Below are positions 1-64,000 of a DNA stretch of 64,000 bases, piece after piece. The DNA is from Candidatus Gastranaerophilales bacterium (GTDB lineage Bacteria; Cyanobacteriota; Vampirovibrionia; Gastranaerophilales; Gastranaerophilaceae), in NCBI GenBank assembly GCA_944324485.1, contig CALUWM010000001.1, positions 1-64,000 of the forward strand, written 5' to 3'. Position numbers and translations under genes: made by a program. The notes under the pieces are model-generated. The model ran no database searches and had not been told where the DNA came from. It was given only the letters and a program-made list of their open reading frames with translations. How positions within the stretch are numbered: position 1 is the first letter of the stretch; every line of letters begins with the position of its first letter.

Positions 1-70
1 TGAAGGCGGCACCCTGCTAAGGTGTTAGGTGGAGTAATCTGCCTCGAGGGTTCGAATCCCTCTTTCTCCG
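1..70 (+). tRNA. tRNA-Ser(GCU), 5' end cut by the window edge
   Basis: The anticodon stem-loop is visible: arms GCACC/GGTGT around the loop CTGCTAA give anticodon GCT. A long class II variable arm follows, then the T arm (GGGTTCGAATCCC) and the 3' acceptor strand ending CTTTCTCC-G at 70. The 5' acceptor strand and most of the D arm lie left of the window. No CCA is encoded. It sits 10 bp upstream of a second tRNA-Ser, so the two are probably co-transcribed. Confidence 0.9.
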
Positions 71-80
71 TTTTTTTCAT

Positions 81-167
81 GGAGAAGTGTCCGAGTGGTT
101 TAAGGTGACGACCTCGAAAGTCGTTGTAGGGGTGACTCTACCGAGGGTTCGAATCCCTCCTTCTCCG
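81..167 (+). tRNA. tRNA-Ser(CGA)
   Basis: A complete class II tRNA. The acceptor stem GGAGAAG pairs with CTTCTCC at 160-166. The anticodon stem ACGAC/GTCGT encloses the loop CTCGAAA, anticodon CGA, which reads UCG. The long variable arm (TGTAGGGGTGACTCTACC) and the T arm GGGTTCGAATCCC are typical of tRNA-Ser. CCA is not encoded. It converges on the TPR gene, whose stop is 10 bp away. Confidence 0.93.
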
Positions 168-177
168 GTTTATAAAT

Positions 178-1845
178 CTATCTTTTTAATTTTAAAATTT
201 CTTCGCTTCTTTTTAATTGATTTTTAAATAAATTAATTTGAGAATCATTTCCAATTTTTAAAGCAATATCATAGGCTTGTTTTTTATAGCTTATTTCATT
301 CTGATTTAGCTCAATAGCTTCTTTTGTATATAACAAAGCATTTTCAAACTCTTCAAGTCCTTGATAACTTCTTGCCATCTGGGAATAATATTTTGCAACA
401 TTCGGATTTAGCTTTATTGCTTGATATATAGAATTTTTAGCTTCATCAAATCTTGATAAATCATTTAGCACTAAACCCTTAAAATAATATGCTTCAGCAG
501 TATTTTTATCAAGTTCTATAAAAGAATTTAGAGCTTCAAGAGCCTTATTTAAATCATTCAGTCTATAATATATACGGGCAAGAGAATTAAATATATTTGC
601 ACAATTTTGATATTTCTTAGAAAAATCATCAATTCTATCTAATGCTTCAGTATAATTTTTATCATCAATCAATAAATCAATTATCTCCAGCGTATAATAC
701 ACAGAATCAGGATATAGTATAAGAGCTTTTGAATATATTTCTATCGCTTTTTTATACAATTTTAATTCTTTATACACAGAACCTAAAGTATCAAGCAAAA
801 GAGGGTTGTCTGTTTCCTTTTGTAAATATTGCTCAAGAACAGTTTTTGCTTTTGCAAGATTCATATTTTTCAAATTAATTATTTGAATCAAAACTTGTGC
901 CTTAGAATATAATTTTGAATTTTCTTTTATAGAATTTAAGTTTAAAATAGCTTTCGAAAATTCACCCTTTTTAATTAAAATCCATCCCGATAGAAAATAT
1001 TTTTCATCAATATTTTCAAGTTTATTTTTAATTAAAGAAAAATTTATAGATTTTTTAAGAACGCTTAAAGCCTCATCCAACCAAGAAATATCAGTATAAG
1101 CTTTTGCTAAATCAAAATAAAAATCATGTTCATCGCAATCTAATTCTATTGCCTTTGAAAAAAATTCAATTGCCTTAATATAATTATGATTATTGGATTC
1201 TGCCATCCCCAAATAATAAGAGGCAAGTGCATTATCTTCAATTATATTAGTACAATATTCAACAACTTTGCTAAAATTTTTTCTTTCAAACTCAATACTT
1301 GCCAAATCTAAATTTGCTTTTAAATTAGTTTCATCCAATTCAATTATTTTTTTCAAAATAAATTCTTTTTTATCTCTGCTTATAGTTGAAATTAAATACA
1401 AAATATCAATATCTAGCTTTATGTTTTCATCAAGAGTATTAAAAATTTCAATTGCATCTTGATACTTTTCAAGTTTTATAAGCGTCTTTAAGTAATTGTA
1501 ATAATTTTCAGGGGTTTTATTTTCTTCGCACATTTTTTGAGCCAATTTTAGCGCCTTATTTAAATGATCCGTTTCAAAATAAATATCGAAACATCTTTTT
1601 TGGCTATATGTATGATTTTTATTTATTGAAAGAGCCTTTTGAAACTCGTCATATGCCCTATCATAATTATTTAAAAGAAGATGTAAATCACCTATTTGAG
1701 AAAGCAGCTCAACATTATCTTGTGCCAAATCATCATATTCAAGAGCCTTATATAGCATTTCAATAGCTTCTTTATATTTTTTTAAATGCTTAAGTTCAAA
1801 AGATTTTCTAATTAACTCTATTTTTTCTTTTTTACTATCTTCCAT
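178..1845 (-). CDS. Cytoplasmic TPR-repeat protein
   Basis: A 555-residue protein made almost entirely of tetratricopeptide repeats. About a dozen 34-residue units are recognisable by the A/G-x-x-x-F/Y and A-I-E-x-x-x-K-A-I pattern, for example KAIEIYSKALILYPDS and KALEALNSFIELDKNT. It has no signal peptide or membrane segment, so it is probably a cytoplasmic scaffold; the partner is unknown. It is a single gene facing away from the flagellar operon that starts 160 bp beyond its start codon. It could belong to flagellar or envelope assembly because of that neighbour, but the sequence does not show it. The TPR call is secure; function is open. Confidence 0.85.
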   Translation of the reverse strand: MEDSKKEKIELIRKSFELKHLKKYKEAIEMLYKALEYDDLAQDNVELLSQIGDLHLLLNNYDRAYDEFQKALSINKNHTYSQKRCFDIYFETDHLNKALKLAQKMCEENKTPENYYNYLKTLIKLEKYQDAIEIFNTLDENIKLDIDILYLISTISRDKKEFILKKIIELDETNLKANLDLASIEFERKNFSKVVEYCTNIIEDNALASYYLGMAESNNHNYIKAIEFFSKAIELDCDEHDFYFDLAKAYTDISWLDEALSVLKKSINFSLIKNKLENIDEKYFLSGWILIKKGEFSKAILNLNSIKENSKLYSKAQVLIQIINLKNMNLAKAKTVLEQYLQKETDNPLLLDTLGSVYKELKLYKKAIEIYSKALILYPDSVYYTLEIIDLLIDDKNYTEALDRIDDFSKKYQNCANIFNSLARIYYRLNDLNKALEALNSFIELDKNTAEAYYFKGLVLNDLSRFDEAKNSIYQAIKLNPNVAKYYSQMARSYQGLEEFENALLYTKEAIELNQNEISYKKQAYDIALKIGNDSQINLFKNQLKRSEEILKLKR

Positions 1846-2005
1846 AAATTTTATTATATTTTATTTTCTTACTTAATTCAATAATCTTACTTGACTTTAA
1901 ATTAAACATCATTAAACCTAAATCATATAATGTATTTTTCTTTTTTTCTTTAAAGAAAAAACTCTTAAATCCGTTGTCCTATAAAAAAGGAGTCTAGGTC
2001 ATACA

Positions 2006-2704
2006 ATGAAACTTGCAGCAGGAATAAACTTTGATGCACACGGTATAGCCCAATCCATAAATGCAATGCAAATGGAAATGGATATTATGGGCATTTTCGG
2101 TGAAAATGTCGTTGGTTTCGATAAAATCGGTTACCAAAGAAAAGAAGCTGTCATTTCATCTTTTGCAGAATTTTTAGGAACAAATGCCCTGTCTCATAGT
2201 GTTGACGACCAAGTGGGAAGACTCGTTATGACACAAAAACCTCTGGATTTAGCATTATCCGAAAAAGGCTATTTTCAAGTTTTAAACAAAGACGGAAGTA
2301 TCGAATTAACACGTGATGGTAGATTTAAAATTAATAAAAACGGAGAGCTTCTAACTCAAAGCGACCAAAAAGTCCTGTCAATGGGCGGAAGTCCTATAAT
2401 ACTTCCTTTTGTTCCAGAAAGTGTCGATCTAATAAAAATCGGACTTGACGGCAAAATAGGAGTATTTGATAAAGAAAAAAGAGGTCTCATTCCATCAGGC
2501 GTAATAGGGGTAGTTTCAGCAGACGGAGCTAACATTGCAACAAATTGCGTAAGACAAGGATATGTTGAATCTTCCAATGTTTCACTCGAAAAAGAATATC
2601 TGGAAATGGCAAATTACAAAAGAAGTTTTGAAGCAAACAGACAAATGTTCAGATTACAAAATTCAAAATTATCATCCGCAATATCCAGACTAGGGCAAGT
2701 TTAG
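2006..2704 (+). CDS. Flagellar basal-body rod protein, FlgF/FlgG family
   Basis: First gene of a tight four-gene flagellar operon. The 232-residue product has the FlgF/FlgG architecture. The N-terminal rod helix segment includes a degenerate version of the usual N-x-x-N-x-x-T-x-G-Y-K box (here GENVVGFDKIGYQRKEA). The central fold carries RDGRFKINKNGELLT, and the C-terminal helix (YLEMANYKRSFEANRQMF) resembles the conserved last helix of axial proteins. It is shorter than E. coli FlgG (260). It probably forms proximal or distal rod together with the next gene; which of the two is FlgF cannot be decided by eye. An AAGGAG sits near 1987-1992, unusually far (about 13 nt) from the ATG. Confidence 0.85.
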   Translation: MKLAAGINFDAHGIAQSINAMQMEMDIMGIFGENVVGFDKIGYQRKEAVISSFAEFLGTNALSHSVDDQVGRLVMTQKPLDLALSEKGYFQVLNKDGSIELTRDGRFKINKNGELLTQSDQKVLSMGGSPIILPFVPESVDLIKIGLDGKIGVFDKEKRGLIPSGVIGVVSADGANIATNCVRQGYVESSNVSLEKEYLEMANYKRSFEANRQMFRLQNSKLSSAISRLGQV

Positions 2705-2714
2705 AGGATAAAAT

Positions 2715-3431
2715 ATGGCATATAATCTACAAGGTATAATAAGAAAAGCAAGCACAAACATGACTGTTGAATTTGACAGACTTGCTTATGCAACACAAAA
2801 TATAGCAAATATAAACACTAACGGATATAAAGCAGTCCGTTTTGAAGACGTGATTGATGCAGACGGTTCTGTACATGGAATTGAACGAACAGACACAAAA
2901 ACAGGAGAATTTCTCATCACAAATAACCCTCTTGATATAGCGCTTCAAGGAGCAGGCTATATTCCCGTTACGACATTAAACGGTGAAATAAGATACACAA
3001 GAGACGGTGCTTTTACAACAAATAAAGACGGCTATTTAATCACAAAAACAGGAGATTTGGTCGGCTCGGGAATTAAAATAGACGGAAGTGCAGAGAAAAT
3101 TGAAATAAAAGAAAACGGAGATGTTTATTCATATAAAAGAGTAATCGACGAGCCTGAATATGTCGGAACAATTCCAGTTGTACAATTCCAAAATCCCGAA
3201 GCATTAAAAGATGTAGGTGCAAACGAATTTATAGCAACCGAAAACTCGGGCGAAATGAAACTTGTTGAGGACCATAACTACATAAAGCAATATGGAATAG
3301 AACGCTCAAACTTAGATGTTATTTCAGAAGTTTATATGGTCTCAAGAATAAATGCGTCTATTATAGCATCAACTTCATTAATGAAAGCTGTTGATCAAAT
3401 GTATCAACAAGCAATTAATATAACTGAATAG
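2715..3431 (+). CDS. flgG: Flagellar distal rod protein FlgG-like
   Basis: 238 residues. It has the axial-protein N-terminal box (ATQNIANINTNGYKAVRFED), a central RYTRDGAFTTNKDGYLIT segment typical of FlgG/FlgF, and the C-terminal rod helix (NLDVISEVYMVSRINASII). It starts 10 bp after the preceding paralogue, with GAGG just upstream. FlgG forms the distal rod that links basal body to hook. Two FlgF/FlgG paralogues in tandem fit one FlgF and one FlgG; this copy has the better-preserved N-terminal box, so the flgG label is a judgement. Confidence 0.8.
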   Translation: MAYNLQGIIRKASTNMTVEFDRLAYATQNIANINTNGYKAVRFEDVIDADGSVHGIERTDTKTGEFLITNNPLDIALQGAGYIPVTTLNGEIRYTRDGAFTTNKDGYLITKTGDLVGSGIKIDGSAEKIEIKENGDVYSYKRVIDEPEYVGTIPVVQFQNPEALKDVGANEFIATENSGEMKLVEDHNYIKQYGIERSNLDVISEVYMVSRINASIIASTSLMKAVDQMYQQAINITE

Positions 3432-3440
3432 AGGTAAATT

Positions 3441-3803
3441 ATGGGACTGGTGCCAACTCAACTGTTAAATAATCCACAAAAAATATTAAGCCTTGTTTCT
3501 CAAAGACAAGAAGCGCTATCAGACAATATTGCAAACATGCACACAAAAGGATATAGAAGAAAAGATGTTGATTTTTCTCAATATCTAAATAGTGGCACAT
3601 CATCTCGTCTTGAAAATAAAATTATTCAAAAATATGGTCCGGCACCAATATCAAGCAGTTCAAATTCAAGCGAAAATATATCAACCGAAGACGAACTTGC
3701 TTTAATGCAACAAAACTATCTTTTGTACAACATTGCAGTAAGACATTTATCAAGCACAATAACAGAAATTAAAACAGCACTTAATGTCTCTGCAAACGGA
3801 TAA
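3441..3803 (+). CDS. flgB: Flagellar proximal rod protein FlgB
   Basis: 120 residues, near the usual FlgB length of about 130. The N-terminal segment SQRQEALSDNIANMHTKGYR followed by KDVDFSQYL matches the FlgB signature (R-x-x-x-L-x-x-N-I-A-N-x-x-T-x-G-Y, then D-V-D-F). The C-terminal helix (LMQQNYLLYNIAVRHL) is the conserved axial helix. GAGG lies 6-10 bp upstream of the ATG. It forms the innermost rod with FlgC, the next gene. Here flgB and flgC follow flgG rather than preceding fliE as in many bacteria. Confidence 0.9.
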   Translation: MGLVPTQLLNNPQKILSLVSQRQEALSDNIANMHTKGYRRKDVDFSQYLNSGTSSRLENKIIQKYGPAPISSSSNSSENISTEDELALMQQNYLLYNIAVRHLSSTITEIKTALNVSANG

Positions 3804-3817
3804 GATTGGAGTAATTT

Positions 3818-4246
3818 ATGGGTTTAATGAATGCTTTTCAAATAGGTCGTGAAGGACTTTCAGTACATGGTAAACGTGTTGAAATTGCAGCAAAAAACAT
3901 AGCAAATATTGATACACCAAACTACACAAGAAAAATACCTATTATATCATCAAATCAAGATCAAAGTTTTGCAACAGTGCTCTCTTCGATGGGTATGGGA
4001 GCATTATCAGGCAACATGGGAGGGGTTAATTTTGACGGTATAGTAGAAGACCCAACTCCGGGAGCAAAAATATATAAACCAGGTCATCCTGATGCTGACG
4101 AATTTGGCTATATAAGAACATCAAACACAAATGCTATGGTAGATATTGCAGATGCTACAATAGCTCAACGTGCTTATGAAGCATCATTAGGGGTTATGAC
4201 AATTTCAAAAGCAATGTCTGTTAGCGCCCTTGAAATAGGAAAATAG
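3818..4246 (+). CDS. flgC: Flagellar proximal rod protein FlgC
   Basis: 142 residues, the normal FlgC length. It has the N-terminal axial box (IAAKNIANIDTPNYTRK), the FlgC-diagnostic KPGHPDADEFGYI segment at about residue 88-100, and the C-terminal helix (ATIAQRAYEASLGVMTISKAM). It is the last gene of the rod operon; the next gene, enolase, is 55 bp downstream and may be read through. Rod protein exported by the flagellar type III system. Confidence 0.92.
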   Translation: MGLMNAFQIGREGLSVHGKRVEIAAKNIANIDTPNYTRKIPIISSNQDQSFATVLSSMGMGALSGNMGGVNFDGIVEDPTPGAKIYKPGHPDADEFGYIRTSNTNAMVDIADATIAQRAYEASLGVMTISKAMSVSALEIGK

Positions 4247-4301
4247 TCTATTATACAATCAAACATTATATTTTCCAAAGAATCGTCATATAAAAAATAA
4301 T

Positions 4302-5570
4302 ATGGCGGTTTTAATTGAAAATATAAAAGCAAGACAAATAATTGATTCACGTGCTAACCCAACTATCGAAGCTGAAGTCATATTGAATGACGGCACAAAG
4401 GCTTTTGCTTCAGTGCCATCTGGTGCATCTGTTGGAACAACGGAAGCAGTTGAATTAAGAGATAACAATCCTGATTATCTGTTTTCAAAAAGTGTTCTAA
4501 AAGCAGTAAAAAATGTTCAAAATATTATAGCACCTGAATTAATTGGTATATCCCCTTTTAATCAGGGTTTAATTGATGAAAAACTTGAAAAACTAGATAA
4601 AAGCGAGAATTTTTCAAATCTTGGAGCAAATGCAGCTCTTGCAGTTTCAATGGCAACTTGTTGTGCATCTTGCAAATCTTTAAATACCGAACTCTATCAA
4701 TATATAGGAGGTATAAATTCAAATATATTACCTATACCATTTATAAATGTAATAAATGGCGGAGTTCACAGTGATAATTCACTTGATTTTCAAGAGTTTA
4801 TGCTTGTTCCTATCGGAGCAAAAAGCTTTAGTGAAGCAATGAAAATGTCTCTTGAGGTATTTTATCACTTAAAAAATATACTAAAAAAGAAAAATTTATC
4901 TACAAATGTAGGAGATGAAGGCGGCTTTGCGCCTCAATTAAACAATGCAAGAGAGGCACTTGAGATTTTGATTGAAGCAATAAATAAAGCTGAATATACA
5001 ACTGACGATATTAAACTGGCTCTTGATGTTGCAGCGGGAGAGCTATATGAAAACGGAAAATATAACTTAAAAGGTGAAGACAAAATTCTCTCAAGTTGCG
5101 AAATGATAGAATATTTAAATTCTTTATTAAGAGAATTTCCTATTATATCTATCGAAGACGGATTAAGTCCCGATGATTTCGAATATTGGAAAAACTTTAC
5201 ATCAAATTTAGGCAAAAAAATCTTACTTGTAGGAGATGACCTTTTTACAACAAATCCCAAGCTGTTAAAACACGGTATAAGCAGTAAAGTTGCAAATTCT
5301 ATTTTAATAAAACCGAACCAAATCGGCACTATATCAAAAACAATAGAAGCTGTACAAATAGCAAAAAGAGCATGTTATAAAACCATAATCTCACACAGAA
5401 GCGGAGAAACCGAATCAACATTTATAGCTGATTTTGCAGTTGGCATGAATGCAGGTTTTATTAAAACCGGCTCCCTATCCAGAGCGGAAAGAACAGCAAA
5501 ATACAATAGACTCTTATATATAGAAGAACTTTTAGGAAAAAATGCCAAATATGGCGGAAATTATATATAG
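4302..5570 (+). CDS. eno: Enolase
   Basis: 422 residues (usual about 430). Converts 2-phosphoglycerate to phosphoenolpyruvate in glycolysis; cytoplasmic, Mg-dependent. Signature segments are present: the SGAS loop (SGASVGTTEAVELRD), GDEGGFAP with the catalytic Glu, the metal-binding ALDVAA, IEDGL and GDDLF stretches, LIKPNQIGT with the catalytic Lys, and SHRSGETE with the substrate-binding His. Two consensus positions differ: SGASTG is SGASVG, and DVAASEF is DVAAGEL. Catalytic residues are kept, so it should be active. There is no obvious Shine-Dalgarno before the ATG, only an A/T-rich leader. PEP is also the substrate of the PEP mutase at 45572-46891. Confidence 0.96.
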   Translation: MAVLIENIKARQIIDSRANPTIEAEVILNDGTKAFASVPSGASVGTTEAVELRDNNPDYLFSKSVLKAVKNVQNIIAPELIGISPFNQGLIDEKLEKLDKSENFSNLGANAALAVSMATCCASCKSLNTELYQYIGGINSNILPIPFINVINGGVHSDNSLDFQEFMLVPIGAKSFSEAMKMSLEVFYHLKNILKKKNLSTNVGDEGGFAPQLNNAREALEILIEAINKAEYTTDDIKLALDVAAGELYENGKYNLKGEDKILSSCEMIEYLNSLLREFPIISIEDGLSPDDFEYWKNFTSNLGKKILLVGDDLFTTNPKLLKHGISSKVANSILIKPNQIGTISKTIEAVQIAKRACYKTIISHRSGETESTFIADFAVGMNAGFIKTGSLSRAERTAKYNRLLYIEELLGKNAKYGGNYI

Positions 5571-5573
5571 AAA

Positions 5574-6035
5574 TTACATTATTGAGTTTATTATTTCCTT
5601 TAGATAATTTATAAGAGCAATTATAATATCATCGCTCCCTGCTGGTGCGTATTTTTCATAGCTTTGAGCTTTTGGCGGTCTCATATACCAAAGTGCAATA
5701 TTATGCTTTTCACATAAAGGTTTTACTCTATTATAATATTTAAAGTCATCACTTTTCTCAATAATCAAAATTATTGCAGGCTTTTTTCCTGTCATTCTTG
5801 AATAATGCAAACTTTGTCCGACTGCTTCTGCCCATTTAGGAGCAAAATCAAATTCAATTGCATAGTTTTTTGTAATGCAATCAACTCTAGTCGAATCAAT
5901 CAATTTAACTTCTTGTCTTCCATTCCATCTTGAGCACCAAGCATTTTGATAATACTTTTCAGAGTATAAATGTGATGCAAACGCACAGCAATTAATAAAA
6001 GAATAAAACAAAACAAACAAAAAAATATTTTTCAT
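5574..6035 (-). CDS. Exported PD-(D/E)XK-like protein of unknown role
   Basis: 153 residues with an N-terminal signal peptide (MKNIFLFVLFYSFINCCAFA). The mature part has WCSRWNGRQEVKLIDSTRVDC, then YAIEFDFAPKWAEAVGQSLHY and PAIILIIEK. This layout (R-V-D, then I-E-F-D-F, then a helix with Q-x-L-H-Y) is seen in a family of small exported hypothetical proteins and looks like the core of a restriction-endonuclease-like fold: Asp, E-x-D, then Gln in a helix. Nuclease activity is inferred and not shown. Two Cys in the mature part (WCSRW, RVDC) could form a disulfide. It converges with enolase, 3 bp from its stop. Confidence 0.65.
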   Translation of the reverse strand: MKNIFLFVLFYSFINCCAFASHLYSEKYYQNAWCSRWNGRQEVKLIDSTRVDCITKNYAIEFDFAPKWAEAVGQSLHYSRMTGKKPAIILIIEKSDDFKYYNRVKPLCEKHNIALWYMRPPKAQSYEKYAPAGSDDIIIALINYLKEIINSIM

Positions 6036-6124
6036 ATATAAATTCTAGACTATAACATTAAACTTTTAAAATATATATTAAGTTTTGTAACAAAAAATAT
6101 TTAATTTGAAATTAGATAATCTTT

Positions 6125-6146
6125 ATATACTTTATATATATGTAAG
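6125..6146 (+). promoter_or_regulatory. 22-bp AT-rich element shared with the RHH gene promoter
   Basis: The 22 bases ending TATATATATGTAAG here occur identically, in the same orientation relative to the downstream gene, at 56859-56880 (minus) upstream of the ribbon-helix-helix gene. Here the element lies about 22 bp before the ATG of a 56-residue ORF. It is an imperfect palindrome (TAC...GTA ends on the complementary strand). It may be an RHH operator or a shared promoter; no consensus -35/-10 pair with good spacing was found. Confidence 0.5.
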
Positions 6147-6168
6147 CAGTGATTAAAGGAAAATAAAG

Positions 6169-6339
6169 ATGAAACTACAAATTACAGATAATTTTGATCA
6201 AAAACTTGCAGAACTTTATTCTTCTAAAGTTACTGTTAACCTAGAAGCTAAATCAACACTTGATCCTAATCAATTTTGGAATTCAATGGAATTAATTGCA
6301 GTCAACCATAAAGCTATGATTAATTTTAAAATAAGATAA
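6169..6339 (+). CDS. Small protein of 56 residues, function unknown
   Basis: An ORF from ATG 6169 to TAA 6337-6339, with AAAGGA at 6155-6160 as ribosome binding site. The product begins MKLQITDNFDQKLAELYSSK and ends with INFKIR. It has no signal peptide and no recognised domain. Support for it being real: a good RBS, a clean intrinsic terminator 22 bp after the stop, and an upstream 22-bp element shared with another small gene. It is encoded opposite to both neighbours. The fold could be a short alpha/beta unit; no function is claimed. Confidence 0.6.
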   Translation: MKLQITDNFDQKLAELYSSKVTVNLEAKSTLDPNQFWNSMELIAVNHKAMINFKIR

Positions 6340-6360
6340 ATATTTGGCGGAATTGGAGTA

Positions 6361-6388
6361 AACCCTTCTTTTAAAAGAAGGGTTTTTT
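6361..6388 (+). terminator. Rho-independent terminator after the small ORF
   Basis: An almost perfect hairpin, AACCCTTCTTTT paired with AAAAGAAGGGTT, followed by a T-run (TTTTTT). On the minus strand it also ends in A/T-rich sequence, so it may act bidirectionally and terminate the minus-strand operon ending at 6392, which is 4 bp away. Confidence 0.85.
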
Positions 6389-6391
6389 AGT

Positions 6392-8059
6392 TTATAAATT
6401 TTTCAATTTGTTTAGAAATATATATTTTTCAAATAAATTTTTATTTTTCAAATTCACATAAAACACAGAAAAATATTCATCATTTTCTATCGAAATTCCA
6501 CAATACTCATTTTTAATTTCAGTATCAACAATAGAATCTATTGTTGCCAGTATTTTAGTGTTTTTATTTAAAATAAACATTCTGTTTGATTGGTTTTTAT
6601 TTTTTAATATTATTGGAATTTTTTTTGAATTTTCAAAAAAATAATCACAAATAACACCCTTACCAGAGGCTAAAATTGTATCAAAAACTTCCTTCTTTGA
6701 TAGCCCAATATCATTCAAAGAATAAGGATCAATAATATAATTTATGCTAAAAACCTTAAAAGTATCTTGGTTTATATAATTTAAAACCATTTCATCTTTA
6801 TCTAAAAACTCTTTTGTTTTTAAAATTTTCTTTTCAAGCAATTTGATATTTTGATTGTGCAGATATATTTTTATGTAATTTTTATCTAAATATACAATGT
6901 TATTTTCTTTTAAAATTTTTTTTATAGTTTTTATTTCTCTTTTCTTAGCAAGAATCACAAGTTTATTTTTATCATTTTCAAAATATATTTCATTCTTTGA
7001 TATTTTGGGAATTTCTTGACCTATAAAATAAATTATATTCTTACTTTTAATTAATTCATCTATTTTCTTACTAAATTCAAATGTTTTATAAATATTTGAA
7101 TTATTATCAAGGAAAATCTCTATTTTTCCCAATTCAGATGTATTTATTATGTCAAAATCTACATTGTAAGAATTTTTACTTAGTTCTCTGGCAAGCTTTT
7201 TTAACTTATAGTTGTATATAAAATTTAAACAGCATCTCTTTTTAGATATTGCAAAAATTTGAGCTTTCTTATCATCAAAATTTATCGCATAATCAAAAGG
7301 CTCTTTTATTTTTTGTTCAATATTAAACACCTGCGATAATTTTATTGAAAATTTTTTTCCTTTAAAATAAATTGCTATATTTCCGACATCAAAAACGCTT
7401 TTTATACTATCGTCTGTATTTATTAGAAAAAAATTTTTATCGTTGTTTTTCCTAAAAGAATTTTCAATCGAATTATTATTTTTAATTATATTTTTTATAT
7501 CTGATAAATTTATATTATAAGTTAATAATGTATTATCATCAAAATTAATATAAACTGCTTTTTTCAATTCCCCCAGTTTCAGTATTTTAGATGTTATTTT
7601 AAGATTGTTTAACCTATCTAAAATCTCTTCTGAATAATTATTAAAAAAATCATTATCTAAACTTTGTGTACTTATTACTAAAAAAGTATCATATTTCTTA
7701 TTATACATATCATCAAATTCGATATTATTCGGATATAATATCTCGTCTTTATTAAAAAGAATTTTTCTTTGTACTTTTTCTATAACTTGTTTTTTATTTA
7801 TTACAAAAGGATTTATTTTGCAGTATACGCTGCAAGTATTTTCTTTTGAAAAAAGAACAACTTTATTAATTTCTTTAAGTTCAATTAGCCTGTCTTTTAT
7901 TTTTTCTGCAAAATTATTATTTATATCCTCAACGGAAACATTTTCAAATTCAGCTTTTATTCTTATTTCAAAATTATTTCTATTGTTAAAAACAATTATA
8001 AATACAAATAAAAATATAAAAAATATACCCGATATAAATATAAAAATATTTTTTTTCAT
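6392..8059 (-). CDS. RND-efflux porter-domain-like protein lacking the transmembrane bundles
   Basis: 555 residues. One N-terminal membrane anchor (residues 5-24) is followed only by soluble sequence. Order and motifs match the periplasmic part of RND pumps. Residues 38-82 resemble the first porter subdomain (the V-S-V-E-D-I ... I-N-K-V-V-L pattern). Residues 166-190 resemble the E-R-A-I-x-I-x-x-D ... Y-x-L-x-L-S-D-V stretch. Residues 226-275 match the V-x-L-x-D-V-A ... I-x-K pattern. Residues 440-535 repeat this for the C-terminal half (IDPYSLNDIGLSKKEVFDTI, then ILATIDSIVD). A full pump has about 1,000-1,050 residues and 12 TM helices; here TM2-6 and TM8-12 are absent, with no frameshift debris. 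It overlaps the adaptor gene by 4 nt. Possible non-transporting envelope protein. The homology is inferred by eye. Confidence 0.6.
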   Translation of the reverse strand: MKKNIFIFISGIFFIFLFVFIIVFNNRNNFEIRIKAEFENVSVEDINNNFAEKIKDRLIELKEINKVVLFSKENTCSVYCKINPFVINKKQVIEKVQRKILFNKDEILYPNNIEFDDMYNKKYDTFLVISTQSLDNDFFNNYSEEILDRLNNLKITSKILKLGELKKAVYINFDDNTLLTYNINLSDIKNIIKNNNSIENSFRKNNDKNFFLINTDDSIKSVFDVGNIAIYFKGKKFSIKLSQVFNIEQKIKEPFDYAINFDDKKAQIFAISKKRCCLNFIYNYKLKKLARELSKNSYNVDFDIINTSELGKIEIFLDNNSNIYKTFEFSKKIDELIKSKNIIYFIGQEIPKISKNEIYFENDKNKLVILAKKREIKTIKKILKENNIVYLDKNYIKIYLHNQNIKLLEKKILKTKEFLDKDEMVLNYINQDTFKVFSINYIIDPYSLNDIGLSKKEVFDTILASGKGVICDYFFENSKKIPIILKNKNQSNRMFILNKNTKILATIDSIVDTEIKNEYCGISIENDEYFSVFYVNLKNKNLFEKYIFLNKLKNL

Positions 8060-9120
8060 TTTAAATATTCAATTTTAACCCTAGTATCGGGCTTAATTTT
8101 CTCAAGTCCGTTTGCAACTACAAAATCACTTTTATTTAACCCTTTTAAAATTTCTATTTCATTTTCCAAAATATCCCCGGTTTCAACTTTTTCCTTTTTA
8201 ATTTCGCCTATGCCATCTTTGATATTTATAAGCTTATATACATATTTATTATTTTCAAATTCAAAAACGCTATTCAAAGGAACCAATGTAATAGCATCAT
8301 TATTAAGAGGTATAAGAGCATCTATTCCCATACCATCTTTTAATTGTGGTTTAATATTATCAAGTTCAATCTTTACTAAATAGCCACCTGCGTTAATACT
8401 TGATTTCGATATATGCTTAATTTTGCCTTGATATTTTTCATTATTATATTCAACAACCACAATCTTATTAACATCAACCTTGTTGATTGTATCCGAATCA
8501 ACCATGACTTCAACTTGCGTTTTATTTGTTCCGATTATAGTTAAAATCTTTTCTCCGACTTTTGCAAATGCACCAACTTGTGCATATTTTTCAAATATAT
8601 ATCCATCATAAGGAGCAGTTATCATATTATAGCCAATTTCCTTATCAAGATAGTTTAATTTTTCTTTCTGTATTTTAATATTTTCTGCCGTAGTTTTTAA
8701 ATTAAAATAAGCTTCTTCCCAATCATTATCAGAAATTGCACCTTCATTGTGCAAAATATCCATTCGCTTAAAATAACTTTTTGCTTTATTGTATTGAATT
8801 TGGTTCTCTTTAAGCCTTGCTTGTTCTTCATTTCTTTTAATTTTATACAAAATTCCATCCAACCTCGCAAGGACTTGTCCCTTTCTTACATAATCACCTT
8901 TAGAATATGGAATATAGTTTATTCTTCCTTCGCTTTGAAAACTTAAATCAGTTGTAAATTGAGATATAACAATACCATGAAATTTTTTATTATTTTCATT
9001 TTTAACCGCCACAGCTTGAATAGTGAATAATGGTTTTTGTGCTTTTATATCGCTAAATGACGCCAATACGCCTACTATAATAAAAAATAAAATTAAAAAA
9101 ATTATCTTCTTTGAATTCAT
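8056..9120 (-). CDS. RND/HlyD-type periplasmic adaptor (membrane fusion protein)
   Basis: 354 residues with an N-terminal membrane segment (residues 5-22). The lipoyl/biotinyl half motifs are clear: GRINYIPYSKGDYVRKGQVLARLD and, after a helical hairpin (residues about 75-145), ITAPYDGYIFEKYAQVGAFAKVG. A beta-barrel segment (VEVMVDSDTINKVD) and a membrane-proximal domain (KYVYKLINIKDG ... EIEILKGLNKSDFVV) follow. This is the standard order for adaptors that link an inner-membrane pump to an outer-membrane channel. Its stop overlaps the start of the RND-like gene by 4 nt, so the two are translationally coupled. No TolC-type channel is present here. Confidence 0.88.
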   Translation of the reverse strand: MNSKKIIFLILFFIIVGVLASFSDIKAQKPLFTIQAVAVKNENNKKFHGIVISQFTTDLSFQSEGRINYIPYSKGDYVRKGQVLARLDGILYKIKRNEEQARLKENQIQYNKAKSYFKRMDILHNEGAISDNDWEEAYFNLKTTAENIKIQKEKLNYLDKEIGYNMITAPYDGYIFEKYAQVGAFAKVGEKILTIIGTNKTQVEVMVDSDTINKVDVNKIVVVEYNNEKYQGKIKHISKSSINAGGYLVKIELDNIKPQLKDGMGIDALIPLNNDAITLVPLNSVFEFENNKYVYKLINIKDGIGEIKKEKVETGDILENEIEILKGLNKSDFVVANGLEKIKPDTRVKIEYLK

Positions 9121-9167
9121 TTTTAAATTTTATTTTTTATATATTAAAATTTTAAGGGTAAAAAAGA

Positions 9168-10121
9168 TTAATCCAATGTTCTTTTTAGAATTAAGCCATT
9201 TGTACTAATTGGAAAATCTGTCTTTGTTTTTGAAATAAGCATAGTCTTGTCACTGAGTAAATCATATCCCCATGCTCCCATAAAAAGTTTTTTACCATCT
9301 TTATCATATACATAACAAAGACAAATAATTACATTATCATTATCCAAACTAAAGCCCAAGGGCATTATATCATACCGATATTTAATTAATTGCTTATTTT
9401 CATAATCAAGATAATAATCTTTAATTACTTTATCAAAATTTACAAGTTTTATTGTATAACTATCTTCAATATTTTCCTCTATAAAATGAACATACAGATA
9501 TGTTTTATAAATACCGTTTAAAGTTGATCCTACTTTCTCTTTTATCAAAAGTTTTTTACCGTCTTTGCTCCAATCAACAAGAGTTAACCCTTTAAATAAA
9601 TTTTTATATCTTTCTTTCATGCCAGCTTGAACAACAGGGAGTCTTTCTGCCTGACTATGATTATAATCAAGTATTCTTTTAACTCTTGGCTTTGATAAAT
9701 CTAATTTTTCAACAAAAAACTCAGATGATATTTGATTAACTTCAGGATAAAAATAATATCTGGGATATGCAACATACTTGCAACTACTATCTACTACAAC
9801 ATATGGATAAGAATAGAGATTCTTTTTTACATCCTCAATATTTATTTCTCTTTTTCCCGGAAGATAATTATATTTATCGAAAACATATCTTAATTCCGGA
9901 TAATAAAATTTCTTATCACTTTTAGGTTCTTCTTTTATTTCAACTTTTCTTTCACTTAAAGGTACATCAGCCGCTTCAATTAGCCACTCTTGCTTTGTTT
10001 CAACCATTTTGGCTTTTGGTTCGGGCTGTTTTTTCTTAAAAAATTTAATTTTTTTAAATTCAAACGCATTTGCTGGATTTATTATTAAAAAAAGCACAAA
10101 AACAATTAAAACTTTTTTCAT
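9168..10121 (-). CDS. Exported protein of unknown function in the RND-like operon
   Basis: 317 residues with a signal peptide (MKKVLIVFVLFLIINPANA). After a basic, proline-rich stretch (residues 20-70) come repeated beta-strand segments such as YPYVVVDSSCKYVAYPRYYF, LTLVDWSKDGKKLLIKEK and LGFSLDNDNVIICLCYVYDKDG. The spacing and the W/F-S-x-D-G/N-x-x-x-I/L pattern recall TolB/WD40-like propeller blades, but only two or three are visible. It starts 5 bp after the response regulator stop, so it is very probably in the same operon and may be a periplasmic sensor or partner of the adaptor. I do not recognise a named family. Confidence 0.6.
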   Translation of the reverse strand: MKKVLIVFVLFLIINPANAFEFKKIKFFKKKQPEPKAKMVETKQEWLIEAADVPLSERKVEIKEEPKSDKKFYYPELRYVFDKYNYLPGKREINIEDVKKNLYSYPYVVVDSSCKYVAYPRYYFYPEVNQISSEFFVEKLDLSKPRVKRILDYNHSQAERLPVVQAGMKERYKNLFKGLTLVDWSKDGKKLLIKEKVGSTLNGIYKTYLYVHFIEENIEDSYTIKLVNFDKVIKDYYLDYENKQLIKYRYDIMPLGFSLDNDNVIICLCYVYDKDGKKLFMGAWGYDLLSDKTMLISKTKTDFPISTNGLILKRTLD

Positions 10122-10126
10122 AATAA

Positions 10127-10810
10127 TTAAACTAAGCCCTCTTTTAAAGCAACAATAGCAGCTTTTGTTCTATCTGTTAAATATAATTTTTGAAGAATAT
10201 TATGAACATGAGCTTTTGTTGTTGAAATTGAAACAACCAACTTTTGAGATATTTCTTGGTTTGAAAGCCCATCTACAATCAAAGAAAGAACTTCTAATTC
10301 TTTTTTTGTAAGCCCATATTTTTTATTAGCCTCTTTTTGATTTTTTATACTTGTAGTTTGATTGTCTTCTTCGTTTTGAATATTTGACAACACGACTCTT
10401 GCAATTTGAGAATCGATCCAAGCGGCATGCTCAGAAACCGTATCGATAGCATTTATTAAATTTTGCGAACTTGAATCTTTCATGATATATCCATCAGCAC
10501 CCGCTTTAAAAGCTGCAAATATGTCTTCCTTGCTATCTCTTGATGTAAACATTAAGATGGCGCTATCTAATTTTAATTCTTCTTTAATTTTTCTTGTTGC
10601 AGTAATACCATCCATTTTTGGTAATCCAATATCCATCAAAATTACATCCGGATTATATTTTTGAGCCATAGAAACGGCTTCTATACCATCAACCGCCTCT
10701 GCTAAAAGTTTAAAATGTGGCGTATTTTCAATTTTCATAGAAAGACCCATTCTTGTAAATTCATGGTCTTCAACCAATAATATTGTTATTTCTTTTTTTT
10801 CTTTTTTCAT
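10127..10810 (-). CDS. NarL/FixJ-type response regulator
   Basis: 227 residues. The receiver domain spans residues 8-125 with the acidic pocket VEDHE, phosphoacceptor Asp60 (VILMDIGLPKMDG), Thr in MFTSRD and Lys in YIMKDSS. A LuxR-type helix-turn-helix follows at 165-227 (LTKKELEVLSLIVDGLSNQEISQKL ... HNILQKL). The start codon overlaps the kinase stop (ATGA). It is expected to be phosphorylated by the upstream hybrid kinase and to control transcription, plausibly of its own operon with the exported protein, adaptor and RND-like protein. Confidence 0.93.
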   Translation of the reverse strand: MKKEKKEITILLVEDHEFTRMGLSMKIENTPHFKLLAEAVDGIEAVSMAQKYNPDVILMDIGLPKMDGITATRKIKEELKLDSAILMFTSRDSKEDIFAAFKAGADGYIMKDSSSQNLINAIDTVSEHAAWIDSQIARVVLSNIQNEEDNQTTSIKNQKEANKKYGLTKKELEVLSLIVDGLSNQEISQKLVVSISTTKAHVHNILQKLYLTDRTKAAIVALKEGLV

Positions 10811-12348
10811 AAAATTACCTTACAGTCATTAATTGAGTTTTTCAATTCAAAAGTGAACTTTGAACCTTTATTCAGTTCTGATTCGACATATATCTTTCCA
10901 TTGTGGGCTTCTATTATCTGTCTTGACAAATATAACCCGAGACCGGTAGAGCTGGAGCGCTTTTGATTTGTACCTTGTGAAAAACGATTAAACAACTTTT
11001 CGCAATCACCTTTTTCAAAACCAATACCATCATCTATTACATCAACTTTTAAATCGTGTTCTTGTTTTTCTAAATTTATTAACACTTTTGTCCCTTTTTG
11101 AGAATGTTTTATAGCATTTCCCGCCAAATTAATCAATACTCTTCTAATTTCATTTTTATCAGCATTAACAAATATTTCACTATTATTATTTTCAATTTTA
11201 ATTTCCATATTTGCTTTCTTAGCTAAAGGAGACAGCTCAGATTTACACTCTTGTGCTAACTTTAAAATATCAAACTTTGTTTTACACAGATAAGTTTTTC
11301 CTGCTTCATATCTATAAACTTCAAGAAGAGTGTTCACAAGTCCCAACATATCCTCTGAGCTTTTTTTCATCGCAGAAAACAAACTAAACTGCTTTTCATT
11401 TATTTCACCCAATGATTTATCAAGAATAAAATCCAATCCGGAAATCGTTGCAAGCAAAGGAGTTCTTAAATCATGCGTGAGCGTAGCTATAAAATCATCT
11501 CTTAAGCGTTCGTTTTCTTTTTGATATGTTACATCCCTTATAACTGCAACATAAAAATTATTTTTTTGGTTAAAAACAGGAGCTATGCTAATTTCAACAG
11601 GAATTTTTATATCTTTTTTATAATTAATCAAACAATAATTTCTTAAAAAAACGTTTTCTTTATTGTTTAAATTAGTTTTTGAATATTTTTCATTTACGAC
11701 AAGTTCAAAAAAATTTTTTGAAATCACTTCTTTCTTTTCTTGTCCAAAAAGATTTAAAGCAGCATCATTTAAATCTATAATGTTGGAATTAAAGTCAAAA
11801 GTTACTATTCCATCGGCACAACCAGTGATTATTGCGTTTAATTTTGAATTAACATCAGACAATTCTTCTGTTCTTTTTTCTACTATGTCTTCAAGATTTT
11901 TTGAATATTCTTCAAGCTTTTTATTTGCATTTTCAAGCTCAATTATTTTCTTATCTAATTCTTTTTTAAGTTTTGTCTGAATAAGAGCATTTTTTACATT
12001 CATTATTAATTGCTTGTTATCCCAAGGTTTTTCTATATATTTAAAAATACCTATGGTATTTATTGCTTTTATCGCATTTTCTTTATCGGCATATCCTGTT
12101 AGTAAAATCATTGAAACTTTTTCCTGATATCTTTTTGCAATTTCAAGAAAATCAATTCCGTTCATCTCGGGCATTATAAAATCACTGATTATTAAATCGA
12201 CTTCATTTTTTTCTAAAAATTTTAATGCTTCTTTAGGATTGTTATATGTTTCAACGTTACTAAAACCCTCTAGGCCTAAAAGCATACTAAGAGTTTTGGT
12301 TACCATGGATTCATCGTCAACTATTAGAATTTTCCCCATTTTGTCCAT
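10807..12348 (-). CDS. Hybrid sensor histidine kinase (REC-coil-PAS-HisKA-HATPase)
   Basis: 513 residues with no membrane segment, so cytoplasmic. Domains in order: an N-terminal receiver (residues 5-125, phosphoacceptor Asp56 in LIISDFIMPEMNG), a coiled linker (125-165), a PAS domain (165-275, ending in VAVIRDVTYQKE), HisKA with His292 (ATLTHDLRTPLL), and a HATPase domain with an N box (INLAGNAIKHS), DDGIGFE and GLGLYLSRQI. Having the receiver at the N terminus suggests input from another kinase. The next gene is its probable target. It is divergent from the gene at 12495, with 146 bp between them. No strong Shine-Dalgarno precedes either possible ATG (MDKM or MGKI). Confidence 0.9.
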   Translation of the reverse strand: MDKMGKILIVDDESMVTKTLSMLLGLEGFSNVETYNNPKEALKFLEKNEVDLIISDFIMPEMNGIDFLEIAKRYQEKVSMILLTGYADKENAIKAINTIGIFKYIEKPWDNKQLIMNVKNALIQTKLKKELDKKIIELENANKKLEEYSKNLEDIVEKRTEELSDVNSKLNAIITGCADGIVTFDFNSNIIDLNDAALNLFGQEKKEVISKNFFELVVNEKYSKTNLNNKENVFLRNYCLINYKKDIKIPVEISIAPVFNQKNNFYVAVIRDVTYQKENERLRDDFIATLTHDLRTPLLATISGLDFILDKSLGEINEKQFSLFSAMKKSSEDMLGLVNTLLEVYRYEAGKTYLCKTKFDILKLAQECKSELSPLAKKANMEIKIENNNSEIFVNADKNEIRRVLINLAGNAIKHSQKGTKVLINLEKQEHDLKVDVIDDGIGFEKGDCEKLFNRFSQGTNQKRSSSTGLGLYLSRQIIEAHNGKIYVESELNKGSKFTFELKNSINDCKVIL

Positions 12349-12494
12349 AATAAAAGGATAAATTATTTTTATAAGTAATACAAATTATTAACAAAAATAC
12401 AAAAAACTTAAAATTTAACACAAAAAAGTATATTCATGATTTTGCTTATGCTAATGTAAAAATAAGAGAAAGATAAATTGAATTTATACATATA

Positions 12495-14888
12495 ATGAAA
12501 TTAATGCTAAACAACAGCATACGGTACAATAAAAACAATATTGCCACAAACCCGATATTGAAAAACTTAAACTCTCAAAAAAACAATCCACAATTCAGAG
12601 GGTCATTTGAAAAAATTATAGACAAAGGAAACGGTGGTATTGTATATACCAATATTGGTGAAATAACTCAAAAAATTGACGATATTCTTGGAGAGAATTT
12701 TTTAAGGAGCAAATTTGAAAAGCTAGGTATTGACGTTAACTCCATAAAAGATTATACAGTTAAAGATTCAAGCATACTTACTGACATATATAAAACGGTA
12801 AAATATCCTTTTGTAGATATGCCGGTTGATTTTGTTAGTTTTTTATTAAAAACAATAAAAAAAGTTCCATTCTTATCAGATTATGCAGATAAAATTTTAA
12901 GTGCAGATATTTTTACAAAAAGAACTCAAATAATTGAAACAGAAAAAAGCAAAGATATTATAAGAAATATTCTTGAGGCATTTGCAGACAAGAATTGTTT
13001 GATACCCGATAGAGAAAAAGGGGTTGTTTTTGATGCCGAAAAATGCAAAAAACTGTTCTCAACTAAAACAGCTAAAAATCTATCAAAAACAGTAAAAAAT
13101 TACAATTCAAGAGATGAAAGAACTTTAAACAGACTTATTACATCAACAGTAAGCGCAGTGTACAGTTCAAGAGATTTTTATAATATCTCCATGTTACAAA
13201 AAGATAACAAAAAAGATGCAAAAAGAGCTAAAAAATCACGTTTCAGACAAGAAATGACCAGAACAAGCATAAGCGCAGCAATGACTTTTCTCACATTAGG
13301 TGCATTAAATAAATATACTAAAAACAGCTTAGTCTGGACAGTTGGAACAATTGTCGGAAGTTCATTAATAGCTGAAATTGCTTCAAGATTAATTAATAAA
13401 GTTTCATTAATACCTTTAACTCCCAAAAAAGCAGAAAAAATTGCAAAAGCAAAAAAAGCAAAACTTGCGAAAACTGCATCGAAAAATAATGAAGTTTTAA
13501 ACGATTCACCTGACAATAAAACAACAAAAAACGATGTTTCTTTTAAAAATAAAATATTATCTTTAAATAATAAAACATATTCTGCTTTTGCAGGCGCAGA
13601 CGGTACATTATCTCCCTTAAATATGATTTCAAGTTCATATCAAAAAAATGAACCACAAACCAATTCAAAAACATCGCAAAAAAATGATCATAAAATCACT
13701 AAAATTGCAGGGCTTGCATTCGGTTCAGCAAGTGCAATTCTTCTTTTAAATTACTTTTTAAAGGGTAATATTAAAAAAAGCAGAGAAATAACTAAATTTG
13801 TTACAGATAACCATGAAAAACTTACAGATTACGTTAATGGAAAAACAACAAACCTAGACGAAAGTTTATGTAATCAATTAAACAATTTAAAAAATACAAA
13901 TCCTAAAAACAAAGTAATCACTTCATTTGAAAATTATTGTAAAAAAATAGGCTCTTTCTTTGGGCAAATAACAAAAAAGAAAATAACATACACTAAAGAA
14001 GAAATTATTAGTGCAATTGATAATATGAAACAAACAGAAGAAGGAGCAAAAATAAAAGAGCTTCTTGAGCAATATCGTGAAATTGCAGAAAGAGGCAAAA
14101 ACAAAATCCAAAGAACAGAAGAAAGAAAGCTCATTTCAGGATTGTTTAACGGGTTTAAAAAAATATTCGACACAGCATGGCTTGTTTTAAGCTCTCCTGG
14201 GGCTTTAATTAAAAATGGTATTGAAAAAATAATAAATAAAAACGGATATGATGTATATACAAAAGCTTCAAAAAAACTGGAGGCTGAAAATCCAAAAGCC
14301 AGTCTGGATGGCTTACACAAACTAATCTGCAAATACAAAAATTCAAATGAATGTGCAAAAATGATTGGAAGAAATGCAAGATTATTTGATACAGGATCTG
14401 AAACAGGAAAAATTGCAAATTACTCACGTGCTTTTGTAACAATGATAAGTTCATATTTCTTTGTAAATGACTACTATAATAAAGTTTTAATTGAATCTGA
14501 AGGCAAAAACATTCACGAAGCCCAAGAAGAAAGAAATGAAAGAATAGCACATAAATTATCCAATTTCGTAGTAAACGGAACATTAATGAACATATTTAAC
14601 TCCGTATTTGTTAAAGCTCTTAACAACAGCTTAACCCAAGCTACACTTATAGCAGGTGCAACCGAAATGACAAATGAATTTTTAGTCAGAAAATCAATTT
14701 GTCAGCCTGTTAGAAAAATGAAATCAAGAGATGAAATAATTGAATGGGAAGATAAACAAACATCCAAAAAAGGATTAATGGGCGCTTGGTCAAGATTTTT
14801 CAAAAAAATCACAGGCAAAAAGACTTTAACCGAAAAAGCTCATATTGATATCAAAAAAGAAAAACAAGAAAAAGCTAAAAATGTATAA
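12495..14888 (+). CDS. Large membrane-associated protein with N-terminal F-x-G motif, unknown function
   Basis: 797 residues with no recognised domain. The Asn/Lys-rich leader ends in PQFRG at 32-36, a motif shared in form with other unrelated proteins in this window. Hydrophobic segments lie near residues 258-300 (a hairpin including LVWTVGTIVGSSLIAEIA) and 402-424 (IAGLAFGSASAILLLNYFLKG), with weaker ones around 640-660 and 700. Lys/Ala-rich and Asn-rich linkers separate them. There is no Sec signal at the N terminus. The style (charged, Asn-rich, helical, paired hydrophobic hairpins) suggests a lineage-specific envelope or secreted protein. It is a stand-alone gene divergent from the kinase operon. 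I do not recognise it. Confidence 0.55.
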   Translation: MKLMLNNSIRYNKNNIATNPILKNLNSQKNNPQFRGSFEKIIDKGNGGIVYTNIGEITQKIDDILGENFLRSKFEKLGIDVNSIKDYTVKDSSILTDIYKTVKYPFVDMPVDFVSFLLKTIKKVPFLSDYADKILSADIFTKRTQIIETEKSKDIIRNILEAFADKNCLIPDREKGVVFDAEKCKKLFSTKTAKNLSKTVKNYNSRDERTLNRLITSTVSAVYSSRDFYNISMLQKDNKKDAKRAKKSRFRQEMTRTSISAAMTFLTLGALNKYTKNSLVWTVGTIVGSSLIAEIASRLINKVSLIPLTPKKAEKIAKAKKAKLAKTASKNNEVLNDSPDNKTTKNDVSFKNKILSLNNKTYSAFAGADGTLSPLNMISSSYQKNEPQTNSKTSQKNDHKITKIAGLAFGSASAILLLNYFLKGNIKKSREITKFVTDNHEKLTDYVNGKTTNLDESLCNQLNNLKNTNPKNKVITSFENYCKKIGSFFGQITKKKITYTKEEIISAIDNMKQTEEGAKIKELLEQYREIAERGKNKIQRTEERKLISGLFNGFKKIFDTAWLVLSSPGALIKNGIEKIINKNGYDVYTKASKKLEAENPKASLDGLHKLICKYKNSNECAKMIGRNARLFDTGSETGKIANYSRAFVTMISSYFFVNDYYNKVLIESEGKNIHEAQEERNERIAHKLSNFVVNGTLMNIFNSVFVKALNNSLTQATLIAGATEMTNEFLVRKSICQPVRKMKSRDEIIEWEDKQTSKKGLMGAWSRFFKKITGKKTLTEKAHIDIKKEKQEKAKNV

Positions 14889-14900
14889 AAACTGTTTGTT

Positions 14901-14926
14901 TGTGTTACCATTGTTAATGGCAACAC
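14901..14926 (+). other. Intergenic hairpin without a T-tract
   Basis: TGTGTTACCATT and AATGGCAACACA form a stem with one A-C mismatch and a short loop, between the F-x-G gene and the phosphohexomutase. It is followed by A residues rather than T. It could be an mRNA-processing or stabilising structure, or act as a terminator on the minus strand, where a T-run would follow. Confidence 0.4.
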
Positions 14927-14947
14927 AAAAAGAGAGTAAAATAAATC

Positions 14948-17161
14948 ATGATAAACAATAATCTAGAAAAGCTTTTAAAAGAAAGTGTTGAAAATAATAC
15001 ACCTGATTATATAAAACAAAATAAAATTTTTAATTATAATGACGATAATAAATTTACTTTTAAATTGACAAAAGAAACTGTTGAAAAGCTAAATCTTAAA
15101 AACTGGTTTGAAGGCTATAAAAAAGAAGCAATGGTTTCAACAGCAGGTATTAGAGGACCTCAAAATATTTTATATCCTCATGATACAAGATTTCCCATTA
15201 ACACAATAGGAATTACCCTTGCTACTCTTGCAAAAGCTCTCGTTCTTAAAGAAAAATACCCTAATAATAATTTGGTAAAACTGGTCGGATGTGAAGTAAG
15301 ATATAATTCAAAAACATATTTAGATATAATAACAAGAATTCAAGCTTCTCTTGGAATCAGAACACTGACACCTGTCAATCGTGAAACAATTCCGATTTGG
15401 CTTGCTTCATTTTTAGCATTTAAATTAGATTTAGTCGGTGCAGAATACATAACAAGCTCCCATGGTATTTCAGTTAAAAACGCTACAAAAGACTTGAATA
15501 ACCAAGGTTCTCAATTTTTACCCGATGAAAGTATAGAATTTGTAAATAAGATTGAAGAAATTTTAAATACAGTTGATGAAAAAGGATTTTTTGAAATTGA
15601 GTTTAGTTCCTCAAAAGATTCATTAATTGATGAACAAGCTATGGAAAAGATAAATAACGGTCTTGATTTATACATCGAGTATTTAAAAAGCGGGGTTGCA
15701 AACAAAAAAAACATCCAATCCATTCAAGCTTTTAATAAAAAAATTATTATAGATTCAGTTGGAGGATGTGCATATAATACTCTATCAAAAATACTAAAAT
15801 GCTTAAACATAGATAACAAATTTGATTGGCTGAATAAAGAAGAAGACCCGTTCTTTCATGGAATAGGAAAAGACATCAAAAAAGACAAAGAAGGCAAAGA
15901 AGCATTTTATGATTGGTCTTTAGATGTTACTGTTATTGGAAAAGATAAAAATAACAAAGAATATTTTCCTGTTGTAGAATCCCTAAATTATAAAGAAAAA
16001 TTAAAGAATTATCCTCTTGATACTGTTGTTTTAATTACAGACCCTGACCATGACAGACTAAACATTGTTCAGGTTGTTTCAAAAGAATTAAAAAATGAAA
16101 TCATAGCAACAGGAGTAGATTTTATTGAATTAGATGATGAAAGATTGCTTTGTATATTCAGCGCAAACCAATCCTTCTTAATGATTATGGACTTTTGGAA
16201 CAAATCCTTAGAAAAAGACGGTTGTAGCGAATATTTTATAATAAAAACAACTGCAAGCTCAAAATCTTGGGACGAATGGGCGAAAGCAAACGGAATAAAA
16301 ATAATAAATACGCCTGTTGGCTTCAAAGAAATAGCAGGCTCAATCAGAAAAATCGAATATCAGTTCGAAAATAAAATTGAAAACATTGAAATAACAGATG
16401 TTTTTAACAATAAAGTTTCACTTGGAAAAAATCCAAGAATGATTTTTGGTGGTGAAGAATCAGGAGGAATGATTATTGGTGCAATTGAACCAATTAAATC
16501 CTTAAATAACAGAACAGCACTTGCTATGCGTGAAAAATCAGCAACAGAAGCAATTATAGTTGCAAGTGCTCTAATATCATCAATAAATGTTCCTTTGATT
16601 ACACACCTTAAAAAAATATATGACGACAATAATATCATTTCAAGATATGACGTAAGAGCAGATATAGCATATTATAACGAATCAGAACCCGATATTAACA
16701 AGCTCAAAGAAGCTAAGAAAATCGGTGAAAAACAAAGAACAAAAAATGACCTGTTTTATCTTGCACTGGCAATTGCAAAGCTTGAAGGCAAAATTACTCT
16801 GGATAATGTTAAAGAAATATTATCATCAACATTTGATGATTTAGATTTTAGCTCATTAAAAGATATTATTTTTGTTGGAGATGGAACATATTTGGATTTT
16901 GATGATAAATTTATCGAAATAAGGCCATCAGGAACAGATGCAAAAACAAAAGCCTACGCAGGAGGTTCCGATAAGCAACTACTCAATAAATGGGCAAACA
17001 AACTAGGAAATTATAACGGGGACTTAAATGATACATACAAAAAATATTTAAGCGACGAGTATGTACAAAATTCTAAAGAAAAATCTTTTGAAGTTTATGA
17101 GAAATATTCAACAAAAGATGAAGATAAGCGTGAGTTTATTGTCCCAAAATATGAATTTTAA
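14948..17161 (+). CDS. Alpha-D-phosphohexomutase superfamily enzyme (phosphoglucomutase-like)
   Basis: 737 residues. Superfamily motifs are recognisable: STAGIRG near 64-70 (equivalent of the N-terminal G-T-S-G-x-R), the phosphoserine loop TSSHGIS with Ser171, metal-binding TDPDHDRLN, the sugar-specificity loop GGEESGGM, and phosphate-binding RPSGTDAKTKAYAGG. It interconverts 1- and 6-phosphates of a hexose. It is longer than typical phosphoglucomutase (about 550), with insertions between domains, and the Ser loop departs from TASHNP. Substrate is uncertain: glucose, mannose or an amino sugar. lysS follows at 18 bp, so it heads a small operon that ends in a glycosyltransferase. Confidence 0.85.
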   Translation: MINNNLEKLLKESVENNTPDYIKQNKIFNYNDDNKFTFKLTKETVEKLNLKNWFEGYKKEAMVSTAGIRGPQNILYPHDTRFPINTIGITLATLAKALVLKEKYPNNNLVKLVGCEVRYNSKTYLDIITRIQASLGIRTLTPVNRETIPIWLASFLAFKLDLVGAEYITSSHGISVKNATKDLNNQGSQFLPDESIEFVNKIEEILNTVDEKGFFEIEFSSSKDSLIDEQAMEKINNGLDLYIEYLKSGVANKKNIQSIQAFNKKIIIDSVGGCAYNTLSKILKCLNIDNKFDWLNKEEDPFFHGIGKDIKKDKEGKEAFYDWSLDVTVIGKDKNNKEYFPVVESLNYKEKLKNYPLDTVVLITDPDHDRLNIVQVVSKELKNEIIATGVDFIELDDERLLCIFSANQSFLMIMDFWNKSLEKDGCSEYFIIKTTASSKSWDEWAKANGIKIINTPVGFKEIAGSIRKIEYQFENKIENIEITDVFNNKVSLGKNPRMIFGGEESGGMIIGAIEPIKSLNNRTALAMREKSATEAIIVASALISSINVPLITHLKKIYDDNNIISRYDVRADIAYYNESEPDINKLKEAKKIGEKQRTKNDLFYLALAIAKLEGKITLDNVKEILSSTFDDLDFSSLKDIIFVGDGTYLDFDDKFIEIRPSGTDAKTKAYAGGSDKQLLNKWANKLGNYNGDLNDTYKKYLSDEYVQNSKEKSFEVYEKYSTKDEDKREFIVPKYEF

Positions 17162-17179
17162 TTAAAGGAGAGAATATAA

Positions 17180-18667
17180 ATGGAAGCAAATACAAGTTCT
17201 TCACAAAGCATAAGAGAAGGAAGAATTCAAAAATTAACAGATTTAATCGATATGGGAATCAACCCATACCCTTATACATTTGATAAAACAGCAAATGCTA
17301 AAACCCTACAAGAAAAATACAAAGACCTTGAAGCAGGAGTTGAAACACAAGATGTCTATTCGGTTGCAGGAAGGGTTATGGCAATCAGAAATTCCGGAAT
17401 GTTTATAGATCTAATGGATTCAACCGGAAAAATTCAAATCTTTTCACACAAACAAAATCTTCCCGAAGAAAAAATTAAATTACTAAAATTAATAGATATG
17501 GGTGATATAGTAGGTTTTAAAGGAACAATAAGAAGAACTCCAAGAGGTGAACTCTCCATAAAAACCACAGACTTAAAGCTATTATCTAAGTCTTTATTAC
17601 CATTGCCCGAAAAATTCCATGGGTTATCTGATGTTGAAATAAGATACAGACAAAGATATCTTGATATGATAGCAAATCCTGAAGTTAGGGAAACTTTTAG
17701 AAAACGTAGTCTTATTATACAAAAAATTAGAGAATTTTTGGCTAAAGATGGTTTTATGGAAGTAGAAACTCCTACTCTTCAAACAACAGCATCAGGTGCT
17801 AATGCTCGTCCATTTTACACTCATCACAATGCGCTTGAAATGGATTTAACCTTAAGGATTGCTCTTGAACTTTATCTAAAAAGACTAATTGTTGGTGGAG
17901 TTTCAGAAAGAGTTTTTGAAATCGGAAAATGTTTTAGAAACGAAGGAATAGACACTCGTCATAATCCGGAATTTACAATGATTGAGTTATATCAAGCATA
18001 CGCTGATTACAATGACATGATGACTTTAACCGAAAATATGGTAGCATATGTTGCACAAGAAGTTCTGGGGACTACAAAAATAACATATGGCGAACACGAA
18101 ATTGATTTGACACCACCTTGGGATAGAAAAACCATGTTAGGCTCAATCAAAGAAGCAACAGGCATAGATTTTCTACAAGTTTATAGTGCAAAAGAAGCTT
18201 TAGAACTAGCAAAAAGCATAGGTGTCCATCCTGATGAAAATGCTAATTGGGGTCAAATCGTAGAAACAGTATTTGAAGAAAAAATTGAACCAGATTTAAT
18301 TCAACCTGTTCATATTATCGATTATCCACGTGAAATTTCACCATTGGCAAAAGTACACAGAGATAACGATCGCTTAACAGAACGTTTCGAAACAAGAGTC
18401 AACGGTTGGGAAATAGCAAATGCCTTTTCTGAACTATCAGACCCTATTGACCAACGTAAACGTTTCGAAGCTCAAGCCTTAGCAAAAGCAAATGGAGATG
18501 AAGAAGCAATGGAAATCGATGAAGACTTTATCAATGCGCTTGAATACGGAATGCCACCAACAGGGGGTATGGGTATGGGAATCGACAGATTAGTTATGCT
18601 TTTAACCAACTCTCCTTCAATCAGAGATGTTATAGCATTTCCAACAATGAGACAAATCGGTAAATAA
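17180..18667 (+). CDS. lysS: Lysyl-tRNA synthetase, class II
   Basis: 495 residues, the normal length. It has an N-terminal OB-fold anticodon-binding domain (about residues 55-150: VAGRVMAIRNSGMFIDLMDSTGKIQIF) and a class II catalytic core with motif 1 (RYRQRYLDM), motif 2 (FEIGKCFRNEGIDTRHNPEFT) and motif 3 (MGMGIDRLVMLLTNS). It charges tRNA-Lys in the cytoplasm. AAAGGAG lies before the ATG. It lies between the phosphohexomutase (18 bp upstream) and a glycosyltransferase (10 bp downstream). Confidence 0.97.
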   Translation: MEANTSSSQSIREGRIQKLTDLIDMGINPYPYTFDKTANAKTLQEKYKDLEAGVETQDVYSVAGRVMAIRNSGMFIDLMDSTGKIQIFSHKQNLPEEKIKLLKLIDMGDIVGFKGTIRRTPRGELSIKTTDLKLLSKSLLPLPEKFHGLSDVEIRYRQRYLDMIANPEVRETFRKRSLIIQKIREFLAKDGFMEVETPTLQTTASGANARPFYTHHNALEMDLTLRIALELYLKRLIVGGVSERVFEIGKCFRNEGIDTRHNPEFTMIELYQAYADYNDMMTLTENMVAYVAQEVLGTTKITYGEHEIDLTPPWDRKTMLGSIKEATGIDFLQVYSAKEALELAKSIGVHPDENANWGQIVETVFEEKIEPDLIQPVHIIDYPREISPLAKVHRDNDRLTERFETRVNGWEIANAFSELSDPIDQRKRFEAQALAKANGDEEAMEIDEDFINALEYGMPPTGGMGMGIDRLVMLLTNSPSIRDVIAFPTMRQIGK

Positions 18668-18677
18668 AGAGGTGTTT

Positions 18678-19406
18678 ATGAATAGAAATGTCATTTGTAT
18701 TAAATGGGGAGACAAGTTTGGACCCGAATACGTAAATAGTCTTTATAAAATGGTTGAAAGAAATTTAACCCTAGAACACCGCTTTGTTTGTTTTACAGAT
18801 AAACCCGAAGGAATTGTTCAAGGAGTTGAAATTCGACCTTTACCGGAATTAAATGATGAAGGATTACCTGAAAAAGCTTGGAAAAAACTGGGATTATTTA
18901 CGGATAAACTTACTGATCTTGAAGGTGAAGCGTTATTTCTTGATTTAGATATAGTAATTAGAGATAACATTGATTGCTTCTTTAGGCAAGAAGGCGAATT
19001 CTTTATTATTAAAGATTGGGATTTTCCGGATGATATAATAGGCAATTCTTCTGTTTTTAAATTTAATGTTAATAAACACAAAGATATAATTGAAAACTTT
19101 TACAAAGAGGGTAAAGATATAAGAAAAAGGTATAAAAACGAACAAGCTTTCTTATCTCATCAAATGAATGATAAAGGTATTCTAAAATATTGGGACAAAA
19201 GTTGGTGTGTAAGTTTTAAAAGAAATTGCTTAAGACCTTTCCCTCTAAATTTCTTCTTGGAACCTAAAGACCCAATAAATGCTAAAATAATAATTTTCCA
19301 TGGGCGTCCGACACCTGAACAAGCATACAAAGGTTTTATGGGTAAGGGTGGATTTAGATATGTAAAACCTACTAAATGGCTTGATAAATATTGGGCAAGA
19401 AACTAA
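18678..19406 (+). CDS. Nucleotide-diphospho-sugar glycosyltransferase-like protein
   Basis: 242 residues from the ATG at 18678, chosen over an in-frame GTG at 18672 because AGAGG at 18668-18672 is then spaced correctly. A GT-A-like fold is suggested by the N-terminal VICIKWGDKFGPEYVNSLYKM, the D-x-D segment FLDLDIVIRDNID, KDWDFPDDIIGNSSVFKF, and the C-terminal IIFHGRPTPEQA, which resembles the metal-binding His of GT8-type retaining transferases. Donor and acceptor are unknown. It follows lysS by 10 bp, probably by co-transcription only. No membrane segment. Confidence 0.75.
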   Translation: MNRNVICIKWGDKFGPEYVNSLYKMVERNLTLEHRFVCFTDKPEGIVQGVEIRPLPELNDEGLPEKAWKKLGLFTDKLTDLEGEALFLDLDIVIRDNIDCFFRQEGEFFIIKDWDFPDDIIGNSSVFKFNVNKHKDIIENFYKEGKDIRKRYKNEQAFLSHQMNDKGILKYWDKSWCVSFKRNCLRPFPLNFFLEPKDPINAKIIIFHGRPTPEQAYKGFMGKGGFRYVKPTKWLDKYWARN

Positions 19407-19410
19407 AATC

Positions 19411-19439
19411 TTGACGACATATCTTGCTTATTGTATTAT
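19411..19439 (+). promoter_or_regulatory. Sigma70-type promoter for tRNA-Leu
   Basis: TTGACG (19411-19416), a 17-bp spacer and TATTAT (19434-19439), predicting a start near 19446. TTGCTTATT (19424-19432) and AATAAGCAA (19441-19449) form a perfect 9-bp inverted repeat bracketing the -10, which may be an operator or a start-site structure. The tRNA begins at 19503. Confidence 0.7.
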
Positions 19440-19502
19440 AAATAAGCAATGAGCTTATGGTGTTCATTGTTGACTGAAATTGAAAATTAAATATTAGTTG
19501 AT

Positions 19503-19586
19503 GGGCCTGTGGCGAAATTGGTAGACGCGCTAGATTTAGGATCTAGTGCCTTCGGTGTGAGAGTTCGAGTCTCTCCGGGCCCACCA
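19503..19586 (+). tRNA. tRNA-Leu(UAG) with encoded CCA
   Basis: A complete class II tRNA. Acceptor strands GGGCCTG/CGGGCCC, anticodon stem CTAGA/TCTAG around TTTAGGA (anticodon TAG), variable arm TGCCTTCGGTGT, T arm GAGAGTTCGAGTCTCTC, discriminator A and an encoded CCA at 19584-19586. Unlike the two tRNA-Ser genes, it encodes CCA. Its 3' end is duplicated 167 bp downstream. Confidence 0.95.
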
Positions 19587-19593
19587 TTTAAAA
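19574..19593 (+). repeat. 20-bp direct repeat, copy 1 (tRNA-Leu 3' end)
   Basis: TCCGGGCCCACCATTTAAAA, covering the 3' acceptor strand and CCA of tRNA-Leu plus 7 bp. It is repeated exactly at 19741-19760. A tRNA 3' end repeated downstream is the usual footprint of integrase-mediated insertion, or of a decayed second tRNA. Confidence 0.9.
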
Positions 19594-19617
19594 GACTTCT
19601 TCGGAAGTCTTTTTTTG
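19591..19617 (+). terminator. Terminator of tRNA-Leu with UUCG tetraloop
   Basis: AAAGACTTC pairs with GAAGTCTTT around a C-UUCG-G tetraloop, followed by a T-run. It lies immediately after the tRNA 3' end. Confidence 0.9.
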
Positions 19618-19740
19618 TTACTCGTCGAGACTGCGTCTCTTCTGGCTTTTCTAAATTCTACGCCACAAAGTGGCTTGAATTTTACGAAAATCTGCGCATA
19701 CTTCATTTGTAAGGCTCATTCTTCGCCTACAACTGAAGCA

Positions 19741-19760
19741 TCCGGGCCCACCATTTAAAA
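19741..19760 (+). repeat. 20-bp direct repeat, copy 2, after a 147-bp insert
   Basis: An exact second copy of the tRNA-Leu 3' end. Between the copies, 19594-19740 carries the first terminator and a long imperfect hairpin (19647-19690, TTTTCTAAATTCTACGCCAC against TGGCTTGAATTTTACGAAAA). No ORF of note lies in it. It is compatible with an att scar or a tRNA remnant. Confidence 0.85.
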
Positions 19761-19784
19761 AGAGCCTTACATAAGGCTCTTTTT
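19757..19784 (+). terminator. Second terminator downstream of the repeated tRNA end
   Basis: AAAAAGAGCCTTA pairs with TAAGGCTCTTTTT, then a T-rich tail. It follows the second repeat copy just as the first terminator follows copy 1, and may also terminate the converging FHA gene on the other strand. Confidence 0.88.
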
Positions 19785-19814
19785 ATTTTAAATACCAATC
19801 TAAAACATAAAAAA

Positions 19815-21080
19815 TTACTTATTAAAGTACTTACGCAATCCGTTAAGAGAAATTGTTGCAAATCTTTTTTTATCTTGTCTCAAATATTCTTCATATTCAT
19901 CAATTACAATCCTACAAGCACCCAAAGTACCCGTACTAACCAAAGGTGTTAAACGATTGTTATAGCATTGTTCATATACCGCTTGTCCTAAATTTCTATC
20001 AATATTAGCTGCCCTTTCAACAATTGGAGCAACATTTTCGCTATTTGGTTCATCCTCAAGTGAAATCCAACTATCTTTTGAATGAACTCCTTGCAAAGGA
20101 ATATTATTTTCAGATTTTCTACTATATTTTCTTGTTATTTCTGCTATTGCACTATAAAATTCATCTGTAATTTTATTAAAACTATATATCGTAATAGGAT
20201 CATGTCTTCTTGCCCAATTCTCAGCTCTTGAAGGAGTTTTGTAATAAGCACAAATAGTATCTGGATTATTTATATATTTCCACTGGCCAAATCTATCTTT
20301 ATAAAAGCCGGTTGCAAAAAAATCATCCAATTCTTTAATCAAATGAGCATGTGCAACGACATTTAAAGACATCCTCTGCAAAACCTTACTATTTGGATAT
20401 GAGATTCTATCAAATTTCCTATAAACCCAATCTCTTGAGATTTTTTTGTACCCGTATTCTACTTCACTATTAATAGCATTCTGCACAGGTTCGGCCCCCG
20501 ATACAAATGTTGTAGCATCAGAGTACCTGCACCTTCTTAAAAAATAATATTTTTCATTTATAAGTTCACTAAAATTCGGGTTTGTAGCATATTTTTCTTG
20601 CAAATATTTAAAATCATAATTTTTAAATACGCCATCAACGTTAACTTTTGTGCCATTCAAAGAGATGTCTCTTACATATATTTTTTCATTATATTTCAAA
20701 AACTGTAAATGCTTTCTTGAAATTTTTCTATTTTCATCTTCAAAATCGCCTCTGCCAACTGTAAATGTTTCATTATTTTTTAAACTATTTAAACGTTTCT
20801 CAAAGTCTTTAGTTTTTGTGTCTAATCTTTCACAATCAGCCAATTCAAATGTTGCGCCGCAATCCGGAAGCAAAACCCATTGCCCTTGTTCCATTTTCCT
20901 TATTTCACCAGGGTATATTTTTACACTCTTTTTTATATCAAAATCCGAAAAATCAAACGAAGAATTTTTGCCTGTAAAATTCACACTATCACAAGTAGCT
21001 TTTCGAACATTCTTTACCACATTACTCTGAGGTATCTTAAAACCAGTATTTAATTTAACATCGCAAAGCGGCAACATCAT
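19815..21080 (-). CDS. FHA-domain protein with N-terminal F-x-G motif
   Basis: 421 residues. A leader of about 37 residues ends in VNFTG (33-37). A forkhead-associated domain follows at about 70-160: FTVGR at 106-110, ISRKH at 120-124, VRDISLNGT at 136-144, the conserved phosphothreonine-binding G-R, S-x-x-H and N-G-T residues. The C-terminal 250 residues are helical and unrecognised (for example VLQRMSLNVVAHAHLIKELDDFF). There is no Sec signal. FHA domains bind phosphothreonine, so a Ser/Thr kinase elsewhere is implied; none is present here. Two adjacent ATGs (21080 and 21077) are possible starts. It is divergent from the EF-hand/CHAP gene, with 136 bp between them. Confidence 0.8.
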   Translation of the reverse strand: MMLPLCDVKLNTGFKIPQSNVVKNVRKATCDSVNFTGKNSSFDFSDFDIKKSVKIYPGEIRKMEQGQWVLLPDCGATFELADCERLDTKTKDFEKRLNSLKNNETFTVGRGDFEDENRKISRKHLQFLKYNEKIYVRDISLNGTKVNVDGVFKNYDFKYLQEKYATNPNFSELINEKYYFLRRCRYSDATTFVSGAEPVQNAINSEVEYGYKKISRDWVYRKFDRISYPNSKVLQRMSLNVVAHAHLIKELDDFFATGFYKDRFGQWKYINNPDTICAYYKTPSRAENWARRHDPITIYSFNKITDEFYSAIAEITRKYSRKSENNIPLQGVHSKDSWISLEDEPNSENVAPIVERAANIDRNLGQAVYEQCYNNRLTPLVSTGTLGACRIVIDEYEEYLRQDKKRFATISLNGLRKYFNK

Positions 21081-21187
21081 ACTACACCTACTATCTTATA
21101 CGCTTACAAAACGTATAAATAAAAAAAATTAACAATATGTTACAAAAACTTAACTATTTTAAATAAAAAAGTCAATTTATATCTGCA

Positions 21188-21213
21188 TATATCCTTTATA
21201 TATAAAGGATATA
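21188..21213 (+). promoter_or_regulatory. 26-bp perfect palindrome containing the ribosome binding site
   Basis: TATATCCTTTATA joined directly to TATAAAGGATATA, ending 3 bp before the ATG of the EF-hand/CHAP gene. The Shine-Dalgarno AAAGGA (21204-21209) lies in the right arm and would pair with TCCTTT in the left arm in mRNA. That suggests translational control by RNA structure (thermometer-like) or a DNA operator. Confidence 0.65.
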
Positions 21214-21216
21214 ATA

Positions 21217-23106
21217 ATGTACAGCGCTTCTATTTTAAATGAATTTAAAAATTATTTAATTGATTTGGGTTTATATACCAATGATAAGAAGAATGCTGTC
21301 AACAATTTAAGCATTTTTGAATACAGCGAAGAATTCAAAAATTTTCTAGATGAAAAATATGATACAACAGAATCCATTTTCACAAAAAGCATAAATGAAA
21401 TATTAGAAATGGATATCGTAAATGGTAAATTAACATTACTTGATGATGAAAACCAGCAAGAAAATGTACTTTACGGCAAAACACCAGAAAACAAAAATAC
21501 AGCTAATAATGAATCTGAAGAAGAAAATTTAAATTTTGGAGCTGATGAATACAGTTCAATAAATACCTTAAACCAAAATAATGACTTTATAGAAATTCTA
21601 AACAACATTTTTGAAGATGAAACTATTATAAAATCGCTAGATAAAAATAATGACGGCACATTAGATGCTGATGAAATGAATATATTTTTTGAAAATATTA
21701 AAAATATCGATGGAAACGAAAGTAACATATCATTTGAAGATATTCTTGGCGGACTGGAAAAAATAAAAGAAAATAAAAAAGAAACTCAAGAAGAACTTGA
21801 AACAAAAAATGAGCCTCAAAGCATATCTCGAAAGAGTCCACGTGGACCTTATAATGGCGGAAGCACAATAAATCAACAAGAAGCAAATCTTAACAACATG
21901 ACAAAAGAGCAGCTTGAAAGTGAACTCAGCGTTCAAAACGCAGCATTACAAGAAAAACAAGCCGTCCTTGAAGCAATATATAGCGGATCAGATTCAAGAT
22001 TAACAGAACTTCAACAACAAATAGATTTATCTTATGAAACATATCAACAAGAACTTAGCTTACTTGATAATGATATGGCTAATGAACTCGATAATGCTAT
22101 TTCAAACATAAACTCAAAAGAATCAGAAATAAACAATCAACAAATTTTAATAGCAGATCAAGAAATTACCCTTGTAAATTACACAACAAAAGTTAGCAAT
22201 ACTCAAAATACTCTAAACAGCTTAAATTCAAGCCTTTCATCATTGGAATCAGCAGACACAAGTTCAATGGATGATAACGATAAGGCAGATTTGAAAAATA
22301 AAATATCTAATTTAAAACAAGAAATACAAACAACAGAAAACACTCTTAGACAAGCCCAACAAGAACAACAAAACGCACAAGACAAACTTGATGAATTAAA
22401 CGAAACAAAAAATCAATTAGAAGAAGAGCTTGCCTCACTAAATGAAACCAAAACAAGCATCGAAGAAAAAATTGCACAAAAATATCCTGAGATAAAAGAC
22501 TTGCAAACAGCTTATGAACAAGCTAAAACAAATTATGAAAACACAAAAACACAATTAATCTCAGATACGGAAAACGAAATTGCAAATATACAAATAAAAA
22601 TAAATGAAATTAATACTGCAATTTCACAAAAAACTGATAAAGAAAAATCAACAGAATATAGCCTTGGCGGACTGTCAATGTATGACGAAGAAAAAGGCAA
22701 GGCGCTTGCAGCAAGTGTACTTGCATACGTTGACGGCAACAGAAGCTCGACCGGAATGTGCGCTAAAGGAGTTAGAGTTGCTATGGAAAATCTTGGTTAT
22801 ACAGGACTCACACCTGTAAAAGCTAAAGACTTCGCAGCAACAAATCTAGAAGGAAGATCTGATTTTACTGAAATAACTGATGAAGTAACAGTAAATGATT
22901 TAAATAGCTTGCCTGATGGAGCAATCATATGCTGGAGTTCATATGAAGCAGGACATACAAGAAGCAATGGTAAAGCCGGACATGCCTGCATAGTAGCTCA
23001 TGACGAAAACGGAAATACTATTGAAGTAAGCGATTATATAAGAAATGGTGTAAATACAAATTTCTATAATTGGGGTGGAAGTTATAGAGTATTTATACCT
23101 TGTTAA
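21217..23106 (+). CDS. EF-hand / coiled-coil / CHAP-like amidase
   Basis: 629 residues. An N-terminal helical part is followed by a canonical EF-hand loop at Asp142-Glu153 (DKNNDGTLDADE) and a degenerate second one near 165. A Ser/Gly/Pro linker (205-222) and a long Gln/Glu-rich coiled coil (about 225-480) follow. The C-terminal domain carries Cys515 in GMCAKGVRVAMENLG and His589 in GKAGHACIV, ending in YNWGGSYRVFIP. Spacing and context fit an NlpC/P60 or CHAP-type peptidoglycan amidase or peptidase. There is no Sec signal although the domain should act on the cell wall, so export is probably by another route. It shares architecture with 28775-30832 and 33394-35535. The start has an RBS buried in a palindrome. 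Confidence 0.75.
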   Translation: MYSASILNEFKNYLIDLGLYTNDKKNAVNNLSIFEYSEEFKNFLDEKYDTTESIFTKSINEILEMDIVNGKLTLLDDENQQENVLYGKTPENKNTANNESEEENLNFGADEYSSINTLNQNNDFIEILNNIFEDETIIKSLDKNNDGTLDADEMNIFFENIKNIDGNESNISFEDILGGLEKIKENKKETQEELETKNEPQSISRKSPRGPYNGGSTINQQEANLNNMTKEQLESELSVQNAALQEKQAVLEAIYSGSDSRLTELQQQIDLSYETYQQELSLLDNDMANELDNAISNINSKESEINNQQILIADQEITLVNYTTKVSNTQNTLNSLNSSLSSLESADTSSMDDNDKADLKNKISNLKQEIQTTENTLRQAQQEQQNAQDKLDELNETKNQLEEELASLNETKTSIEEKIAQKYPEIKDLQTAYEQAKTNYENTKTQLISDTENEIANIQIKINEINTAISQKTDKEKSTEYSLGGLSMYDEEKGKALAASVLAYVDGNRSSTGMCAKGVRVAMENLGYTGLTPVKAKDFAATNLEGRSDFTEITDEVTVNDLNSLPDGAIICWSSYEAGHTRSNGKAGHACIVAHDENGNTIEVSDYIRNGVNTNFYNWGGSYRVFIPC

Positions 23107-23123
23107 AACTAACGGCTTTTAAT

Positions 23124-25817
23124 TTAAATATTAGAAAATCTAATATTATTTAATATTATCTCGGGTTTTTTAAACTCAGGCATTTTAGCTTGCTTGATTA
23201 TTTTTTTTGTTTCTTTTTCTCTACCTATTGACCATCTTAAACCTATTTGCAAGCCAATTCCATTTCTCCCGCCATTTGTTATATAAGCCTGGATAAAACC
23301 AAGAAAACTATCGCCTATGCGTTTTTGGATACCAGCACCATACCTAACATAAGGTTTTACAGATAATTCCGGTAAATAAACATCATTTGCATAAAATTTT
23401 GACTCATCCATAACATTCCAAGCAACAGAAAATGCCATATATGGCTGTAAAAGATTTTTAAAATTACCTATTACTTTTATTTGAGGTTCTATATGTAAAG
23501 CATTTAAAGGTTTAGAATCCATTGAAACACCTTGCGAGGCAACATAATCAAAAGCATTTACAAAAGTATAAGATGTCAAAATATTCGGTTGAATTACAAA
23601 TTTATCCTCAAACAAAGAAATATTAAAACCTGTTTTTTGAGCTACACCAGCGCTTAACATAGAAAAATTATCATTTCCAAAATTTGTATATGATTTTGCA
23701 CAATTAGCACCAACAGAAATACTCCACAAAGAAAAGAAATTATTTTTATAAAAAGCACTTAATGCTCCTATGAAACCGCCGTTATTATATATACTAACTC
23801 CATCAAATGCCTGATGAGAACCGCTATATCCGCCATAACCACCATATAAATATTTCCAACCTTTTTTTAAGTCTAACAGCCCACTTTCACCCCCAAAAAT
23901 ATTACCATAAGAAACATTAGAAATATCCGGACCATTTCTTAAAGGGACTTTTTCAAAAATTGTAAAAGGTTTTAACCAAATACCCTTATTTTGTTCCGGT
24001 ATTGAAACAGGCGAATATATGAACTGATTTTGAGCAAAATCAGCAACTTTATTATTAAAATTAAGTGCAATTTTTCTTTTTCTATCAATAATATTTACCA
24101 TATCCAAATTCGAAAAAACATTATTAAACATATCAACTTGACTAAGATAACCAGCAAGCTGAGTCGCGACAGCAGGTGCAAAAACTGATGAATTAAAGCC
24201 TTCTCTTGTAAAAGAAAAATACCCGTTAGATGAATTATAAGTTGACAAATAATCATAAATTGGCGTTTCTATAACTCTATTATTATATTTAACAGAATTC
24301 TTTAAAACACTGTCTGCAAAAGGAATTGCAATATATTCTTCTTTAGGAACTCCAATTAAAGAAAGCTTAGGAACAAAAATCGTCCCTGAGCCATTTAAGC
24401 TATCTGCACTTATTGTATCCATTTTATTTATTGAAAAATCAACATCAGGATAAACATTTGATTCACCATTTAATGTCAGCAGTCCAAAATTTATATTATT
24501 TATTTGATTATTTTGCATATTAAAATTAACATCATTTGAAAAATTTGTCATTTTTGCATTAAAATAAATACAATCTGCAAGAATATTTACAGTTCCAGCA
24601 TTTAACGAAAAATTACCTGTATAATTAGAATTATTGCCTCCTAAATTTAAAACCCCATTGTCATTTTTATAAATCTCGCCGCTTCCCCGGATACCTCCAT
24701 AAATATTTGTAGTACCATCTCCATTAAAATTTATAGTATTAACACTAAAAATATCATTTAATCCACTTAAATCAGTGTTATCTTTAAAAGTAGAATTTAT
24801 AATGGTTAAAACACCTTCATTTCCTATTGCTCCACCTCTTGTATTTTGAGCATTTAAAGAATTTTCTATAAATATTGAATTTTGAATTGTTAGATTTCCA
24901 TCAACATAATTATAAATAGCACCACCTGATGAATCTATATCCGAGGCTATATAATTACCCTTAAAAATACTATTTAAAATATTTAAATTTGAATTATTAT
25001 GGATAGCTCCGCCATAAGAGAATGAGTCATTATTCCCTATAATATGATTATTTAAAAAATAACTGTTTTCAATGTTCATATTTCCTGTATTATAAATACC
25101 GCCACCATACAAATAAACCCCCCTGTCATCTGTTATAGCAGAATTATTATTAAATAAACTATTAACAATATTCATTGTTGCATTATTCGAGTTATAAATA
25201 GCTCCACCATAAGAAACACTCCTACCATTTGTATAATTATCACTAAAAACAGAATTCGAAATATTAATACTATTTGCTCCAGATTCATTTCCGATTGCGC
25301 CACCCTCCGCACTTGCACCATATGCATAATTATTATTAAAAAGAGAAGAATCTATATTAATTACTCCGCCATTCATATTATATAAAGCACCAGCAACAGC
25401 AAAATTACTACCTAAAGCATTTGCATAATTACCACTAAAAGCAGAATTAGATATTATTGTATCACCGCCTGTATTATAGATAGCTCCTGCAAAATAAGAA
25501 TTATTATAATTTTGACCTTTACAATTAATGATTTTTAGATTATTAAACTCACTTCCTTCACTCAATACAAAACCACCAAAAATGTCTTTTCCATCTATAC
25601 TATGATTTTCTCCTTGAAAAGTTATGTTTTTTGTATAAAAACTATTTCCGATTGATTCATCAGAAATTAAATTATTTATAATAGTTACAGTATCTCCGTT
25701 TATACTTTGGCTACCTGATAAAATAAGTTCGTTAAAATCACCAACATAAATATTGTTAGCTATGGATTTATGCGAAATTACTAAAATAAAAAATAAAAAT
25801 AATAACCTCAACCTCAT
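23124..25817 (-). CDS. Autotransporter (type V secretion) with beta-helix passenger
   Basis: 897 residues. Signal peptide at 1-20. The passenger (about 25-590) has many repeats of the type G-G-A-I-Y-N ... N-I-x-N-S-x-F-x-x-N, which form a parallel beta-helix. Residues about 600-870 form an autotransporter barrel: KGIWLKPFTIFEK, then YGGYGGYSGSHQAFDGV, alternating strands, VRYGAGIQKRIGDSFLGF and GIGLQIGLRWSIG. It is expected in the outer membrane with the passenger outside. Unusually, the protein runs about 30 residues past the last strand (KKPEIILNNIRFSNI) instead of ending on an aromatic residue. It converges on the CHAP gene with 17 bp between stops. Confidence 0.88.
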   Translation of the reverse strand: MRLRLLFLFFILVISHKSIANNIYVGDFNELILSGSQSINGDTVTIINNLISDESIGNSFYTKNITFQGENHSIDGKDIFGGFVLSEGSEFNNLKIINCKGQNYNNSYFAGAIYNTGGDTIISNSAFSGNYANALGSNFAVAGALYNMNGGVINIDSSLFNNNYAYGASAEGGAIGNESGANSINISNSVFSDNYTNGRSVSYGGAIYNSNNATMNIVNSLFNNNSAITDDRGVYLYGGGIYNTGNMNIENSYFLNNHIIGNNDSFSYGGAIHNNSNLNILNSIFKGNYIASDIDSSGGAIYNYVDGNLTIQNSIFIENSLNAQNTRGGAIGNEGVLTIINSTFKDNTDLSGLNDIFSVNTINFNGDGTTNIYGGIRGSGEIYKNDNGVLNLGGNNSNYTGNFSLNAGTVNILADCIYFNAKMTNFSNDVNFNMQNNQINNINFGLLTLNGESNVYPDVDFSINKMDTISADSLNGSGTIFVPKLSLIGVPKEEYIAIPFADSVLKNSVKYNNRVIETPIYDYLSTYNSSNGYFSFTREGFNSSVFAPAVATQLAGYLSQVDMFNNVFSNLDMVNIIDRKRKIALNFNNKVADFAQNQFIYSPVSIPEQNKGIWLKPFTIFEKVPLRNGPDISNVSYGNIFGGESGLLDLKKGWKYLYGGYGGYSGSHQAFDGVSIYNNGGFIGALSAFYKNNFFSLWSISVGANCAKSYTNFGNDNFSMLSAGVAQKTGFNISLFEDKFVIQPNILTSYTFVNAFDYVASQGVSMDSKPLNALHIEPQIKVIGNFKNLLQPYMAFSVAWNVMDESKFYANDVYLPELSVKPYVRYGAGIQKRIGDSFLGFIQAYITNGGRNGIGLQIGLRWSIGREKETKKIIKQAKMPEFKKPEIILNNIRFSNI

Positions 25818-25885
25818 TTAATAATAATATAAGTTATGGTTTTCATTTTTAATTGTCTATAAGACTAATCCAAATATCGAATAAA

Positions 25886-28618
25886 CTACACCTTATTCCA
25901 ATTTGCCTGTTTTTTAAAAAGAGTAATCAACTCACCCTTAGGTGCAAAAATAGCTTTTATAATATTTGAATTATAACTATAATCAACAACAATTCTCTGA
26001 GTGTAATCGCTGCCTTTTGCATAAAGAGGTTTTTTAGTATAAACTGTTTCAAATACATTCTTAAGTTTTTCTTTTGTTTCATCCGAATATAAATCTGAAA
26101 TATCATCCGTTTCAGATAATGCAAATCTATCTATTGCCCTCAATCTGGCATGTAAAGATAAATTAGCCACATCATCATTTGAATATTTTATCCAATCATT
26201 TGAATTAACGAAATCAACAAATTCTTCAGGTAAAACCTGAATTAAAGCTCTTATATATAAATAATCTGGTATTTCTTCATCAAGCCCTAAAGTTTTTTTA
26301 TCCAACTGCAATAACCTTATAATATTTTGGTAGGATTCACTTGATTTTTTCATTTTAAATACAATTTCTTCTGCTATATTTTTAGAACTAAATTTATTAC
26401 ATTCATTTGTCTTTGCGTTTGTCATGGCACCAACAAAACAAGAATCCTTAGGAACCCCATAAGCCCTATTTATAAATTCTATATAAGTATTATCTGAAAC
26501 CATAGGAGAACTTAAAAGTTCTTTTATATCAACACAATTTATGTTATCAGCATTAATTTCCAAAGGAAATTCCAGGCTCCTGATTTTAGATTTCAATTTG
26601 TTTAACAATCTTATACACTCAACAAAATCAACATTTTCAGGTAAGTTTTTCAAAAATAATAACAACTTTTCATTTGAATCATCAGAAGTCTCATATTCTT
26701 TAAAAAAGCTTTCAAGAGCTCCAAATGAAGGAATTTGTATCTTTGCAATTAAAGATAATATTTCTTTTCTTTTTTCTTTATCTTTAACTCCGGATAAAAA
26801 TTCATCAAGCCTATCCCTTGATTTCAACAAAAATCCTGTATCCTTTAAATAATCAATTACTTGTTGTCCAGATGATTCTTTATCATCTATACTTTCTAAG
26901 ATTTCTAAACAATTTGCCCTGTATTGTACATCTTCGGGATTTCTTTCTGTACTTATTTTATTTTCATTTATAAATTTAATAGTTTCTTCATAACCAAAAT
27001 AAGGCACAAAATCATCAATTAATCCGATTTTTTCACGATATGAAACCTCATTTTCAATATTAAGTCTTACAATATTTTTTAAAATTTCAAATGTTGAATT
27101 TTTTTTATTTTGAAATAAATTATAATACTTTTTATAAATATTTAATGCGGATTCACCAGCAAAATAAGCTCCTTTGGGGCTATTCAAAAAATTTTCTATA
27201 TCAACCTCTACTGCTTCAAACTTATTTTTTTCATTTAATAAAACACTTGCAAGTATTTTTTTCTGTTTTTTTGCTTGTTCAAAAATATCAAAAGAATAAC
27301 AATATTTAAAAAGTTCAAGAAAACTTCTAAACTCATCTTTTGTTAATGTTTTTCTCTTATCTTGAGTAAAATTATTATATAATCCCAAAAAACCATCCGA
27401 ATTTTTTATTTTAAAATTACCAGCAAGTTTATATACAAGTATTAAAATATCTGCATTACCTTGTTCATCATCATAAACTGCGTTAATTACATCGCTAAAT
27501 TTATTATAAAATTCAGATGCCTCTTTATTATCAGTTCCTACAATATCTTTAATAAGCTTTGATATAAGATTTTTATTTGCAATTTGCCTTAAAATATCTT
27601 TGTCATTATCTTCTATAAAAGATTTCTTGCTAATTCGATTAAATTCATCAACAGAAACTCTATTTTTAGACAACAATCTAAAAAATCTTATTCTTGATTC
27701 TAAGCTTGCAAAATTATTATTGTTGAAACCAAAGGTTTGCAGAGCCGTTGTCTTTAATTTTTTTTGACTTAGTACTAAATTTAATATTTCAGATAAACCG
27801 TCTAAATTTTTACCATCATTTTTCTGATAAAAATAATCAATACATTCAGCATGCTGTTGATAAAATTTTTCAGCATCTTTTCCTAAGTTCATACCATTTT
27901 GATTTAGCAAATCTCTAAAATAAGATATTTTCTTATCATAAGTTTGCTTCAAATAATCTATTGCTTGAATTCTACTTAAAACATCTTCAAAATCGTTAAA
28001 TTCAGGTTTTAAGTGTGCAAAATTTTTATCAAAATCTTCAGACTTACTAACTCCAATACATCTTAAAAAATTAACATACTCATTCAATTTATTAAAATTT
28101 GGATTCTCTTTTGTAGCTTCATGACTATACAAATATAATAATATATCAGGAAAATCTGCTAAATCCTTTTTATTTTCCAATATTCCATATATCTTAACTG
28201 CCTGCACCTTTTGATTAGCAAAAACTTCTTTAGAGTGTTGATTTTTATGGCAAATTTTCGCAAAGTTTGCCATTTGACCTATATTATATATTCCGGATGC
28301 ATTTAATAAAGGTAATACGGTATTAATCTCTACTAATTTATAAAAAATTTCTTCAATTCTTTTGTTATAAATTTTACTTATTGTATTTGCAAACCCTTTC
28401 TCTGTTAAAACATTAATATAAGCATTCATAACTTCTTCTTGATGTAACTCTTTTATTACAAAAGAAGCCAACACATTATCATGCAAAGAACTAAATGATA
28501 CCTCACTATTCTTTGTAAAAGAATCTTGATTTGGTTGAATCTTTGAGCGAAATTCAACCTTTTTTCTCTTATTTTCTTTATCATATAGTTCAGCAAAATT
28601 AATTTTGGAAATTTTCAT
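25886..28618 (-). CDS. Large helical protein of unknown function, F-x-S/G-type leader
   Basis: 910 residues with no recognised catalytic motif. The N terminus has VEFRS (21-25) and VSFSS (40-44), resembling the V-x-F-x-G leader of other proteins here but with Ser in place of Gly. The body is helix-rich with Lys/Asn-rich loops and repeated units such as FRSFLELFKYC and KSEDFDKNFAHLKPEF. There is no signal peptide and no TM segment. Upstream of the start an AT-rich 140-bp region separates it from the divergent M15 gene. It may be a secreted or scaffold protein of this lineage; no function is claimed. Confidence 0.5.
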   Translation of the reverse strand: MKISKINFAELYDKENKRKKVEFRSKIQPNQDSFTKNSEVSFSSLHDNVLASFVIKELHQEEVMNAYINVLTEKGFANTISKIYNKRIEEIFYKLVEINTVLPLLNASGIYNIGQMANFAKICHKNQHSKEVFANQKVQAVKIYGILENKKDLADFPDILLYLYSHEATKENPNFNKLNEYVNFLRCIGVSKSEDFDKNFAHLKPEFNDFEDVLSRIQAIDYLKQTYDKKISYFRDLLNQNGMNLGKDAEKFYQQHAECIDYFYQKNDGKNLDGLSEILNLVLSQKKLKTTALQTFGFNNNNFASLESRIRFFRLLSKNRVSVDEFNRISKKSFIEDNDKDILRQIANKNLISKLIKDIVGTDNKEASEFYNKFSDVINAVYDDEQGNADILILVYKLAGNFKIKNSDGFLGLYNNFTQDKRKTLTKDEFRSFLELFKYCYSFDIFEQAKKQKKILASVLLNEKNKFEAVEVDIENFLNSPKGAYFAGESALNIYKKYYNLFQNKKNSTFEILKNIVRLNIENEVSYREKIGLIDDFVPYFGYEETIKFINENKISTERNPEDVQYRANCLEILESIDDKESSGQQVIDYLKDTGFLLKSRDRLDEFLSGVKDKEKRKEILSLIAKIQIPSFGALESFFKEYETSDDSNEKLLLFLKNLPENVDFVECIRLLNKLKSKIRSLEFPLEINADNINCVDIKELLSSPMVSDNTYIEFINRAYGVPKDSCFVGAMTNAKTNECNKFSSKNIAEEIVFKMKKSSESYQNIIRLLQLDKKTLGLDEEIPDYLYIRALIQVLPEEFVDFVNSNDWIKYSNDDVANLSLHARLRAIDRFALSETDDISDLYSDETKEKLKNVFETVYTKKPLYAKGSDYTQRIVVDYSYNSNIIKAIFAPKGELITLFKKQANWNKV

Positions 28619-28774
28619 TTAATATTCTCCACAATTAGCTTAAAACAAAATAGGTGCTTTTTTTGTCTCAATTTAGAAAAATTAATAAAGAATTGTAAAT
28701 TTTTATTAAAAAACCCTAAAAATTAATAAAAAATAACAAAAAAATGCCGATATAACAAATTGGGAGCGGAATAT

Positions 28775-30832
28775 ATGGAAAATATATTTTCTAAAATTCA
28801 AAGTCTTATATCAAATAACATATCTTATTCAGAATTTGTCAAAAAGTTTGAAGAATTACAAGAAAGCGAAAAAACTTCTGAAGACAATGATAAAGACACA
28901 TCTATTTTTTCTGATTTCACAAAAAATGATATTCAACAAATATTTGAAAACTTTGACATTAATGGCGATGGAAAGCTAGAAGAATCGGAATTTTCAACGT
29001 ACCAAGAAAATTATTCAAAAGACATAAATAACGTTTTTGAATATATGACACAAGATATGTCTGAAGAAGACTTTGATAAAATATTTGAAAAATATCAAAG
29101 TCTATCAAATTTTGATAATAATATGATAGGTCAATTTTTTGATTGTGCAGACAGTAATAACGATGGAAAAATTGACAAAGAAGAATTAGAACAATTTGAA
29201 AAAAAATTCATAAATTCAAATCCAACTCAAGAAACTCCGGAAGTTAAAAACACTCCACAAAGTACTGCAAGCGGCTCAAGTGGAGGAGTTGGAGGTACAT
29301 ATTCATCCGGTGACATGGGTTCTGTTACAACTCAAGAAAATTCAGGTCCAAAAGAATATTCGGATATGAACTTAAGTGAACTTGAAAGCGCCAAATCAAC
29401 AGCTGAAAGTGAATTAAGTACTGCTCAAAGCGAGCTTGATACTGCTCAACAACAAGAAGTCACAGCACAAAACGCTTATGACACCGCAGAAACGAATGCT
29501 GAAAAAAAATATACAGAAATGCAAAATCTAAACACAGAAATGCAAAATGCAATAGAACAAGATAAAAACATAACGGAAGAACAAAAAACAGCTCTTGCAG
29601 AAATTGAAGAAAATTTAAATACAAACCAAGAAGCAATAGAAACTACAAAAACTTCAATTTCAAGCACAGAAAGTTCAATAACTCAAAAAGAAAGCGAGAT
29701 AACTCAAAAAGAAAGTTCGATAACTCAGAAAGAAAGTGCAATAAGTGCTCAACAAAGCACCATTTCTGATTTATACAGCCAACTTCAAAATGTTTCATCA
29801 GGAAGTACTGATGAAGAACGTCAAGTTGCAATAGAAAAAAGACAACAACTTAAAAGCCAAATAAGTTCTGCACAACAAAAAATGCAGGAATTAGAAAGCG
29901 AAAAAGCTCAATTGGAACAAGAAAAAAACAACTTAGAAACCGAAAAACAAGCACTTGAAAGTGAGCTTTCGGAACTTGAAGGAACAAAAGCCGAGTTAGA
30001 TACTGAACAAACAGAAATCTTAAATCAAAAAACAAATTTACTTGCAAAAATCTCAACAAATGCAACTGATGCAACTAAGGATATAATCAATAATTATCAG
30101 CAAGCACAAAATGACTATGAAACAGCAAAAACAGAACTAACAACAGCTAAAGAAACTCTAGATACAGCAAAACAAAAAACAACAGAGGCAAAAAGTACTT
30201 ATGAAACCAAAAAAGCAAATCTTGAACAAATAAACAGTCTAATAGCAACAAAACAAGCTGAAAAAGCTTCTAAAATTTCAGATGAAGGCTCAGTAGAAAT
30301 TCCTGATTTCATACCTGACTCAGATAAAATAAAAATTCAACAACTTCATCCTGAAATGCAAGAAGTAATGGTTGAATTTTTTGAAAAAGCAAAAGAAGCA
30401 GGACTTGAATTTACACTTGAATGTGGCGGACAAGTAAGAACTTTAGGTTATCAAGAAGAACTACACAACAGAAATTCATCAAGATATGGAACACCTAACC
30501 CTTATGGAACTTCATCATTCCATCTATTAGGCTTGGCAGTCGATATCACTCCAAAGGGCTGTTCTTATGAACAACTTGCAACTATCGGAAAATCAGTAGG
30601 TTTAAGTTGGGGTGGCGATTGGCAAGGATATAAAGAAGGATGGCACTTCCAACTTGATAGTGGTGTTAGGTCCATTTTAAACGACCCTTCTCTAAGCGAC
30701 TCAGAAAAAGAAGAAGAAATTGCAGAAAGATACCCTTGTATTAAGACACTATACACAAGCGAAAATAGTTCTTATGAATCAACAGAATTTTATACAGCAG
30801 AAGAGCTTGCGCAAAGAGGTTACAGTATATAA
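28775..30832 (+). CDS. Double EF-hand / coiled-coil / M15 D,D-peptidase
   Basis: 685 residues from ATG 28775. This start is preferred over an in-frame TTG at 28760 because GGGAG at 28762-28766 is 8 nt upstream of the ATG. Two canonical EF-hand loops are present: Asp61-Glu72 (DINGDGKLEESE) and Asp126-Glu137 (DSNNDGKIDKEE). A Gly/Ser linker (166-182, SGSSGGVGG) and a long coiled coil (about 200-505) follow. The C-terminal M15 domain has the S-x-H-x-x-G-x-A-x-D motif (SSFHLLGLAVDI) and a later G-W-H, the zinc ligands of VanY/D-Ala-D-Ala carboxypeptidases and endolysins. It should cleave peptidoglycan stem peptides. No Sec signal. It has the same layout as the CHAP-like protein. Confidence 0.85.
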   Translation: MENIFSKIQSLISNNISYSEFVKKFEELQESEKTSEDNDKDTSIFSDFTKNDIQQIFENFDINGDGKLEESEFSTYQENYSKDINNVFEYMTQDMSEEDFDKIFEKYQSLSNFDNNMIGQFFDCADSNNDGKIDKEELEQFEKKFINSNPTQETPEVKNTPQSTASGSSGGVGGTYSSGDMGSVTTQENSGPKEYSDMNLSELESAKSTAESELSTAQSELDTAQQQEVTAQNAYDTAETNAEKKYTEMQNLNTEMQNAIEQDKNITEEQKTALAEIEENLNTNQEAIETTKTSISSTESSITQKESEITQKESSITQKESAISAQQSTISDLYSQLQNVSSGSTDEERQVAIEKRQQLKSQISSAQQKMQELESEKAQLEQEKNNLETEKQALESELSELEGTKAELDTEQTEILNQKTNLLAKISTNATDATKDIINNYQQAQNDYETAKTELTTAKETLDTAKQKTTEAKSTYETKKANLEQINSLIATKQAEKASKISDEGSVEIPDFIPDSDKIKIQQLHPEMQEVMVEFFEKAKEAGLEFTLECGGQVRTLGYQEELHNRNSSRYGTPNPYGTSSFHLLGLAVDITPKGCSYEQLATIGKSVGLSWGGDWQGYKEGWHFQLDSGVRSILNDPSLSDSEKEEEIAERYPCIKTLYTSENSSYESTEFYTAEELAQRGYSI
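29678..29740 (+). repeat. Three tandem 21-bp repeats inside the M15 gene coil
   Basis: Three copies of ATAACTCAAAAAGAAAGNNNN at 29678, 29699 and 29720 encode I-T-Q-K-E-S-x, an exact heptad. In-frame slippage would lengthen or shorten the coiled coil without a frameshift. Confidence 0.85.
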
Positions 30833-30833
30833 G

Positions 30834-33233
30834 TTAATCAATTTTTTTAAATATAGTTGTGGTTTTTGCAGATAAATTTATTGGATATTTCTTATTTCCA
30901 TCGCTTTTTATGATTTTTCGATTTATATTCCCTTTTCCTGAATATTTATTATCATCCGTATTCAATATCTCAACCCATTCACCTTCAGGGAATTCAATAT
31001 AATAAGACTCTGAATCATAATCAGGATAAGTTTGATTTCCAAAATTTGTAATTGAATACAAACTATTATTTCTTATATCATCTCTTGCATGCATAGCAAT
31101 CACTTGAGAATATGGATGTTTTATAGTATCTTCTAAAACAAAACGACCGCAAGATAGTGCAGAATTATTGGCATTAATAATATTTAAATCTCTTACAAGT
31201 CTTCTAAAAGCATTCATTTTTACTCTTGCTCTTTGACTGTATTCTATTCCAAACAATTTTGATTGCTTCAAAGCTTCTTTATCGGTCCTATAACCCTTTT
31301 CTAAATATAAATTAGGCTCACTTTTTTTCGAACCAAGCTCTCTAAAAAACTTAAATGGCGTTAAATCACAGCTTTCATCTCCTTGAAAAACCATTTTAGG
31401 ACCAGGGGTTGCAAAAACCCTAGTTATCGCCATTTTATTTATATCAAAACTCTTATCGAACATCGCTTTTATCTTATCATAAGTAATTCCTAAATCCGGA
31501 CTTATACCTAATGGTTTTATAATTTCTTGTTCAAATTTTCTACGTATTTCATCTTTATTTTGCATATTATCATTTATATTTAAATCATATTTATCAAGCT
31601 CTCCTGTCTGGAACATGGTTGCAAGCTTATTTGAGAGCATCTCAGATTTTTGATTGGTAACCTTTTCATAAGCTTCTTCGGCTGAACAATTCCATAACTT
31701 TTGTATTTGCTGGATTCTCTTTGCCTCTTCTTCATTCAAAGTAATGCCTTCTTTTAAATGCAGCATGGAACTCATTAATTTTGCAATCAAACGAGTACCA
31801 TCCATATTTCCAATTTCATCGTGACTCATTAAATATTTAACATTATTTTGTGCACAATAACTTGCTTTTTCTATATCAGATAAGTCAACACTTCCAAATA
31901 TAGTATGTTTTAGCTTATGAAAGAAATTAAAATCCCATTCGCTATCATAACCCAATCTAGCTAAAGAAGTCTGATTATTTGAAATATTTTCAATTGCTTC
32001 AATATGCTCTTTTTCGGTTTTATTTATGGCACTTTCTTTATCGTTTAAAGGATTTACAACTCTTCTATCATGGACCTCATCTCTATTATACCAATAATTA
32101 TCACCACTGACACTCATTGAATCTCTTGCATCTTCTGCTATTAAAAAAGCATCAGGCTTATGGTAATTTATTTCAGCAGCAATTTGCTTCATAGTATAAT
32201 CTGAAAGCATAAATTTCGTCATATCAAGCCTTAGACCATCGCAATGATAATTTTCAAGCCAATTTATGGCAGCATTAACCATATAATCTCTTACATAACG
32301 AGAATTTTCTTTTTCATAATTAAAACCTAATCCAAAGCAATTCTTGCAATCAATATAAGGACCTGTTTTATCAAGTTGTTGTCCGTCATCTGAAATATGA
32401 TTTGGAACCATATCCATAATAACATTCAAACCAATACTATGCGCATAATCAATTAATGATTTTAACTCATCAGGGCCACCCAGATGTTCGCTTGGAGCAA
32501 ACTTATCAGCACCATCGTATCCCCAATTAAAAGAGTATGTATTTTCAACCGGCATAATTTCAATAGCGTTAAAACCCAATAAAGGAAGATTTTTAAGAAC
32601 TTTTTTAGCGTCTTCAAACGTTCCACCCTGAGTTAAAGATACTGTGTTAAATTCATATATCCTTGCTTTATCTAAAGGAGTTAAACCGTTTTTATTGCTT
32701 GCAGTCCTCGATATTCTTCTTTTATCATACAAAAACCAATTACTATCTTCCCATTTGTACAAAGAATGGTCATATATAACAGATTCATCTGTTAATTTTT
32801 TTTGCCTATACGAATAAGGATCTTTTACATTAACAGCATTTTTGGTTTTATCTTTAGAAACTCTTTCTATTGTATAAAAATATGAATCGCCATGCTGAAT
32901 TTCATCAGGAGAAATCTTATATGGTGTTTCAAAAATACCCCCGCCTTTATTTTCTAAATCATATCTTATTATTCTGTTATCAGCTTTTTTTACACTAACG
33001 CTAACTCTTTTAGTATCAGGATATGTAAATATTTTAAACGTAACTTCTTTTGTTTTCGGATCAACAAAAGCACCCCAGCTTTTGTGTTCCTTCCAGCTTC
33101 TTTTAAAAGGAATATCAGAAAAATAAATATTATTAACACCAGAACCAATATTTACATTATCATTTTTAATCAAATTATGGTTTTTTAAACTAACACCCTT
33201 ATTAAAATTAAAAGAAACTCCCTGTACTTTCAA
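30834..33233 (-). CDS. GH13 alpha-glucan enzyme, TreZ/branching-enzyme-like
   Basis: 799 residues. An N-terminal leader ends in IPFKR (41-45), a variant of the F-x-G motif. A beta-sandwich (about 55-135, VTFKIFTYPDTKRVSVSV) precedes the (beta/alpha)8 domain. GH13 regions: MDMVPNH, DGLRLD with nucleophile Asp337, LIAEDARD with acid Glu367, and MSHDEIGN with Asp472. The stretch FNWGYDGADKFAP ... GGPDELKSLIDYAHSIGLNVIMDM is most like malto-oligosyltrehalose trehalohydrolase or branching enzymes. It has a helical insertion around 490-600. No Sec signal, so probably cytoplasmic glycogen or trehalose metabolism unless the leader directs export. A malQ-type gene lies at the window end. Confidence 0.85.
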   Translation of the reverse strand: MKVQGVSFNFNKGVSLKNHNLIKNDNVNIGSGVNNIYFSDIPFKRSWKEHKSWGAFVDPKTKEVTFKIFTYPDTKRVSVSVKKADNRIIRYDLENKGGGIFETPYKISPDEIQHGDSYFYTIERVSKDKTKNAVNVKDPYSYRQKKLTDESVIYDHSLYKWEDSNWFLYDKRRISRTASNKNGLTPLDKARIYEFNTVSLTQGGTFEDAKKVLKNLPLLGFNAIEIMPVENTYSFNWGYDGADKFAPSEHLGGPDELKSLIDYAHSIGLNVIMDMVPNHISDDGQQLDKTGPYIDCKNCFGLGFNYEKENSRYVRDYMVNAAINWLENYHCDGLRLDMTKFMLSDYTMKQIAAEINYHKPDAFLIAEDARDSMSVSGDNYWYNRDEVHDRRVVNPLNDKESAINKTEKEHIEAIENISNNQTSLARLGYDSEWDFNFFHKLKHTIFGSVDLSDIEKASYCAQNNVKYLMSHDEIGNMDGTRLIAKLMSSMLHLKEGITLNEEEAKRIQQIQKLWNCSAEEAYEKVTNQKSEMLSNKLATMFQTGELDKYDLNINDNMQNKDEIRRKFEQEIIKPLGISPDLGITYDKIKAMFDKSFDINKMAITRVFATPGPKMVFQGDESCDLTPFKFFRELGSKKSEPNLYLEKGYRTDKEALKQSKLFGIEYSQRARVKMNAFRRLVRDLNIINANNSALSCGRFVLEDTIKHPYSQVIAMHARDDIRNNSLYSITNFGNQTYPDYDSESYYIEFPEGEWVEILNTDDNKYSGKGNINRKIIKSDGNKKYPINLSAKTTTIFKKID

Positions 33234-33393
33234 AACACACCTCTAAACACATTTTTCCAAACTGTAAAATAAACAACAAAAATAGTATGTTTAAACAATA
33301 ACAAACACAACTACCTTAATTTATTACATATTACAATACAATTCTCGTATGTGTAAATTTATTAATTTTTGTATAGTAACTATTTAGAAAATA

Positions 33394-35535
33394 TTATTTT
33401 TTTATATATAATCCCAAAGTATATTCTTGATTTTCTTCTTCATCAGTATTTTCAGGAAGAATATCACCTAAGTTTTTAATTGTTCCATCGCTAATATCTA
33501 CAACCAACAAATCTTTTTCAGTAGCCAAACCTATTCCTTGTCTTACACCGACAACCGAAACATAACATTCTCCGCTATCGCTATCTACCTTCATTAATGC
33601 AGGTTTACCACTAATTAATTGTTTTTGAACTTCAGCAAGTATATTTTCTTTATCTGTTTCATCAAAATAAACATAAGCTTCTGACTCTGAATCAGCCTCT
33701 CCTTCTTCATCTTCTGATTCAGTTGAAGAACCGAAAAATTTATCATTAGTTTCTAAAGCATAAGAAAGGTCATCTTTATCCTCTGCTTCTCCATCTTCTG
33801 ATTCCTTATCTTCTCCTTGAGCTATCCCTGAAGCAACTCCTTGTAATTCTTCGCTACCTATAACAGTATCATAAGTTTCATCACCCAAAGTGTATGAATC
33901 TTTTTCTTCTGAAATACCTGCTAGAGCTTCGATTTGAATATTGGTTTCCTCATCAACTTTTGTTTGTAAAATTTGAATTTCGTTCTTTAGCTGAGCAATT
34001 TCACCTTCCAATTGAGTTCTTAACTCATTTTGTTTTTCAGTATAAGTTGTCTTGCTGGTTTCATATTGTTCTTTTAAGTTTTGCAATTCTTCGTCTTCTA
34101 TTAAAGCAATTTCTCCTTCTATTGTTGACATTTCAGAATTTAAAACTTGCAATTCATCATTAAGAGTAGCAAGCTCTCCTTCTAAATTAGAAAGATTCTC
34201 GTTTTCACTTGCAAGAGTAGTTTCCAATTCAGCCTTCTGATTATTTAACTCTTCTATGGTGTCCTTTATGCCTTGAATAGTAACCGAAATAGAACTTTTT
34301 TCTTCATCAGATAATTCAGAGGATTGACTTTGTTGTTCAAGTGATGATACTGTCTTTTCACAAGAAGCAATATTACTGCTAATAGAATCAATATTTAATT
34401 GAATTTCAGTAATATTACCTTTAGATTCTGATATAGCTATTTCTTTTTCAGCTATTTCTTGGTTTTTAGTCTCTATTTCTCCTTTTTTAGTTTCTAAATT
34501 GTTTGCAAGTTGCTCGTTTATTGTACTTAATTTACCTTTATAATTAGCAAAAGCTTCATTTTCTAAATTTTTTAAATCGACAAGTTCGGAATTAGAACCG
34601 TTTAATACCGCAGAAAGCTCTCCTTCCTTGGTTTCTAATTCTGTTTGTTTATTAATTAATTCTTGTTCTAGCTCAGAAGACGCCACAGTTTCATCAGTTG
34701 AATCACCACCTGTATTGGGTACTGTTGTTTGTCCGCCTACACCTCCGACACTACCCCCGCCTACTCCTCCAACGCCACCTGAACCGGAAGAACCACCAGA
34801 TTCAGACACTTTTTTATCTTTATCAGTATCTGTTTTTATACCTATCTTTTCACGAAGAGAATCTAAAGATTTTGATGTTTCAAGCTGTTTATCATCTAAA
34901 GAACCTCTAAGTCCTTGCATATCTTTAAGAGCATTTTTTGTTTCATCGGAAGAATTTTCCAGAATTTGGGCTTCTATCTCATCACGTTTCTTTAAAAGTT
35001 CTTCTCTTTCAGCTATATATTTTTCAAGTTGCTCTTTCTCTTCAGCGGTCAAGTCTGTTTTTTCTTCAAGTGTATTAATCAATTCATAATTCGCCTGCAA
35101 ATCTTCTAAAACCTTGCTTCTATCTGACAATAATTTAATATCTACTGATTCGTCAGATAGCAACAAATACTCAAACATATTATTTGAATCCTGATATTTA
35201 GACACTGTATCGTCTTCAATATCAGAATCTTCAAATAAATCATCTCCAAGATCAAAATCATCTGAAAAATCATCAATTCCTTCAAAAGAAATTCCTGAAA
35301 ATTCAGAATAACTTTCCAATTTCTGAATGAGACTAGTTAATTCTTCACTTGATAAATCACCGTTTCCGTCTTTATCACATATGGAAAATAAACCTGTTAC
35401 AATCTTTTCACCCTTATCATTAGCAAAAATATTCTCATCATCAGCGATATCTCCGGTTTTATCCTCATCTTTACCACCTGATATGTATGAGTTTGCATAA
35501 TTTGAAATTATTGAAATTAGATTATCAAGTTTCAT
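33394..35535 (-). CDS. EF-hand / coiled-coil protein with degenerate C39-like C terminus
   Basis: 713 residues. EF-hand loop at Asp54-Glu65 (DKDGNGDLSSEE), an acidic stretch (90-110), a first coil (about 140-230), a Gly-rich linker at 247-268 and a second long coil (about 285-540) rich in Glu/Gln/Leu. The C-terminal part (about 610-700) reads like a C39-type peptidase fold: KPALMKVDSDSGECYVSVVGV, then KDLLVVDISDGTIKNL. The expected catalytic Cys and His are not seen, so it is probably non-catalytic or a binding domain. No signal peptide. Same architecture as the CHAP and M15 proteins. It is followed on the same strand, 100 bp upstream, by the calpain-like gene. Confidence 0.7.
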   Translation of the reverse strand: MKLDNLISIISNYANSYISGGKDEDKTGDIADDENIFANDKGEKIVTGLFSICDKDGNGDLSSEELTSLIQKLESYSEFSGISFEGIDDFSDDFDLGDDLFEDSDIEDDTVSKYQDSNNMFEYLLLSDESVDIKLLSDRSKVLEDLQANYELINTLEEKTDLTAEEKEQLEKYIAEREELLKKRDEIEAQILENSSDETKNALKDMQGLRGSLDDKQLETSKSLDSLREKIGIKTDTDKDKKVSESGGSSGSGGVGGVGGGSVGGVGGQTTVPNTGGDSTDETVASSELEQELINKQTELETKEGELSAVLNGSNSELVDLKNLENEAFANYKGKLSTINEQLANNLETKKGEIETKNQEIAEKEIAISESKGNITEIQLNIDSISSNIASCEKTVSSLEQQSQSSELSDEEKSSISVTIQGIKDTIEELNNQKAELETTLASENENLSNLEGELATLNDELQVLNSEMSTIEGEIALIEDEELQNLKEQYETSKTTYTEKQNELRTQLEGEIAQLKNEIQILQTKVDEETNIQIEALAGISEEKDSYTLGDETYDTVIGSEELQGVASGIAQGEDKESEDGEAEDKDDLSYALETNDKFFGSSTESEDEEGEADSESEAYVYFDETDKENILAEVQKQLISGKPALMKVDSDSGECYVSVVGVRQGIGLATEKDLLVVDISDGTIKNLGDILPENTDEEENQEYTLGLYIKK

Positions 35536-35635
35536 CCTTTTCTCCTTATATCAGTTTATACGGCAATAAGTCGCTTTTTCTTAAGAAGAAAACCATATAA
35601 TATTAACTTTTATTAAGACTAAATTACTCGATCTA

Positions 35636-37582
35636 TCAGAATCCAAAGTAACTTAACTGAGAAGACTGTTCTTTTAATTCATCCCTTCTAAATGTATACA
35701 TCATTGTGGTGTCCCAAGGATTTACCAAAGTTATATATTGACCATTTACATCTAGAACACTCCAAGCATGTCCAAGACTATTCGCCATTACAACATCTCT
35801 TCCGGAACTATCTGTGGCTATAATTTTTGAATTCTCATCTTCAGGAATAAAAGATAAAATTGCAACACCGTAATCAGGATATTGTTCTATATAATTAATT
35901 GCATTATCAAAATTACCCATATAATCATATAAATCTTGATTTACACTTTGTGGTTCTTTTCCTGTCAAAGCTAGAGTAAATTTTTCAAAAGTACCACCAT
36001 ATAAAGGATCATAGCTTTTTCCTTCAGATTGCATTGATTCTTGCTTATCTTTTTCAATTTCAGTTAAGTACTTCTCAAAAGCAAGCTCCATTAAAATAAC
36101 GTCATCATCACCATAAGAATACCTTGCATTATTTTTTGCTCTTTCAAGCTCTTCATTTGTAACTTTATATTTTTTACCACCTAATTTAACATTATAATCA
36201 TCCGAAAACCAAACCTTGCTAATTGCTTTTTCGATAACTTTTCTGCCTTCTTTTGAAGTTGAAAAAGCACACAAAGCAGATAATAACCAACAATCTCCGT
36301 TAGTACCTTGACGGAAAGGTTCATCTATTTTTTCATTTATTGAAACATCTTCATCTTTAGCTAATCTATCTTCGCCTGAAATAACTTTACCTTTTTCATT
36401 ATAAATTACAACAGAACCGTCATTATACCTTTTTTCCAAACCCTCACGAGTAAATCTAAATTCTGCAAATTCACTGGAATCTATTACTCGAAATAATGGA
36501 GAATCTTTTCTGTTTTCATTCATATATTTATACAAATCGCCAGCTTTAATATAGCCTTCACTATCAATTTTTATAGAGACATCTTGTCCATTAATATTTT
36601 CTGTTACAATCAAATTTCCTTCTTCATCAAGTGTCATAGAGCCATCATTAATGTAACCAAAATCTCCGCAAGCTACACAATCTGCAACCTCTATACTCAA
36701 ATCAGTTTGGTATATATAATCAACAGGTAAATTAACAAAACCACTTATTTTATCGTTCTCATCATAATAGATAATAGTATCTGCAACAGAATCGCCATTT
36801 CTATCTATTTGGCTTTCAGTTAAAACACCTCTTTCATCATAATTGTATATGGTAACAGAAGTAGTTGTTTGGCCGTTTTCATCAGTTCTTGTCTCTCTCC
36901 TTGCTAAAGGATAAGAGCTATCTTCAAAATATTTTTGCTCAACTGAATATGTAATTCCATCCAATTTTACAAACATAGAAGTAAAATTACCATTTTTATC
37001 CGTCTGAATACCATAATCACTCTCAGGTAAAGACAAATACGCAGCATATTCTGCAAATTCTACATTTGCAACATCTGTTGTAAATCGTTCTAAATCATCA
37101 ACTGAATTTCCATAATTTCCATCACAACCATAAGTACCGGGTGAATAATTGAAAAACTGCAAAACATCAAGAGTTTTTAGATAATTTTCTTCATCTCCTT
37201 TACTTTTATAGTGATTAAAAATCATCGCTAAAAATTCATACTTATTATTTTTATCAATCAATATATCATTTAATCTGCTGAATTGTTCATAATAAACAGG
37301 TCCAACTGTTGAAGCATAACCGGCTATATCCGGTCTTTCCCCAGGATAATAATATTTCAAAGTTTCTTCAAAATCCTTGGTTGTTAAAAATGAATTTATA
37401 TCTCTTTCTTTTTGTGTTGATGCACTTTGCATTTCAGTACTATACTTAAAAGGTGCATAAACCGGTATTTCAGAACCAAAAACTTCTATAAGTTCTTCAT
37501 TCTTACCTTGTGTTACCTTATTGCTTCCAGATGTAACTTTACCATTCCTAAATAAATTGTCTATATTTGCATCATAAGACAT
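35636..37582 (-). CDS. Calpain-family (C2) cysteine protease-like protein
   Basis: 648 residues. The C-terminal domain has the complete calpain triad: Cys431 in QGTNGDCWLLSAL, His605 in SLGHAWSVLDV, and Asn621 in LVNPWD. The Q-G-x-x-G-D-C-W-L-L box is diagnostic of C2 peptidases. The N-terminal 400 residues are unrecognised but contain a D-x-N-x-D-x-x-x-D loop (IDRNGDSVADT, about 257-267) of thrombospondin/dockerin type that could bind calcium, and DENG/DKNG-type turns. No signal peptide. It is same-strand with, and next to, the EF-hand/C39-like gene, so the two may share a calcium-dependent role. Substrate unknown. Confidence 0.85.
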   Translation of the reverse strand: MSYDANIDNLFRNGKVTSGSNKVTQGKNEELIEVFGSEIPVYAPFKYSTEMQSASTQKERDINSFLTTKDFEETLKYYYPGERPDIAGYASTVGPVYYEQFSRLNDILIDKNNKYEFLAMIFNHYKSKGDEENYLKTLDVLQFFNYSPGTYGCDGNYGNSVDDLERFTTDVANVEFAEYAAYLSLPESDYGIQTDKNGNFTSMFVKLDGITYSVEQKYFEDSSYPLARRETRTDENGQTTTSVTIYNYDERGVLTESQIDRNGDSVADTIIYYDENDKISGFVNLPVDYIYQTDLSIEVADCVACGDFGYINDGSMTLDEEGNLIVTENINGQDVSIKIDSEGYIKAGDLYKYMNENRKDSPLFRVIDSSEFAEFRFTREGLEKRYNDGSVVIYNEKGKVISGEDRLAKDEDVSINEKIDEPFRQGTNGDCWLLSALCAFSTSKEGRKVIEKAISKVWFSDDYNVKLGGKKYKVTNEELERAKNNARYSYGDDDVILMELAFEKYLTEIEKDKQESMQSEGKSYDPLYGGTFEKFTLALTGKEPQSVNQDLYDYMGNFDNAINYIEQYPDYGVAILSFIPEDENSKIIATDSSGRDVVMANSLGHAWSVLDVNGQYITLVNPWDTTMMYTFRRDELKEQSSQLSYFGF

Positions 37583-37683
37583 AAATAAATCTCTTTTTCA
37601 CTTAATAATGATTTATTTTATCGACTATTTTTCGAAAATACTTAAATAAAAATCACAAAATATAAATTTTTGTAAACAAAAAA

Positions 37684-38997
37684 TTACTCAAAAAACTGTT
37701 TAGTTACTTTTAATTTTAATATTTTCATACTTTCAGCGTCAATTACTTTATATGTAAAATATTCATCTGTTATTTCATCATTTATTTTTGCCATTTTACC
37801 AAATTTTTTTACGAAATAACCGCTTATAGTATTAACACTTTCATCTTCTTTCAATTCAATTTTAAAATAATCTTCAAATTCATCTATTCTGGTTTTTCCC
37901 AAAATTTCAAATTCGTTTTCATTAATTTTTTTAATTAAATCATTATTTTCATCATCAAATTCATCCTGAACATCCCCAAAAATTTCCTCTAGAACATCTT
38001 CATGTGTAATAAGACCGCTTGTACCGCCAAATTCATCCACGACAATCGCCATTTGAGAATGTTTTTTTTGGAATTCCATATTAAGCTTTTCAACAGACAT
38101 CGTTTCAGGAATATACAAAGGCTTTCTTAGAATTTCAGATATCTTTATTTCTTGATTATTTATAATAGGCAAATACAAATCCTTCATATGTAAAAAACCT
38201 ATGATATGATCTAAATCATCCTTATAAACAGGATATCTGGTGAATTGATTTTCAATTATTATTTCATTTAACTCTTGCATTGATATATCTTCAGATATAC
38301 AAACCATTTCCATTCTTGGCTTCATTATCTGCGAAACGTTAAGTTCTGAAAATTTAAAAACATTTTGTAACATTTCAGCTTCTTGCTCTTTTATAACGCC
38401 ACCCTTACAGCTGGCGTCTATAAGCATATTCAATTCTTCACTACTGCATGCTCTGCTTTTTTCACTTGCAGGTTCAATTTTTAATAATTTTAAAAGAAAA
38501 TTACCTAACCCGTTTAAAACAACTATCATAGGTGCAAAAAGCCTTGTTACAATAAACATTGGCTTAGCAACAAACAAAGTTGTATTTTCAGGATACTGAA
38601 GTGCAATTGATTTTGGCATTAATTCACCTATTACAACATGTAAAACAGTAATAACGCTAAAAGCAACCGCAACGGCAACCGTATGAGCAGCAATAGTGTC
38701 ATAGTTGACAGGCAAAAACTTAAACAATGGCAACAACACCTTTGCCAAAGTTGATTCTCCAACCCAACCTATACCAAGACTAGCAATAGTGATACCTAAT
38801 TGTATAGCAGCAATATATCTATCTATATTTTTAACTGCATCTAATGCCAACTTAGCATTAAAATTTCCTTCATTAGCTAACTGACAAATTCTGGTTTTTC
38901 TGACACCAACCAACGCAAACTCAGCCGCCACAAAAAATCCGTTTACAAAAAGTAAAAATACTATAAAAACAAGATTAAAAGTTAGTTTTAAATCCAT
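37684..38997 (-). CDS. CNNM/CorC-type membrane protein with CBS pair (HlyC/CorC family)
   Basis: 437 residues. An N-terminal DUF21/CNNM membrane domain (residues 1-190) has about four hydrophobic helices, including FNLVFIVFLLFVNGFFVAAEFALVG shortened here to its family start F-F-V-A-A-E-F-A. Two CBS motifs follow (about 210-330: VSQIMKPRMEMVCIS, and AIVVDEFGGTSGLITHEDVLEEI), then a C-terminal CorC_HlyC domain (about 345-430: GKTRIDEFEDYF ... TISGYFVKKFG). This family is linked to Mg/Co homeostasis or envelope stress. Monocistronic between the calpain-like and the sulfur-flavoprotein genes. Confidence 0.92.
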   Translation of the reverse strand: MDLKLTFNLVFIVFLLFVNGFFVAAEFALVGVRKTRICQLANEGNFNAKLALDAVKNIDRYIAAIQLGITIASLGIGWVGESTLAKVLLPLFKFLPVNYDTIAAHTVAVAVAFSVITVLHVVIGELMPKSIALQYPENTTLFVAKPMFIVTRLFAPMIVVLNGLGNFLLKLLKIEPASEKSRACSSEELNMLIDASCKGGVIKEQEAEMLQNVFKFSELNVSQIMKPRMEMVCISEDISMQELNEIIIENQFTRYPVYKDDLDHIIGFLHMKDLYLPIINNQEIKISEILRKPLYIPETMSVEKLNMEFQKKHSQMAIVVDEFGGTSGLITHEDVLEEIFGDVQDEFDDENNDLIKKINENEFEILGKTRIDEFEDYFKIELKEDESVNTISGYFVKKFGKMAKINDEITDEYFTYKVIDAESMKILKLKVTKQFFE

Positions 38998-39065
38998 TTA
39001 TTTCTCACGTTTGATAAACATTTTGATAATAATATAAATTTTTAATATTTGCAAATTATATGCTT

Positions 39066-41423
39066 TTATATAAATAAATTAGAATTTGATTTTTCAGATT
39101 CTTGAATATATTTTGCAACGCCACCTATTTCAACTCCGTCAATCAATTCTTCTTCCTTTATACCCATTACATCCATAGACATATTACAAGCAATAAATTT
39201 TACTCCGCTTTTTTTGGCTTCGAACATTAATTCTCTTAAAGTTGAAACTTTTTTCTTTTTCATAACATACTTCATCATCATTGAACCCATACCAAGCATA
39301 TTCATTTTTGACAATGATAATTTATCTATTCCTTTTGGCATCATATAAGAAAATAGTGTATCTATAAAACCTTTTTTAACTTTAACATCTGCTTTTCTTA
39401 AAATATTCAATCCCCAAAAAGTAAAAAACATTGTAACATCTTTACCAAGTGCCTTTGCACCATTTGCAATAATAAAAGAGGCAAGAGCTTTATCTAAATC
39501 ACTTGAAAATACTACTATGGTTTGAGCATTTGTATTTTCTTTCTTTGCATCTTTTTTACTACCTTTTCTAATTGTAGCAACAATAGTTTTATCATTTACC
39601 ACTAAATTTAAAAGACTATTTCCGGTGGACTCGCACCAAGAAACAACATCTGATTTAAAGCCTCTATCAGTTGCAGAAATTTCAAAGACATCTCCATCTT
39701 TTGCATCTTTTAAATTTTCAGACAATTTCATTACAGGCCCCGGACATTGTAAACCTATTGCATCGATTTTAACAGAATTATTATTATCTGTAATTTGATT
39801 TGCAAAAACAGGCACTTTTTTATCAGCTTCTCTCGTTAATTCTCTATATAACTCAAATCCGCCCATAAGCGAATATACATTATTAAAACCGCTTTGTATT
39901 AAAATTCTTGAAGCCAAGTAACTTGTGTAACCTGTATTACAGAATAATATTACTTTTTTATTTTTTGGAATTTCATCCAATCTGTCTCTTATTTCATTTA
40001 TTGGTATATTTATTGCATTTTTTATAGTTTTTATTTTAAAAGAAATCTCCGGTCGAACATCTATAACTAAAGAATCTTCCAAATCTTCAATAAAAGCAGG
40101 TTTAATAAAACCCTTTAAAATATTGTCTGCGTTCATTCCAAGTAAATTAACAGCATCTTTTGCTGATGAATATGGCGGAGCATAGCATAATTCAGCATCA
40201 ACCATATCTTGCACGGTGCCATTATTTCTCATTATAGCTGAAATAACGTCAATACGCTTTTCAACCCCATCTAAACCGACTGCCTGAGAGCCAAGTATTT
40301 TCCCTTTTTCATCAAATAATAATTTATATAAAGTTTGAGTCGAATTTGGGTAATACCCGGCATGACTTCTTGCAAAAACATAAGTCTTATAATAATTTAT
40401 ATTTTTACTTTTTAGCTGTTTTTCATTATTGCCAACACTTGCAATTGTATAATTAAATACCTTTATAACAGATGTACCTTGTGTTTTTTTATAAACAGAT
40501 TTCATCCCTGAAATATTATCAGCAATTATTCTTCCTTGTCTATTTGCAGGACCCGCCAAGGGGATTAAAACACTGTCTTCAAAATTAAAATCTTTAACTT
40601 CAATACTATCACCTGCAGCATAAACATCCTTCTTTGATGTCTCTAAAAATTCGTTTACTATAATTCCTCTATTAACTTCAATTCCTGCATTCCTAGCAAG
40701 GTCAATTTCAGGCCTTACTCCAATTGCCATTATAACAATATCAAATTCAAGCTCCTTATTTGAGTTTAGAACTATCTTATTATCCCTAAATTCTTTAACA
40801 CCATCTGACAATATTAAATTTATGCCATTTTCTAACATTTCATTTTGAGCAAAAACAGCAATTTCAGAATCCACCGGAGGCAATATTGAACTTCCAAGTT
40901 CCACAAGACTAACATCAAGACCCATTTCAGCCAAATTTTCAGCAACCTCAATTCCTATAAAGCCTCCACCAACTACTACCACTTTTTTAGAATTGTTAAT
41001 TTTTACATAATTTTTTATTTTGTCAGCATCTTTCAAAGTTCTCAAAGTAAAAACTTTTTCTTTGTCTAAGCCCTTAAACTCAGGCACAAAAGGTTTTGCA
41101 CCCATAGCCAGAACTAACTTATCATAATTTATTACATTTCCATCCTTTAAAATAACATTTTTAGACTCTGTGTTAATTTCAATCACTTCTGAATTTAATT
41201 TAACATCGATATTAAACCAATTTTTAAACTTCTCAGGTGTCGAAACCAATATTTTTTCTCTATCATTAATTACATCTGAAATATAATAAGGCAATCCACA
41301 ATTTGCAATCGAAATTTCTTCCGTTTTTTCTAAAATTAATATTTCAACTTTTTCATCTAATCTTCTTAATCTTGCTGCACAGCTTGCACCTGAAGCTCCT
41401 CCGCCTATTATAACTACTTTCAT
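39066..41423 (-). CDS. CoA-disulfide-reductase-like flavoprotein fused to rhodanese, TusA and DsrE domains
   Basis: 785 residues, four domains. (1) An FAD/NAD(P)H disulfide oxidoreductase (1-445) with VVIIGGGASGASCA, active Cys42 in IANCGLPYY (as in CoADR/Nox) and the second Rossmann VVVVGGGFIGIEVAE. (2) A rhodanese (about 455-540) with Cys495 in LFCNTGYTS. (3) TusA/SirA (about 553-625) with Cys560 in GLQCPGPVMK. (4) A DsrE/F/H-like domain (about 640-780) with Cys746 in FIACNMSMDVMGI. The four thiols form a plausible persulfide relay: reduction of CoA-persulfide or polysulfide with sulfur passed on. It is transcribed divergently from an ArsR regulator through a palindrome. Confidence 0.92.
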   Translation of the reverse strand: MKVVIIGGGASGASCAARLRRLDEKVEILILEKTEEISIANCGLPYYISDVINDREKILVSTPEKFKNWFNIDVKLNSEVIEINTESKNVILKDGNVINYDKLVLAMGAKPFVPEFKGLDKEKVFTLRTLKDADKIKNYVKINNSKKVVVVGGGFIGIEVAENLAEMGLDVSLVELGSSILPPVDSEIAVFAQNEMLENGINLILSDGVKEFRDNKIVLNSNKELEFDIVIMAIGVRPEIDLARNAGIEVNRGIIVNEFLETSKKDVYAAGDSIEVKDFNFEDSVLIPLAGPANRQGRIIADNISGMKSVYKKTQGTSVIKVFNYTIASVGNNEKQLKSKNINYYKTYVFARSHAGYYPNSTQTLYKLLFDEKGKILGSQAVGLDGVEKRIDVISAIMRNNGTVQDMVDAELCYAPPYSSAKDAVNLLGMNADNILKGFIKPAFIEDLEDSLVIDVRPEISFKIKTIKNAINIPINEIRDRLDEIPKNKKVILFCNTGYTSYLASRILIQSGFNNVYSLMGGFELYRELTREADKKVPVFANQITDNNNSVKIDAIGLQCPGPVMKLSENLKDAKDGDVFEISATDRGFKSDVVSWCESTGNSLLNLVVNDKTIVATIRKGSKKDAKKENTNAQTIVVFSSDLDKALASFIIANGAKALGKDVTMFFTFWGLNILRKADVKVKKGFIDTLFSYMMPKGIDKLSLSKMNMLGMGSMMMKYVMKKKKVSTLRELMFEAKKSGVKFIACNMSMDVMGIKEEELIDGVEIGGVAKYIQESEKSNSNLFI

Positions 41424-41437
41424 ATTTTACCTTTCAT

Positions 41438-41485
41438 TTGACAATATTAGAATATTATAATATTATGATATTCTAATATTGTCAA
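41438..41485. promoter_or_regulatory. Palindromic operator with two nested divergent promoters
   Basis: Two perfect 18-bp arms, TTGACAATATTAGAATAT (41438-41455) and its complement (41468-41485), with 12 bp between them. On the plus strand TTGACA is followed at exactly 17 bp by TATTAT (41461-41466). On the minus strand the mirror TTGACA is followed at 17 bp by TATTAT (41462-41457). So the arsR-like gene and the flavoprotein gene have near-consensus promoters superimposed inside one operator. A repressor bound here would block both. Confidence 0.9.
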
Positions 41486-41495
41486 GGAGATAAAA

Positions 41496-41774
41496 ATGAT
41501 ATCAGAAGAATATTGTGAAATATTTAAAGCACTCTCTCATCCAATACGCCTTAGTATAGTTTGCGGTCTTTTAAAAAAAGGCAAATGCAACGTAAACACA
41601 ATGTCTCAAAGGTTAAATTTATCCCAATCGCTTATCTCTCAACACGTAAACATTCTAAAAAAAGCAAAAATAATAAAAGGATACCGAGAAAAAAATATTA
41701 TCTGGTATAAAATCGAAAACGAATTAACAATAAAACTATTAAAAAACATTGATTTAGGATTGTGCAACAAATAA
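41496..41774 (+). CDS. ArsR-family repressor, probable persulfide or thiol sensor
   Basis: 92 residues. Winged helix-turn-helix: LSHPIRLSIVCGLLKKGKCNV, then the recognition helix NLSQSLISQHVNILKKA and the wing IKGYREKNIIWYKI. AAGGAGA just upstream of the ATG overlaps the operator edge. Cysteines are at 7, 23, 31 and 90; the 31/90 pair, one near helix 3 and one near the C terminus, could act like the two-Cys switch of SqrR/BigR-type persulfide sensors. Divergent placement from a rhodanese-TusA-DsrE flavoprotein supports a sulfur signal and not arsenic, but the ligand is inferred. Confidence 0.88.
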   Translation: MISEEYCEIFKALSHPIRLSIVCGLLKKGKCNVNTMSQRLNLSQSLISQHVNILKKAKIIKGYREKNIIWYKIENELTIKLLKNIDLGLCNK

Positions 41775-43454
41775 TCAAGAGTTTAATTTCTCAAATGCCT
41801 GTTTTGTAATTTCTTCATCAGTATAACCTTGAGGCATTTTTTCAGATATCTTAAATCCATATCCGTATTGGAAAGCAGACGGAAGTTGCGTACACAAATG
41901 CTCATATTCACCTAAAACAGAATTGATGCAATGGAGCGCACCCGGTTCTACCACAAAAAGCTCTCCTTCATTTAAAATTTTTGTTTCGGGTATACCATTT
42001 TTTAATATAGTAAAAGCCGCCTTCCCCGATGTAATCAAGTAAATTTCTGTTTGTTTTTTATCTTGCTCATCAGAGTGTTTATGCAAAACTTCACTTGTCC
42101 TTAAATCAGACATTTTTACAACCCCTTTTTTAGGTGTGTCTATAAGAGATACTCCAAAAAACGAAGGCAGTAAAACCCCTGAAGCAGGAGCCATAGAACT
42201 TGTGAGCCAACAAGATTTTTCAGAATTCCAAAAATTCGTTTTTAACTGCAGATTATATAAAGACATATCATCATCAATATATTTTAATCCGCTAAAATCA
42301 TAACCAGTAATATTTGAATTCAACCAAAAACTCAAAATTTTATCAATTTCTTCTTGGCTGAAATCTTTTTGCAACAATTCATTTCTTAAAATATCGGCAT
42401 TCGGGTAACTTTTCTTCCAGTAAACATAATCATTTTTATACTTTTTGTTCTTGTATAATATGTCTTTATCTCTCATTTTTTCTGCAAGTTCAATATCAAT
42501 CCCCTCAATAGGGCTTTTTATAACATATCTTGTGTCGATTTTTAATCTTCTGGCATTATCATAAAAAGGAGATAAAAATAAAATTTCTTCTTCACTAAAA
42601 CCTTGCTCTTTTAGTTTTTTTTCAAAAAAATCTTTACTATAATTATCTCTAAACTTTACAAATCCATCATTTTCAGACAACAAAACACCATTTTCGTATA
42701 ATCTTTGAACAAGAGATTTTATTTTTTCAATTTCAATTCTATCTTCTTGCGAAAGCATATCTCTTTTTGAAAACAAAGTATCAATTAATTTATTTTTTTC
42801 TTGCCACTTATTAATACCAAGCTTTTTTAAATATTCTTCATTTCTCATTCTAATGGGCAAAAATATATCACTAAAAAAAGCACCATTGTAATGATTTGAA
42901 TTAAAATATATAGCTTCTAAAAATTTATTTCTTATATTTTCATCTTCTGAACTTTTTGAATAAGGTTTGTACCAGTCATATTTATTTTTAACAAAAAATA
43001 CAGCAGGAAAACCTTTTTGCAAAATTACTTTTGCTTTTGTGCCTGCATCTAAACATAAACCAGAATCTTCACCAACATCTATTTTTTTTCCGTCTTTTAA
43101 AATTGTTGCCTTTGAACCTTTTGGAAAAATAACCTGAGTATCATATTCAAACTCTGAAATATTATTTAAATAATCAATAGCGTTTTTGCCATATATCAAC
43201 TTTAGCCCTGATTCCTCATCAAGCAAGTATGACCCATCTAAAGTATCGGGTTCTAAAACCCTTTCTTGTCCTTCTTTTGAAAAAGAGGTTGCTTTTGTAA
43301 TTTTATCAGCCTTTCCTTTAAAAAACAAAGGCTTATAATAAGGCATACTATGAATTTCAGCCTTTGATTCAACAGTTTTTGATGTCTTTTTCAAACTGCT
43401 TCCGGATGAAAAAGGAGAAAATGACATATTTTTATTTAAAGAAATTATACGCAT
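41775..43454 (-). CDS. Protein with C-terminal cupin domain and N-terminal F-x-G motif
   Basis: 559 residues. The leader ends in LFFKG (43-47). The middle 350 residues are helical and unrecognised, including FLSPFYDNARRL and related segments. The C-terminal cupin (about 445-540) has VLHKHSDEQ, the E in TEIYLITSGKAAFTI, GELFVVEPGALH and a second conserved His, the metal-binding cupin pattern. There is no signal peptide. It lies 40 bp downstream of the phosphonate genes on the same strand, and its stop directly abuts the end of the arsR-like gene (convergent). It may be a sugar or phosphonate-related isomerase or binding protein; not shown. Confidence 0.65.
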   Translation of the reverse strand: MRIISLNKNMSFSPFSSGSSLKKTSKTVESKAEIHSMPYYKPLFFKGKADKITKATSFSKEGQERVLEPDTLDGSYLLDEESGLKLIYGKNAIDYLNNISEFEYDTQVIFPKGSKATILKDGKKIDVGEDSGLCLDAGTKAKVILQKGFPAVFFVKNKYDWYKPYSKSSEDENIRNKFLEAIYFNSNHYNGAFFSDIFLPIRMRNEEYLKKLGINKWQEKNKLIDTLFSKRDMLSQEDRIEIEKIKSLVQRLYENGVLLSENDGFVKFRDNYSKDFFEKKLKEQGFSEEEILFLSPFYDNARRLKIDTRYVIKSPIEGIDIELAEKMRDKDILYKNKKYKNDYVYWKKSYPNADILRNELLQKDFSQEEIDKILSFWLNSNITGYDFSGLKYIDDDMSLYNLQLKTNFWNSEKSCWLTSSMAPASGVLLPSFFGVSLIDTPKKGVVKMSDLRTSEVLHKHSDEQDKKQTEIYLITSGKAAFTILKNGIPETKILNEGELFVVEPGALHCINSVLGEYEHLCTQLPSAFQYGYGFKISEKMPQGYTDEEITKQAFEKLNS

Positions 43455-43494
43455 ATTTACCTACGCATTTAAAACAAATAAATTAGAAAAATTG

Positions 43495-44484
43495 CTAAAA
43501 CTTTTCTATTATTAATTTTCTTGGATTGTTTTTCATTCTTTCAGGATCAATATAATCTATTTCAAAATCTTTTTGTTCTATATCAATTTGTTTAAATAAA
43601 TTGGAAAAATACTCAAAGGCATCTGAAATACCAATCAAAGAATATATTTCTTCCATTCTTTCTTTAACAAAATCAACACCCCTTGAATCATTCAAGGTTT
43701 CTGGGTCAATTTTTTTATTATATTCCATTAATCTCGCAATATTCAATGCAACAGCATGTCCGTGAGGCAAACCGTATTTTATTGTTATGTTATAAGACAT
43801 TGCATGAGCTAATGTAGTTCTTGAAATATTTATAGCACGACCTGCTAAATTTGATGCCAGCATCATATTTTTAGCACACTCTTCATCATTAGAATTAACA
43901 TATTTGATTAAATTATCTCTACAAAGCTCGATTGCCATATAAGCATATTTTCTGCTTTCTTTAGTTGATTTTGTTGCAAAATAAGATTCAATAGCTTGAC
44001 AATATGTATCAAGTGCAGTGGTTGCTTTTAAATATTTCGGATTGTTTTTAAGAAATTGACTATCTAATATTACAATATCAGGCAAAATTGATGAATCATC
44101 CAATGATTTTTTTATCTTGTTTTCATAATAAACTGCAAACTGAGTAGCCTCAGAACCTGTGCCTGCAGTCGTAGGAACAGCAACAAATCTTAATTTAAGA
44201 TTGTTTTCGTATTTAAAAATTTTTGCAAAATCAATAACACTCCCGCCACCTATTGCAATAATTATGTCAAAATCAAATTTATTATTAAAAAACGTAGTCG
44301 CCCTTTTGACATCTTCAATTTTAGGATTAGACGTAAAATCATTATAATAAAAAGGAAATTTAAGATATCTTTCAACAATCGGTTTAATTTTTTCAAAAGA
44401 TTTTTTTCCACAAAAAACTAAAGGTTTATTAAAATTTATCTTTGATAATTCTTTAATTGCACCATTATATACATTATTATTCAT
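43495..44484 (-). CDS. Iron-type alcohol dehydrogenase, probable phosphonoacetaldehyde reductase
   Basis: 329 residues. Fe-ADH fold: nucleotide site GGGSVIDFAK, VPTTAGTGSEAT, then metal-site residues Asp159, His227 and His241 (HAMSYN ... GLPHGHAV). The second usual ligand, four residues after Asp159, is Gln163 and not His (DTYCQAIESY); I recall a similar C-Q-A-I-E-S motif in phosphonoacetaldehyde reductases, but that should be checked. The gene overlaps ppd by 8 nt. With the decarboxylase and PEP mutase it would reduce phosphonoacetaldehyde to 2-hydroxyethylphosphonate. The assignment rests on context as well as fold. Confidence 0.82.
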   Translation of the reverse strand: MNNNVYNGAIKELSKINFNKPLVFCGKKSFEKIKPIVERYLKFPFYYNDFTSNPKIEDVKRATTFFNNKFDFDIIIAIGGGSVIDFAKIFKYENNLKLRFVAVPTTAGTGSEATQFAVYYENKIKKSLDDSSILPDIVILDSQFLKNNPKYLKATTALDTYCQAIESYFATKSTKESRKYAYMAIELCRDNLIKYVNSNDEECAKNMMLASNLAGRAINISRTTLAHAMSYNITIKYGLPHGHAVALNIARLMEYNKKIDPETLNDSRGVDFVKERMEEIYSLIGISDAFEYFSNLFKQIDIEQKDFEIDYIDPERMKNNPRKLIIEKF

Positions 44485-45571
44485 TTAATTTCTCCATAAA
44501 GGCAATTTTATTGCTAACAGGCGTATTTTTAGGACGTGGAAGATCCGCCCCACTATCAGGTTTTATCTTAATTTCCAAAAAAGAAAGCTCATTATTATCT
44601 ATAAATTCAGGTAAAACTCTTTCAAGTTCCAACAGTGTTTTAACACTATATGTTTTTTTATAACCTGCTCCTTTAAATATTTCACAAAAATCCATATTTC
44701 TTGCAGCCGTAGGCTGAGAACCGACAGAATTATGAACACAATTATTCAATAGAATATGTTTTAAATTTTTTGGCGACTTTTCTGCTATTACAGCAATAGA
44801 GCCCATATGCATCAAAAGTGCTCCATCTCCGTCAAGACAAAATATTCTTTTATCTTTTTTATTTAATGCTATCAAAAGAGCAATCGAGCTCATATGTCCC
44901 ATTGACCCTACTGTTAAAAAATTTCTGGAATTATCTTTTGAATTTTTATATAGTTCCCTTGAAATATAACCTGTGGTTGAAACAAAAAAAGAATCACAAG
45001 GCGCTAGTTTTAATATTGAATTAATCGCAATTTCTCTTGTTAAATCGTAATCTTGGAAAATATCTTCATTAGCAAATTCTTTTTCAAACGTATTTTTTCT
45101 AACAACAAATGCAAAAGATTTTTTTGTTTTCTTCATATACTCTTTTGCATTTATAATCTGGTTTTTAACTTCAAATATATCATTTGATAGTATTTCATTT
45201 TTTAAGTCTATACAATTTAAAATATCTTTTGTTAAAAGACCTTGTTTAAAATGTTGTGGCTCATCCTTTATATCAGGCTCACCTCGCCAACCGATTATAA
45301 ATAATAGTGGAATTTCATATATATCCACCAAAGATAAAATTGGATTAATTGCATTTCCAATTCCGGAATTTTGCATATAAACAACAGGGATTTTTCCTGT
45401 TGAAAGATGATATCCACATCCCATAGCAACAGCATTTCCTTCATTGGCAGCTATAATATTTTCTTCATTTGAAATTTCATTGCAGAAAGATTTTAAAAGA
45501 CTGTCAGGAACTCCAAAAAAAGCTTCAAAATCTTGCTCCTTTAAGACATTAACAAAATCTTTTGCAAACAT
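44477..45571 (-). CDS. ppd: Phosphonopyruvate decarboxylase
   Basis: 364 residues, the normal length for the two-domain ThDP enzyme. N-terminal pyrimidine-binding domain with FFGVPDSLLKSFCNE and ANEGNAVAMGCGYH, containing the conserved Glu. C-terminal pyrophosphate domain with the G-D-G ... N-N ThDP motif (LDGDGALLMHMG ... HILLNN). It converts phosphonopyruvate to phosphonoacetaldehyde, pulling the unfavourable PEP mutase reaction forward. It starts 1 bp from the pepM stop and overlaps the alcohol dehydrogenase, so the three are one translational unit. Confidence 0.95.
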   Translation of the reverse strand: MFAKDFVNVLKEQDFEAFFGVPDSLLKSFCNEISNEENIIAANEGNAVAMGCGYHLSTGKIPVVYMQNSGIGNAINPILSLVDIYEIPLLFIIGWRGEPDIKDEPQHFKQGLLTKDILNCIDLKNEILSNDIFEVKNQIINAKEYMKKTKKSFAFVVRKNTFEKEFANEDIFQDYDLTREIAINSILKLAPCDSFFVSTTGYISRELYKNSKDNSRNFLTVGSMGHMSSIALLIALNKKDKRIFCLDGDGALLMHMGSIAVIAEKSPKNLKHILLNNCVHNSVGSQPTAARNMDFCEIFKGAGYKKTYSVKTLLELERVLPEFIDNNELSFLEIKIKPDSGADLPRPKNTPVSNKIAFMEKLNE

Positions 45572-46891
45572 TTAACGACCTCCGGGAATTAAATTTAAAA
45601 TATCATTTATCTTCATGCAATATTCATCAGATGCCTCTTTGCATCTATGATTTTTTAAAATACTTTTTGCACTATTAACCATTGCAGGCCAAGCAGCTCT
45701 TAGAAGATGGTTTGCATATATCACAACTTTTATACCATTTTCAATCAATTCTTTTTCTGATACTTCAGAATATGAAGAAGGAACAACGATTAATGGTTTT
45801 TTATTTTCTAATTTATTATAAATTCTCGCAAATTCCCTTACTTCATCAAAAGTATTCTTTCTTGAATGTATCATAATACCGTCAGCTCCTGCTTCAAGAT
45901 ATATTTTTGCTCTATTTATAGCATCTTCTAAGCCTTTTTCTAAAATTAAACTTTCAATTCTTGCTATAATCATAAAATCGTCTGTAACTTGTGCTTGTTT
46001 CCCTGCCTTAATTTTAAGAGCAAAATCATCGGGGTTATCTTGCGTCTGTTCAACTTCAACACCAAACAAAGAATTTTTCTTCAAACCTATCTTATCCTCA
46101 ATTATTATTGCTGAAACACCAAGCCTTTCAAGAGTTTTCACAGTAAAGACAAAATGCTCGCAAGGTCCTCCGTTGTCTCCATCATAAATTATAGGTTTTG
46201 TTGTTACATCTAAAATATCATTTAAAGTTGACATCCTTGATGTTGTGTCTAAATAGCCGGTATCAGGCTTGCCTTGAGCAGCAGATTGAGTTAAAGACGA
46301 TAGCCAAATCCCATCAAATTCAAGCTTTTTACCTTGTTCCTCTATTGAAACATTTTCTACAATAAGCCCGCTTAAACCATTGTGCGCTTCAAGAATTGTA
46401 ACTATTTCCTTTGAATTTATTAAACGCTTCAATCTCCTTCCCCTAATCTCAGGAGTTGTGCCCACTTCTTTTAAAATTTTATTTAATTTAGTAGATGATA
46501 TCCCCTCTGTATAAGGTATATCAATAACTTTTCCACCCCATTGTTTCATAACTTCAATTATTCTTTGTCTGGTTTGAGCTTGAACGCCAGTTTTCCAATC
46601 ATCACCATGGAGAACATAATCGGGTTTAATTTTTAAAAGATTTGGAACATAATCAAGAGTTTCTTGTTCAATAACCCTATTTACCCCCTTAACATTCTCA
46701 ACAACTACTTTTCTTTGTTCGAATGTCATATAAGGAAGTCTTTTATAACTTGCAATCGCACTATCTGTCAAAAGTCCGATTATGATTTCACCGCCGCCAT
46801 TTTCATCTAAAATCTTTCTTGCTTCGTTGATTATATTCAAATGTCCAGGGTGAAGCAAATCTGCACTCATCCCTATATATATCTTCTTCAT
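45572..46891 (-). CDS. pepM: Fused cytidylyltransferase and phosphoenolpyruvate mutase
   Basis: 439 residues. N-terminal cytidylyltransferase (1-140) of the glycerol-3-phosphate/ethanolamine type: [14 protein letters not shown] with the H-x-G-H loop at His14/His17, and the ending TEGISSTKL, matching the R/I-S-S-T family signature. C-terminal PEP mutase (about 155-439) with the diagnostic [10 protein letters not shown] loop starting at Glu265 and IYDGDNGG. It makes phosphonopyruvate from PEP, while the N-terminal half would activate the final phosphonate with CTP (PntC-type). First gene of the pepM-ppd-adh operon. No aminotransferase is seen, which favours hydroxyethylphosphonate over aminoethylphosphonate. 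Confidence 0.95.
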
Positions 46892-46981
46892 CTAAACTCC
46901 TATCTATTTTTTAATAATACCTTATTTATGTTGCAATAACAATAATTGTATAGTATCTTTAAAATAACGGAGTTTAAGAAT

Positions 46982-47383
46982 ATGCCTGAAGATTTTAAAA
47001 CACATTTAGAAAATATTGGATTTGAAAAATATCTGAATAAATTAAAGAAAAAATTAAAAAATAAAACTTCAATAATATACGGAACAGGAAGCTTTTTTAA
47101 ATATATCAATGAAAACTATAATCTTTCAGGTTTAAACATTATTGGCATTTCAGATATGAAATTTGATGAAAACGATGAAGGAAATGATTTTTTAGGTTAT
47201 AAAAAAATACCCAAGAATAAAATTATTGAATACAATCCTAACTATGTCCTTGTTGCAACCTTAAAGTATATAAGCATTGTTGAAGATTTTGAAATCAATA
47301 TTTTAAATAAAACAAAAATAAAAACCTTACCTCTTGCAAGACTCCCTTTTATTGAACTGGTTAAAGAGATATGGGATAAATAA
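46982..47383 (+). CDS. Small Rossmann-fold protein, paralogue 1
   Basis: 133 residues from ATG 46982, chosen over an upstream in-frame TTG because CGGAG is 9 nt before it and because the paralogue at 48576 then aligns from its first residue. YGTGSFFKYI is a Gly-rich nucleotide-binding turn; IIGISDMKF and NYVLVATLKY continue an alpha/beta layout like PglD N-terminal or NDP-sugar-binding-type domains. It is more than half identical, by eye, to the gene at 48576. Its last 23 nt overlap the converging sulfotransferase-like gene. Role unknown, probably glycan-related. Confidence 0.7.
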   Translation: MPEDFKTHLENIGFEKYLNKLKKKLKNKTSIIYGTGSFFKYINENYNLSGLNIIGISDMKFDENDEGNDFLGYKKIPKNKIIEYNPNYVLVATLKYISIVEDFEINILNKTKIKTLPLARLPFIELVKEIWDK

Positions 47384-48473
47384 AATCGCTCAAACAATTT
47401 TCAATATATTTTATTTCACTTTGTTGCTTATAATTTTTGTACAATCCTACATTTTTAATTGAAATCTCGGGAATAAAATATGTTTTTCTTTTATCCCAAT
47501 TAGCTGATTTAAGACCAAGGAATTTCATAATTTTTTTTGTAGCATCCTCATTATTTAATACAAAATCTTCAAACCTTATACACAACATATTAGGATGTTT
47601 TGTATCGATGTATTTTTTAACCCCTCGCTTTATATACCACTTAACAAAATCTTGAGGATTTTTAGGCATCCAATCTTCATTTTTTAAAACTCCTGTAACA
47701 TAAGTATCCCTAGGATCTCTATACACACAAATTAATTTAAAATCTCCAAAATATTCAAGTTTTTTGTCTATATCCGGTTCAAAAGTTGTTAAAACTTGAT
47801 CTAAAACCAAAAATTCCTTTGAATTAACAGTTTTTAAAAAAGACAGTATATAATTCCTTGCTATCTTTCTATATTCCTGTTTTGACATATTTTTCAAATA
47901 ATAAATATATCTGTCTCCCTTATTATTGCAAAGCAAAGGGGATTGAACATTCTTGTATGCTTTATGTCTACTTTTAAGCAAACCTAAGTAATAAAGACCT
48001 TCGAAGCTATTTTGAGCAGGAATTTTAAAATCAACTATTTCATCTATAAATTTATTTGTAAGCTGCCAAAACTTATCGCTATACATACCACCCTTTAAAT
48101 AATAGTATTGAGCTGCATGTAAAAACAATTTAACTATAAAATTTTGATTAAAATATCCAGACGTATCGAGTGCTTCTTCTATATCAAATAAACCACCTGC
48201 ACACCTAAAAAGATTCACCTCTCCGGTAGGTACATCTTTTTTAAAACCAGAAAATTCCTTATCATAAAAACCAAAAACCGTTGTATTATTAAATTCTGTC
48301 AGAAAATCCAGCACAGCTCCACTTCCGCTATGACCAAAACCGGTTATGCAAACCAAATTATCATAAGTATTATTTGGTTGAACAAAAGGCACGTGAAATT
48401 CTTTTCTTAAAGACTGTTTTTTCTTGGTTTTTCTTATTAAATCAATTACTTGCCAGGTTTTTTCCAAATACAA
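47361..48473 (-). CDS. Sulfotransferase-like protein
   Basis: 370 residues. P-loop-like PAPS-binding segment ITGFGHSGSGAVLDFL at 43-58 (G-x-x-x-S-G-S/T) and the 3'-phosphate box ICVYRDPRDTYVT near 245, then IRFEDFVLN and a C-terminal helix. These are the two signatures of the sulfotransferase superfamily. A sulfated glycan or lipid product fits the locus. It is oriented opposite to the genes on both sides, and its ends are flanked by two Rossmann paralogues, suggesting a rearranged block. Sulfation is inferred; no PAPS synthesis genes lie here. Confidence 0.8.
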   Translation of the reverse strand: MYLEKTWQVIDLIRKTKKKQSLRKEFHVPFVQPNNTYDNLVCITGFGHSGSGAVLDFLTEFNNTTVFGFYDKEFSGFKKDVPTGEVNLFRCAGGLFDIEEALDTSGYFNQNFIVKLFLHAAQYYYLKGGMYSDKFWQLTNKFIDEIVDFKIPAQNSFEGLYYLGLLKSRHKAYKNVQSPLLCNNKGDRYIYYLKNMSKQEYRKIARNYILSFLKTVNSKEFLVLDQVLTTFEPDIDKKLEYFGDFKLICVYRDPRDTYVTGVLKNEDWMPKNPQDFVKWYIKRGVKKYIDTKHPNMLCIRFEDFVLNNEDATKKIMKFLGLKSANWDKRKTYFIPEISIKNVGLYKNYKQQSEIKYIENCLSDFIYPISL

Positions 48474-48575
48474 AATAATATACCCATAAAAACTACTCGA
48501 AATTATATTATAACAAAAAAACTTTATTGCAAAAATCCATAGAATATGTTAGTATTCGAGGTATATGGAGAGCAA

Positions 48576-48974
48576 ATGTCCGATTTTAAACTTTATTTAA
48601 AAAATATTCATTTTGATAAATATTTAAAAAAATTAAACAAAAAATTAAAAAATAAAAAAATAATTCTCTATGGTACGGGTTCTTTTTTTAAACATATACA
48701 AGAAAATTATAATCTGGATTCGCTTAATATAATTGGTGTTAGTGATTTAAAATTTAAAAAAACCGAAGAAGGTGAAAAATATTTAAATTATAAAATTATT
48801 CCTTTAGATAAAATAATTGAATATGCGCCGGATTACATATTAGTTGCAACAATGCATTATGAAAAAATTATTGATAATTTTGAAATAAACATTTTAAATA
48901 AAACAAAAATTAAAGCAATTCCCTTAGCAAGAAAAAACTTATGGGATTTAATTAAAGAGATTTGGGTAGATTGA
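48576..48974 (+). CDS. Small Rossmann-fold protein, paralogue 2
   Basis: 132 residues from ATG 48576 (GGAGAG at 48567-48572), preferred over ATG 48546. It matches paralogue 1 along its whole length: LYGTGSFFKHI, IIGVSDLKF, DYILVATMHYEKI, NILNKTKIKAIPLAR. Its TGA overlaps the next start (TGATG at 48972-48976), so it is translationally coupled to the TagB/TagF-like transferase. Such coupling suggests the two act together, for example as a nucleotide-binding partner. Function not recognised. Confidence 0.75.
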   Translation: MSDFKLYLKNIHFDKYLKKLNKKLKNKKIILYGTGSFFKHIQENYNLDSLNIIGVSDLKFKKTEEGEKYLNYKIIPLDKIIEYAPDYILVATMHYEKIIDNFEINILNKTKIKAIPLARKNLWDLIKEIWVD

Positions 48975-50275
48975 TGTACATACCATATGAAAAAATTTTT
49001 GATACTTTAGCACTTTTTACCCCAATAAAATTCGGAGTAAAACTAAAAAAAATCGGACAAAAATTAAAAATAAAAAATAATTTAAAATATATTTCAAAAA
49101 ACAAAAAACAAGTCATAAAAGCAATAAAAGAAAAACTTAAAAATAATCAAAAAATTAACGTAGCTTTTTATATTTATGACGAAACAAAGTGGAAATCTCA
49201 AAGCATATACGATATTTTTGAAAACGATGAAAGATTTACTCCATACATTTTTGTTACTAAAAATTGTTCGCCTGAAAACAACATGAATTTTCAGACAAAA
49301 AACGACATTATAAAAGTATACGATTTTTTCAAAAACAAAAACGCAAGAGTATTTTATGCTTATGATTTTGAAAAAGATGACTATATTCCATTTAATAAAA
49401 TGCCGGTTAAACCGGATATAGTCTTTTATTGTCATCCTTGGTATGTTTTTAAAACACAAGGGCCGGTAATGGTTTCAAAATATGCAATAACCTGCTATAT
49501 ACCATATTTTTTAGCTACATCAATTTCACCTATTGAATACTACACAAGGTTTCATCAATATGTTCAAAACCACTATGTATTAAATGATTTAATCAAAAAC
49601 TACTACGCAGAAAATATGGGCAATAAAGGCAAAAATCTTAAATCAACAGGGCATCCTATGCTGGATTATTTTTATTTAAATAAAGATAAACAATATGAAA
49701 ATAAAAACTACACAATTTATGCCCCGCATTGGTCTGTGGATAAAAATAATAATCTTCACTGGGGTACTTTTCTTGACTTAGGTTATAAAATACTTGAATA
49801 TGCAAAAACACATCCTGATCTTAATTGGGTATATAAGCCACACCCCTGCCTTGAAAGCTATTTAATTACAAACAAATATTTTTCAAAAGATGAAATCAAT
49901 TCCTACAAAAAAGAATGGGGGGAAATTGGAATAATTATGGAGACAGGAGATTATCTGGATTTATTTATGAAATCAAGAGCCCTTATAACCGACTGCGGTT
50001 CCTTTGAAACAGAATATTTCCTGACTCAAAAACCACTAATCCATTTAAAATCCAATATTGATCCAACTCCTTTTAATCCTTCAGTGGATAAAATTGTAAA
50101 ATCTTGTTATGAAGCGAAAGATTTTGATGAATTGCAAAACATTATAGATGAAGTAATAATTAAGAATAATGATTACAAATCAAATGAAAGAAAAAAAGTA
50201 TACAAAGAATTAGACTACGAAAATAATTATGCCGCAAAAAACATTTTGGAGGACATTTTAAATTGCCTGAAATAA
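48974..50275 (+). CDS. CDP-glycerol glycerophosphotransferase-like (TagB/TagF family)
   Basis: 433 residues from ATG 48974 (TGATG coupling to the preceding gene; an in-frame TTG at 48962 is less likely). C-terminal GT-B features of TagB/TagF: YAPHWS, VYKPHPCLE, and ALITDCGSFETEYFLTQKPLI, the donor-binding CDP region (family L-I-T-D-Y-S-S). The N-terminal 110 residues are basic and may associate with the membrane. Known members transfer glycerol-phosphate from CDP-glycerol to teichoic acid. Here, beside a CMP-phosphonate pathway, a CMP-phosphonate donor is an attractive alternative, but only an inference. Confidence 0.8.
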   Translation: MYIPYEKIFDTLALFTPIKFGVKLKKIGQKLKIKNNLKYISKNKKQVIKAIKEKLKNNQKINVAFYIYDETKWKSQSIYDIFENDERFTPYIFVTKNCSPENNMNFQTKNDIIKVYDFFKNKNARVFYAYDFEKDDYIPFNKMPVKPDIVFYCHPWYVFKTQGPVMVSKYAITCYIPYFLATSISPIEYYTRFHQYVQNHYVLNDLIKNYYAENMGNKGKNLKSTGHPMLDYFYLNKDKQYENKNYTIYAPHWSVDKNNNLHWGTFLDLGYKILEYAKTHPDLNWVYKPHPCLESYLITNKYFSKDEINSYKKEWGEIGIIMETGDYLDLFMKSRALITDCGSFETEYFLTQKPLIHLKSNIDPTPFNPSVDKIVKSCYEAKDFDELQNIIDEVIIKNNDYKSNERKKVYKELDYENNYAAKNILEDILNCLK

Positions 50276-51264
50276 GCATAATAACTCCATTTTATAACAG
50301 TAAAGAATTCTTAGAACAATGTATTTTAAGCGTCCTTGAACAAAGTTTTAAAGATTTTGAATTAATTTTAATTAATGACGGTTCAACAGATGATTCAATA
50401 AAAATAGCTCAAAAATTTACTTACGATAAAAGAATTAAAATTTTTTCAAAAGAAAACGAAGGTCAAGGAATAGCAAGAAATTTTGCCTTAAAAGAAGCAA
50501 AAGGTAACATTGTTTTATATCTTGATTCTGATGATTGGCTTGAAAAAAATGCTCTTTTTGAAATACATAAAAAATTTAGCCAAAGCAATCCCGATATATT
50601 ATTTTTTAACGCTTATAAATTTTTTGAAGAAACAAAAATAAAAAATGAATACAGATATATTGATTCATATTTTTTAAAATATAAAGAAAACATTTTTTCA
50701 GCTAAAACCGCTCCTGATATACTTTTTAATACGGGTGGATTACCTTTTAGAGCTTATAGAAAAGATTTTCTAATGAAAAATAACATAAAATACTCTAAAA
50801 CAAGGTTTATAGAAGATTCCGAATTTTATATAAAAGCACTCTTATATGCAGATAAAATATGCTGTCTAAATCAAATTTTAGTAAATTACAGAGTACATAA
50901 AAATTCTACAACTTTTACTCAAAATACAAGAATTAAAACAATAGAAAAAACTTTTTACATATGCGAAAAAGTATTAAAAAATTCAAAATATTGTAACAAC
51001 AAAGAAATTACATATTCATTCTTAGATAACAGGCTAAGACAATTATTCTATTATTTTGCAATTTGTGATAAAGAAACAAAAAAAGAATATTTTAATATGC
51101 TTAAAACCGTTGCAAAATATATTAAAAACACTTATGGACTTGATTTTATCCAAAAAAATACTCAATTTTTAAAACTAAATGATATAATTGAAAAAAATTA
51201 TGAAGCTTACGAATTTAAAAAAAGACTTTTATTAATAAAAATATTTCTAAAACACTATTTATAA
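50263..51264 (+). CDS. GT2-family glycosyltransferase
   Basis: 333 residues from a TTG start at 50263. GGAGGA at 50248-50253 is 9 nt upstream, which decides the start; it overlaps the preceding gene by 13 nt. GT-A motifs: ISIITPFYNSKEFLEQCILSV, LINDGSTDDS (first Asp), YLDSDDWLE (D-x-D) and RFIEDSEFY. Transfers a sugar from a nucleotide donor, probably in assembly of the phosphonate- or sulfate-bearing glycan. C-terminal 100 residues helical, no TM segment. Confidence 0.92.
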   Translation: MPEISIITPFYNSKEFLEQCILSVLEQSFKDFELILINDGSTDDSIKIAQKFTYDKRIKIFSKENEGQGIARNFALKEAKGNIVLYLDSDDWLEKNALFEIHKKFSQSNPDILFFNAYKFFEETKIKNEYRYIDSYFLKYKENIFSAKTAPDILFNTGGLPFRAYRKDFLMKNNIKYSKTRFIEDSEFYIKALLYADKICCLNQILVNYRVHKNSTTFTQNTRIKTIEKTFYICEKVLKNSKYCNNKEITYSFLDNRLRQLFYYFAICDKETKKEYFNMLKTVAKYIKNTYGLDFIQKNTQFLKLNDIIEKNYEAYEFKKRLLLIKIFLKHYL

Positions 51265-51274
51265 AAGGGAAAAA

Positions 51275-52150
51275 ATGAAACTATCAACTTTAATTAAAAT
51301 AATTAATTCTATTAAAAATACTACTAACAAACTTTTACCATACCATTTTCAAGATTTTTTATTAAGGAAACTTGGAAAAGGAACATTTTTATCCCAAGTC
51401 GAATTTCATATTGTCGATCATTGCAACTTAAATTGTGCACATTGCAATCATTTTACACCATTAGCAAGTGAAAATTTCTGCAAAATAGATGATATAATTT
51501 CTGATTTTAAAAAATTAAAAAAAATTTTTGACAACATTGGAAAAATATTCATTGTAGGTGGAGAACCGTTATTACACCCTGAGTTAATAAAAATTCTGAA
51601 GCCTTTAAGAAGCATATATCTAAAAAGTGAAATAATTATAATTACAAATGGAATTTTACTTGATAAACAAAATGAAGATTTCTTTAAGGCTTTAAAAGAA
51701 CATAATATAGCTCTTTCTATGACTCATTATCCGATAAAAGTCGACTATGAAGGATGGATTAAAAAACTTGATGAAATGGGCATTAAAGCATATTATTTCA
51801 GTTTAGACAGAAACAAAATGCGAAAACAAAATCTTGATATAAATGGAAAAAGCAACAAAGATAAGGCTTTTTCAATGTGCCATGAAAAAAATTGCCATTT
51901 TGTAAGAGACGGTAAATTGTACATCTGTACACCGGTTCCTAATATTTGCTTTTTAAATAAATACTTTAGCGTTAATTTTGAAGTTAAAAAAACAGACTAT
52001 ATAGATTTAAACAAAACTAAAAGTGCATCAAAAATTAACGCTATATTTAAAAAACCTATTAATTTTTGCAAATATTGTACAGATAAAGAAATGGAATTTG
52101 ATACTTACAAAATATCCAAAAGAGAAATAAGTGAATGGGTTAAATCATAG
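51275..52150 (+). CDS. Radical SAM enzyme with SPASM-like C terminus
   Basis: 291 residues. The C-x-x-x-C-x-x-C motif is at Cys50, Cys54 and Cys57 (DHCNLNCAHCNHF), with the GGEP motif following (IFIVGGEPLLHPEL). Additional Cys in CHEKNCHFVRDGKLYIC and INFCKYCTD suggest an auxiliary Fe-S cluster of SPASM/twitch type. AAGGG before the ATG. Last gene of the plus-strand block; the converging HAD gene overlaps its end by 11 nt. It would modify a glycan, peptide or phosphonate intermediate; substrate unknown. Confidence 0.85.
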   Translation: MKLSTLIKIINSIKNTTNKLLPYHFQDFLLRKLGKGTFLSQVEFHIVDHCNLNCAHCNHFTPLASENFCKIDDIISDFKKLKKIFDNIGKIFIVGGEPLLHPELIKILKPLRSIYLKSEIIIITNGILLDKQNEDFFKALKEHNIALSMTHYPIKVDYEGWIKKLDEMGIKAYYFSLDRNKMRKQNLDINGKSNKDKAFSMCHEKNCHFVRDGKLYICTPVPNICFLNKYFSVNFEVKKTDYIDLNKTKSASKINAIFKKPINFCKYCTDKEMEFDTYKISKREISEWVKS

Positions 52151-52790
52151 ATACAATTTTTTTGTATAAATCATCAAAATTATCAAAAATTATCTTTGCC
52201 TTATTTTGAACTAAAAATTCTTTTGTTTTATATCCCCAAGATACGCTATAACAATCAATACCTGCATTATTCGCAGTTTGTATATCAACCTCGCTATCTC
52301 CTATAAAAATTGTTTCTCTTGTACTTACATTAAAGGCTTTAACTATATATAAAAGGCTTTTAGAATCAGGCTTTTTAGGGAAATTTTCTGTTTCTCCCAT
52401 TGAAATATCAAAAATATCTTCAAAAAATAACTTAGATAATTTCTTAACCTCAAAATCGGGTTTATTAGATAAAACCGCAAGTTTTAAACCCCTGTCCTTT
52501 AATTTCTTAAGAGTCTCTATCGCACCGTTATAAGGTCTTGTTTTATTTGTTGAATTTTTTGAATAATGTTTTTTAAAAATTTCAAAACACTCATTAATTT
52601 TTTCAAAATTTTCTCCAACAGCACGCTCAATTAATTTATATACGCCGTTTCCAACAAATTTTTCTATTTCTTCTAAACTTCTTTTATTTAAACCGCATTT
52701 ATCTAATGCAAAATTAACACTATCAGCCAAATCCTCTAATGTATATAATAAAGTCCCGTCCATATCAAAAACCAAAGCTTTAATATTCAT
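52140..52790 (-). CDS. HAD-family phosphatase (phosphoglycolate-phosphatase-like)
   Basis: 216 residues. HAD motifs: nucleophile DMDGT (Asp9, with Asp11), Ser in LSNKP (motif II), Lys in KKPDS (motif III) and GDSEVDIQTANNAG (motif IV). The alpha-helical cap at residues 16-80 matches PGP/beta-phosphoglucomutase types. No phosphonatase (PhnX) Lys signature was identified, so phosphonoacetaldehyde hydrolysis is not claimed. Converges with the radical SAM gene and is divergent from fliD. Confidence 0.88.
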   Translation of the reverse strand: MNIKALVFDMDGTLLYTLEDLADSVNFALDKCGLNKRSLEEIEKFVGNGVYKLIERAVGENFEKINECFEIFKKHYSKNSTNKTRPYNGAIETLKKLKDRGLKLAVLSNKPDFEVKKLSKLFFEDIFDISMGETENFPKKPDSKSLLYIVKAFNVSTRETIFIGDSEVDIQTANNAGIDCYSVSWGYKTKEFLVQNKAKIIFDNFDDLYKKIVSMI

Positions 52791-52930
52791 TTTAAAATCC
52801 TTTTTGAGTATGAAAATTACCTAAAACCATTACAATTATTTACAAAAATGATATAATTTAATTGTAATGTGGAACACAAAATATTATACTATAATCATAC
52901 GGATATGATAAGATAAAAGGATTTATTATT

Positions 52931-54772
52931 ATGTCTACAACAATTACAGGCGTCGGTTCAGGTTTTGATATAGATAGCTGGGTATCCCAGTTAGTTTCTG
53001 CTAAACAAACATCTCTTTTAACCCCATTGCAAACAAAACTCACTACTTTGCAAAATCAAAGCACTGCATTATCTGAACTAAAAGGTAAATATTCAACCCT
53101 TCAGTCTGCTCTGCAAACTTTTACAAGAACAATTTATGATTCCACCACAGATATGTGGTGTAATACAAAAATAAACTCTTCGAATTCAGCCTATGCAACA
53201 GCAACTTCCTCCGGAAGCGTCGGAAGTGCAAGTATTGAGCTTCAAATTGAACAAGTGGCAACTGCAACAAGTGCAAAAAGTATTAATAGTCTTGGCACTA
53301 TTTCAAAAACAAATATTGAAAATGCAAAATTTACAAATCTGGCTAATGGACAAGCCACAGCAGGCAATTTTACAATGTTTTTAAACGGTAAAGAATATGA
53401 AATTGAAATCGAATCAAACGATACCGTTAAAAATGTTATGGATAAAATTTATAATGCAACAGACGGAAAAATCCAAGCAAGCGTTGACGACAACGGCAAT
53501 TTCTCAATAAAAGCATACAAAAAAGAAATAGGTCAAGACGGAACAGAAAGTTTCGTGGTAGATGAAAGTGCTGTTTTATCTTTAGGTTCAAGCTCAGACG
53601 AATCCAATTTAGCCGCTGCTTTGAAACTCCATGATAAAGAAGGAACATATAGCTACACAAGCTCATATCCAGTTTCAACAGTAAACACGAAAGCAGCTAT
53701 GGCGAGTGCTGAATCTGGACTTGGTGAAATAAAATTCTTTGATGAAAACGGCAACCCTGCTAAGTCAGGTACTATAACAATTAATGGAGTCGATTTTGAA
53801 ATTGATGAAAATACATCCTTAAATACTCTAATTTCAAGAATTAACGGCAACTCAGAAGCAAATGTTAAAGCAAGTTATGATTCTTTAACGAACAAACTAA
53901 TCCTAACCTCGACAGAAACAGGTCAAAACAACATAAGCCTAACGGAATCAGGAACAAACCTATTAAACGTTCTTGGTTTTACAACAGGCGAAGGTGAAAA
54001 CGAAATATTAGCAGAAGGTTCACAAACACTAGGCCAAAATGCCATAGTTTACATAAACGGAAACAAAGTCATATCAACTTCAAACACAATAACAGGTGAA
54101 TCATCAGGTATTGCAAATCTTTCAATAACAGTTAAAAAGCCTACAAGTGATTATTCAAACAACAAAGATGATGAAAAAAATATCACACTGGATATTGAAC
54201 CGGATTTTACAAAAGTAAAAGAAGCACTAACAAAATTTGTTGATGCTTATAATGATGTAGTTGCAACAACAAAATCTATGTCAGGTTCCGATGGTGCAAT
54301 CGGTCATGATTCAACACTAAATTCTATTTTATCTTCAATGAGAGGATTAACATCAGATGTAAGCAATAATGACGGAATGTATACTATGCTTGCTCAAATC
54401 GGAATTTCAGCTTCTTCAGCTGACACAACCAAACTTACAATAGATGAAAAAAAATTAGATGAAGCATTAACAAAAAACTTTGATTCTGTTAAATTGCTTC
54501 TATCCGATGGATACACAAGCAAAACCGATAACGGCTTATTTGATAAACTTTTAGCTGACGTCTCTTCGGTTTTAGACGTTGAAAACGGGTATTTTAGCCA
54601 AAAAACAACAAGTATCGACTCGCAAATAAAATCTATGAATGATAGAATTGAAAGAGCAAATACAAAAATTGCTAACTACGAAGCAAGAATTACAAAGCAA
54701 TTTAATGCAATGGACTCAACCATTTCGGCACTAAGTGCTCAACTTACTACATTCCAATCATATTTTGGCTAA
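52931..54772 (+). CDS. fliD: Flagellar filament cap protein FliD
   Basis: 613 residues. N-terminal FliD domain: ITGVGSGFDIDSWVSQLVSAKQ then a coiled helix (LQTKLTTLQNQSTALSELKG). The middle has two or more FliD-type repeats including GTITINGVDFEI, and the C-terminal helix (MNDRIERANTKIANYEARI) is typical. It is the filament cap used for flagellin folding; secreted by the flagellar apparatus. It sits apart from the rod genes. Candidate promoter TTACAA-N16-TATAAT around 52828-52856, low confidence. Confidence 0.92.
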   Translation: MSTTITGVGSGFDIDSWVSQLVSAKQTSLLTPLQTKLTTLQNQSTALSELKGKYSTLQSALQTFTRTIYDSTTDMWCNTKINSSNSAYATATSSGSVGSASIELQIEQVATATSAKSINSLGTISKTNIENAKFTNLANGQATAGNFTMFLNGKEYEIEIESNDTVKNVMDKIYNATDGKIQASVDDNGNFSIKAYKKEIGQDGTESFVVDESAVLSLGSSSDESNLAAALKLHDKEGTYSYTSSYPVSTVNTKAAMASAESGLGEIKFFDENGNPAKSGTITINGVDFEIDENTSLNTLISRINGNSEANVKASYDSLTNKLILTSTETGQNNISLTESGTNLLNVLGFTTGEGENEILAEGSQTLGQNAIVYINGNKVISTSNTITGESSGIANLSITVKKPTSDYSNNKDDEKNITLDIEPDFTKVKEALTKFVDAYNDVVATTKSMSGSDGAIGHDSTLNSILSSMRGLTSDVSNNDGMYTMLAQIGISASSADTTKLTIDEKKLDEALTKNFDSVKLLLSDGYTSKTDNGLFDKLLADVSSVLDVENGYFSQKTTSIDSQIKSMNDRIERANTKIANYEARITKQFNAMDSTISALSAQLTTFQSYFG

Positions 54773-54784
54773 TTCAAATAACAA

Positions 54785-55810
54785 TTAAGCAAATTTTCCA
54801 GCCAACTGACCACAGGCAGCATCGATGTCTGCGCCTCTTTCGAGTCTGATTGTAACTTTTTTCCCGCTTGCTTCAAGTAAATACTTAAATTTTAACATAT
54901 TATTTTTCTCAGGCTTTGTAAATTTATCACCCTTTACAGGATTATATGGAATTAAATTTATATTACACTTTAAATCCTTTAATAAATATATTAATTCCTT
55001 AGCACAATCAACACTATCATTAAACCCGCCGATTAAAATATATTCAATCGTAACTCTATCTTTTGTGGCAATATTATATGCTTTAAGAGCATCATATAAT
55101 GCTTCAATATTATATTTATTTTCAACAGGCATCACTTCTTTTCTTAATTCATGATTTGGTGCATGTAATGAAATTGCCAAGGTCGGAAGTAAATTATTTT
55201 TTGAAAGTTCAATTATTTTTGGTACAATCCCACAAGTTGAAACTGTAATCCTTCTTATCGAAATTTGAAGATTTTTATTAATTAAATTTAAAGCCTCTTT
55301 AACATTTTCAAAATTATCCAAAGGCTCTCCTTGTCCCATAAAAACAACATTTGTTATTTTAAGACCGGTATCAATTTGAGCGTGCAATATTTGAGAAACA
55401 ATTTCATAAGCAAAAAGATTTCTTTTAAACCCGTTTTTACCGGTGGCACAAAATTTACATCCCATTTTGCAACCTATTTGACTTGAAACACACATAGAAA
55501 GATTAGAACGGTTATCAAATCTCATTAAAACTGTTTCTGCGCAATTTCCATCCGCAAACTCAATTAAATACTTTATGGTGCCATCTTTTGAAATTTGCCT
55601 TGTTTTTATTTTAGAATCTAAAATAACACAATTTTCATTTAAAAATGCTCTAAATTCTTTTTTAACATCAGTCATCTCATCAAAAGAAGAGGCATTTTTA
55701 GCCCAAATCCAAGAAAAAATCTGCTCAGCTCTAAATTTTTTCTCACCTTTTGAAATTATAAAATTAACCAACTCGTCTTTTGAAAGTTTCGATAGAACAA
55801 CTTTTTCCAT
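54785..55810 (-). CDS. rlmN: Dual-specificity 23S rRNA/tRNA adenine-C2 methyltransferase
   Basis: 341 residues. Radical SAM C-x-x-x-C-x-x-C motif in CVSSQIGCKMGCKFCATG; RlmN-typical GxGEP (FMGQGEPLDNFENV), LAISLHAPN and the C-terminal Cys in DIDAACGQLAGKF, the acceptor that is methylated in the mechanism. It methylates A2503 of 23S rRNA and A37 of some tRNAs. N-terminal helical domain (1-95) is as expected. Convergent with fliD. Confidence 0.96.
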   Translation of the reverse strand: MEKVVLSKLSKDELVNFIISKGEKKFRAEQIFSWIWAKNASSFDEMTDVKKEFRAFLNENCVILDSKIKTRQISKDGTIKYLIEFADGNCAETVLMRFDNRSNLSMCVSSQIGCKMGCKFCATGKNGFKRNLFAYEIVSQILHAQIDTGLKITNVVFMGQGEPLDNFENVKEALNLINKNLQISIRRITVSTCGIVPKIIELSKNNLLPTLAISLHAPNHELRKEVMPVENKYNIEALYDALKAYNIATKDRVTIEYILIGGFNDSVDCAKELIYLLKDLKCNINLIPYNPVKGDKFTKPEKNNMLKFKYLLEASGKKVTIRLERGADIDAACGQLAGKFA

Positions 55811-55901
55811 AATGAAATATTAACATAAATTAACTTTTTTAAAAATAATACAAATCAACTTGCAAATAAAACATATTTAAAATAAAATATTCTTACCCGA
55901 A

Positions 55902-55919
55902 GTGGCTTTGGTATGCCAC
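55902..55919 (+). promoter_or_regulatory. Leader hairpin upstream of rpmI-rplT
   Basis: GTGGC and GCCAC with a loop of 8, ending 25 bp before the rpmI ATG. L20 autoregulates such operons by binding leader RNA in other bacteria, but this short hairpin alone does not prove that. infC, usual before rpmI, is not present here. Confidence 0.4.
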
Positions 55920-55944
55920 AAGGAAATAAAAAAGGAGAAACAAA

Positions 55945-56157
55945 ATGCCTAAAATGAAAACACACAGATCAGCGGCAAAACGCTACAAAATTACCGCAAC
56001 AGGTAAAATCTTAAGACAAAAAGCCGGAAAAGGCCACTTATTAGCTCACAAAAGTTCAGCTAGAAAAAACAGACTTTCAGGAACAACTGAAGTCTTTGAA
56101 GGAAATTTAAAAATGATTTCCAAAGAGTTACCGTACAAAAGTAAATTTACTAGATAG
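55945..56157 (+). CDS. rpmI: Ribosomal protein bL35
   Basis: 70 residues. PKMKTHRSAAKRYKITATGK is the classic bL35 start; basic throughout. AAAGGAG precedes the ATG. Followed 11 bp later by rplT. The usual partner infC is not upstream here; rlmN lies there in the opposite direction. Confidence 0.97.
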   Translation: MPKMKTHRSAAKRYKITATGKILRQKAGKGHLLAHKSSARKNRLSGTTEVFEGNLKMISKELPYKSKFTR

Positions 56158-56167
56158 GAGCTGAACA

Positions 56168-56518
56168 ATGAGAGTCAAACGTGGAAATGTATTAAGAAAA
56201 AGACATAAAAAAATATTAAAACTTGCAAAAGGTTTTATTGGTGCAAGAAGCAGAATATTTAAAGTTGCAAACATTGCTGTAATGAAAAAATTAAAATATC
56301 AATACAGAGATAGACGCAACTTAAAAAGAAATATGCGTGCTCTTTGGATCATCAGAATAAATGCTGCAGTTCGTGAATTGGGTCTTAGCTATTCAAAATT
56401 TATGAATATGCTTAAGAAAGCAAACATCCAAGTAAACAGAAAAATGTTAGCAGAACTTGCCGCAAACGAACCTGAAGCTTTTAAAGTTTTAGTTGAAACA
56501 GCACAAGCTGCAAAATAA
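56168..56518 (+). CDS. rplT: Ribosomal protein bL20
   Basis: 116 residues. [22 protein letters not shown] and [20 protein letters not shown] are bL20 signatures. AGGAG at 56156-56160 sits just before the ATG. Second gene of the rpmI-rplT operon, ending in a strong terminator. Confidence 0.97.
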
Positions 56519-56541
56519 TTAAAAAAATATATAAAATACAC

Positions 56542-56568
56542 AAAGACCGCATACAATATGCGGTCTTT
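56542..56568 (+). terminator. Terminator of rpmI-rplT
   Basis: AAAGACCGCATA pairs with TATGCGGTCTTT around CAA, followed by T residues. It may also serve the converging RHH gene. Confidence 0.9.
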
Positions 56569-56630
56569 TCAAATTTGGATGCCTCTCTTTTTTCGTGTGT
56601 GTTCTCTTTACTCTCTTTACTCTCTTAATT

Positions 56631-56819
56631 TTAATCCAATAGTGCTTCCAAAATCGCTGCATTTTTAGTTGCAAATGTGTTTTCCCTCATTTTTGAACGA
56701 TTGATATACGTTCTTAATGCTTCTCTAATTAACTCACTTCGTGTCCTGTTTTCACCTTCCGCAACGGAATCAATTTGTGATAAAAACTTTTCGGGCATTG
56801 AAATTAGAACTCTTGCCAT
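56631..56819 (-). CDS. Ribbon-helix-helix (CopG-type) DNA-binding protein
   Basis: 62 residues from ATG 56819 (MARVLISMPEKFLSQID). This start is preferred to one two codons upstream because AAGGAG is then 8 nt away. RHH fold: strand RVLISMP, helix 1 EKFLSQIDSVAE, then RTRSELIREALRTYI. No toxin partner adjoins it, so it is either an orphan antitoxin-like regulator or a small transcription factor. The 22-bp AT-rich element in its promoter is repeated before the small ORF at 6169, a plausible operator. Confidence 0.85.
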   Translation of the reverse strand: MARVLISMPEKFLSQIDSVAEGENRTRSELIREALRTYINRSKMRENTFATKNAAILEALLD

Positions 56820-56858
56820 TGACATTCTCCTTATTGCTGATTTATTTTTTATATCGCT

Positions 56859-56880
56859 CTTACATATATATAAAGTATAT
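56859..56880 (-). promoter_or_regulatory. 22-bp element in the RHH promoter, second copy
   Basis: On the minus strand identical over 22 bases to 6125-6146 (it ends TATATATATGTAAG). It is 39 bp from the RHH start. Autoregulation by the RHH protein with control of a second small gene is the simplest reading. Confidence 0.55.
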
Positions 56881-56992
56881 CTATCTTAAAAAATTGTTTT
56901 TTTTAAATAATTTATACTTAATATTTCTTAATATATTATTCAAAAAACGCTTGCAGCAATGACAAATCAGAACTAATCATTAAAAAAAAATT

Positions 56993-57376
56993 ATGAAAAA
57001 TATATTAATAAAATTACTCAAGACAAAAAATCAATGTAGTCATAAAAAAGCACTAATGACAACAAATGAAGGATATTGCCCTGATTGTGGACAATATTTA
57101 ATTAAAAATTATTACATAGTAAGATGTGTTTCTTGTGATGTAAAAAGAGAAGCAAAGTTATATTGGGGAGAAATAGTCCCCAAAGATAAATATTGTTCAA
57201 ACTGTGGAGCAAAAGAATATTATATTGAAAAACTGGATAAAATTAATTTTATAGATGCACAATACGCAATATATTTAAAAGAAATAGCACAAGAACTTAA
57301 AACTCTACACCCTGAAACCCAAATTTGGGTAGAAGAAAATGAAATAATTAAACAAATAGGAATACAATCAACTTAA
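56993..57376 (+). CDS. Zinc-ribbon protein of unknown function
   Basis: 127 residues. Three C-x-x-C pairs: Cys29/Cys32 (YCPDCG), Cys45/Cys48 (RCVSCD) and Cys68/Cys71 (YCSNCG), plus Cys15/His17, the pattern of zinc ribbons. The rest is basic with an acidic helical tail. It may bind nucleic acid or act as a ribosome or polymerase accessory. Convergent overlap of 9 nt with dnaE. No family name recognised. Confidence 0.7.
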   Translation: MKNILIKLLKTKNQCSHKKALMTTNEGYCPDCGQYLIKNYYIVRCVSCDVKREAKLYWGEIVPKDKYCSNCGAKEYYIEKLDKINFIDAQYAIYLKEIAQELKTLHPETQIWVEENEIIKQIGIQST

Positions 57377-60300
57377 AGATTGGACTTCAATTTCAAGCTT
57401 ATCTCTAAAAGTATCGTTTAATTCTTTTTCGACTGAATCATTCAAACAAACCCAAAGATGCGAATTAGTAAGCATCTGAAATCTTCTTAAATTATCAAAC
57501 TCATCAGGTGCTTCAAAATCAATAACAACAGGGTTTTCCCCTTTGTGTTTTGCAAGTAATTCTTTAAGCAAAATATTTTCTTCTGCCTTAAATTCCTTTA
57601 AAAAGTGCAAAGTTACAACATTTACTTCGCCAATAGGCTTAACTTCATTAACAGCAAGATTAATTTCATCATCCCTAACGTTAACTTTCGCTTTAATTAT
57701 AACTTTTTGTTCAGACTCCATAAGAGCACCATAATTTTCCACTACCTTAGGAAAAGCAACTATTCCTATTCTGCCTGTTAAATCCTCTATTTGTCCAGTT
57801 TTTATAAACTTAGTGGGGTCTTTTTTTGTCGGCTTCTGAACAATTTGGGATAATAATCCACAAATTGTAACCGTTTCATCTTGTTTAGGGTTTTCGATAA
57901 TATCTTCTATTGTTTGAGTGGTAATATACTTCAAAGTATCTTTAATAGAGGCAAGTGGATGTGAAGTAACATAAATACCCATCAATTCTTTTTCAAACAT
58001 TTGTATTTGTGAATCACTAAATTCATCTTCACTACTGCCGGACATTTTAAATGTAGGAATATTTAGAGCTTCTTGTTGCTCACCGCCAAGTGCCGAAAAC
58101 AAACTAACTTGCCCTGTCATCCTAACTTTTTGGCTATTATGTACAAATTCAACAACGCTGTCAATATTATTTAACAGTTGTTTTCTTGATTTTTCAATAC
58201 TTGCAAATGCGCCTGCTTTAATAAGACTTTCTAACGTTCTTTTATTTAAACACTTAGAATCAACTCTTGAACAAAAATCAAAAAAGCTTTCAAAAGGTTT
58301 ATTTTTTCTTTCTCCTTCAATTTGTTCTATTACAGCTTCACCAACATTTTTAATAGAAGCCAAACCAAAACGAATGTTTTTACCATCCGGAGTAAATTGA
58401 GAATTCGAATTATTAATATCAGGAGCCAATACCTCAATTCCTTGAGCTTGACATTGCAAAATATATTGTTGAGTCTTGTCTTGATTATCCGCAACGGAAG
58501 TTAACATAGCGCACATATATTCAACAGGGTAATGTGCCTTTAAATATGCGGTTTGGTATGCTACAAAAGCATAAGCAGAAGAATGCGCCTTATTAAAACA
58601 ATACTTAGCAAAACTTTCAATCTGTTCAAACAATTTTGTAGCAGCTTCAGAACTCATACCTTTTTTTGCCGTAGCCTCAACAAATATAGACTTTTGCTCC
58701 GCCATTTGCTGCAACTTTTTCTTACCCATCATACGGCGAACCATGTCTGCACCGCCTAGCGAATAATCAGCCAAAGTCTGAAATATTGCCATAATCTGCT
58801 CTTGATACAAAATTGTTCCATAAGTATCTTTTAAAATTCCTTCAAGCAAAGGATGAGCATATTCAATTTTTTGTCTGCCGTGCTTTCTATCTATAAAATC
58901 TTCGACCATTCCTGCTTCCAATGGCCCAGGACGGTACAATGCAACCATAGCACCCAAATCCTCAAATACAGTAGGCTTTAAGCGTTTAATATATTTTTTC
59001 ATGCCACCGGACTCAAGCTGAAAAACCGCATCAGTCTCACCTTTTGATAACATTTCAAATGTTTGTTTATCATCAAGAGGAATATTATTAATGTCTATAA
59101 CTTCTCCGGTTCTTTCTTTAATCAAATCAAGTGCATCTTGAATTATAGTTAAAGTTTCTAACCCAAGGAAGTCCATTTTCAATAAGCCTAATTTTTCAAT
59201 TCCGGCCATTGGATACTGAGTTGTTGTGGCTTTTTCTTTAGAAAGAGCAACTGGTATGATTTCATCCATAGGACGAGGTGCTATTATAACACCGGCAGCA
59301 TGTGTACCTACCTGATTTTTTAGCCCTTCCATATGCAGGGCCTCATCTACAAGACTTTGTACTTGCGAATTTTCATCACAAAGCTTCTTTAACTCCATCC
59401 CATCCAATAATGCTTCTTTTAATTTTGTTCCGGGAGCGCTCGGAACCATTCCCGCCCAACTATTTGCTTGAGAAAAAGGTATATCATAAACTCTACATAC
59501 AGCTTTAAGCGCAGCCTTGGCAGCCAAAGTACCAAATGTTATTATCTGACAAACGTGATCTTTTCCCCATCTGTCTGATACATAGTCTATAACCTCGCCA
59601 CGGCGGCGTTTGCAAAAGTCTATATCTATATCAGGCATTGAAATTCTTTCAGGATTCAAAAACCTTTCAAACAACAAATTATGATATATAGGGTCAAGTT
59701 CTGTTATTCCAAGAGCATACGCTACAATTGAACCGGCAGCCGAACCTCTTCCAGGTCCAACTGGAATATGATGCTCTTTTGCCCAATTAATAAAATCCCA
59801 AGTTAGCAAAAAATACGCCGGAAAACCCATTTTGAAAATTACACTTTTCTCATATTCATAACGTTCAATAATGGATTCACTAACAGGATCTCCATAGCGT
59901 TTTTTAAGTCCTTCACGACATAAATAATCAAAATATTCTTCTTCGCTATATCCATCGGGACAAGGAAATTTTGGCAAATATTCTTTAGTCTTACCAAATT
60001 CCAATTTATCCATTTGAAAATCAACTTTATCAGCAATCTCTACGGTATTGTTAATGCACTCATTAAAATACTCTTCATCCATCCAAGAAAAAGCCTGTCT
60101 TAACTCGTCCACTGTTTTTACATAAAACTCATTAACAGAAAATTTAAATCTATCAGGATTGGACTTTGATGATTTGGTTTGTTCACACAATAAAGTATCA
60201 TGCCAAGAAGCATCTTGTGCTTTTAAATAATGGGAATCGTTTGTTATAACAGTCTTTATACCAAGTTCTTTAGCTACTTCCATTAAAAAAGGATTTGATT

Positions 60301-60892
60301 CTTTTTGCTCCTTTAGTCCGTGATCTTGCAATTCAATATAGTAATCCTCACCAAAAAGCTCTTTATAATATTTGGCTCTTTTTATTGCTTCTTCTTTATT
60401 TCCGTCTAAAAAGAACTTTGCAACCTCACCTTGAATACATGCAGATAAACAAATTAAATCATCTTTATATTTTTCTAAAATCTCATGATTAATACGTGGT
60501 TTATAATAGTATCCTTGAGTTGTAGCAATTGAATCTAATTTACATAAATTATGGTACCCGTTTTGGTTTTTTGCAAGCAAAACAAGGTGATACATGGTCT
60601 TTTTAGACCTGTCTTCTAATACATCCCCATCGCATATATAAAACTCGCAACCTAAAATCGGTTTTATGGCTTCTATTTTCTTTTTAAATTCTTGTTCACT
60701 TTCATCTAGCATGTGGGATAGCATTTCATTTTTTGCAATGAACATATCCGCACAACCATACATAACCCCATGGTCAGTTATTGCGATGGCAGGCATATCA
60801 TTTTGTGCCGCATATTTATAAAAATCAGGGATTCTTATGGCACCATCCAGCAAAGAGTACTCTGTGTGTATATGCAAAGGAACATACTTCAT
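57368..60892 (-). CDS. dnaE: DNA polymerase III alpha subunit
   Basis: 1174 residues, normal DnaE length. PHP domain at the N terminus (VPLHIHTEYSLLDGAI, AITDHGVMYG), polymerase C-family core with the catalytic Asp residues in PDIDIDFCKRRRGEV and VGPGRGSAAGSIVAY, finger motifs (HAAGVIIA), and a C-terminal OB-fold (about 990-1075, VTICGLLSQIVQ). Replicative polymerase. Confidence 0.97.
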   Translation of the reverse strand: MKYVPLHIHTEYSLLDGAIRIPDFYKYAAQNDMPAIAITDHGVMYGCADMFIAKNEMLSHMLDESEQEFKKKIEAIKPILGCEFYICDGDVLEDRSKKTMYHLVLLAKNQNGYHNLCKLDSIATTQGYYYKPRINHEILEKYKDDLICLSACIQGEVAKFFLDGNKEEAIKRAKYYKELFGEDYYIELQDHGLKEQKESNPFLMEVAKELGIKTVITNDSHYLKAQDASWHDTLLCEQTKSSKSNPDRFKFSVNEFYVKTVDELRQAFSWMDEEYFNECINNTVEIADKVDFQMDKLEFGKTKEYLPKFPCPDGYSEEEYFDYLCREGLKKRYGDPVSESIIERYEYEKSVIFKMGFPAYFLLTWDFINWAKEHHIPVGPGRGSAAGSIVAYALGITELDPIYHNLLFERFLNPERISMPDIDIDFCKRRRGEVIDYVSDRWGKDHVCQIITFGTLAAKAALKAVCRVYDIPFSQANSWAGMVPSAPGTKLKEALLDGMELKKLCDENSQVQSLVDEALHMEGLKNQVGTHAAGVIIAPRPMDEIIPVALSKEKATTTQYPMAGIEKLGLLKMDFLGLETLTIIQDALDLIKERTGEVIDINNIPLDDKQTFEMLSKGETDAVFQLESGGMKKYIKRLKPTVFEDLGAMVALYRPGPLEAGMVEDFIDRKHGRQKIEYAHPLLEGILKDTYGTILYQEQIMAIFQTLADYSLGGADMVRRMMGKKKLQQMAEQKSIFVEATAKKGMSSEAATKLFEQIESFAKYCFNKAHSSAYAFVAYQTAYLKAHYPVEYMCAMLTSVADNQDKTQQYILQCQAQGIEVLAPDINNSNSQFTPDGKNIRFGLASIKNVGEAVIEQIEGERKNKPFESFFDFCSRVDSKCLNKRTLESLIKAGAFASIEKSRKQLLNNIDSVVEFVHNSQKVRMTGQVSLFSALGGEQQEALNIPTFKMSGSSEDEFSDSQIQMFEKELMGIYVTSHPLASIKDTLKYITTQTIEDIIENPKQDETVTICGLLSQIVQKPTKKDPTKFIKTGQIEDLTGRIGIVAFPKVVENYGALMESEQKVIIKAKVNVRDDEINLAVNEVKPIGEVNVVTLHFLKEFKAEENILLKELLAKHKGENPVVIDFEAPDEFDNLRRFQMLTNSHLWVCLNDSVEKELNDTFRDKLEIEVQSLS

Positions 60893-60929
60893 ACTAAAAT
60901 TTTAACATAGACAAAAAGCATGGCAGAAA

Positions 60930-61502
60930 TTACTCAATTCTTTTTAATAAAGCTTTTACATCATCAGTTATTATCATTTTTGGGTATTGATTTATAAATT
61001 CGTCAAATATTGCTTTTGCTGCTCCTTTTTTGCCTGTTTTGTAGTATATCAAACCGGCCACTATTCTGTTGTACGGATTAATTTTATCTTGCAGTGATTT
61101 TTTTAGTTCTTTTTCATGAGTATTTGTTTTTATACAAGCATCTGTATAAGCCTCATAGTATGTCATATTTATACAGTCTTTTTTAATTGCTCCTTCAAAA
61201 GCATTTTTTGCAAGATTATACCTTTTTAATTGCATAAAACATCTTCCGATATTATACAAATATACTGCACCCTCAGCAGAATTTTGCGTTAAACTATATG
61301 CAATTTCATACTCTTTAAGCGCACCTATATAATGTTTCTCATCAAAATATATATTACCCATATTAGAATGCAATCTTGCATTTTTAACCGCATCGATTTT
61401 TTGCCATTCATAACCATCCAACCCCCTATTTGAACTCATAGAATAAGAGGGTAAAAACAAACAAAAATACAAAATAATTAATATTTTATAATTCAATTTC
61501 AT
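60930..61502 (-). CDS. Exported TPR protein
   Basis: 190 residues from ATG 61502, chosen because it begins directly at the signal peptide (MKLNYKILIILYFCLFLPSY); an upstream ATG at 61517 would add five residues. About four TPR-like units follow (ALKEYEIAYSLTQNS, LAKNAFEGAIKKD and similar). Its start overlaps the MBL-fold gene by 17 nt, so it is coupled to it. Probably periplasmic scaffold. Confidence 0.7.
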   Translation of the reverse strand: MKLNYKILIILYFCLFLPSYSMSSNRGLDGYEWQKIDAVKNARLHSNMGNIYFDEKHYIGALKEYEIAYSLTQNSAEGAVYLYNIGRCFMQLKRYNLAKNAFEGAIKKDCINMTYYEAYTDACIKTNTHEKELKKSLQDKINPYNRIVAGLIYYKTGKKGAAKAIFDEFINQYPKMIITDDVKALLKRIE

Positions 61503-62439
61503 AATTTTCTTTTGCAAAATATATGTTTTCTTCTATATTTGCAAATTCTTTTTCTAGCATCGAAAGTCTTTCATCATCATATTCAGGGTCATAATGAAAG
61601 AAAAACAATTTTTTCGATTTCGAAAGTTTATAATTTTCTATTGCCATTTCAAAAGTCGAATGTCCAAATCCTTGTTTGGGTTGAATTGGATTAATGTAAT
61701 CCTGATAAGTATATTGAGCATCATGAATTAAACAATCTGCATTATACGCAAACTGGATAAATTTTTTATCAGCACCAATATAACTTTCTTTATCTGTTGC
61801 ATAAACAAGCGCTTTTGATTTATATTTTATCTTAAAACACAAACAACCATATTTAGGATGAGCCTGAGTTTTATATGCAGTGATTACTATATCGTCATTT
61901 TCTAATTTTATATCATTCAATTCTAAATTATCATACTTTTTTGTTTTGCCATCTTGAGAAATTACAATTACGTCATTTTCAGACAAATTGCTAATTGTAA
62001 AATTACTTCTTATTTCCTCTAAACCTAGCGGAAAAACTCTATCAAATAAAATTCCTTTTAGTGTATCTTTTAAATTTTCTTCGTTTGCATTCAAACCAAA
62101 AAGATTAATAGTGGAACTAGTTTCAAATAAGGGCTTATAAAACTGTAAACCTTGTATGTGGTCTTGGTGAATATGACTTAATAAAATCGTTGCGTGGTGT
62201 GGAATTTTTTTTTCTTGTATTATTGCATCTTTAATTGCATCCAACCCTACATCAATTATGCCTGTTCCGCTATCTAATATTATAAGCTGTTTTCCACACT
62301 TCACTTCTACACAAGAGGTATTTCCGCCAAATTTTAAAAAATTACTCTTTGGACTAGGGTAAGAACCTCTTGTACCTCTAAATTTTACTAAAAATTTATC
62401 ATTTACTTCTTTCATGGCAATATTAATTCTCTTTTTCAA
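61486..62439 (-). CDS. Metallo-beta-lactamase-fold hydrolase
   Basis: 317 residues. H-x-H-x-D-H motif at 89-94 (SHIHQDHIQG), GTRGSYPSP and GGNTSCVEV at the N terminus, DSGTG, and later His/Asp ligands (AHPKYGCLCFKI, YATDKESY, HDAQY, GFGHST). The G-T-R-G-S ... G-G-N-T-S-C layout is that of cyclic nucleotide phosphodiesterase/RNase-Z-like MBL proteins. Two-metal hydrolase, cytoplasmic; substrate unknown. Overlaps the upstream metallophosphoesterase gene by 17 nt and the exported TPR gene. Confidence 0.85.
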   Translation of the reverse strand: MKKRINIAMKEVNDKFLVKFRGTRGSYPSPKSNFLKFGGNTSCVEVKCGKQLIILDSGTGIIDVGLDAIKDAIIQEKKIPHHATILLSHIHQDHIQGLQFYKPLFETSSTINLFGLNANEENLKDTLKGILFDRVFPLGLEEIRSNFTISNLSENDVIVISQDGKTKKYDNLELNDIKLENDDIVITAYKTQAHPKYGCLCFKIKYKSKALVYATDKESYIGADKKFIQFAYNADCLIHDAQYTYQDYINPIQPKQGFGHSTFEMAIENYKLSKSKKLFFFHYDPEYDDERLSMLEKEFANIEENIYFAKENYEIEL

Positions 62440-63559
62440 TAACTTCTGATTCTTTTTGCTTAATTTTTTTTACTTTTCTCTCTTTTTTTATTTTTTGTTT
62501 TTTCTGCTTAAGTTCTTTATGCTCCATCAACTTTTTAATCTCTCTTTTTTTTGTTTTTGCAGTTTTTGAAGCATCTTTTATCTTATTTCTTTTGTATCTA
62601 ACTGATTTATGTTGTTTTTTCTTTAAAACAAAGCTTGTTTCTCTATCTTTTTCATATCCTGCTAAAGTAGCATAAGAAATAACACTTTGTCTGTTTTTTT
62701 CTTTAATATCTTCTAACTTTGTTGAAATAAATTCAAAATTAAACGAAACTCTATCTTTATAATTAACAATTTTTATATGACGAAACGCCATCGGATACGT
62801 AACTAAAGAAGGAGTTGAAACAAAAACCAAATTTCCTATTTTTCTTATTTTTGCAGCATGATAATGCCCTGACACTACAACAATCGGATTCTTATATTTA
62901 ATTAAAATCTCATTAAATTCATTTGCATTCAAAAGTGCATGTTCTTGAGCTACAAAAGGTTGCACCGAAGGAAAATGAATTGCAATTAAAATAATTTTAT
63001 CCTGATTTTGAGATAGCTCATTATCTAAAAACTGTAATTGTTCTTGAGATAATTCACCATTAGATGTATTTCTATCATTTATTGTAGCGTCTAAAACAAT
63101 TATCCGATAATCTGTTTTTGGGCTAAAAGCATAAAATGTATCTGAAAAAGTATAATTAGGATTGCATTTTCTAACTATATCCAATACCTCATCACGACTT
63201 AACCCGCCATAGGATAAATCATGATTTCCAAAGGCATTCAAAGTAGGATAGTGCAATTTTGTTAAAAGAGTATAATACTCTCTATAATTATCAACAGTTG
63301 CACTATCTACCATGTCTCCTGTGAATAAAACAAAATCAAGACCTTTTATAGCATTTATCTGCTCAATTGCATCTTTTAGTAAAACTTTAGATGAGCCAAG
63401 TGCCTTATATGAAGTATCTTCTCTATCTACTGAAATATGGGTGTCTGAGATTTGAACAAAATCCAGAGTCATATTTCTAAAAGAAAATGCCCAAGCACCA
63501 AACGATGCTGTTAAAAACAGACAAATAACTATTATTATTTTAAATAATTTATTTTTCAT
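62423..63559 (-). CDS. Exported or membrane-anchored metallophosphoesterase with Lys-rich tail
   Basis: 378 residues. N-terminal signal anchor (residues 5-25), then calcineurin-type motifs: DFVQISDTHIS, FTGDMVDS, GNHDLS, VVSGHYHAAKI, the metal ligands of phosphoesterases. The last 80 residues are almost all Lys/Glu (KKREIKKLMEHKELKQKKQK and on), unusual in this family, perhaps anionic-polymer or membrane contact. It follows the malQ-like gene with 11 nt overlap and precedes the MBL gene by overlap: one operon. Confidence 0.85.
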   Translation of the reverse strand: MKNKLFKIIIVICLFLTASFGAWAFSFRNMTLDFVQISDTHISVDREDTSYKALGSSKVLLKDAIEQINAIKGLDFVLFTGDMVDSATVDNYREYYTLLTKLHYPTLNAFGNHDLSYGGLSRDEVLDIVRKCNPNYTFSDTFYAFSPKTDYRIIVLDATINDRNTSNGELSQEQLQFLDNELSQNQDKIILIAIHFPSVQPFVAQEHALLNANEFNEILIKYKNPIVVVSGHYHAAKIRKIGNLVFVSTPSLVTYPMAFRHIKIVNYKDRVSFNFEFISTKLEDIKEKNRQSVISYATLAGYEKDRETSFVLKKKQHKSVRYKRNKIKDASKTAKTKKREIKKLMEHKELKQKKQKIKKERKVKKIKQKESEVIEKEN

Positions 63560-64000
63560 TTACCAATTGTTCTAGTTTATCTAACAATTCTTGATGGTTT
63601 TTATAGAATTCCCATCCTCTAGCTTTCATAGCATAAATCATAACTAAAGGCAAGTTTAAAGCTTCATCACTTCTTAATTTTTCTTTGTATAGTCTTTCAA
63701 AATCAGAAGGCAATCTCAAAGTCCAGTTAGGATCACCGGAAGTTCCGGGAGTATTATACACTTCGTTTATTCCAAAGAAATCCGTAAAGAAAATTTGAAC
63801 ATTTTGGGCACTTGAAGCAAAACATTCAACAAGTTTCATAAAAGCAAAGAATTTTTCATCTGTGTACATTCTATGCCACATTTCATCTTTATTTCCAAAT
63901 TCAGCACATAAATCTTCAATTAAATTCTTTATATAAGGATTTGCTTCTTCTGTATTAACGAGCTTTGAAGCCCACATTCTAATAGGTTCATTATCATGAG
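63549..64000 (-). CDS. malQ: 4-alpha-glucanotransferase (GH77, MalQ-type), C-terminal part
   Basis: About 150 residues of the C terminus; the open frame runs past the right edge (upstream codons read HDNEPIRMWASK), so the M at 63977 is internal. Features: VQIFFTDFFGINEVYNTPGTSGDPN and NWTLRLPSDFE resemble the conserved C-terminal N-x-P-G-T ... N-W-x-x-R segment of MalQ amylomaltases. It transfers alpha-1,4-glucan chains; with the GH13 enzyme it suggests glycogen or maltodextrin metabolism. Catalytic centre mostly out of the window. Confidence 0.8.
   Translation of the reverse strand, partial: HDNEPIRMWASKLVNTEEANPYIKNLIEDLCAEFGNKDEMWHRMYTDEKFFAFMKLVECFASSAQNVQIFFTDFFGINEVYNTPGTSGDPNWTLRLPSDFERLYKEKLRSDEALNLPLVMIYAMKARGWEFYKNHQELLDKLEQLVNEK

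Follow-up and report, generated by a model that had tools for sequence, protein, structure and literature searches.

RND proteins without a membrane domain in gut Gastranaerophilales: candidate docking scaffolds for an adaptor

RND pumps are, to our knowledge, regarded as inseparable from their proton-driven membrane domain. AcrBper, an engineered soluble protein, fuses the two periplasmic loops of AcrB (PDB 5EN5 series); it folds, trimerises and binds doxycycline, fusidic acid and levofloxacin (PMC8617272). A porter-like periplasmic core fold is also present in the MacB-type ABC transporters, which belong to a TolC-linked tripartite machine (PMC8277102), and the RLS motif at the tip of the adaptor binds TolC in both AcrA and MacA (PMC3391258). 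The literature searched, with most subscription journals outside its scope, describes no natural RND pump devoid of its transmembrane (TM) bundle.

The locus presented here encodes such a protein, RNDp, an RND efflux pump cut down to its TM1 anchor and both periplasmic loops. A comparison with relatives from the same order makes it probable that RND pumps have repeatedly been turned into engine-free adaptor scaffolds. They would form a natural TM-less class with at least two origins in gut Gastranaerophilales, in which selection has moved from the substrate-handling porter to the funnel that docks adaptor and TolC.

The operon and the anatomy of RNDp

The window, the whole stretch of 64,000 nucleotides that was analysed, comes from a Candidatus Gastranaerophilales metagenome-assembled genome of 1.72 Mb in 59 contigs. 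Its minus strand carries a tight five-gene operon that runs from 12348 to 6392 in the order kinase, regulator, exported protein, adaptor and RNDp, with 4-nt overlaps at two junctions, kinase/regulator and adaptor/RNDp. The features of the locus are the following.

10807..12348, minus strand: soluble hybrid kinase, REC-PAS-HisKA-HATPase by domain matches, no TM
10127..10810, minus strand: NarL-type response regulator, Response_reg and GerE
9168..10121, minus strand: exported protein of 317 aa, operon member, no Pfam or NCBIfam family matched
8056..9120, minus strand: RND-type periplasmic adaptor (MFP), 354 aa, overlapping RNDp by 4 nt; TIGR01730 at 193 bits, orthologues beside RND genes
8731..8766, minus strand: RLS motif RMDILHNEGAIS at the adaptor hairpin tip, residues 119-130, TolC-binding pattern R-x3-L-x6-S
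6392..8059, minus strand: RNDp, TM-less RND protein of 555 aa with an ATG start; ACR_tran match, 25-member family, halves homologous to both RND periplasmic loops
7985..8056, minus strand: TM1 anchor of RNDp, residues about 2-25, a single hydrophobic segment that aligns with TM1 of full pumps
7139..7978, minus strand: N-terminal periplasmic loop of RNDp (PN1, PN2, docking DN), residues 28-307, by profile and structure matches
6452..7138, minus strand: C-terminal periplasmic loop of RNDp (PC1, PC2, docking DC), residues 308-536, by alignment with full pumps and a CmeB match

A sequence-only reading had already described the RNDp frame, its 4-nt overlap with the adaptor and the exported protein, regulator and kinase upstream, all as found here. 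On the plus strand, a small ORF of about 55 aa (6170-6340) stops just 5' of a strong terminator-like hairpin at 6360-6385, which separates it from the convergent end of the RND gene.

Residues 28-273 of RNDp match Pfam ACR_tran (PF00873) at 5.4e-11, better than the gathering cut-off. Aligned with the full pumps of its lineage, the protein passes from TM1 through the first periplasmic loop directly into the second; the columns of TM2-TM7, before the C-terminal loop, and of TM8-TM12, after it, are empty, and both junctions coincide with loop borders. Profile-profile comparison (hhalign) with a full pump of a sister genus, g52, places the halves in the correct order, the N-terminal half on residues 47-311 (E = 2.6e-31) and the C-terminal half on residues 550-806 (E = 1.9e-12). 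In a profile search of the PDB with the RNDp family, MexK is the best solved match, over the first loop (8e-12), and a match to CmeB (5e-6) covers PC2 and, in the second loop, the docking part. AlphaFold models of RNDp, alone or with two orthologues, are poor globally (pLDDT 40-41), so that the Foldseek matches rest on local pieces; the AcrBper entries rank at the top with TM-scores near 0.18, taken as local support only. Model quality is highest in residues 28-118, and this stretch superposes on the PN1 subdomain in AcrB and CusA (chain about 39-132) at ~2 Å over 90 residues, with Z about 11-12. The anatomy is thus read from sequence profiles and the local PN1 match, not from the global models.

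Hydropathy gives a single TM segment near residues 5-23, in agreement with the sequence-only reading, which had allotted the protein one helix and none of the other 11. That reading had also seen a soluble porter-like RND sequence, and profile-profile comparison traces both halves to RND. It had proposed that a structure search be made and would have given way to the lack of any RND porter match; the matches found, to MexK, CmeB and AcrB-type proteins, are RND. Its S-D-V/A-I pattern repeated in both halves does not show up as a significant internal repeat: in profile-profile comparison each half matches its own loop, with cross-matches at chance.

An RND permease is defined by twelve TM helices in two bundles, and a single TM is present in all 25 members from the genus, and likewise in the members from genus g42 described below. 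The proton-relay residues of TM4 and TM10 are absent along with those helices. Proton-driven transport by RNDp alone is therefore excluded by anatomy, since TM2-TM12 are missing. The protein is RND by descent, but judged by the membrane features that define RND transporters it is not one of them.

The adaptor scores 193.1 bits against TIGR01730 (RND_mfp), for which the curated cut-off is 94.9. It had been called HlyD-type from the sequence; it is indeed an adaptor, of the RND type and not HlyD proper, because this cut-off is passed. An orthologous adaptor adjoins every TM-less or full RND of the lineage, and the R-x3-L-x6-S pattern is intact in 29 of the 29 checked adaptors linked to a TM-less RND. 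The source genome encodes several OEP/TolC-type proteins. An N-terminal lipobox marks most adaptor orthologues as predicted lipoproteins. The lipobox cysteine is lost in the window adaptor (8056-9120, minus strand) and in its two nearest relatives (L035 and L036), and these three are predicted to be held by an uncleaved N-terminal helix.

Conservation, ancestry and repeated loss of the membrane domain

RNDp is found in 25 of the 28 genomes of the genus, as proteins of 408-558 aa with 26-68% identity to the window copy. Synteny shows the same five-gene order in all 25, and hydropathy finds one N-terminal TM in each of the 24 orthologues. The frames are open in 25 of 25 members, and no disrupted alleles were seen within species. 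Pairwise dN/dS ranges from 0.07 to 0.28, values that are approximate because dS is mostly near 1, though well below 1. The protein's rate of evolution is above that of its own adaptor and far above that of the kinase; the response regulator keeps 75-96% identity within the genus. In two of the three genomes without RNDp (G005 and G012) the kinase, regulator and exported protein are kept and adaptor and RNDp are lost together, while in the third (G014) the contig stops just behind the exported protein. RNDp is thus a conserved gene under purifying selection, not a fragment or a pseudogene, and the intact frames and dN/dS bear out the earlier view of an intact ORF. The search for orthologues in the same gene order, a check that had been suggested with it, gave the 25 loci above.

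Across the genus these proteins form a natural deletion series of 408-558 aa. The shortest orthologue, of only 408 aa (L057:745-1971), has lost nearly all of PC1 and keeps both docking halves. The exported protein is present in 113 of the 117 genomes of the taxonomic family; at nearly all loci read, the counterparts of the window copy (9168-10121, minus strand) are preceded by the same kinase and regulator, and elsewhere their open frames reach about 580 aa.

Sister genera carry a full pump of about 990-1020 aa beside the orthologous adaptor. These full orthologues match MexK and TriC best (1e-143) and keep GILVDN in TM4. In genus g52, after the kinase, regulator and exported protein come ~3.7 kb of other genes, then the orthologous adaptor with a complete pump (1008-1020 aa); in g53, g55 and g42, adaptor and complete pump lie elsewhere in the genome. 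Among the other genera of the family with loci read, most have the kinase, regulator and exported protein without an adjoining adaptor or RND. The intervening genes of the g52 loci (L090, L091, L092, L169 and L170) are in mixed orientation, and the ~3.7-kb spacing points either to an insertion in g52 or to a closing-up in the genus of the window. The ancestor of RNDp was a complete MexK/TriC-like RND pump, from which the proton-driven TM domain was deleted. The sequence-only reading would have yielded to a neighbouring genome in which the protein was a frameshifted fragment of a full pump. Full pumps do stand beside orthologous adaptors in sister genera, but the short form is conserved and not frameshifted.

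Genus g42 has both forms, a complete pump in three genomes and a TM-less protein of 506-573 aa in five, one copy being cut short at 553 aa by a contig end. At four of the five TM-less loci the upstream genes share 50-61% identity with their counterparts in the complete-pump species; downstream, the gene for a sulfate permease is 66% identical where compared. Because these flanking genes match, the two forms occupy the same locus. In the adaptor tree, the adaptors of TM-less and full RNDs from g42 form one clade (100/100) apart from the genus of the window, and a topology with one TM-less clade is rejected (p-AU 0.003). The tree of the RND proteins joins both TM-less groups (91/98), each on a long branch, and does not reject a constraint that keeps g42 as one group (p-AU 0.28). 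The joining is probably due to long-branch attraction. Since the adaptor tree rejects one TM-less clade and the RND tree allows g42 to stay together, two losses, so that the TM-less form would have arisen at least twice, are the better reading. Transfer of the RND gene alone between genera is the less likely alternative. A single origin, as the RND tree would have it, was rejected as contradicted by the adaptor tree and by gene order.

One g42 protein is very divergent (G175, L207:9318-10838, 506 aa), with about 25% identity to the other TM-less proteins of that genus. This fifth case groups weakly with one complete-pump species (85/88), and it might represent a third independent loss. No further TM-less RND was found among 382 genomes of the class, in which short frames matching both halves occur only in genera g1 and g42.

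Shift of constraint and the role of RNDp

A comparison of porter and docking regions, with borders transferred from AcrB via alignments, separates the two forms. In full pumps, porter columns are alike to 0.487 versus 0.347 for docking (funnel) columns, while TM-less proteins show the reverse, 0.330 in the porter versus 0.368 in the docking region. The ratio of docking/porter ratios, TM-less versus full, is 1.57 (column bootstrap 1.36-1.83). When pairs below 80% are matched by overall identity, docking/porter is 1.10-1.19 in TM-less and 0.70-0.98 in full proteins, and the difference is gone in pairs above 80% identity. In the shortest TM-less members, shrinkage has mainly taken PC1 and PC2a, and DN and the DC/PC2b stretch remain 83-100% filled. 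Relaxed constraint in the porter might by itself account for this shift of conservation.

Because the docking region is the better conserved one in TM-less proteins and the RLS motif is intact in the linked adaptors, we infer, with a slight lean over the even chance, that RNDp does not pump and serves as a periplasmic docking scaffold for a conduit of adaptor and TolC. Counted towards this reading are the clean loss of TM2-7 and TM8-12, the full-pump ancestry, the dN/dS values, the joint inheritance and loss of adaptor and RNDp, the repeated origin, the several OEP/TolC-type proteins of the genome and the precedent of AcrBper. RNDp would sit in the inner membrane by TM1 and assemble through its porter and funnel domains, probably as a trimer, to seat and hold the adaptor ring. 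The RLS tips of the adaptor may then dock to one of the TolC-type outer-membrane channels of the genome, and RNDp would hold, cap or organise the resulting conduit, or bind ligands at its base, with no translocation of its own. The sequence-only reading had likewise seen an adaptor with an intact, non-transporting partner derived from a porter, and anatomy and conservation agree with it. Of the roles it offered, sensor, regulator or scaffold, the last fits best, and the other two are weakened by the g42 pair, which lies away from the two-component system.

MdtB and MdtC form mixed trimers, and RNDp might likewise be one subunit of a hybrid machine in which a complete RND pump or an ABC- or MFS-type transporter gives the energy and the assembly transports. 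This would be consistent with the PF00873 search of the order, in which no searched genome lacked a match and most of the matches listed were full pumps, with the presence in the source genome of a full pump that has an adaptor and OMF to itself, and with continued purifying selection on the porter parts. That pump, the sole full RND pump of the source genome, is however of a distant subfamily (RND_permease_1/HAE1) unmatched by the RNDp profile, SecD, with SecF adjoining, is the one further PF00873 match, and no transporter gene goes with the adaptor-RNDp pair in both genera; a hybrid machine is unlikely. A split pump with its membrane halves encoded elsewhere was considered separately and rejected. 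PF00873 in the source genome comprises one full pump, RNDp and SecD only, and because the remaining match is SecD, no separate RND membrane half is visible.

PC1 is part of the binding pocket of AcrB. A role for RNDp as a periplasmic ligand binder or sink, whose porter pocket takes up hydrophobic compounds for passive exit or hand-over, would account for the retention of both loops in most members and has a parallel in the drug binding of the engineered AcrBper trimer without a membrane part (PMC8617272). It is hard to square with a porter constraint that fell relative to the docking constraint and with a 408-aa member that has almost no PC1, and it is distinctly unlikely. The shared operon, the same in every RNDp-carrying genome of the genus, and the g52 full pump about 4 kb below the same kinase genes would suit a periplasmic sensor or regulator of the adjoining kinase-regulator pair. 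The kinase, however, is soluble, REC-PAS-HisKA-HATPase without a TM, most genera keep kinase, regulator and exported protein with no adaptor or RND adjoining, and the loss in G005 and G012 is confined to the adaptor-RND pair. Since the g42 TM-less pair stands apart, the tie to the kinase operon does not hold generally, and a sensor role is therefore disfavoured, to the point of being very improbable. As for a decaying pump relic devoid of function, fast evolution relative to kinase and adaptor and the shortening of some members are what decay would produce, but frames open in 25 of 25, dN/dS of 0.07-0.28, persistence down to about 26% identity, at least two separate origins and loss jointly with the adaptor leave it scarcely credible.

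Comparison with known systems

The docking-scaffold reading would make RNDp a natural separation of docking from pumping. It opens the questions of what job is left to an adaptor-TolC conduit that has no motor and of which RND surfaces are needed for assembly alone. It also advises caution, as an annotation of "RND efflux" need not mean a pump.

A comparison of the pair with described machines shows both its kinship and its departures. The window adaptor shares the curated score and the RLS motif with RND-type adaptors (TIGR01730; AcrA, MexA and TriA type), but its encoded partner is not a transporter and its clade has lost the lipobox. MacB has TM helices and an ATPase, whereas RNDp lacks both the TM bundle and an ATPase, and its sequence is that of an RND protein. 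RNDp resembles the MexK/TriC-type permeases (HAE-RND, PF00873) in having both periplasmic loops in order, TM1 and an adjoining adaptor gene, and differs from them in lacking TM2-TM12, and hence the proton relay and any substrate path through the membrane domain. Like AcrBper, it joins two RND periplasmic loops without a membrane domain. AcrBper is man-made and soluble, while RNDp is natural, anchored by TM1, fast-evolving and accompanied by an adaptor; on the reading of two losses, evolution would have produced AcrBper-like proteins at least twice and retained them with their adaptor.

Follow-up and report, generated by a model that had tools for sequence, protein, structure and literature searches.

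Probable superimposed opposed promoters and a candidate repeat-array operator between arsR and a sulfur-handling flavoprotein gene in a gut Melainabacterium

Comparative analysis of a 64,000-nucleotide stretch of DNA (hereafter, the window) from Candidatus Gastranaerophilales, a member of the gut Melainabacteria, identified a 48-bp element at 41438–41485 (TTGACAATATTAGAATATTATAATATTATGATATTCTAATATTGTCAA) that is likely an autorepressed, persulfide-induced bidirectional promoter. Here, a candidate operator would be fused with a mutually exclusive sigma70-type promoter driving arsR on one side and, on the other, a gene encoding a CoA-disulfide-reductase-like (CoADR) flavoprotein fused to rhodanese, TusA and DsrE domains, and one short element thus probably switches the regulator and the sulfur-handling enzyme together. 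The start codons of the two genes lie only 72 bp apart. On the forward strand, arsR (41496–41774, ATG at 41496) encodes a 92-aa ArsR-family regulator behind a Shine-Dalgarno sequence, AAGGAG, read at 41484–41489, while the reverse strand carries the gene of the 785-aa flavoprotein (39066–41423, ATG at 41423), with the Shine-Dalgarno sequence AAAGG read at 41434–41430.

The element is a near-perfect palindrome consisting of two abutting 24-bp arms that are complementary at 23 of 24 positions, T41456/G41467 being the only unpaired position, and the description of a perfect palindrome in the first-pass annotation is therefore off by one pair. In 60 dinucleotide shuffles of the 64 kb, the best palindrome per shuffle had 4–8 mismatches, as compared with the one observed, and a search of the rest of the window for a gapless 24+24 palindrome with at most six mismatches gave none. 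The palindrome arm was not found elsewhere in the 1.72-Mb genome, even when up to three mismatches were allowed, and a dispersed repeat or mobile element was rejected on that ground. The palindrome conceals a tandem array in which AATATT, a self-complementary hexamer, recurs at an 8-bp period. Since the units of this array are themselves symmetric and are flanked by the two −35 boxes, the palindrome is largely a by-product of the array. A read-through transcript of the region would fold into a 24-bp stem, and the palindrome could in principle act as RNA, in the form of a hairpin, an attenuator or a terminator. This reading is scarcely credible, as neither a terminator-like site nor a T-run is present at the palindrome, no Rfam family comes near its gathering score, and the arm differences among relatives are all one-sided, with no compensatory pair; on these grounds, it was rejected.

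Both promoters of the bidirectional element were found exactly where the first-pass annotation had placed TTGACA-N17-TATTAT on the two strands. The arsR promoter (41438–41466, forward strand) comprises a −35 box at 41438–41443 and, 17 bp downstream, a −10 box at 41461–41466, while the flavoprotein promoter (41457–41485, reverse strand) comprises a −35 box at 41485–41480 and, at the same spacing, a −10 box at 41462–41457. From the −10 positions, transcription is predicted to start near 41473 for arsR and near 41450 for the flavoprotein gene. The two −10 boxes share 41461–41462, namely two bases rather than the five or six initially proposed. When scored against a sigma70 consensus borrowed from other bacteria, both promoters matched at 11 of 12 positions, which ranks them above every other promoter-like site in the 6 kb scanned and makes them two of only six sites at that score in the entire 64-kb window. 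These two scores are not independent evidence, because a palindrome that holds one promoter automatically holds its mirror image; this, like the borrowing of the consensus, counts against our main explanation.

Evidence beyond symmetry came from orthologous loci, which were drawn from the family, from the class and from a pattern scan of one genome per species across 84,980 species. In all 35 ortholog rows with TTGAC (or TTGCC) before arsR, TATNNT was located 17 bp downstream. A looser test for TA...T among 26 unique sequences placed the hexamer at N17 in all 26 and at N16 or N18 in none. TA...T hexamers were also frequent at N14 and N25, an outcome of the repetition of the array that weakens this test as support for the bidirectional promoter. 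In the direction of the flavoprotein, N17-TATNNT is kept in 13/13 members of the window's clade, although the −35 box of one of them (L083) is degenerate. As the N17 spacing stays constant despite variation in the arms and in the length and phase of the array, it is very likely that the promoters are genuine rather than a misreading of AT-rich sequence. The core of the original proposal, divergent superimposed promoters common to ArsR and the flavoprotein, with polymerases excluding each other and ArsR covering both, is thus well supported by comparison, whereas its overlap size and perfect symmetry are not, and its single-dimer site probably is not either.

These comparisons also bear on the idea that the array is an operator in which only one direction is a true promoter, with a mirror that merely follows from symmetry and with transcription of the other gene coming from elsewhere. 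Leftward read-through into the flavoprotein gene from upstream genes is possible, and the symmetry would supply the mirror promoter at no cost. Against this idea, the arms differ in L067, L082/L057 and L083, yet N17-TATNNT is kept both ways, and in a genome that has no arsR at the locus (G046, discussed below) the final T was lost only from the −10 box facing the empty side. We consider transcription from a single direction quite improbable.

The proposed ArsR operator is the array itself (41443–41480, unstranded), which in the window contains five units starting at 41443, 41451, 41459, 41467 (as GATATT) and 41475; there are usually four units in the window's clade and mostly three in sister groups and promoters. 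Period-8 runs of at least three units were present at 32 of 39 loci, compared with 0.2 expected from shuffles, and the mean longest run across the 39 loci was 3.28 units at period 8, but only 1.05–1.49 at all other periods from 6 to 14. Arrays were also found at arsR-linked thioredoxin genes. At L014 and L016, arsR comes second in an operon headed by a thioredoxin gene and therefore lacks a separate array; the array was sought before that thioredoxin gene and was found there. L008–L010 carry an additional array at the promoter of a neighbouring thioredoxin gene. This tracking of arsR and linked thioredoxin genes supports the assignment of the array as a putative ArsR operator. Among the matches examined in the window's genome, only this array lies outside reading frames; the five other near-matches examined all lie within reading frames, making a local switch likelier and disfavouring a wider regulon.

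The array yields the pattern ATTN-N8-NAAT, which reads ATTA-GAATATTA-TAAT in the window and can be compared with the SqrR operator, ATTC-N8-GAAT as quoted in PMC9774250; the array of L017, ATTC-GAATATTG-GAAT, matches that pattern exactly. ArsR proteins bind inverted repeats as dimers, and as the palindrome has a symmetric centre, a single ArsR dimer might sit there on a classic operator of two half-sites, with the outer 8-bp repeats being irrelevant. RexT, for example, binds ATTCG-N15-CGAAT (PMC8960804). Occupation by one dimer in this manner is nevertheless unlikely, since the 48-bp forms carry an extra 8-bp unit between the arms, so that the centre differs among relatives, and three-unit sister promoters have no large palindrome. 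The binding element is probably not the site of one ArsR dimer over the palindrome, as initially suggested, but the array of five AATATT units, which leaves room for more than one dimer.

The superposition of the two promoters marks the window's ArsR clade alone (13 rows, support 100/98). In most members of this clade, the palindrome is 40 bp long, with TTGACAATATTAGAATATTATAATATTCTAATATTGTCAA as its perfect form, while the 48-bp palindrome is found at orthologous loci in the window, L057/L082 and L067; its extra 8 bp relative to the 40-bp form correspond to one unit. L083, which belongs to a different family within the order, carries a decayed five-unit version. The sister clade instead displays back-to-back promoters, with a separate array for each gene, 113–123 bp between start codons and a predicted arsR start site on or adjoining the ATG. 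In this clade arsR is apparently leaderless, as six bases separate TTGACA-N17-TATTCT from the ATG, which places the predicted start on the A of that codon (L013, L015, L018–L020, L085, L086, L091, L094 and L095). The pattern scan gave 32 matches. Those with an AATATT array all adjoin this flavoprotein and have ArsR on the other side in all cases except L054, the ArsR match of L064 being cut by the locus end; the remaining matches are unrelated, both in their surroundings and in their inner sequence. The palindrome pattern was absent from the 27 other searched genomes of the window's genus and present in other genera of the family, a patchy distribution that possibly reflects transfer between lineages. 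Together, these loci tentatively suggest a modular arrangement in which each 8-bp unit could serve as a repressor contact or as a −10 box, and in which gain or loss of a unit, between four and five, shifts the opposed promoters from −10 boxes that are separate (40 bp) to −10 boxes that are shared (48 bp), or back. If so, unit number would set, over evolution, both the competition between the two directions and the count of ArsR dimers loaded.

The exception in the scan belongs to genome G046 (L054/L076), in which a four-unit array still adjoins the flavoprotein gene, while the place of arsR is taken by a tRNA-like stretch and unrelated genes. No ArsR-family protein in this genome scored over the Pfam cut-off, which is at odds with our main explanation and would fit a DNA-binding protein other than ArsR as the user of the array. 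We assign the latter a slim chance, given that the arrays track arsR and the linked thioredoxin gene across differing neighbourhoods, and that G046 is one genome that may simply have lost arsR recently, the reading we favour. Its −10 box facing the empty side reads TATTTG, and the opposite −10 box is still TATTCT.

The arsR product is an ArsR-family winged helix, scoring over the cut-offs of Pfam HTH_5 and NF033788, and its best solved relative is BigR (2e-17, using a profile built from the clade together with its near relatives). It scored 57.2 bits against the 155 bits that the curated BigR equivalog (NF040642) demands, and is therefore SqrR/BigR-like rather than BigR itself. The ArsR alignment used shows no variation at C23, C31 or C90. 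Of these, C23 and C90 are in register with cysteines in BigR and HlyU and correspond to the C41/C107 pair of SqrR, while C31 is out of register and was set aside as the sensing cysteine; the ArsR of the sister clade has neither C23 nor C90. In SqrR, C41 and C107 form a tetrasulfide upon exposure to persulfide, and DNA binding is lost (PMC9995734); in HlyU, sulfur bridging of the cysteines likewise releases the DNA (PMC10509353). Judged from the alignment with the BigR/HlyU dithiol pair, persulfide is a reasonable candidate signal for the window's ArsR. A structure model from the single sequence (pLDDT 86 for the best of five, approximately 50 for the others) confirmed winged-helix secondary structure only, and PADLOC matches to Csa3/CasR and LmuA were fold-level or weak. 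Downstream, arsR and a convergent 559-aa gene end on adjoining bases (41774–41775, zero gap), and the latter has no Pfam or NCBIfam match.

In the flavoprotein, Pyr_redox_2, Pyr_redox_dim and Rhodanese all scored over cut-off, while the curated CoA-disulfide reductase equivalog TIGR03385 gave 461.9 bits, below its threshold of 578.8. The protein thus appears CoADR-like, with TusA and DsrE2 in addition, and its domains are of the sulfur-transfer and persulfide-reductase types. In L067, L039, L057 and L065, the flavoprotein is approximately 550 aa long, seemingly without the TusA and DsrE2 part. Elsewhere in the window, the reverse strand carries a phosphonate biosynthesis set at 43495–46891 (a PEP mutase fused to a cytidylyltransferase-like domain, a phosphonopyruvate decarboxylase and an iron-type alcohol dehydrogenase) and, at 35636–37582, the gene of a 648-aa protein in which we read a calpain-like GTNGDCWLLSAL motif; this protein has no NCBIfam match at 1e-10.

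Taken together, the following scheme can be proposed. RNA polymerase would seat on the element either way, rightward to transcribe arsR or leftward to transcribe the gene of the CoADR-rhodanese-TusA-DsrE flavoprotein, and because both −35 boxes are outermost, each polymerase would cover the opposite promoter. The greater part of each −10 box (TATT, with nT after it) comes from one AATATT unit. Reduced ArsR dimers, for which we propose a stoichiometry of three array units per dimer, would bind the array and block both promoters, such that ArsR represses itself as well as the enzyme. When reactive sulfur rises, C23 and C90 may become bridged by sulfur, as in SqrR/BigR/HlyU, whereupon ArsR would leave the DNA, both genes would fire and the induced flavoprotein would then clear the persulfide.

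The homologous loci provide a natural series, from back-to-back promoters with two arrays, through superimposed promoters on four and on five units, to one regulator-less locus, so that the effect of common −10 boxes and of repressor load on the coupling of two genes is directly testable. The array is also a candidate operator code for a sulfur-sensing ArsR group in gut Melainabacteria.

Overlapping bidirectional promoters are common in bacteria, as described by Warman, Grainger and colleagues (PMC10268837, PMC12825309), with acrA/acrR as an example, and according to a 2026 study (PMC12825309), nothing had been known until then of how such promoters are controlled. The economy that the first-pass annotation saw in this "unusually economical switch" is a trait of one ArsR clade. 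Warman et al. define these promoters by reciprocally overlapping opposed −10 elements and opposite-strand starts 7–25 bp apart. Here, the opposed −10 elements overlap reciprocally by 2 bp (41461–41462), and the starts predicted from the −10 positions (41450 and 41473) are 23 bp apart, within that range; the predicted starts of the 40-bp relatives are 31 bp apart and fall outside this definition. As in acrA/acrR, opposed promoters on common bases separate a repressor gene from its target, and the polymerases would compete, whereas the window's element differs in its two perfect −35 boxes, in the symmetry of the whole element and in a putative operator that is a repeat array supplying the −10 boxes. 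The bio operator of E. coli was considered as a further analogue, but a literature search on it gave nothing useful. With SqrR, BigR, HlyU and YgaV (PMC9995734, PMC10509353, PMC9774250), the window's ArsR has in common the fold, a cysteine pair in register and a sulfur-metabolism target, and the SqrR site in its quoted form spans the same dimensions as three array units; it differs from them in a one-residue insertion between the cysteines, the additional invariant C31 and the array operator, and from BigR also in its score below the curated cut-off. The enzyme resembles CoA-disulfide reductase and NADH-dependent persulfide reductase (Npsr) (PMC7969121) in its flavoprotein and rhodanese domains and, as we read the sequence, in a single active-site cysteine motif, NCGLPYY, but adds TusA and DsrE2 to them. 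Overlapping bidirectional promoters and SqrR-type autoregulation are thus already known. A symmetric two-way promoter merged with an operator array of modular 8-bp units was not encountered in the literature consulted, and appears to be a new variant.
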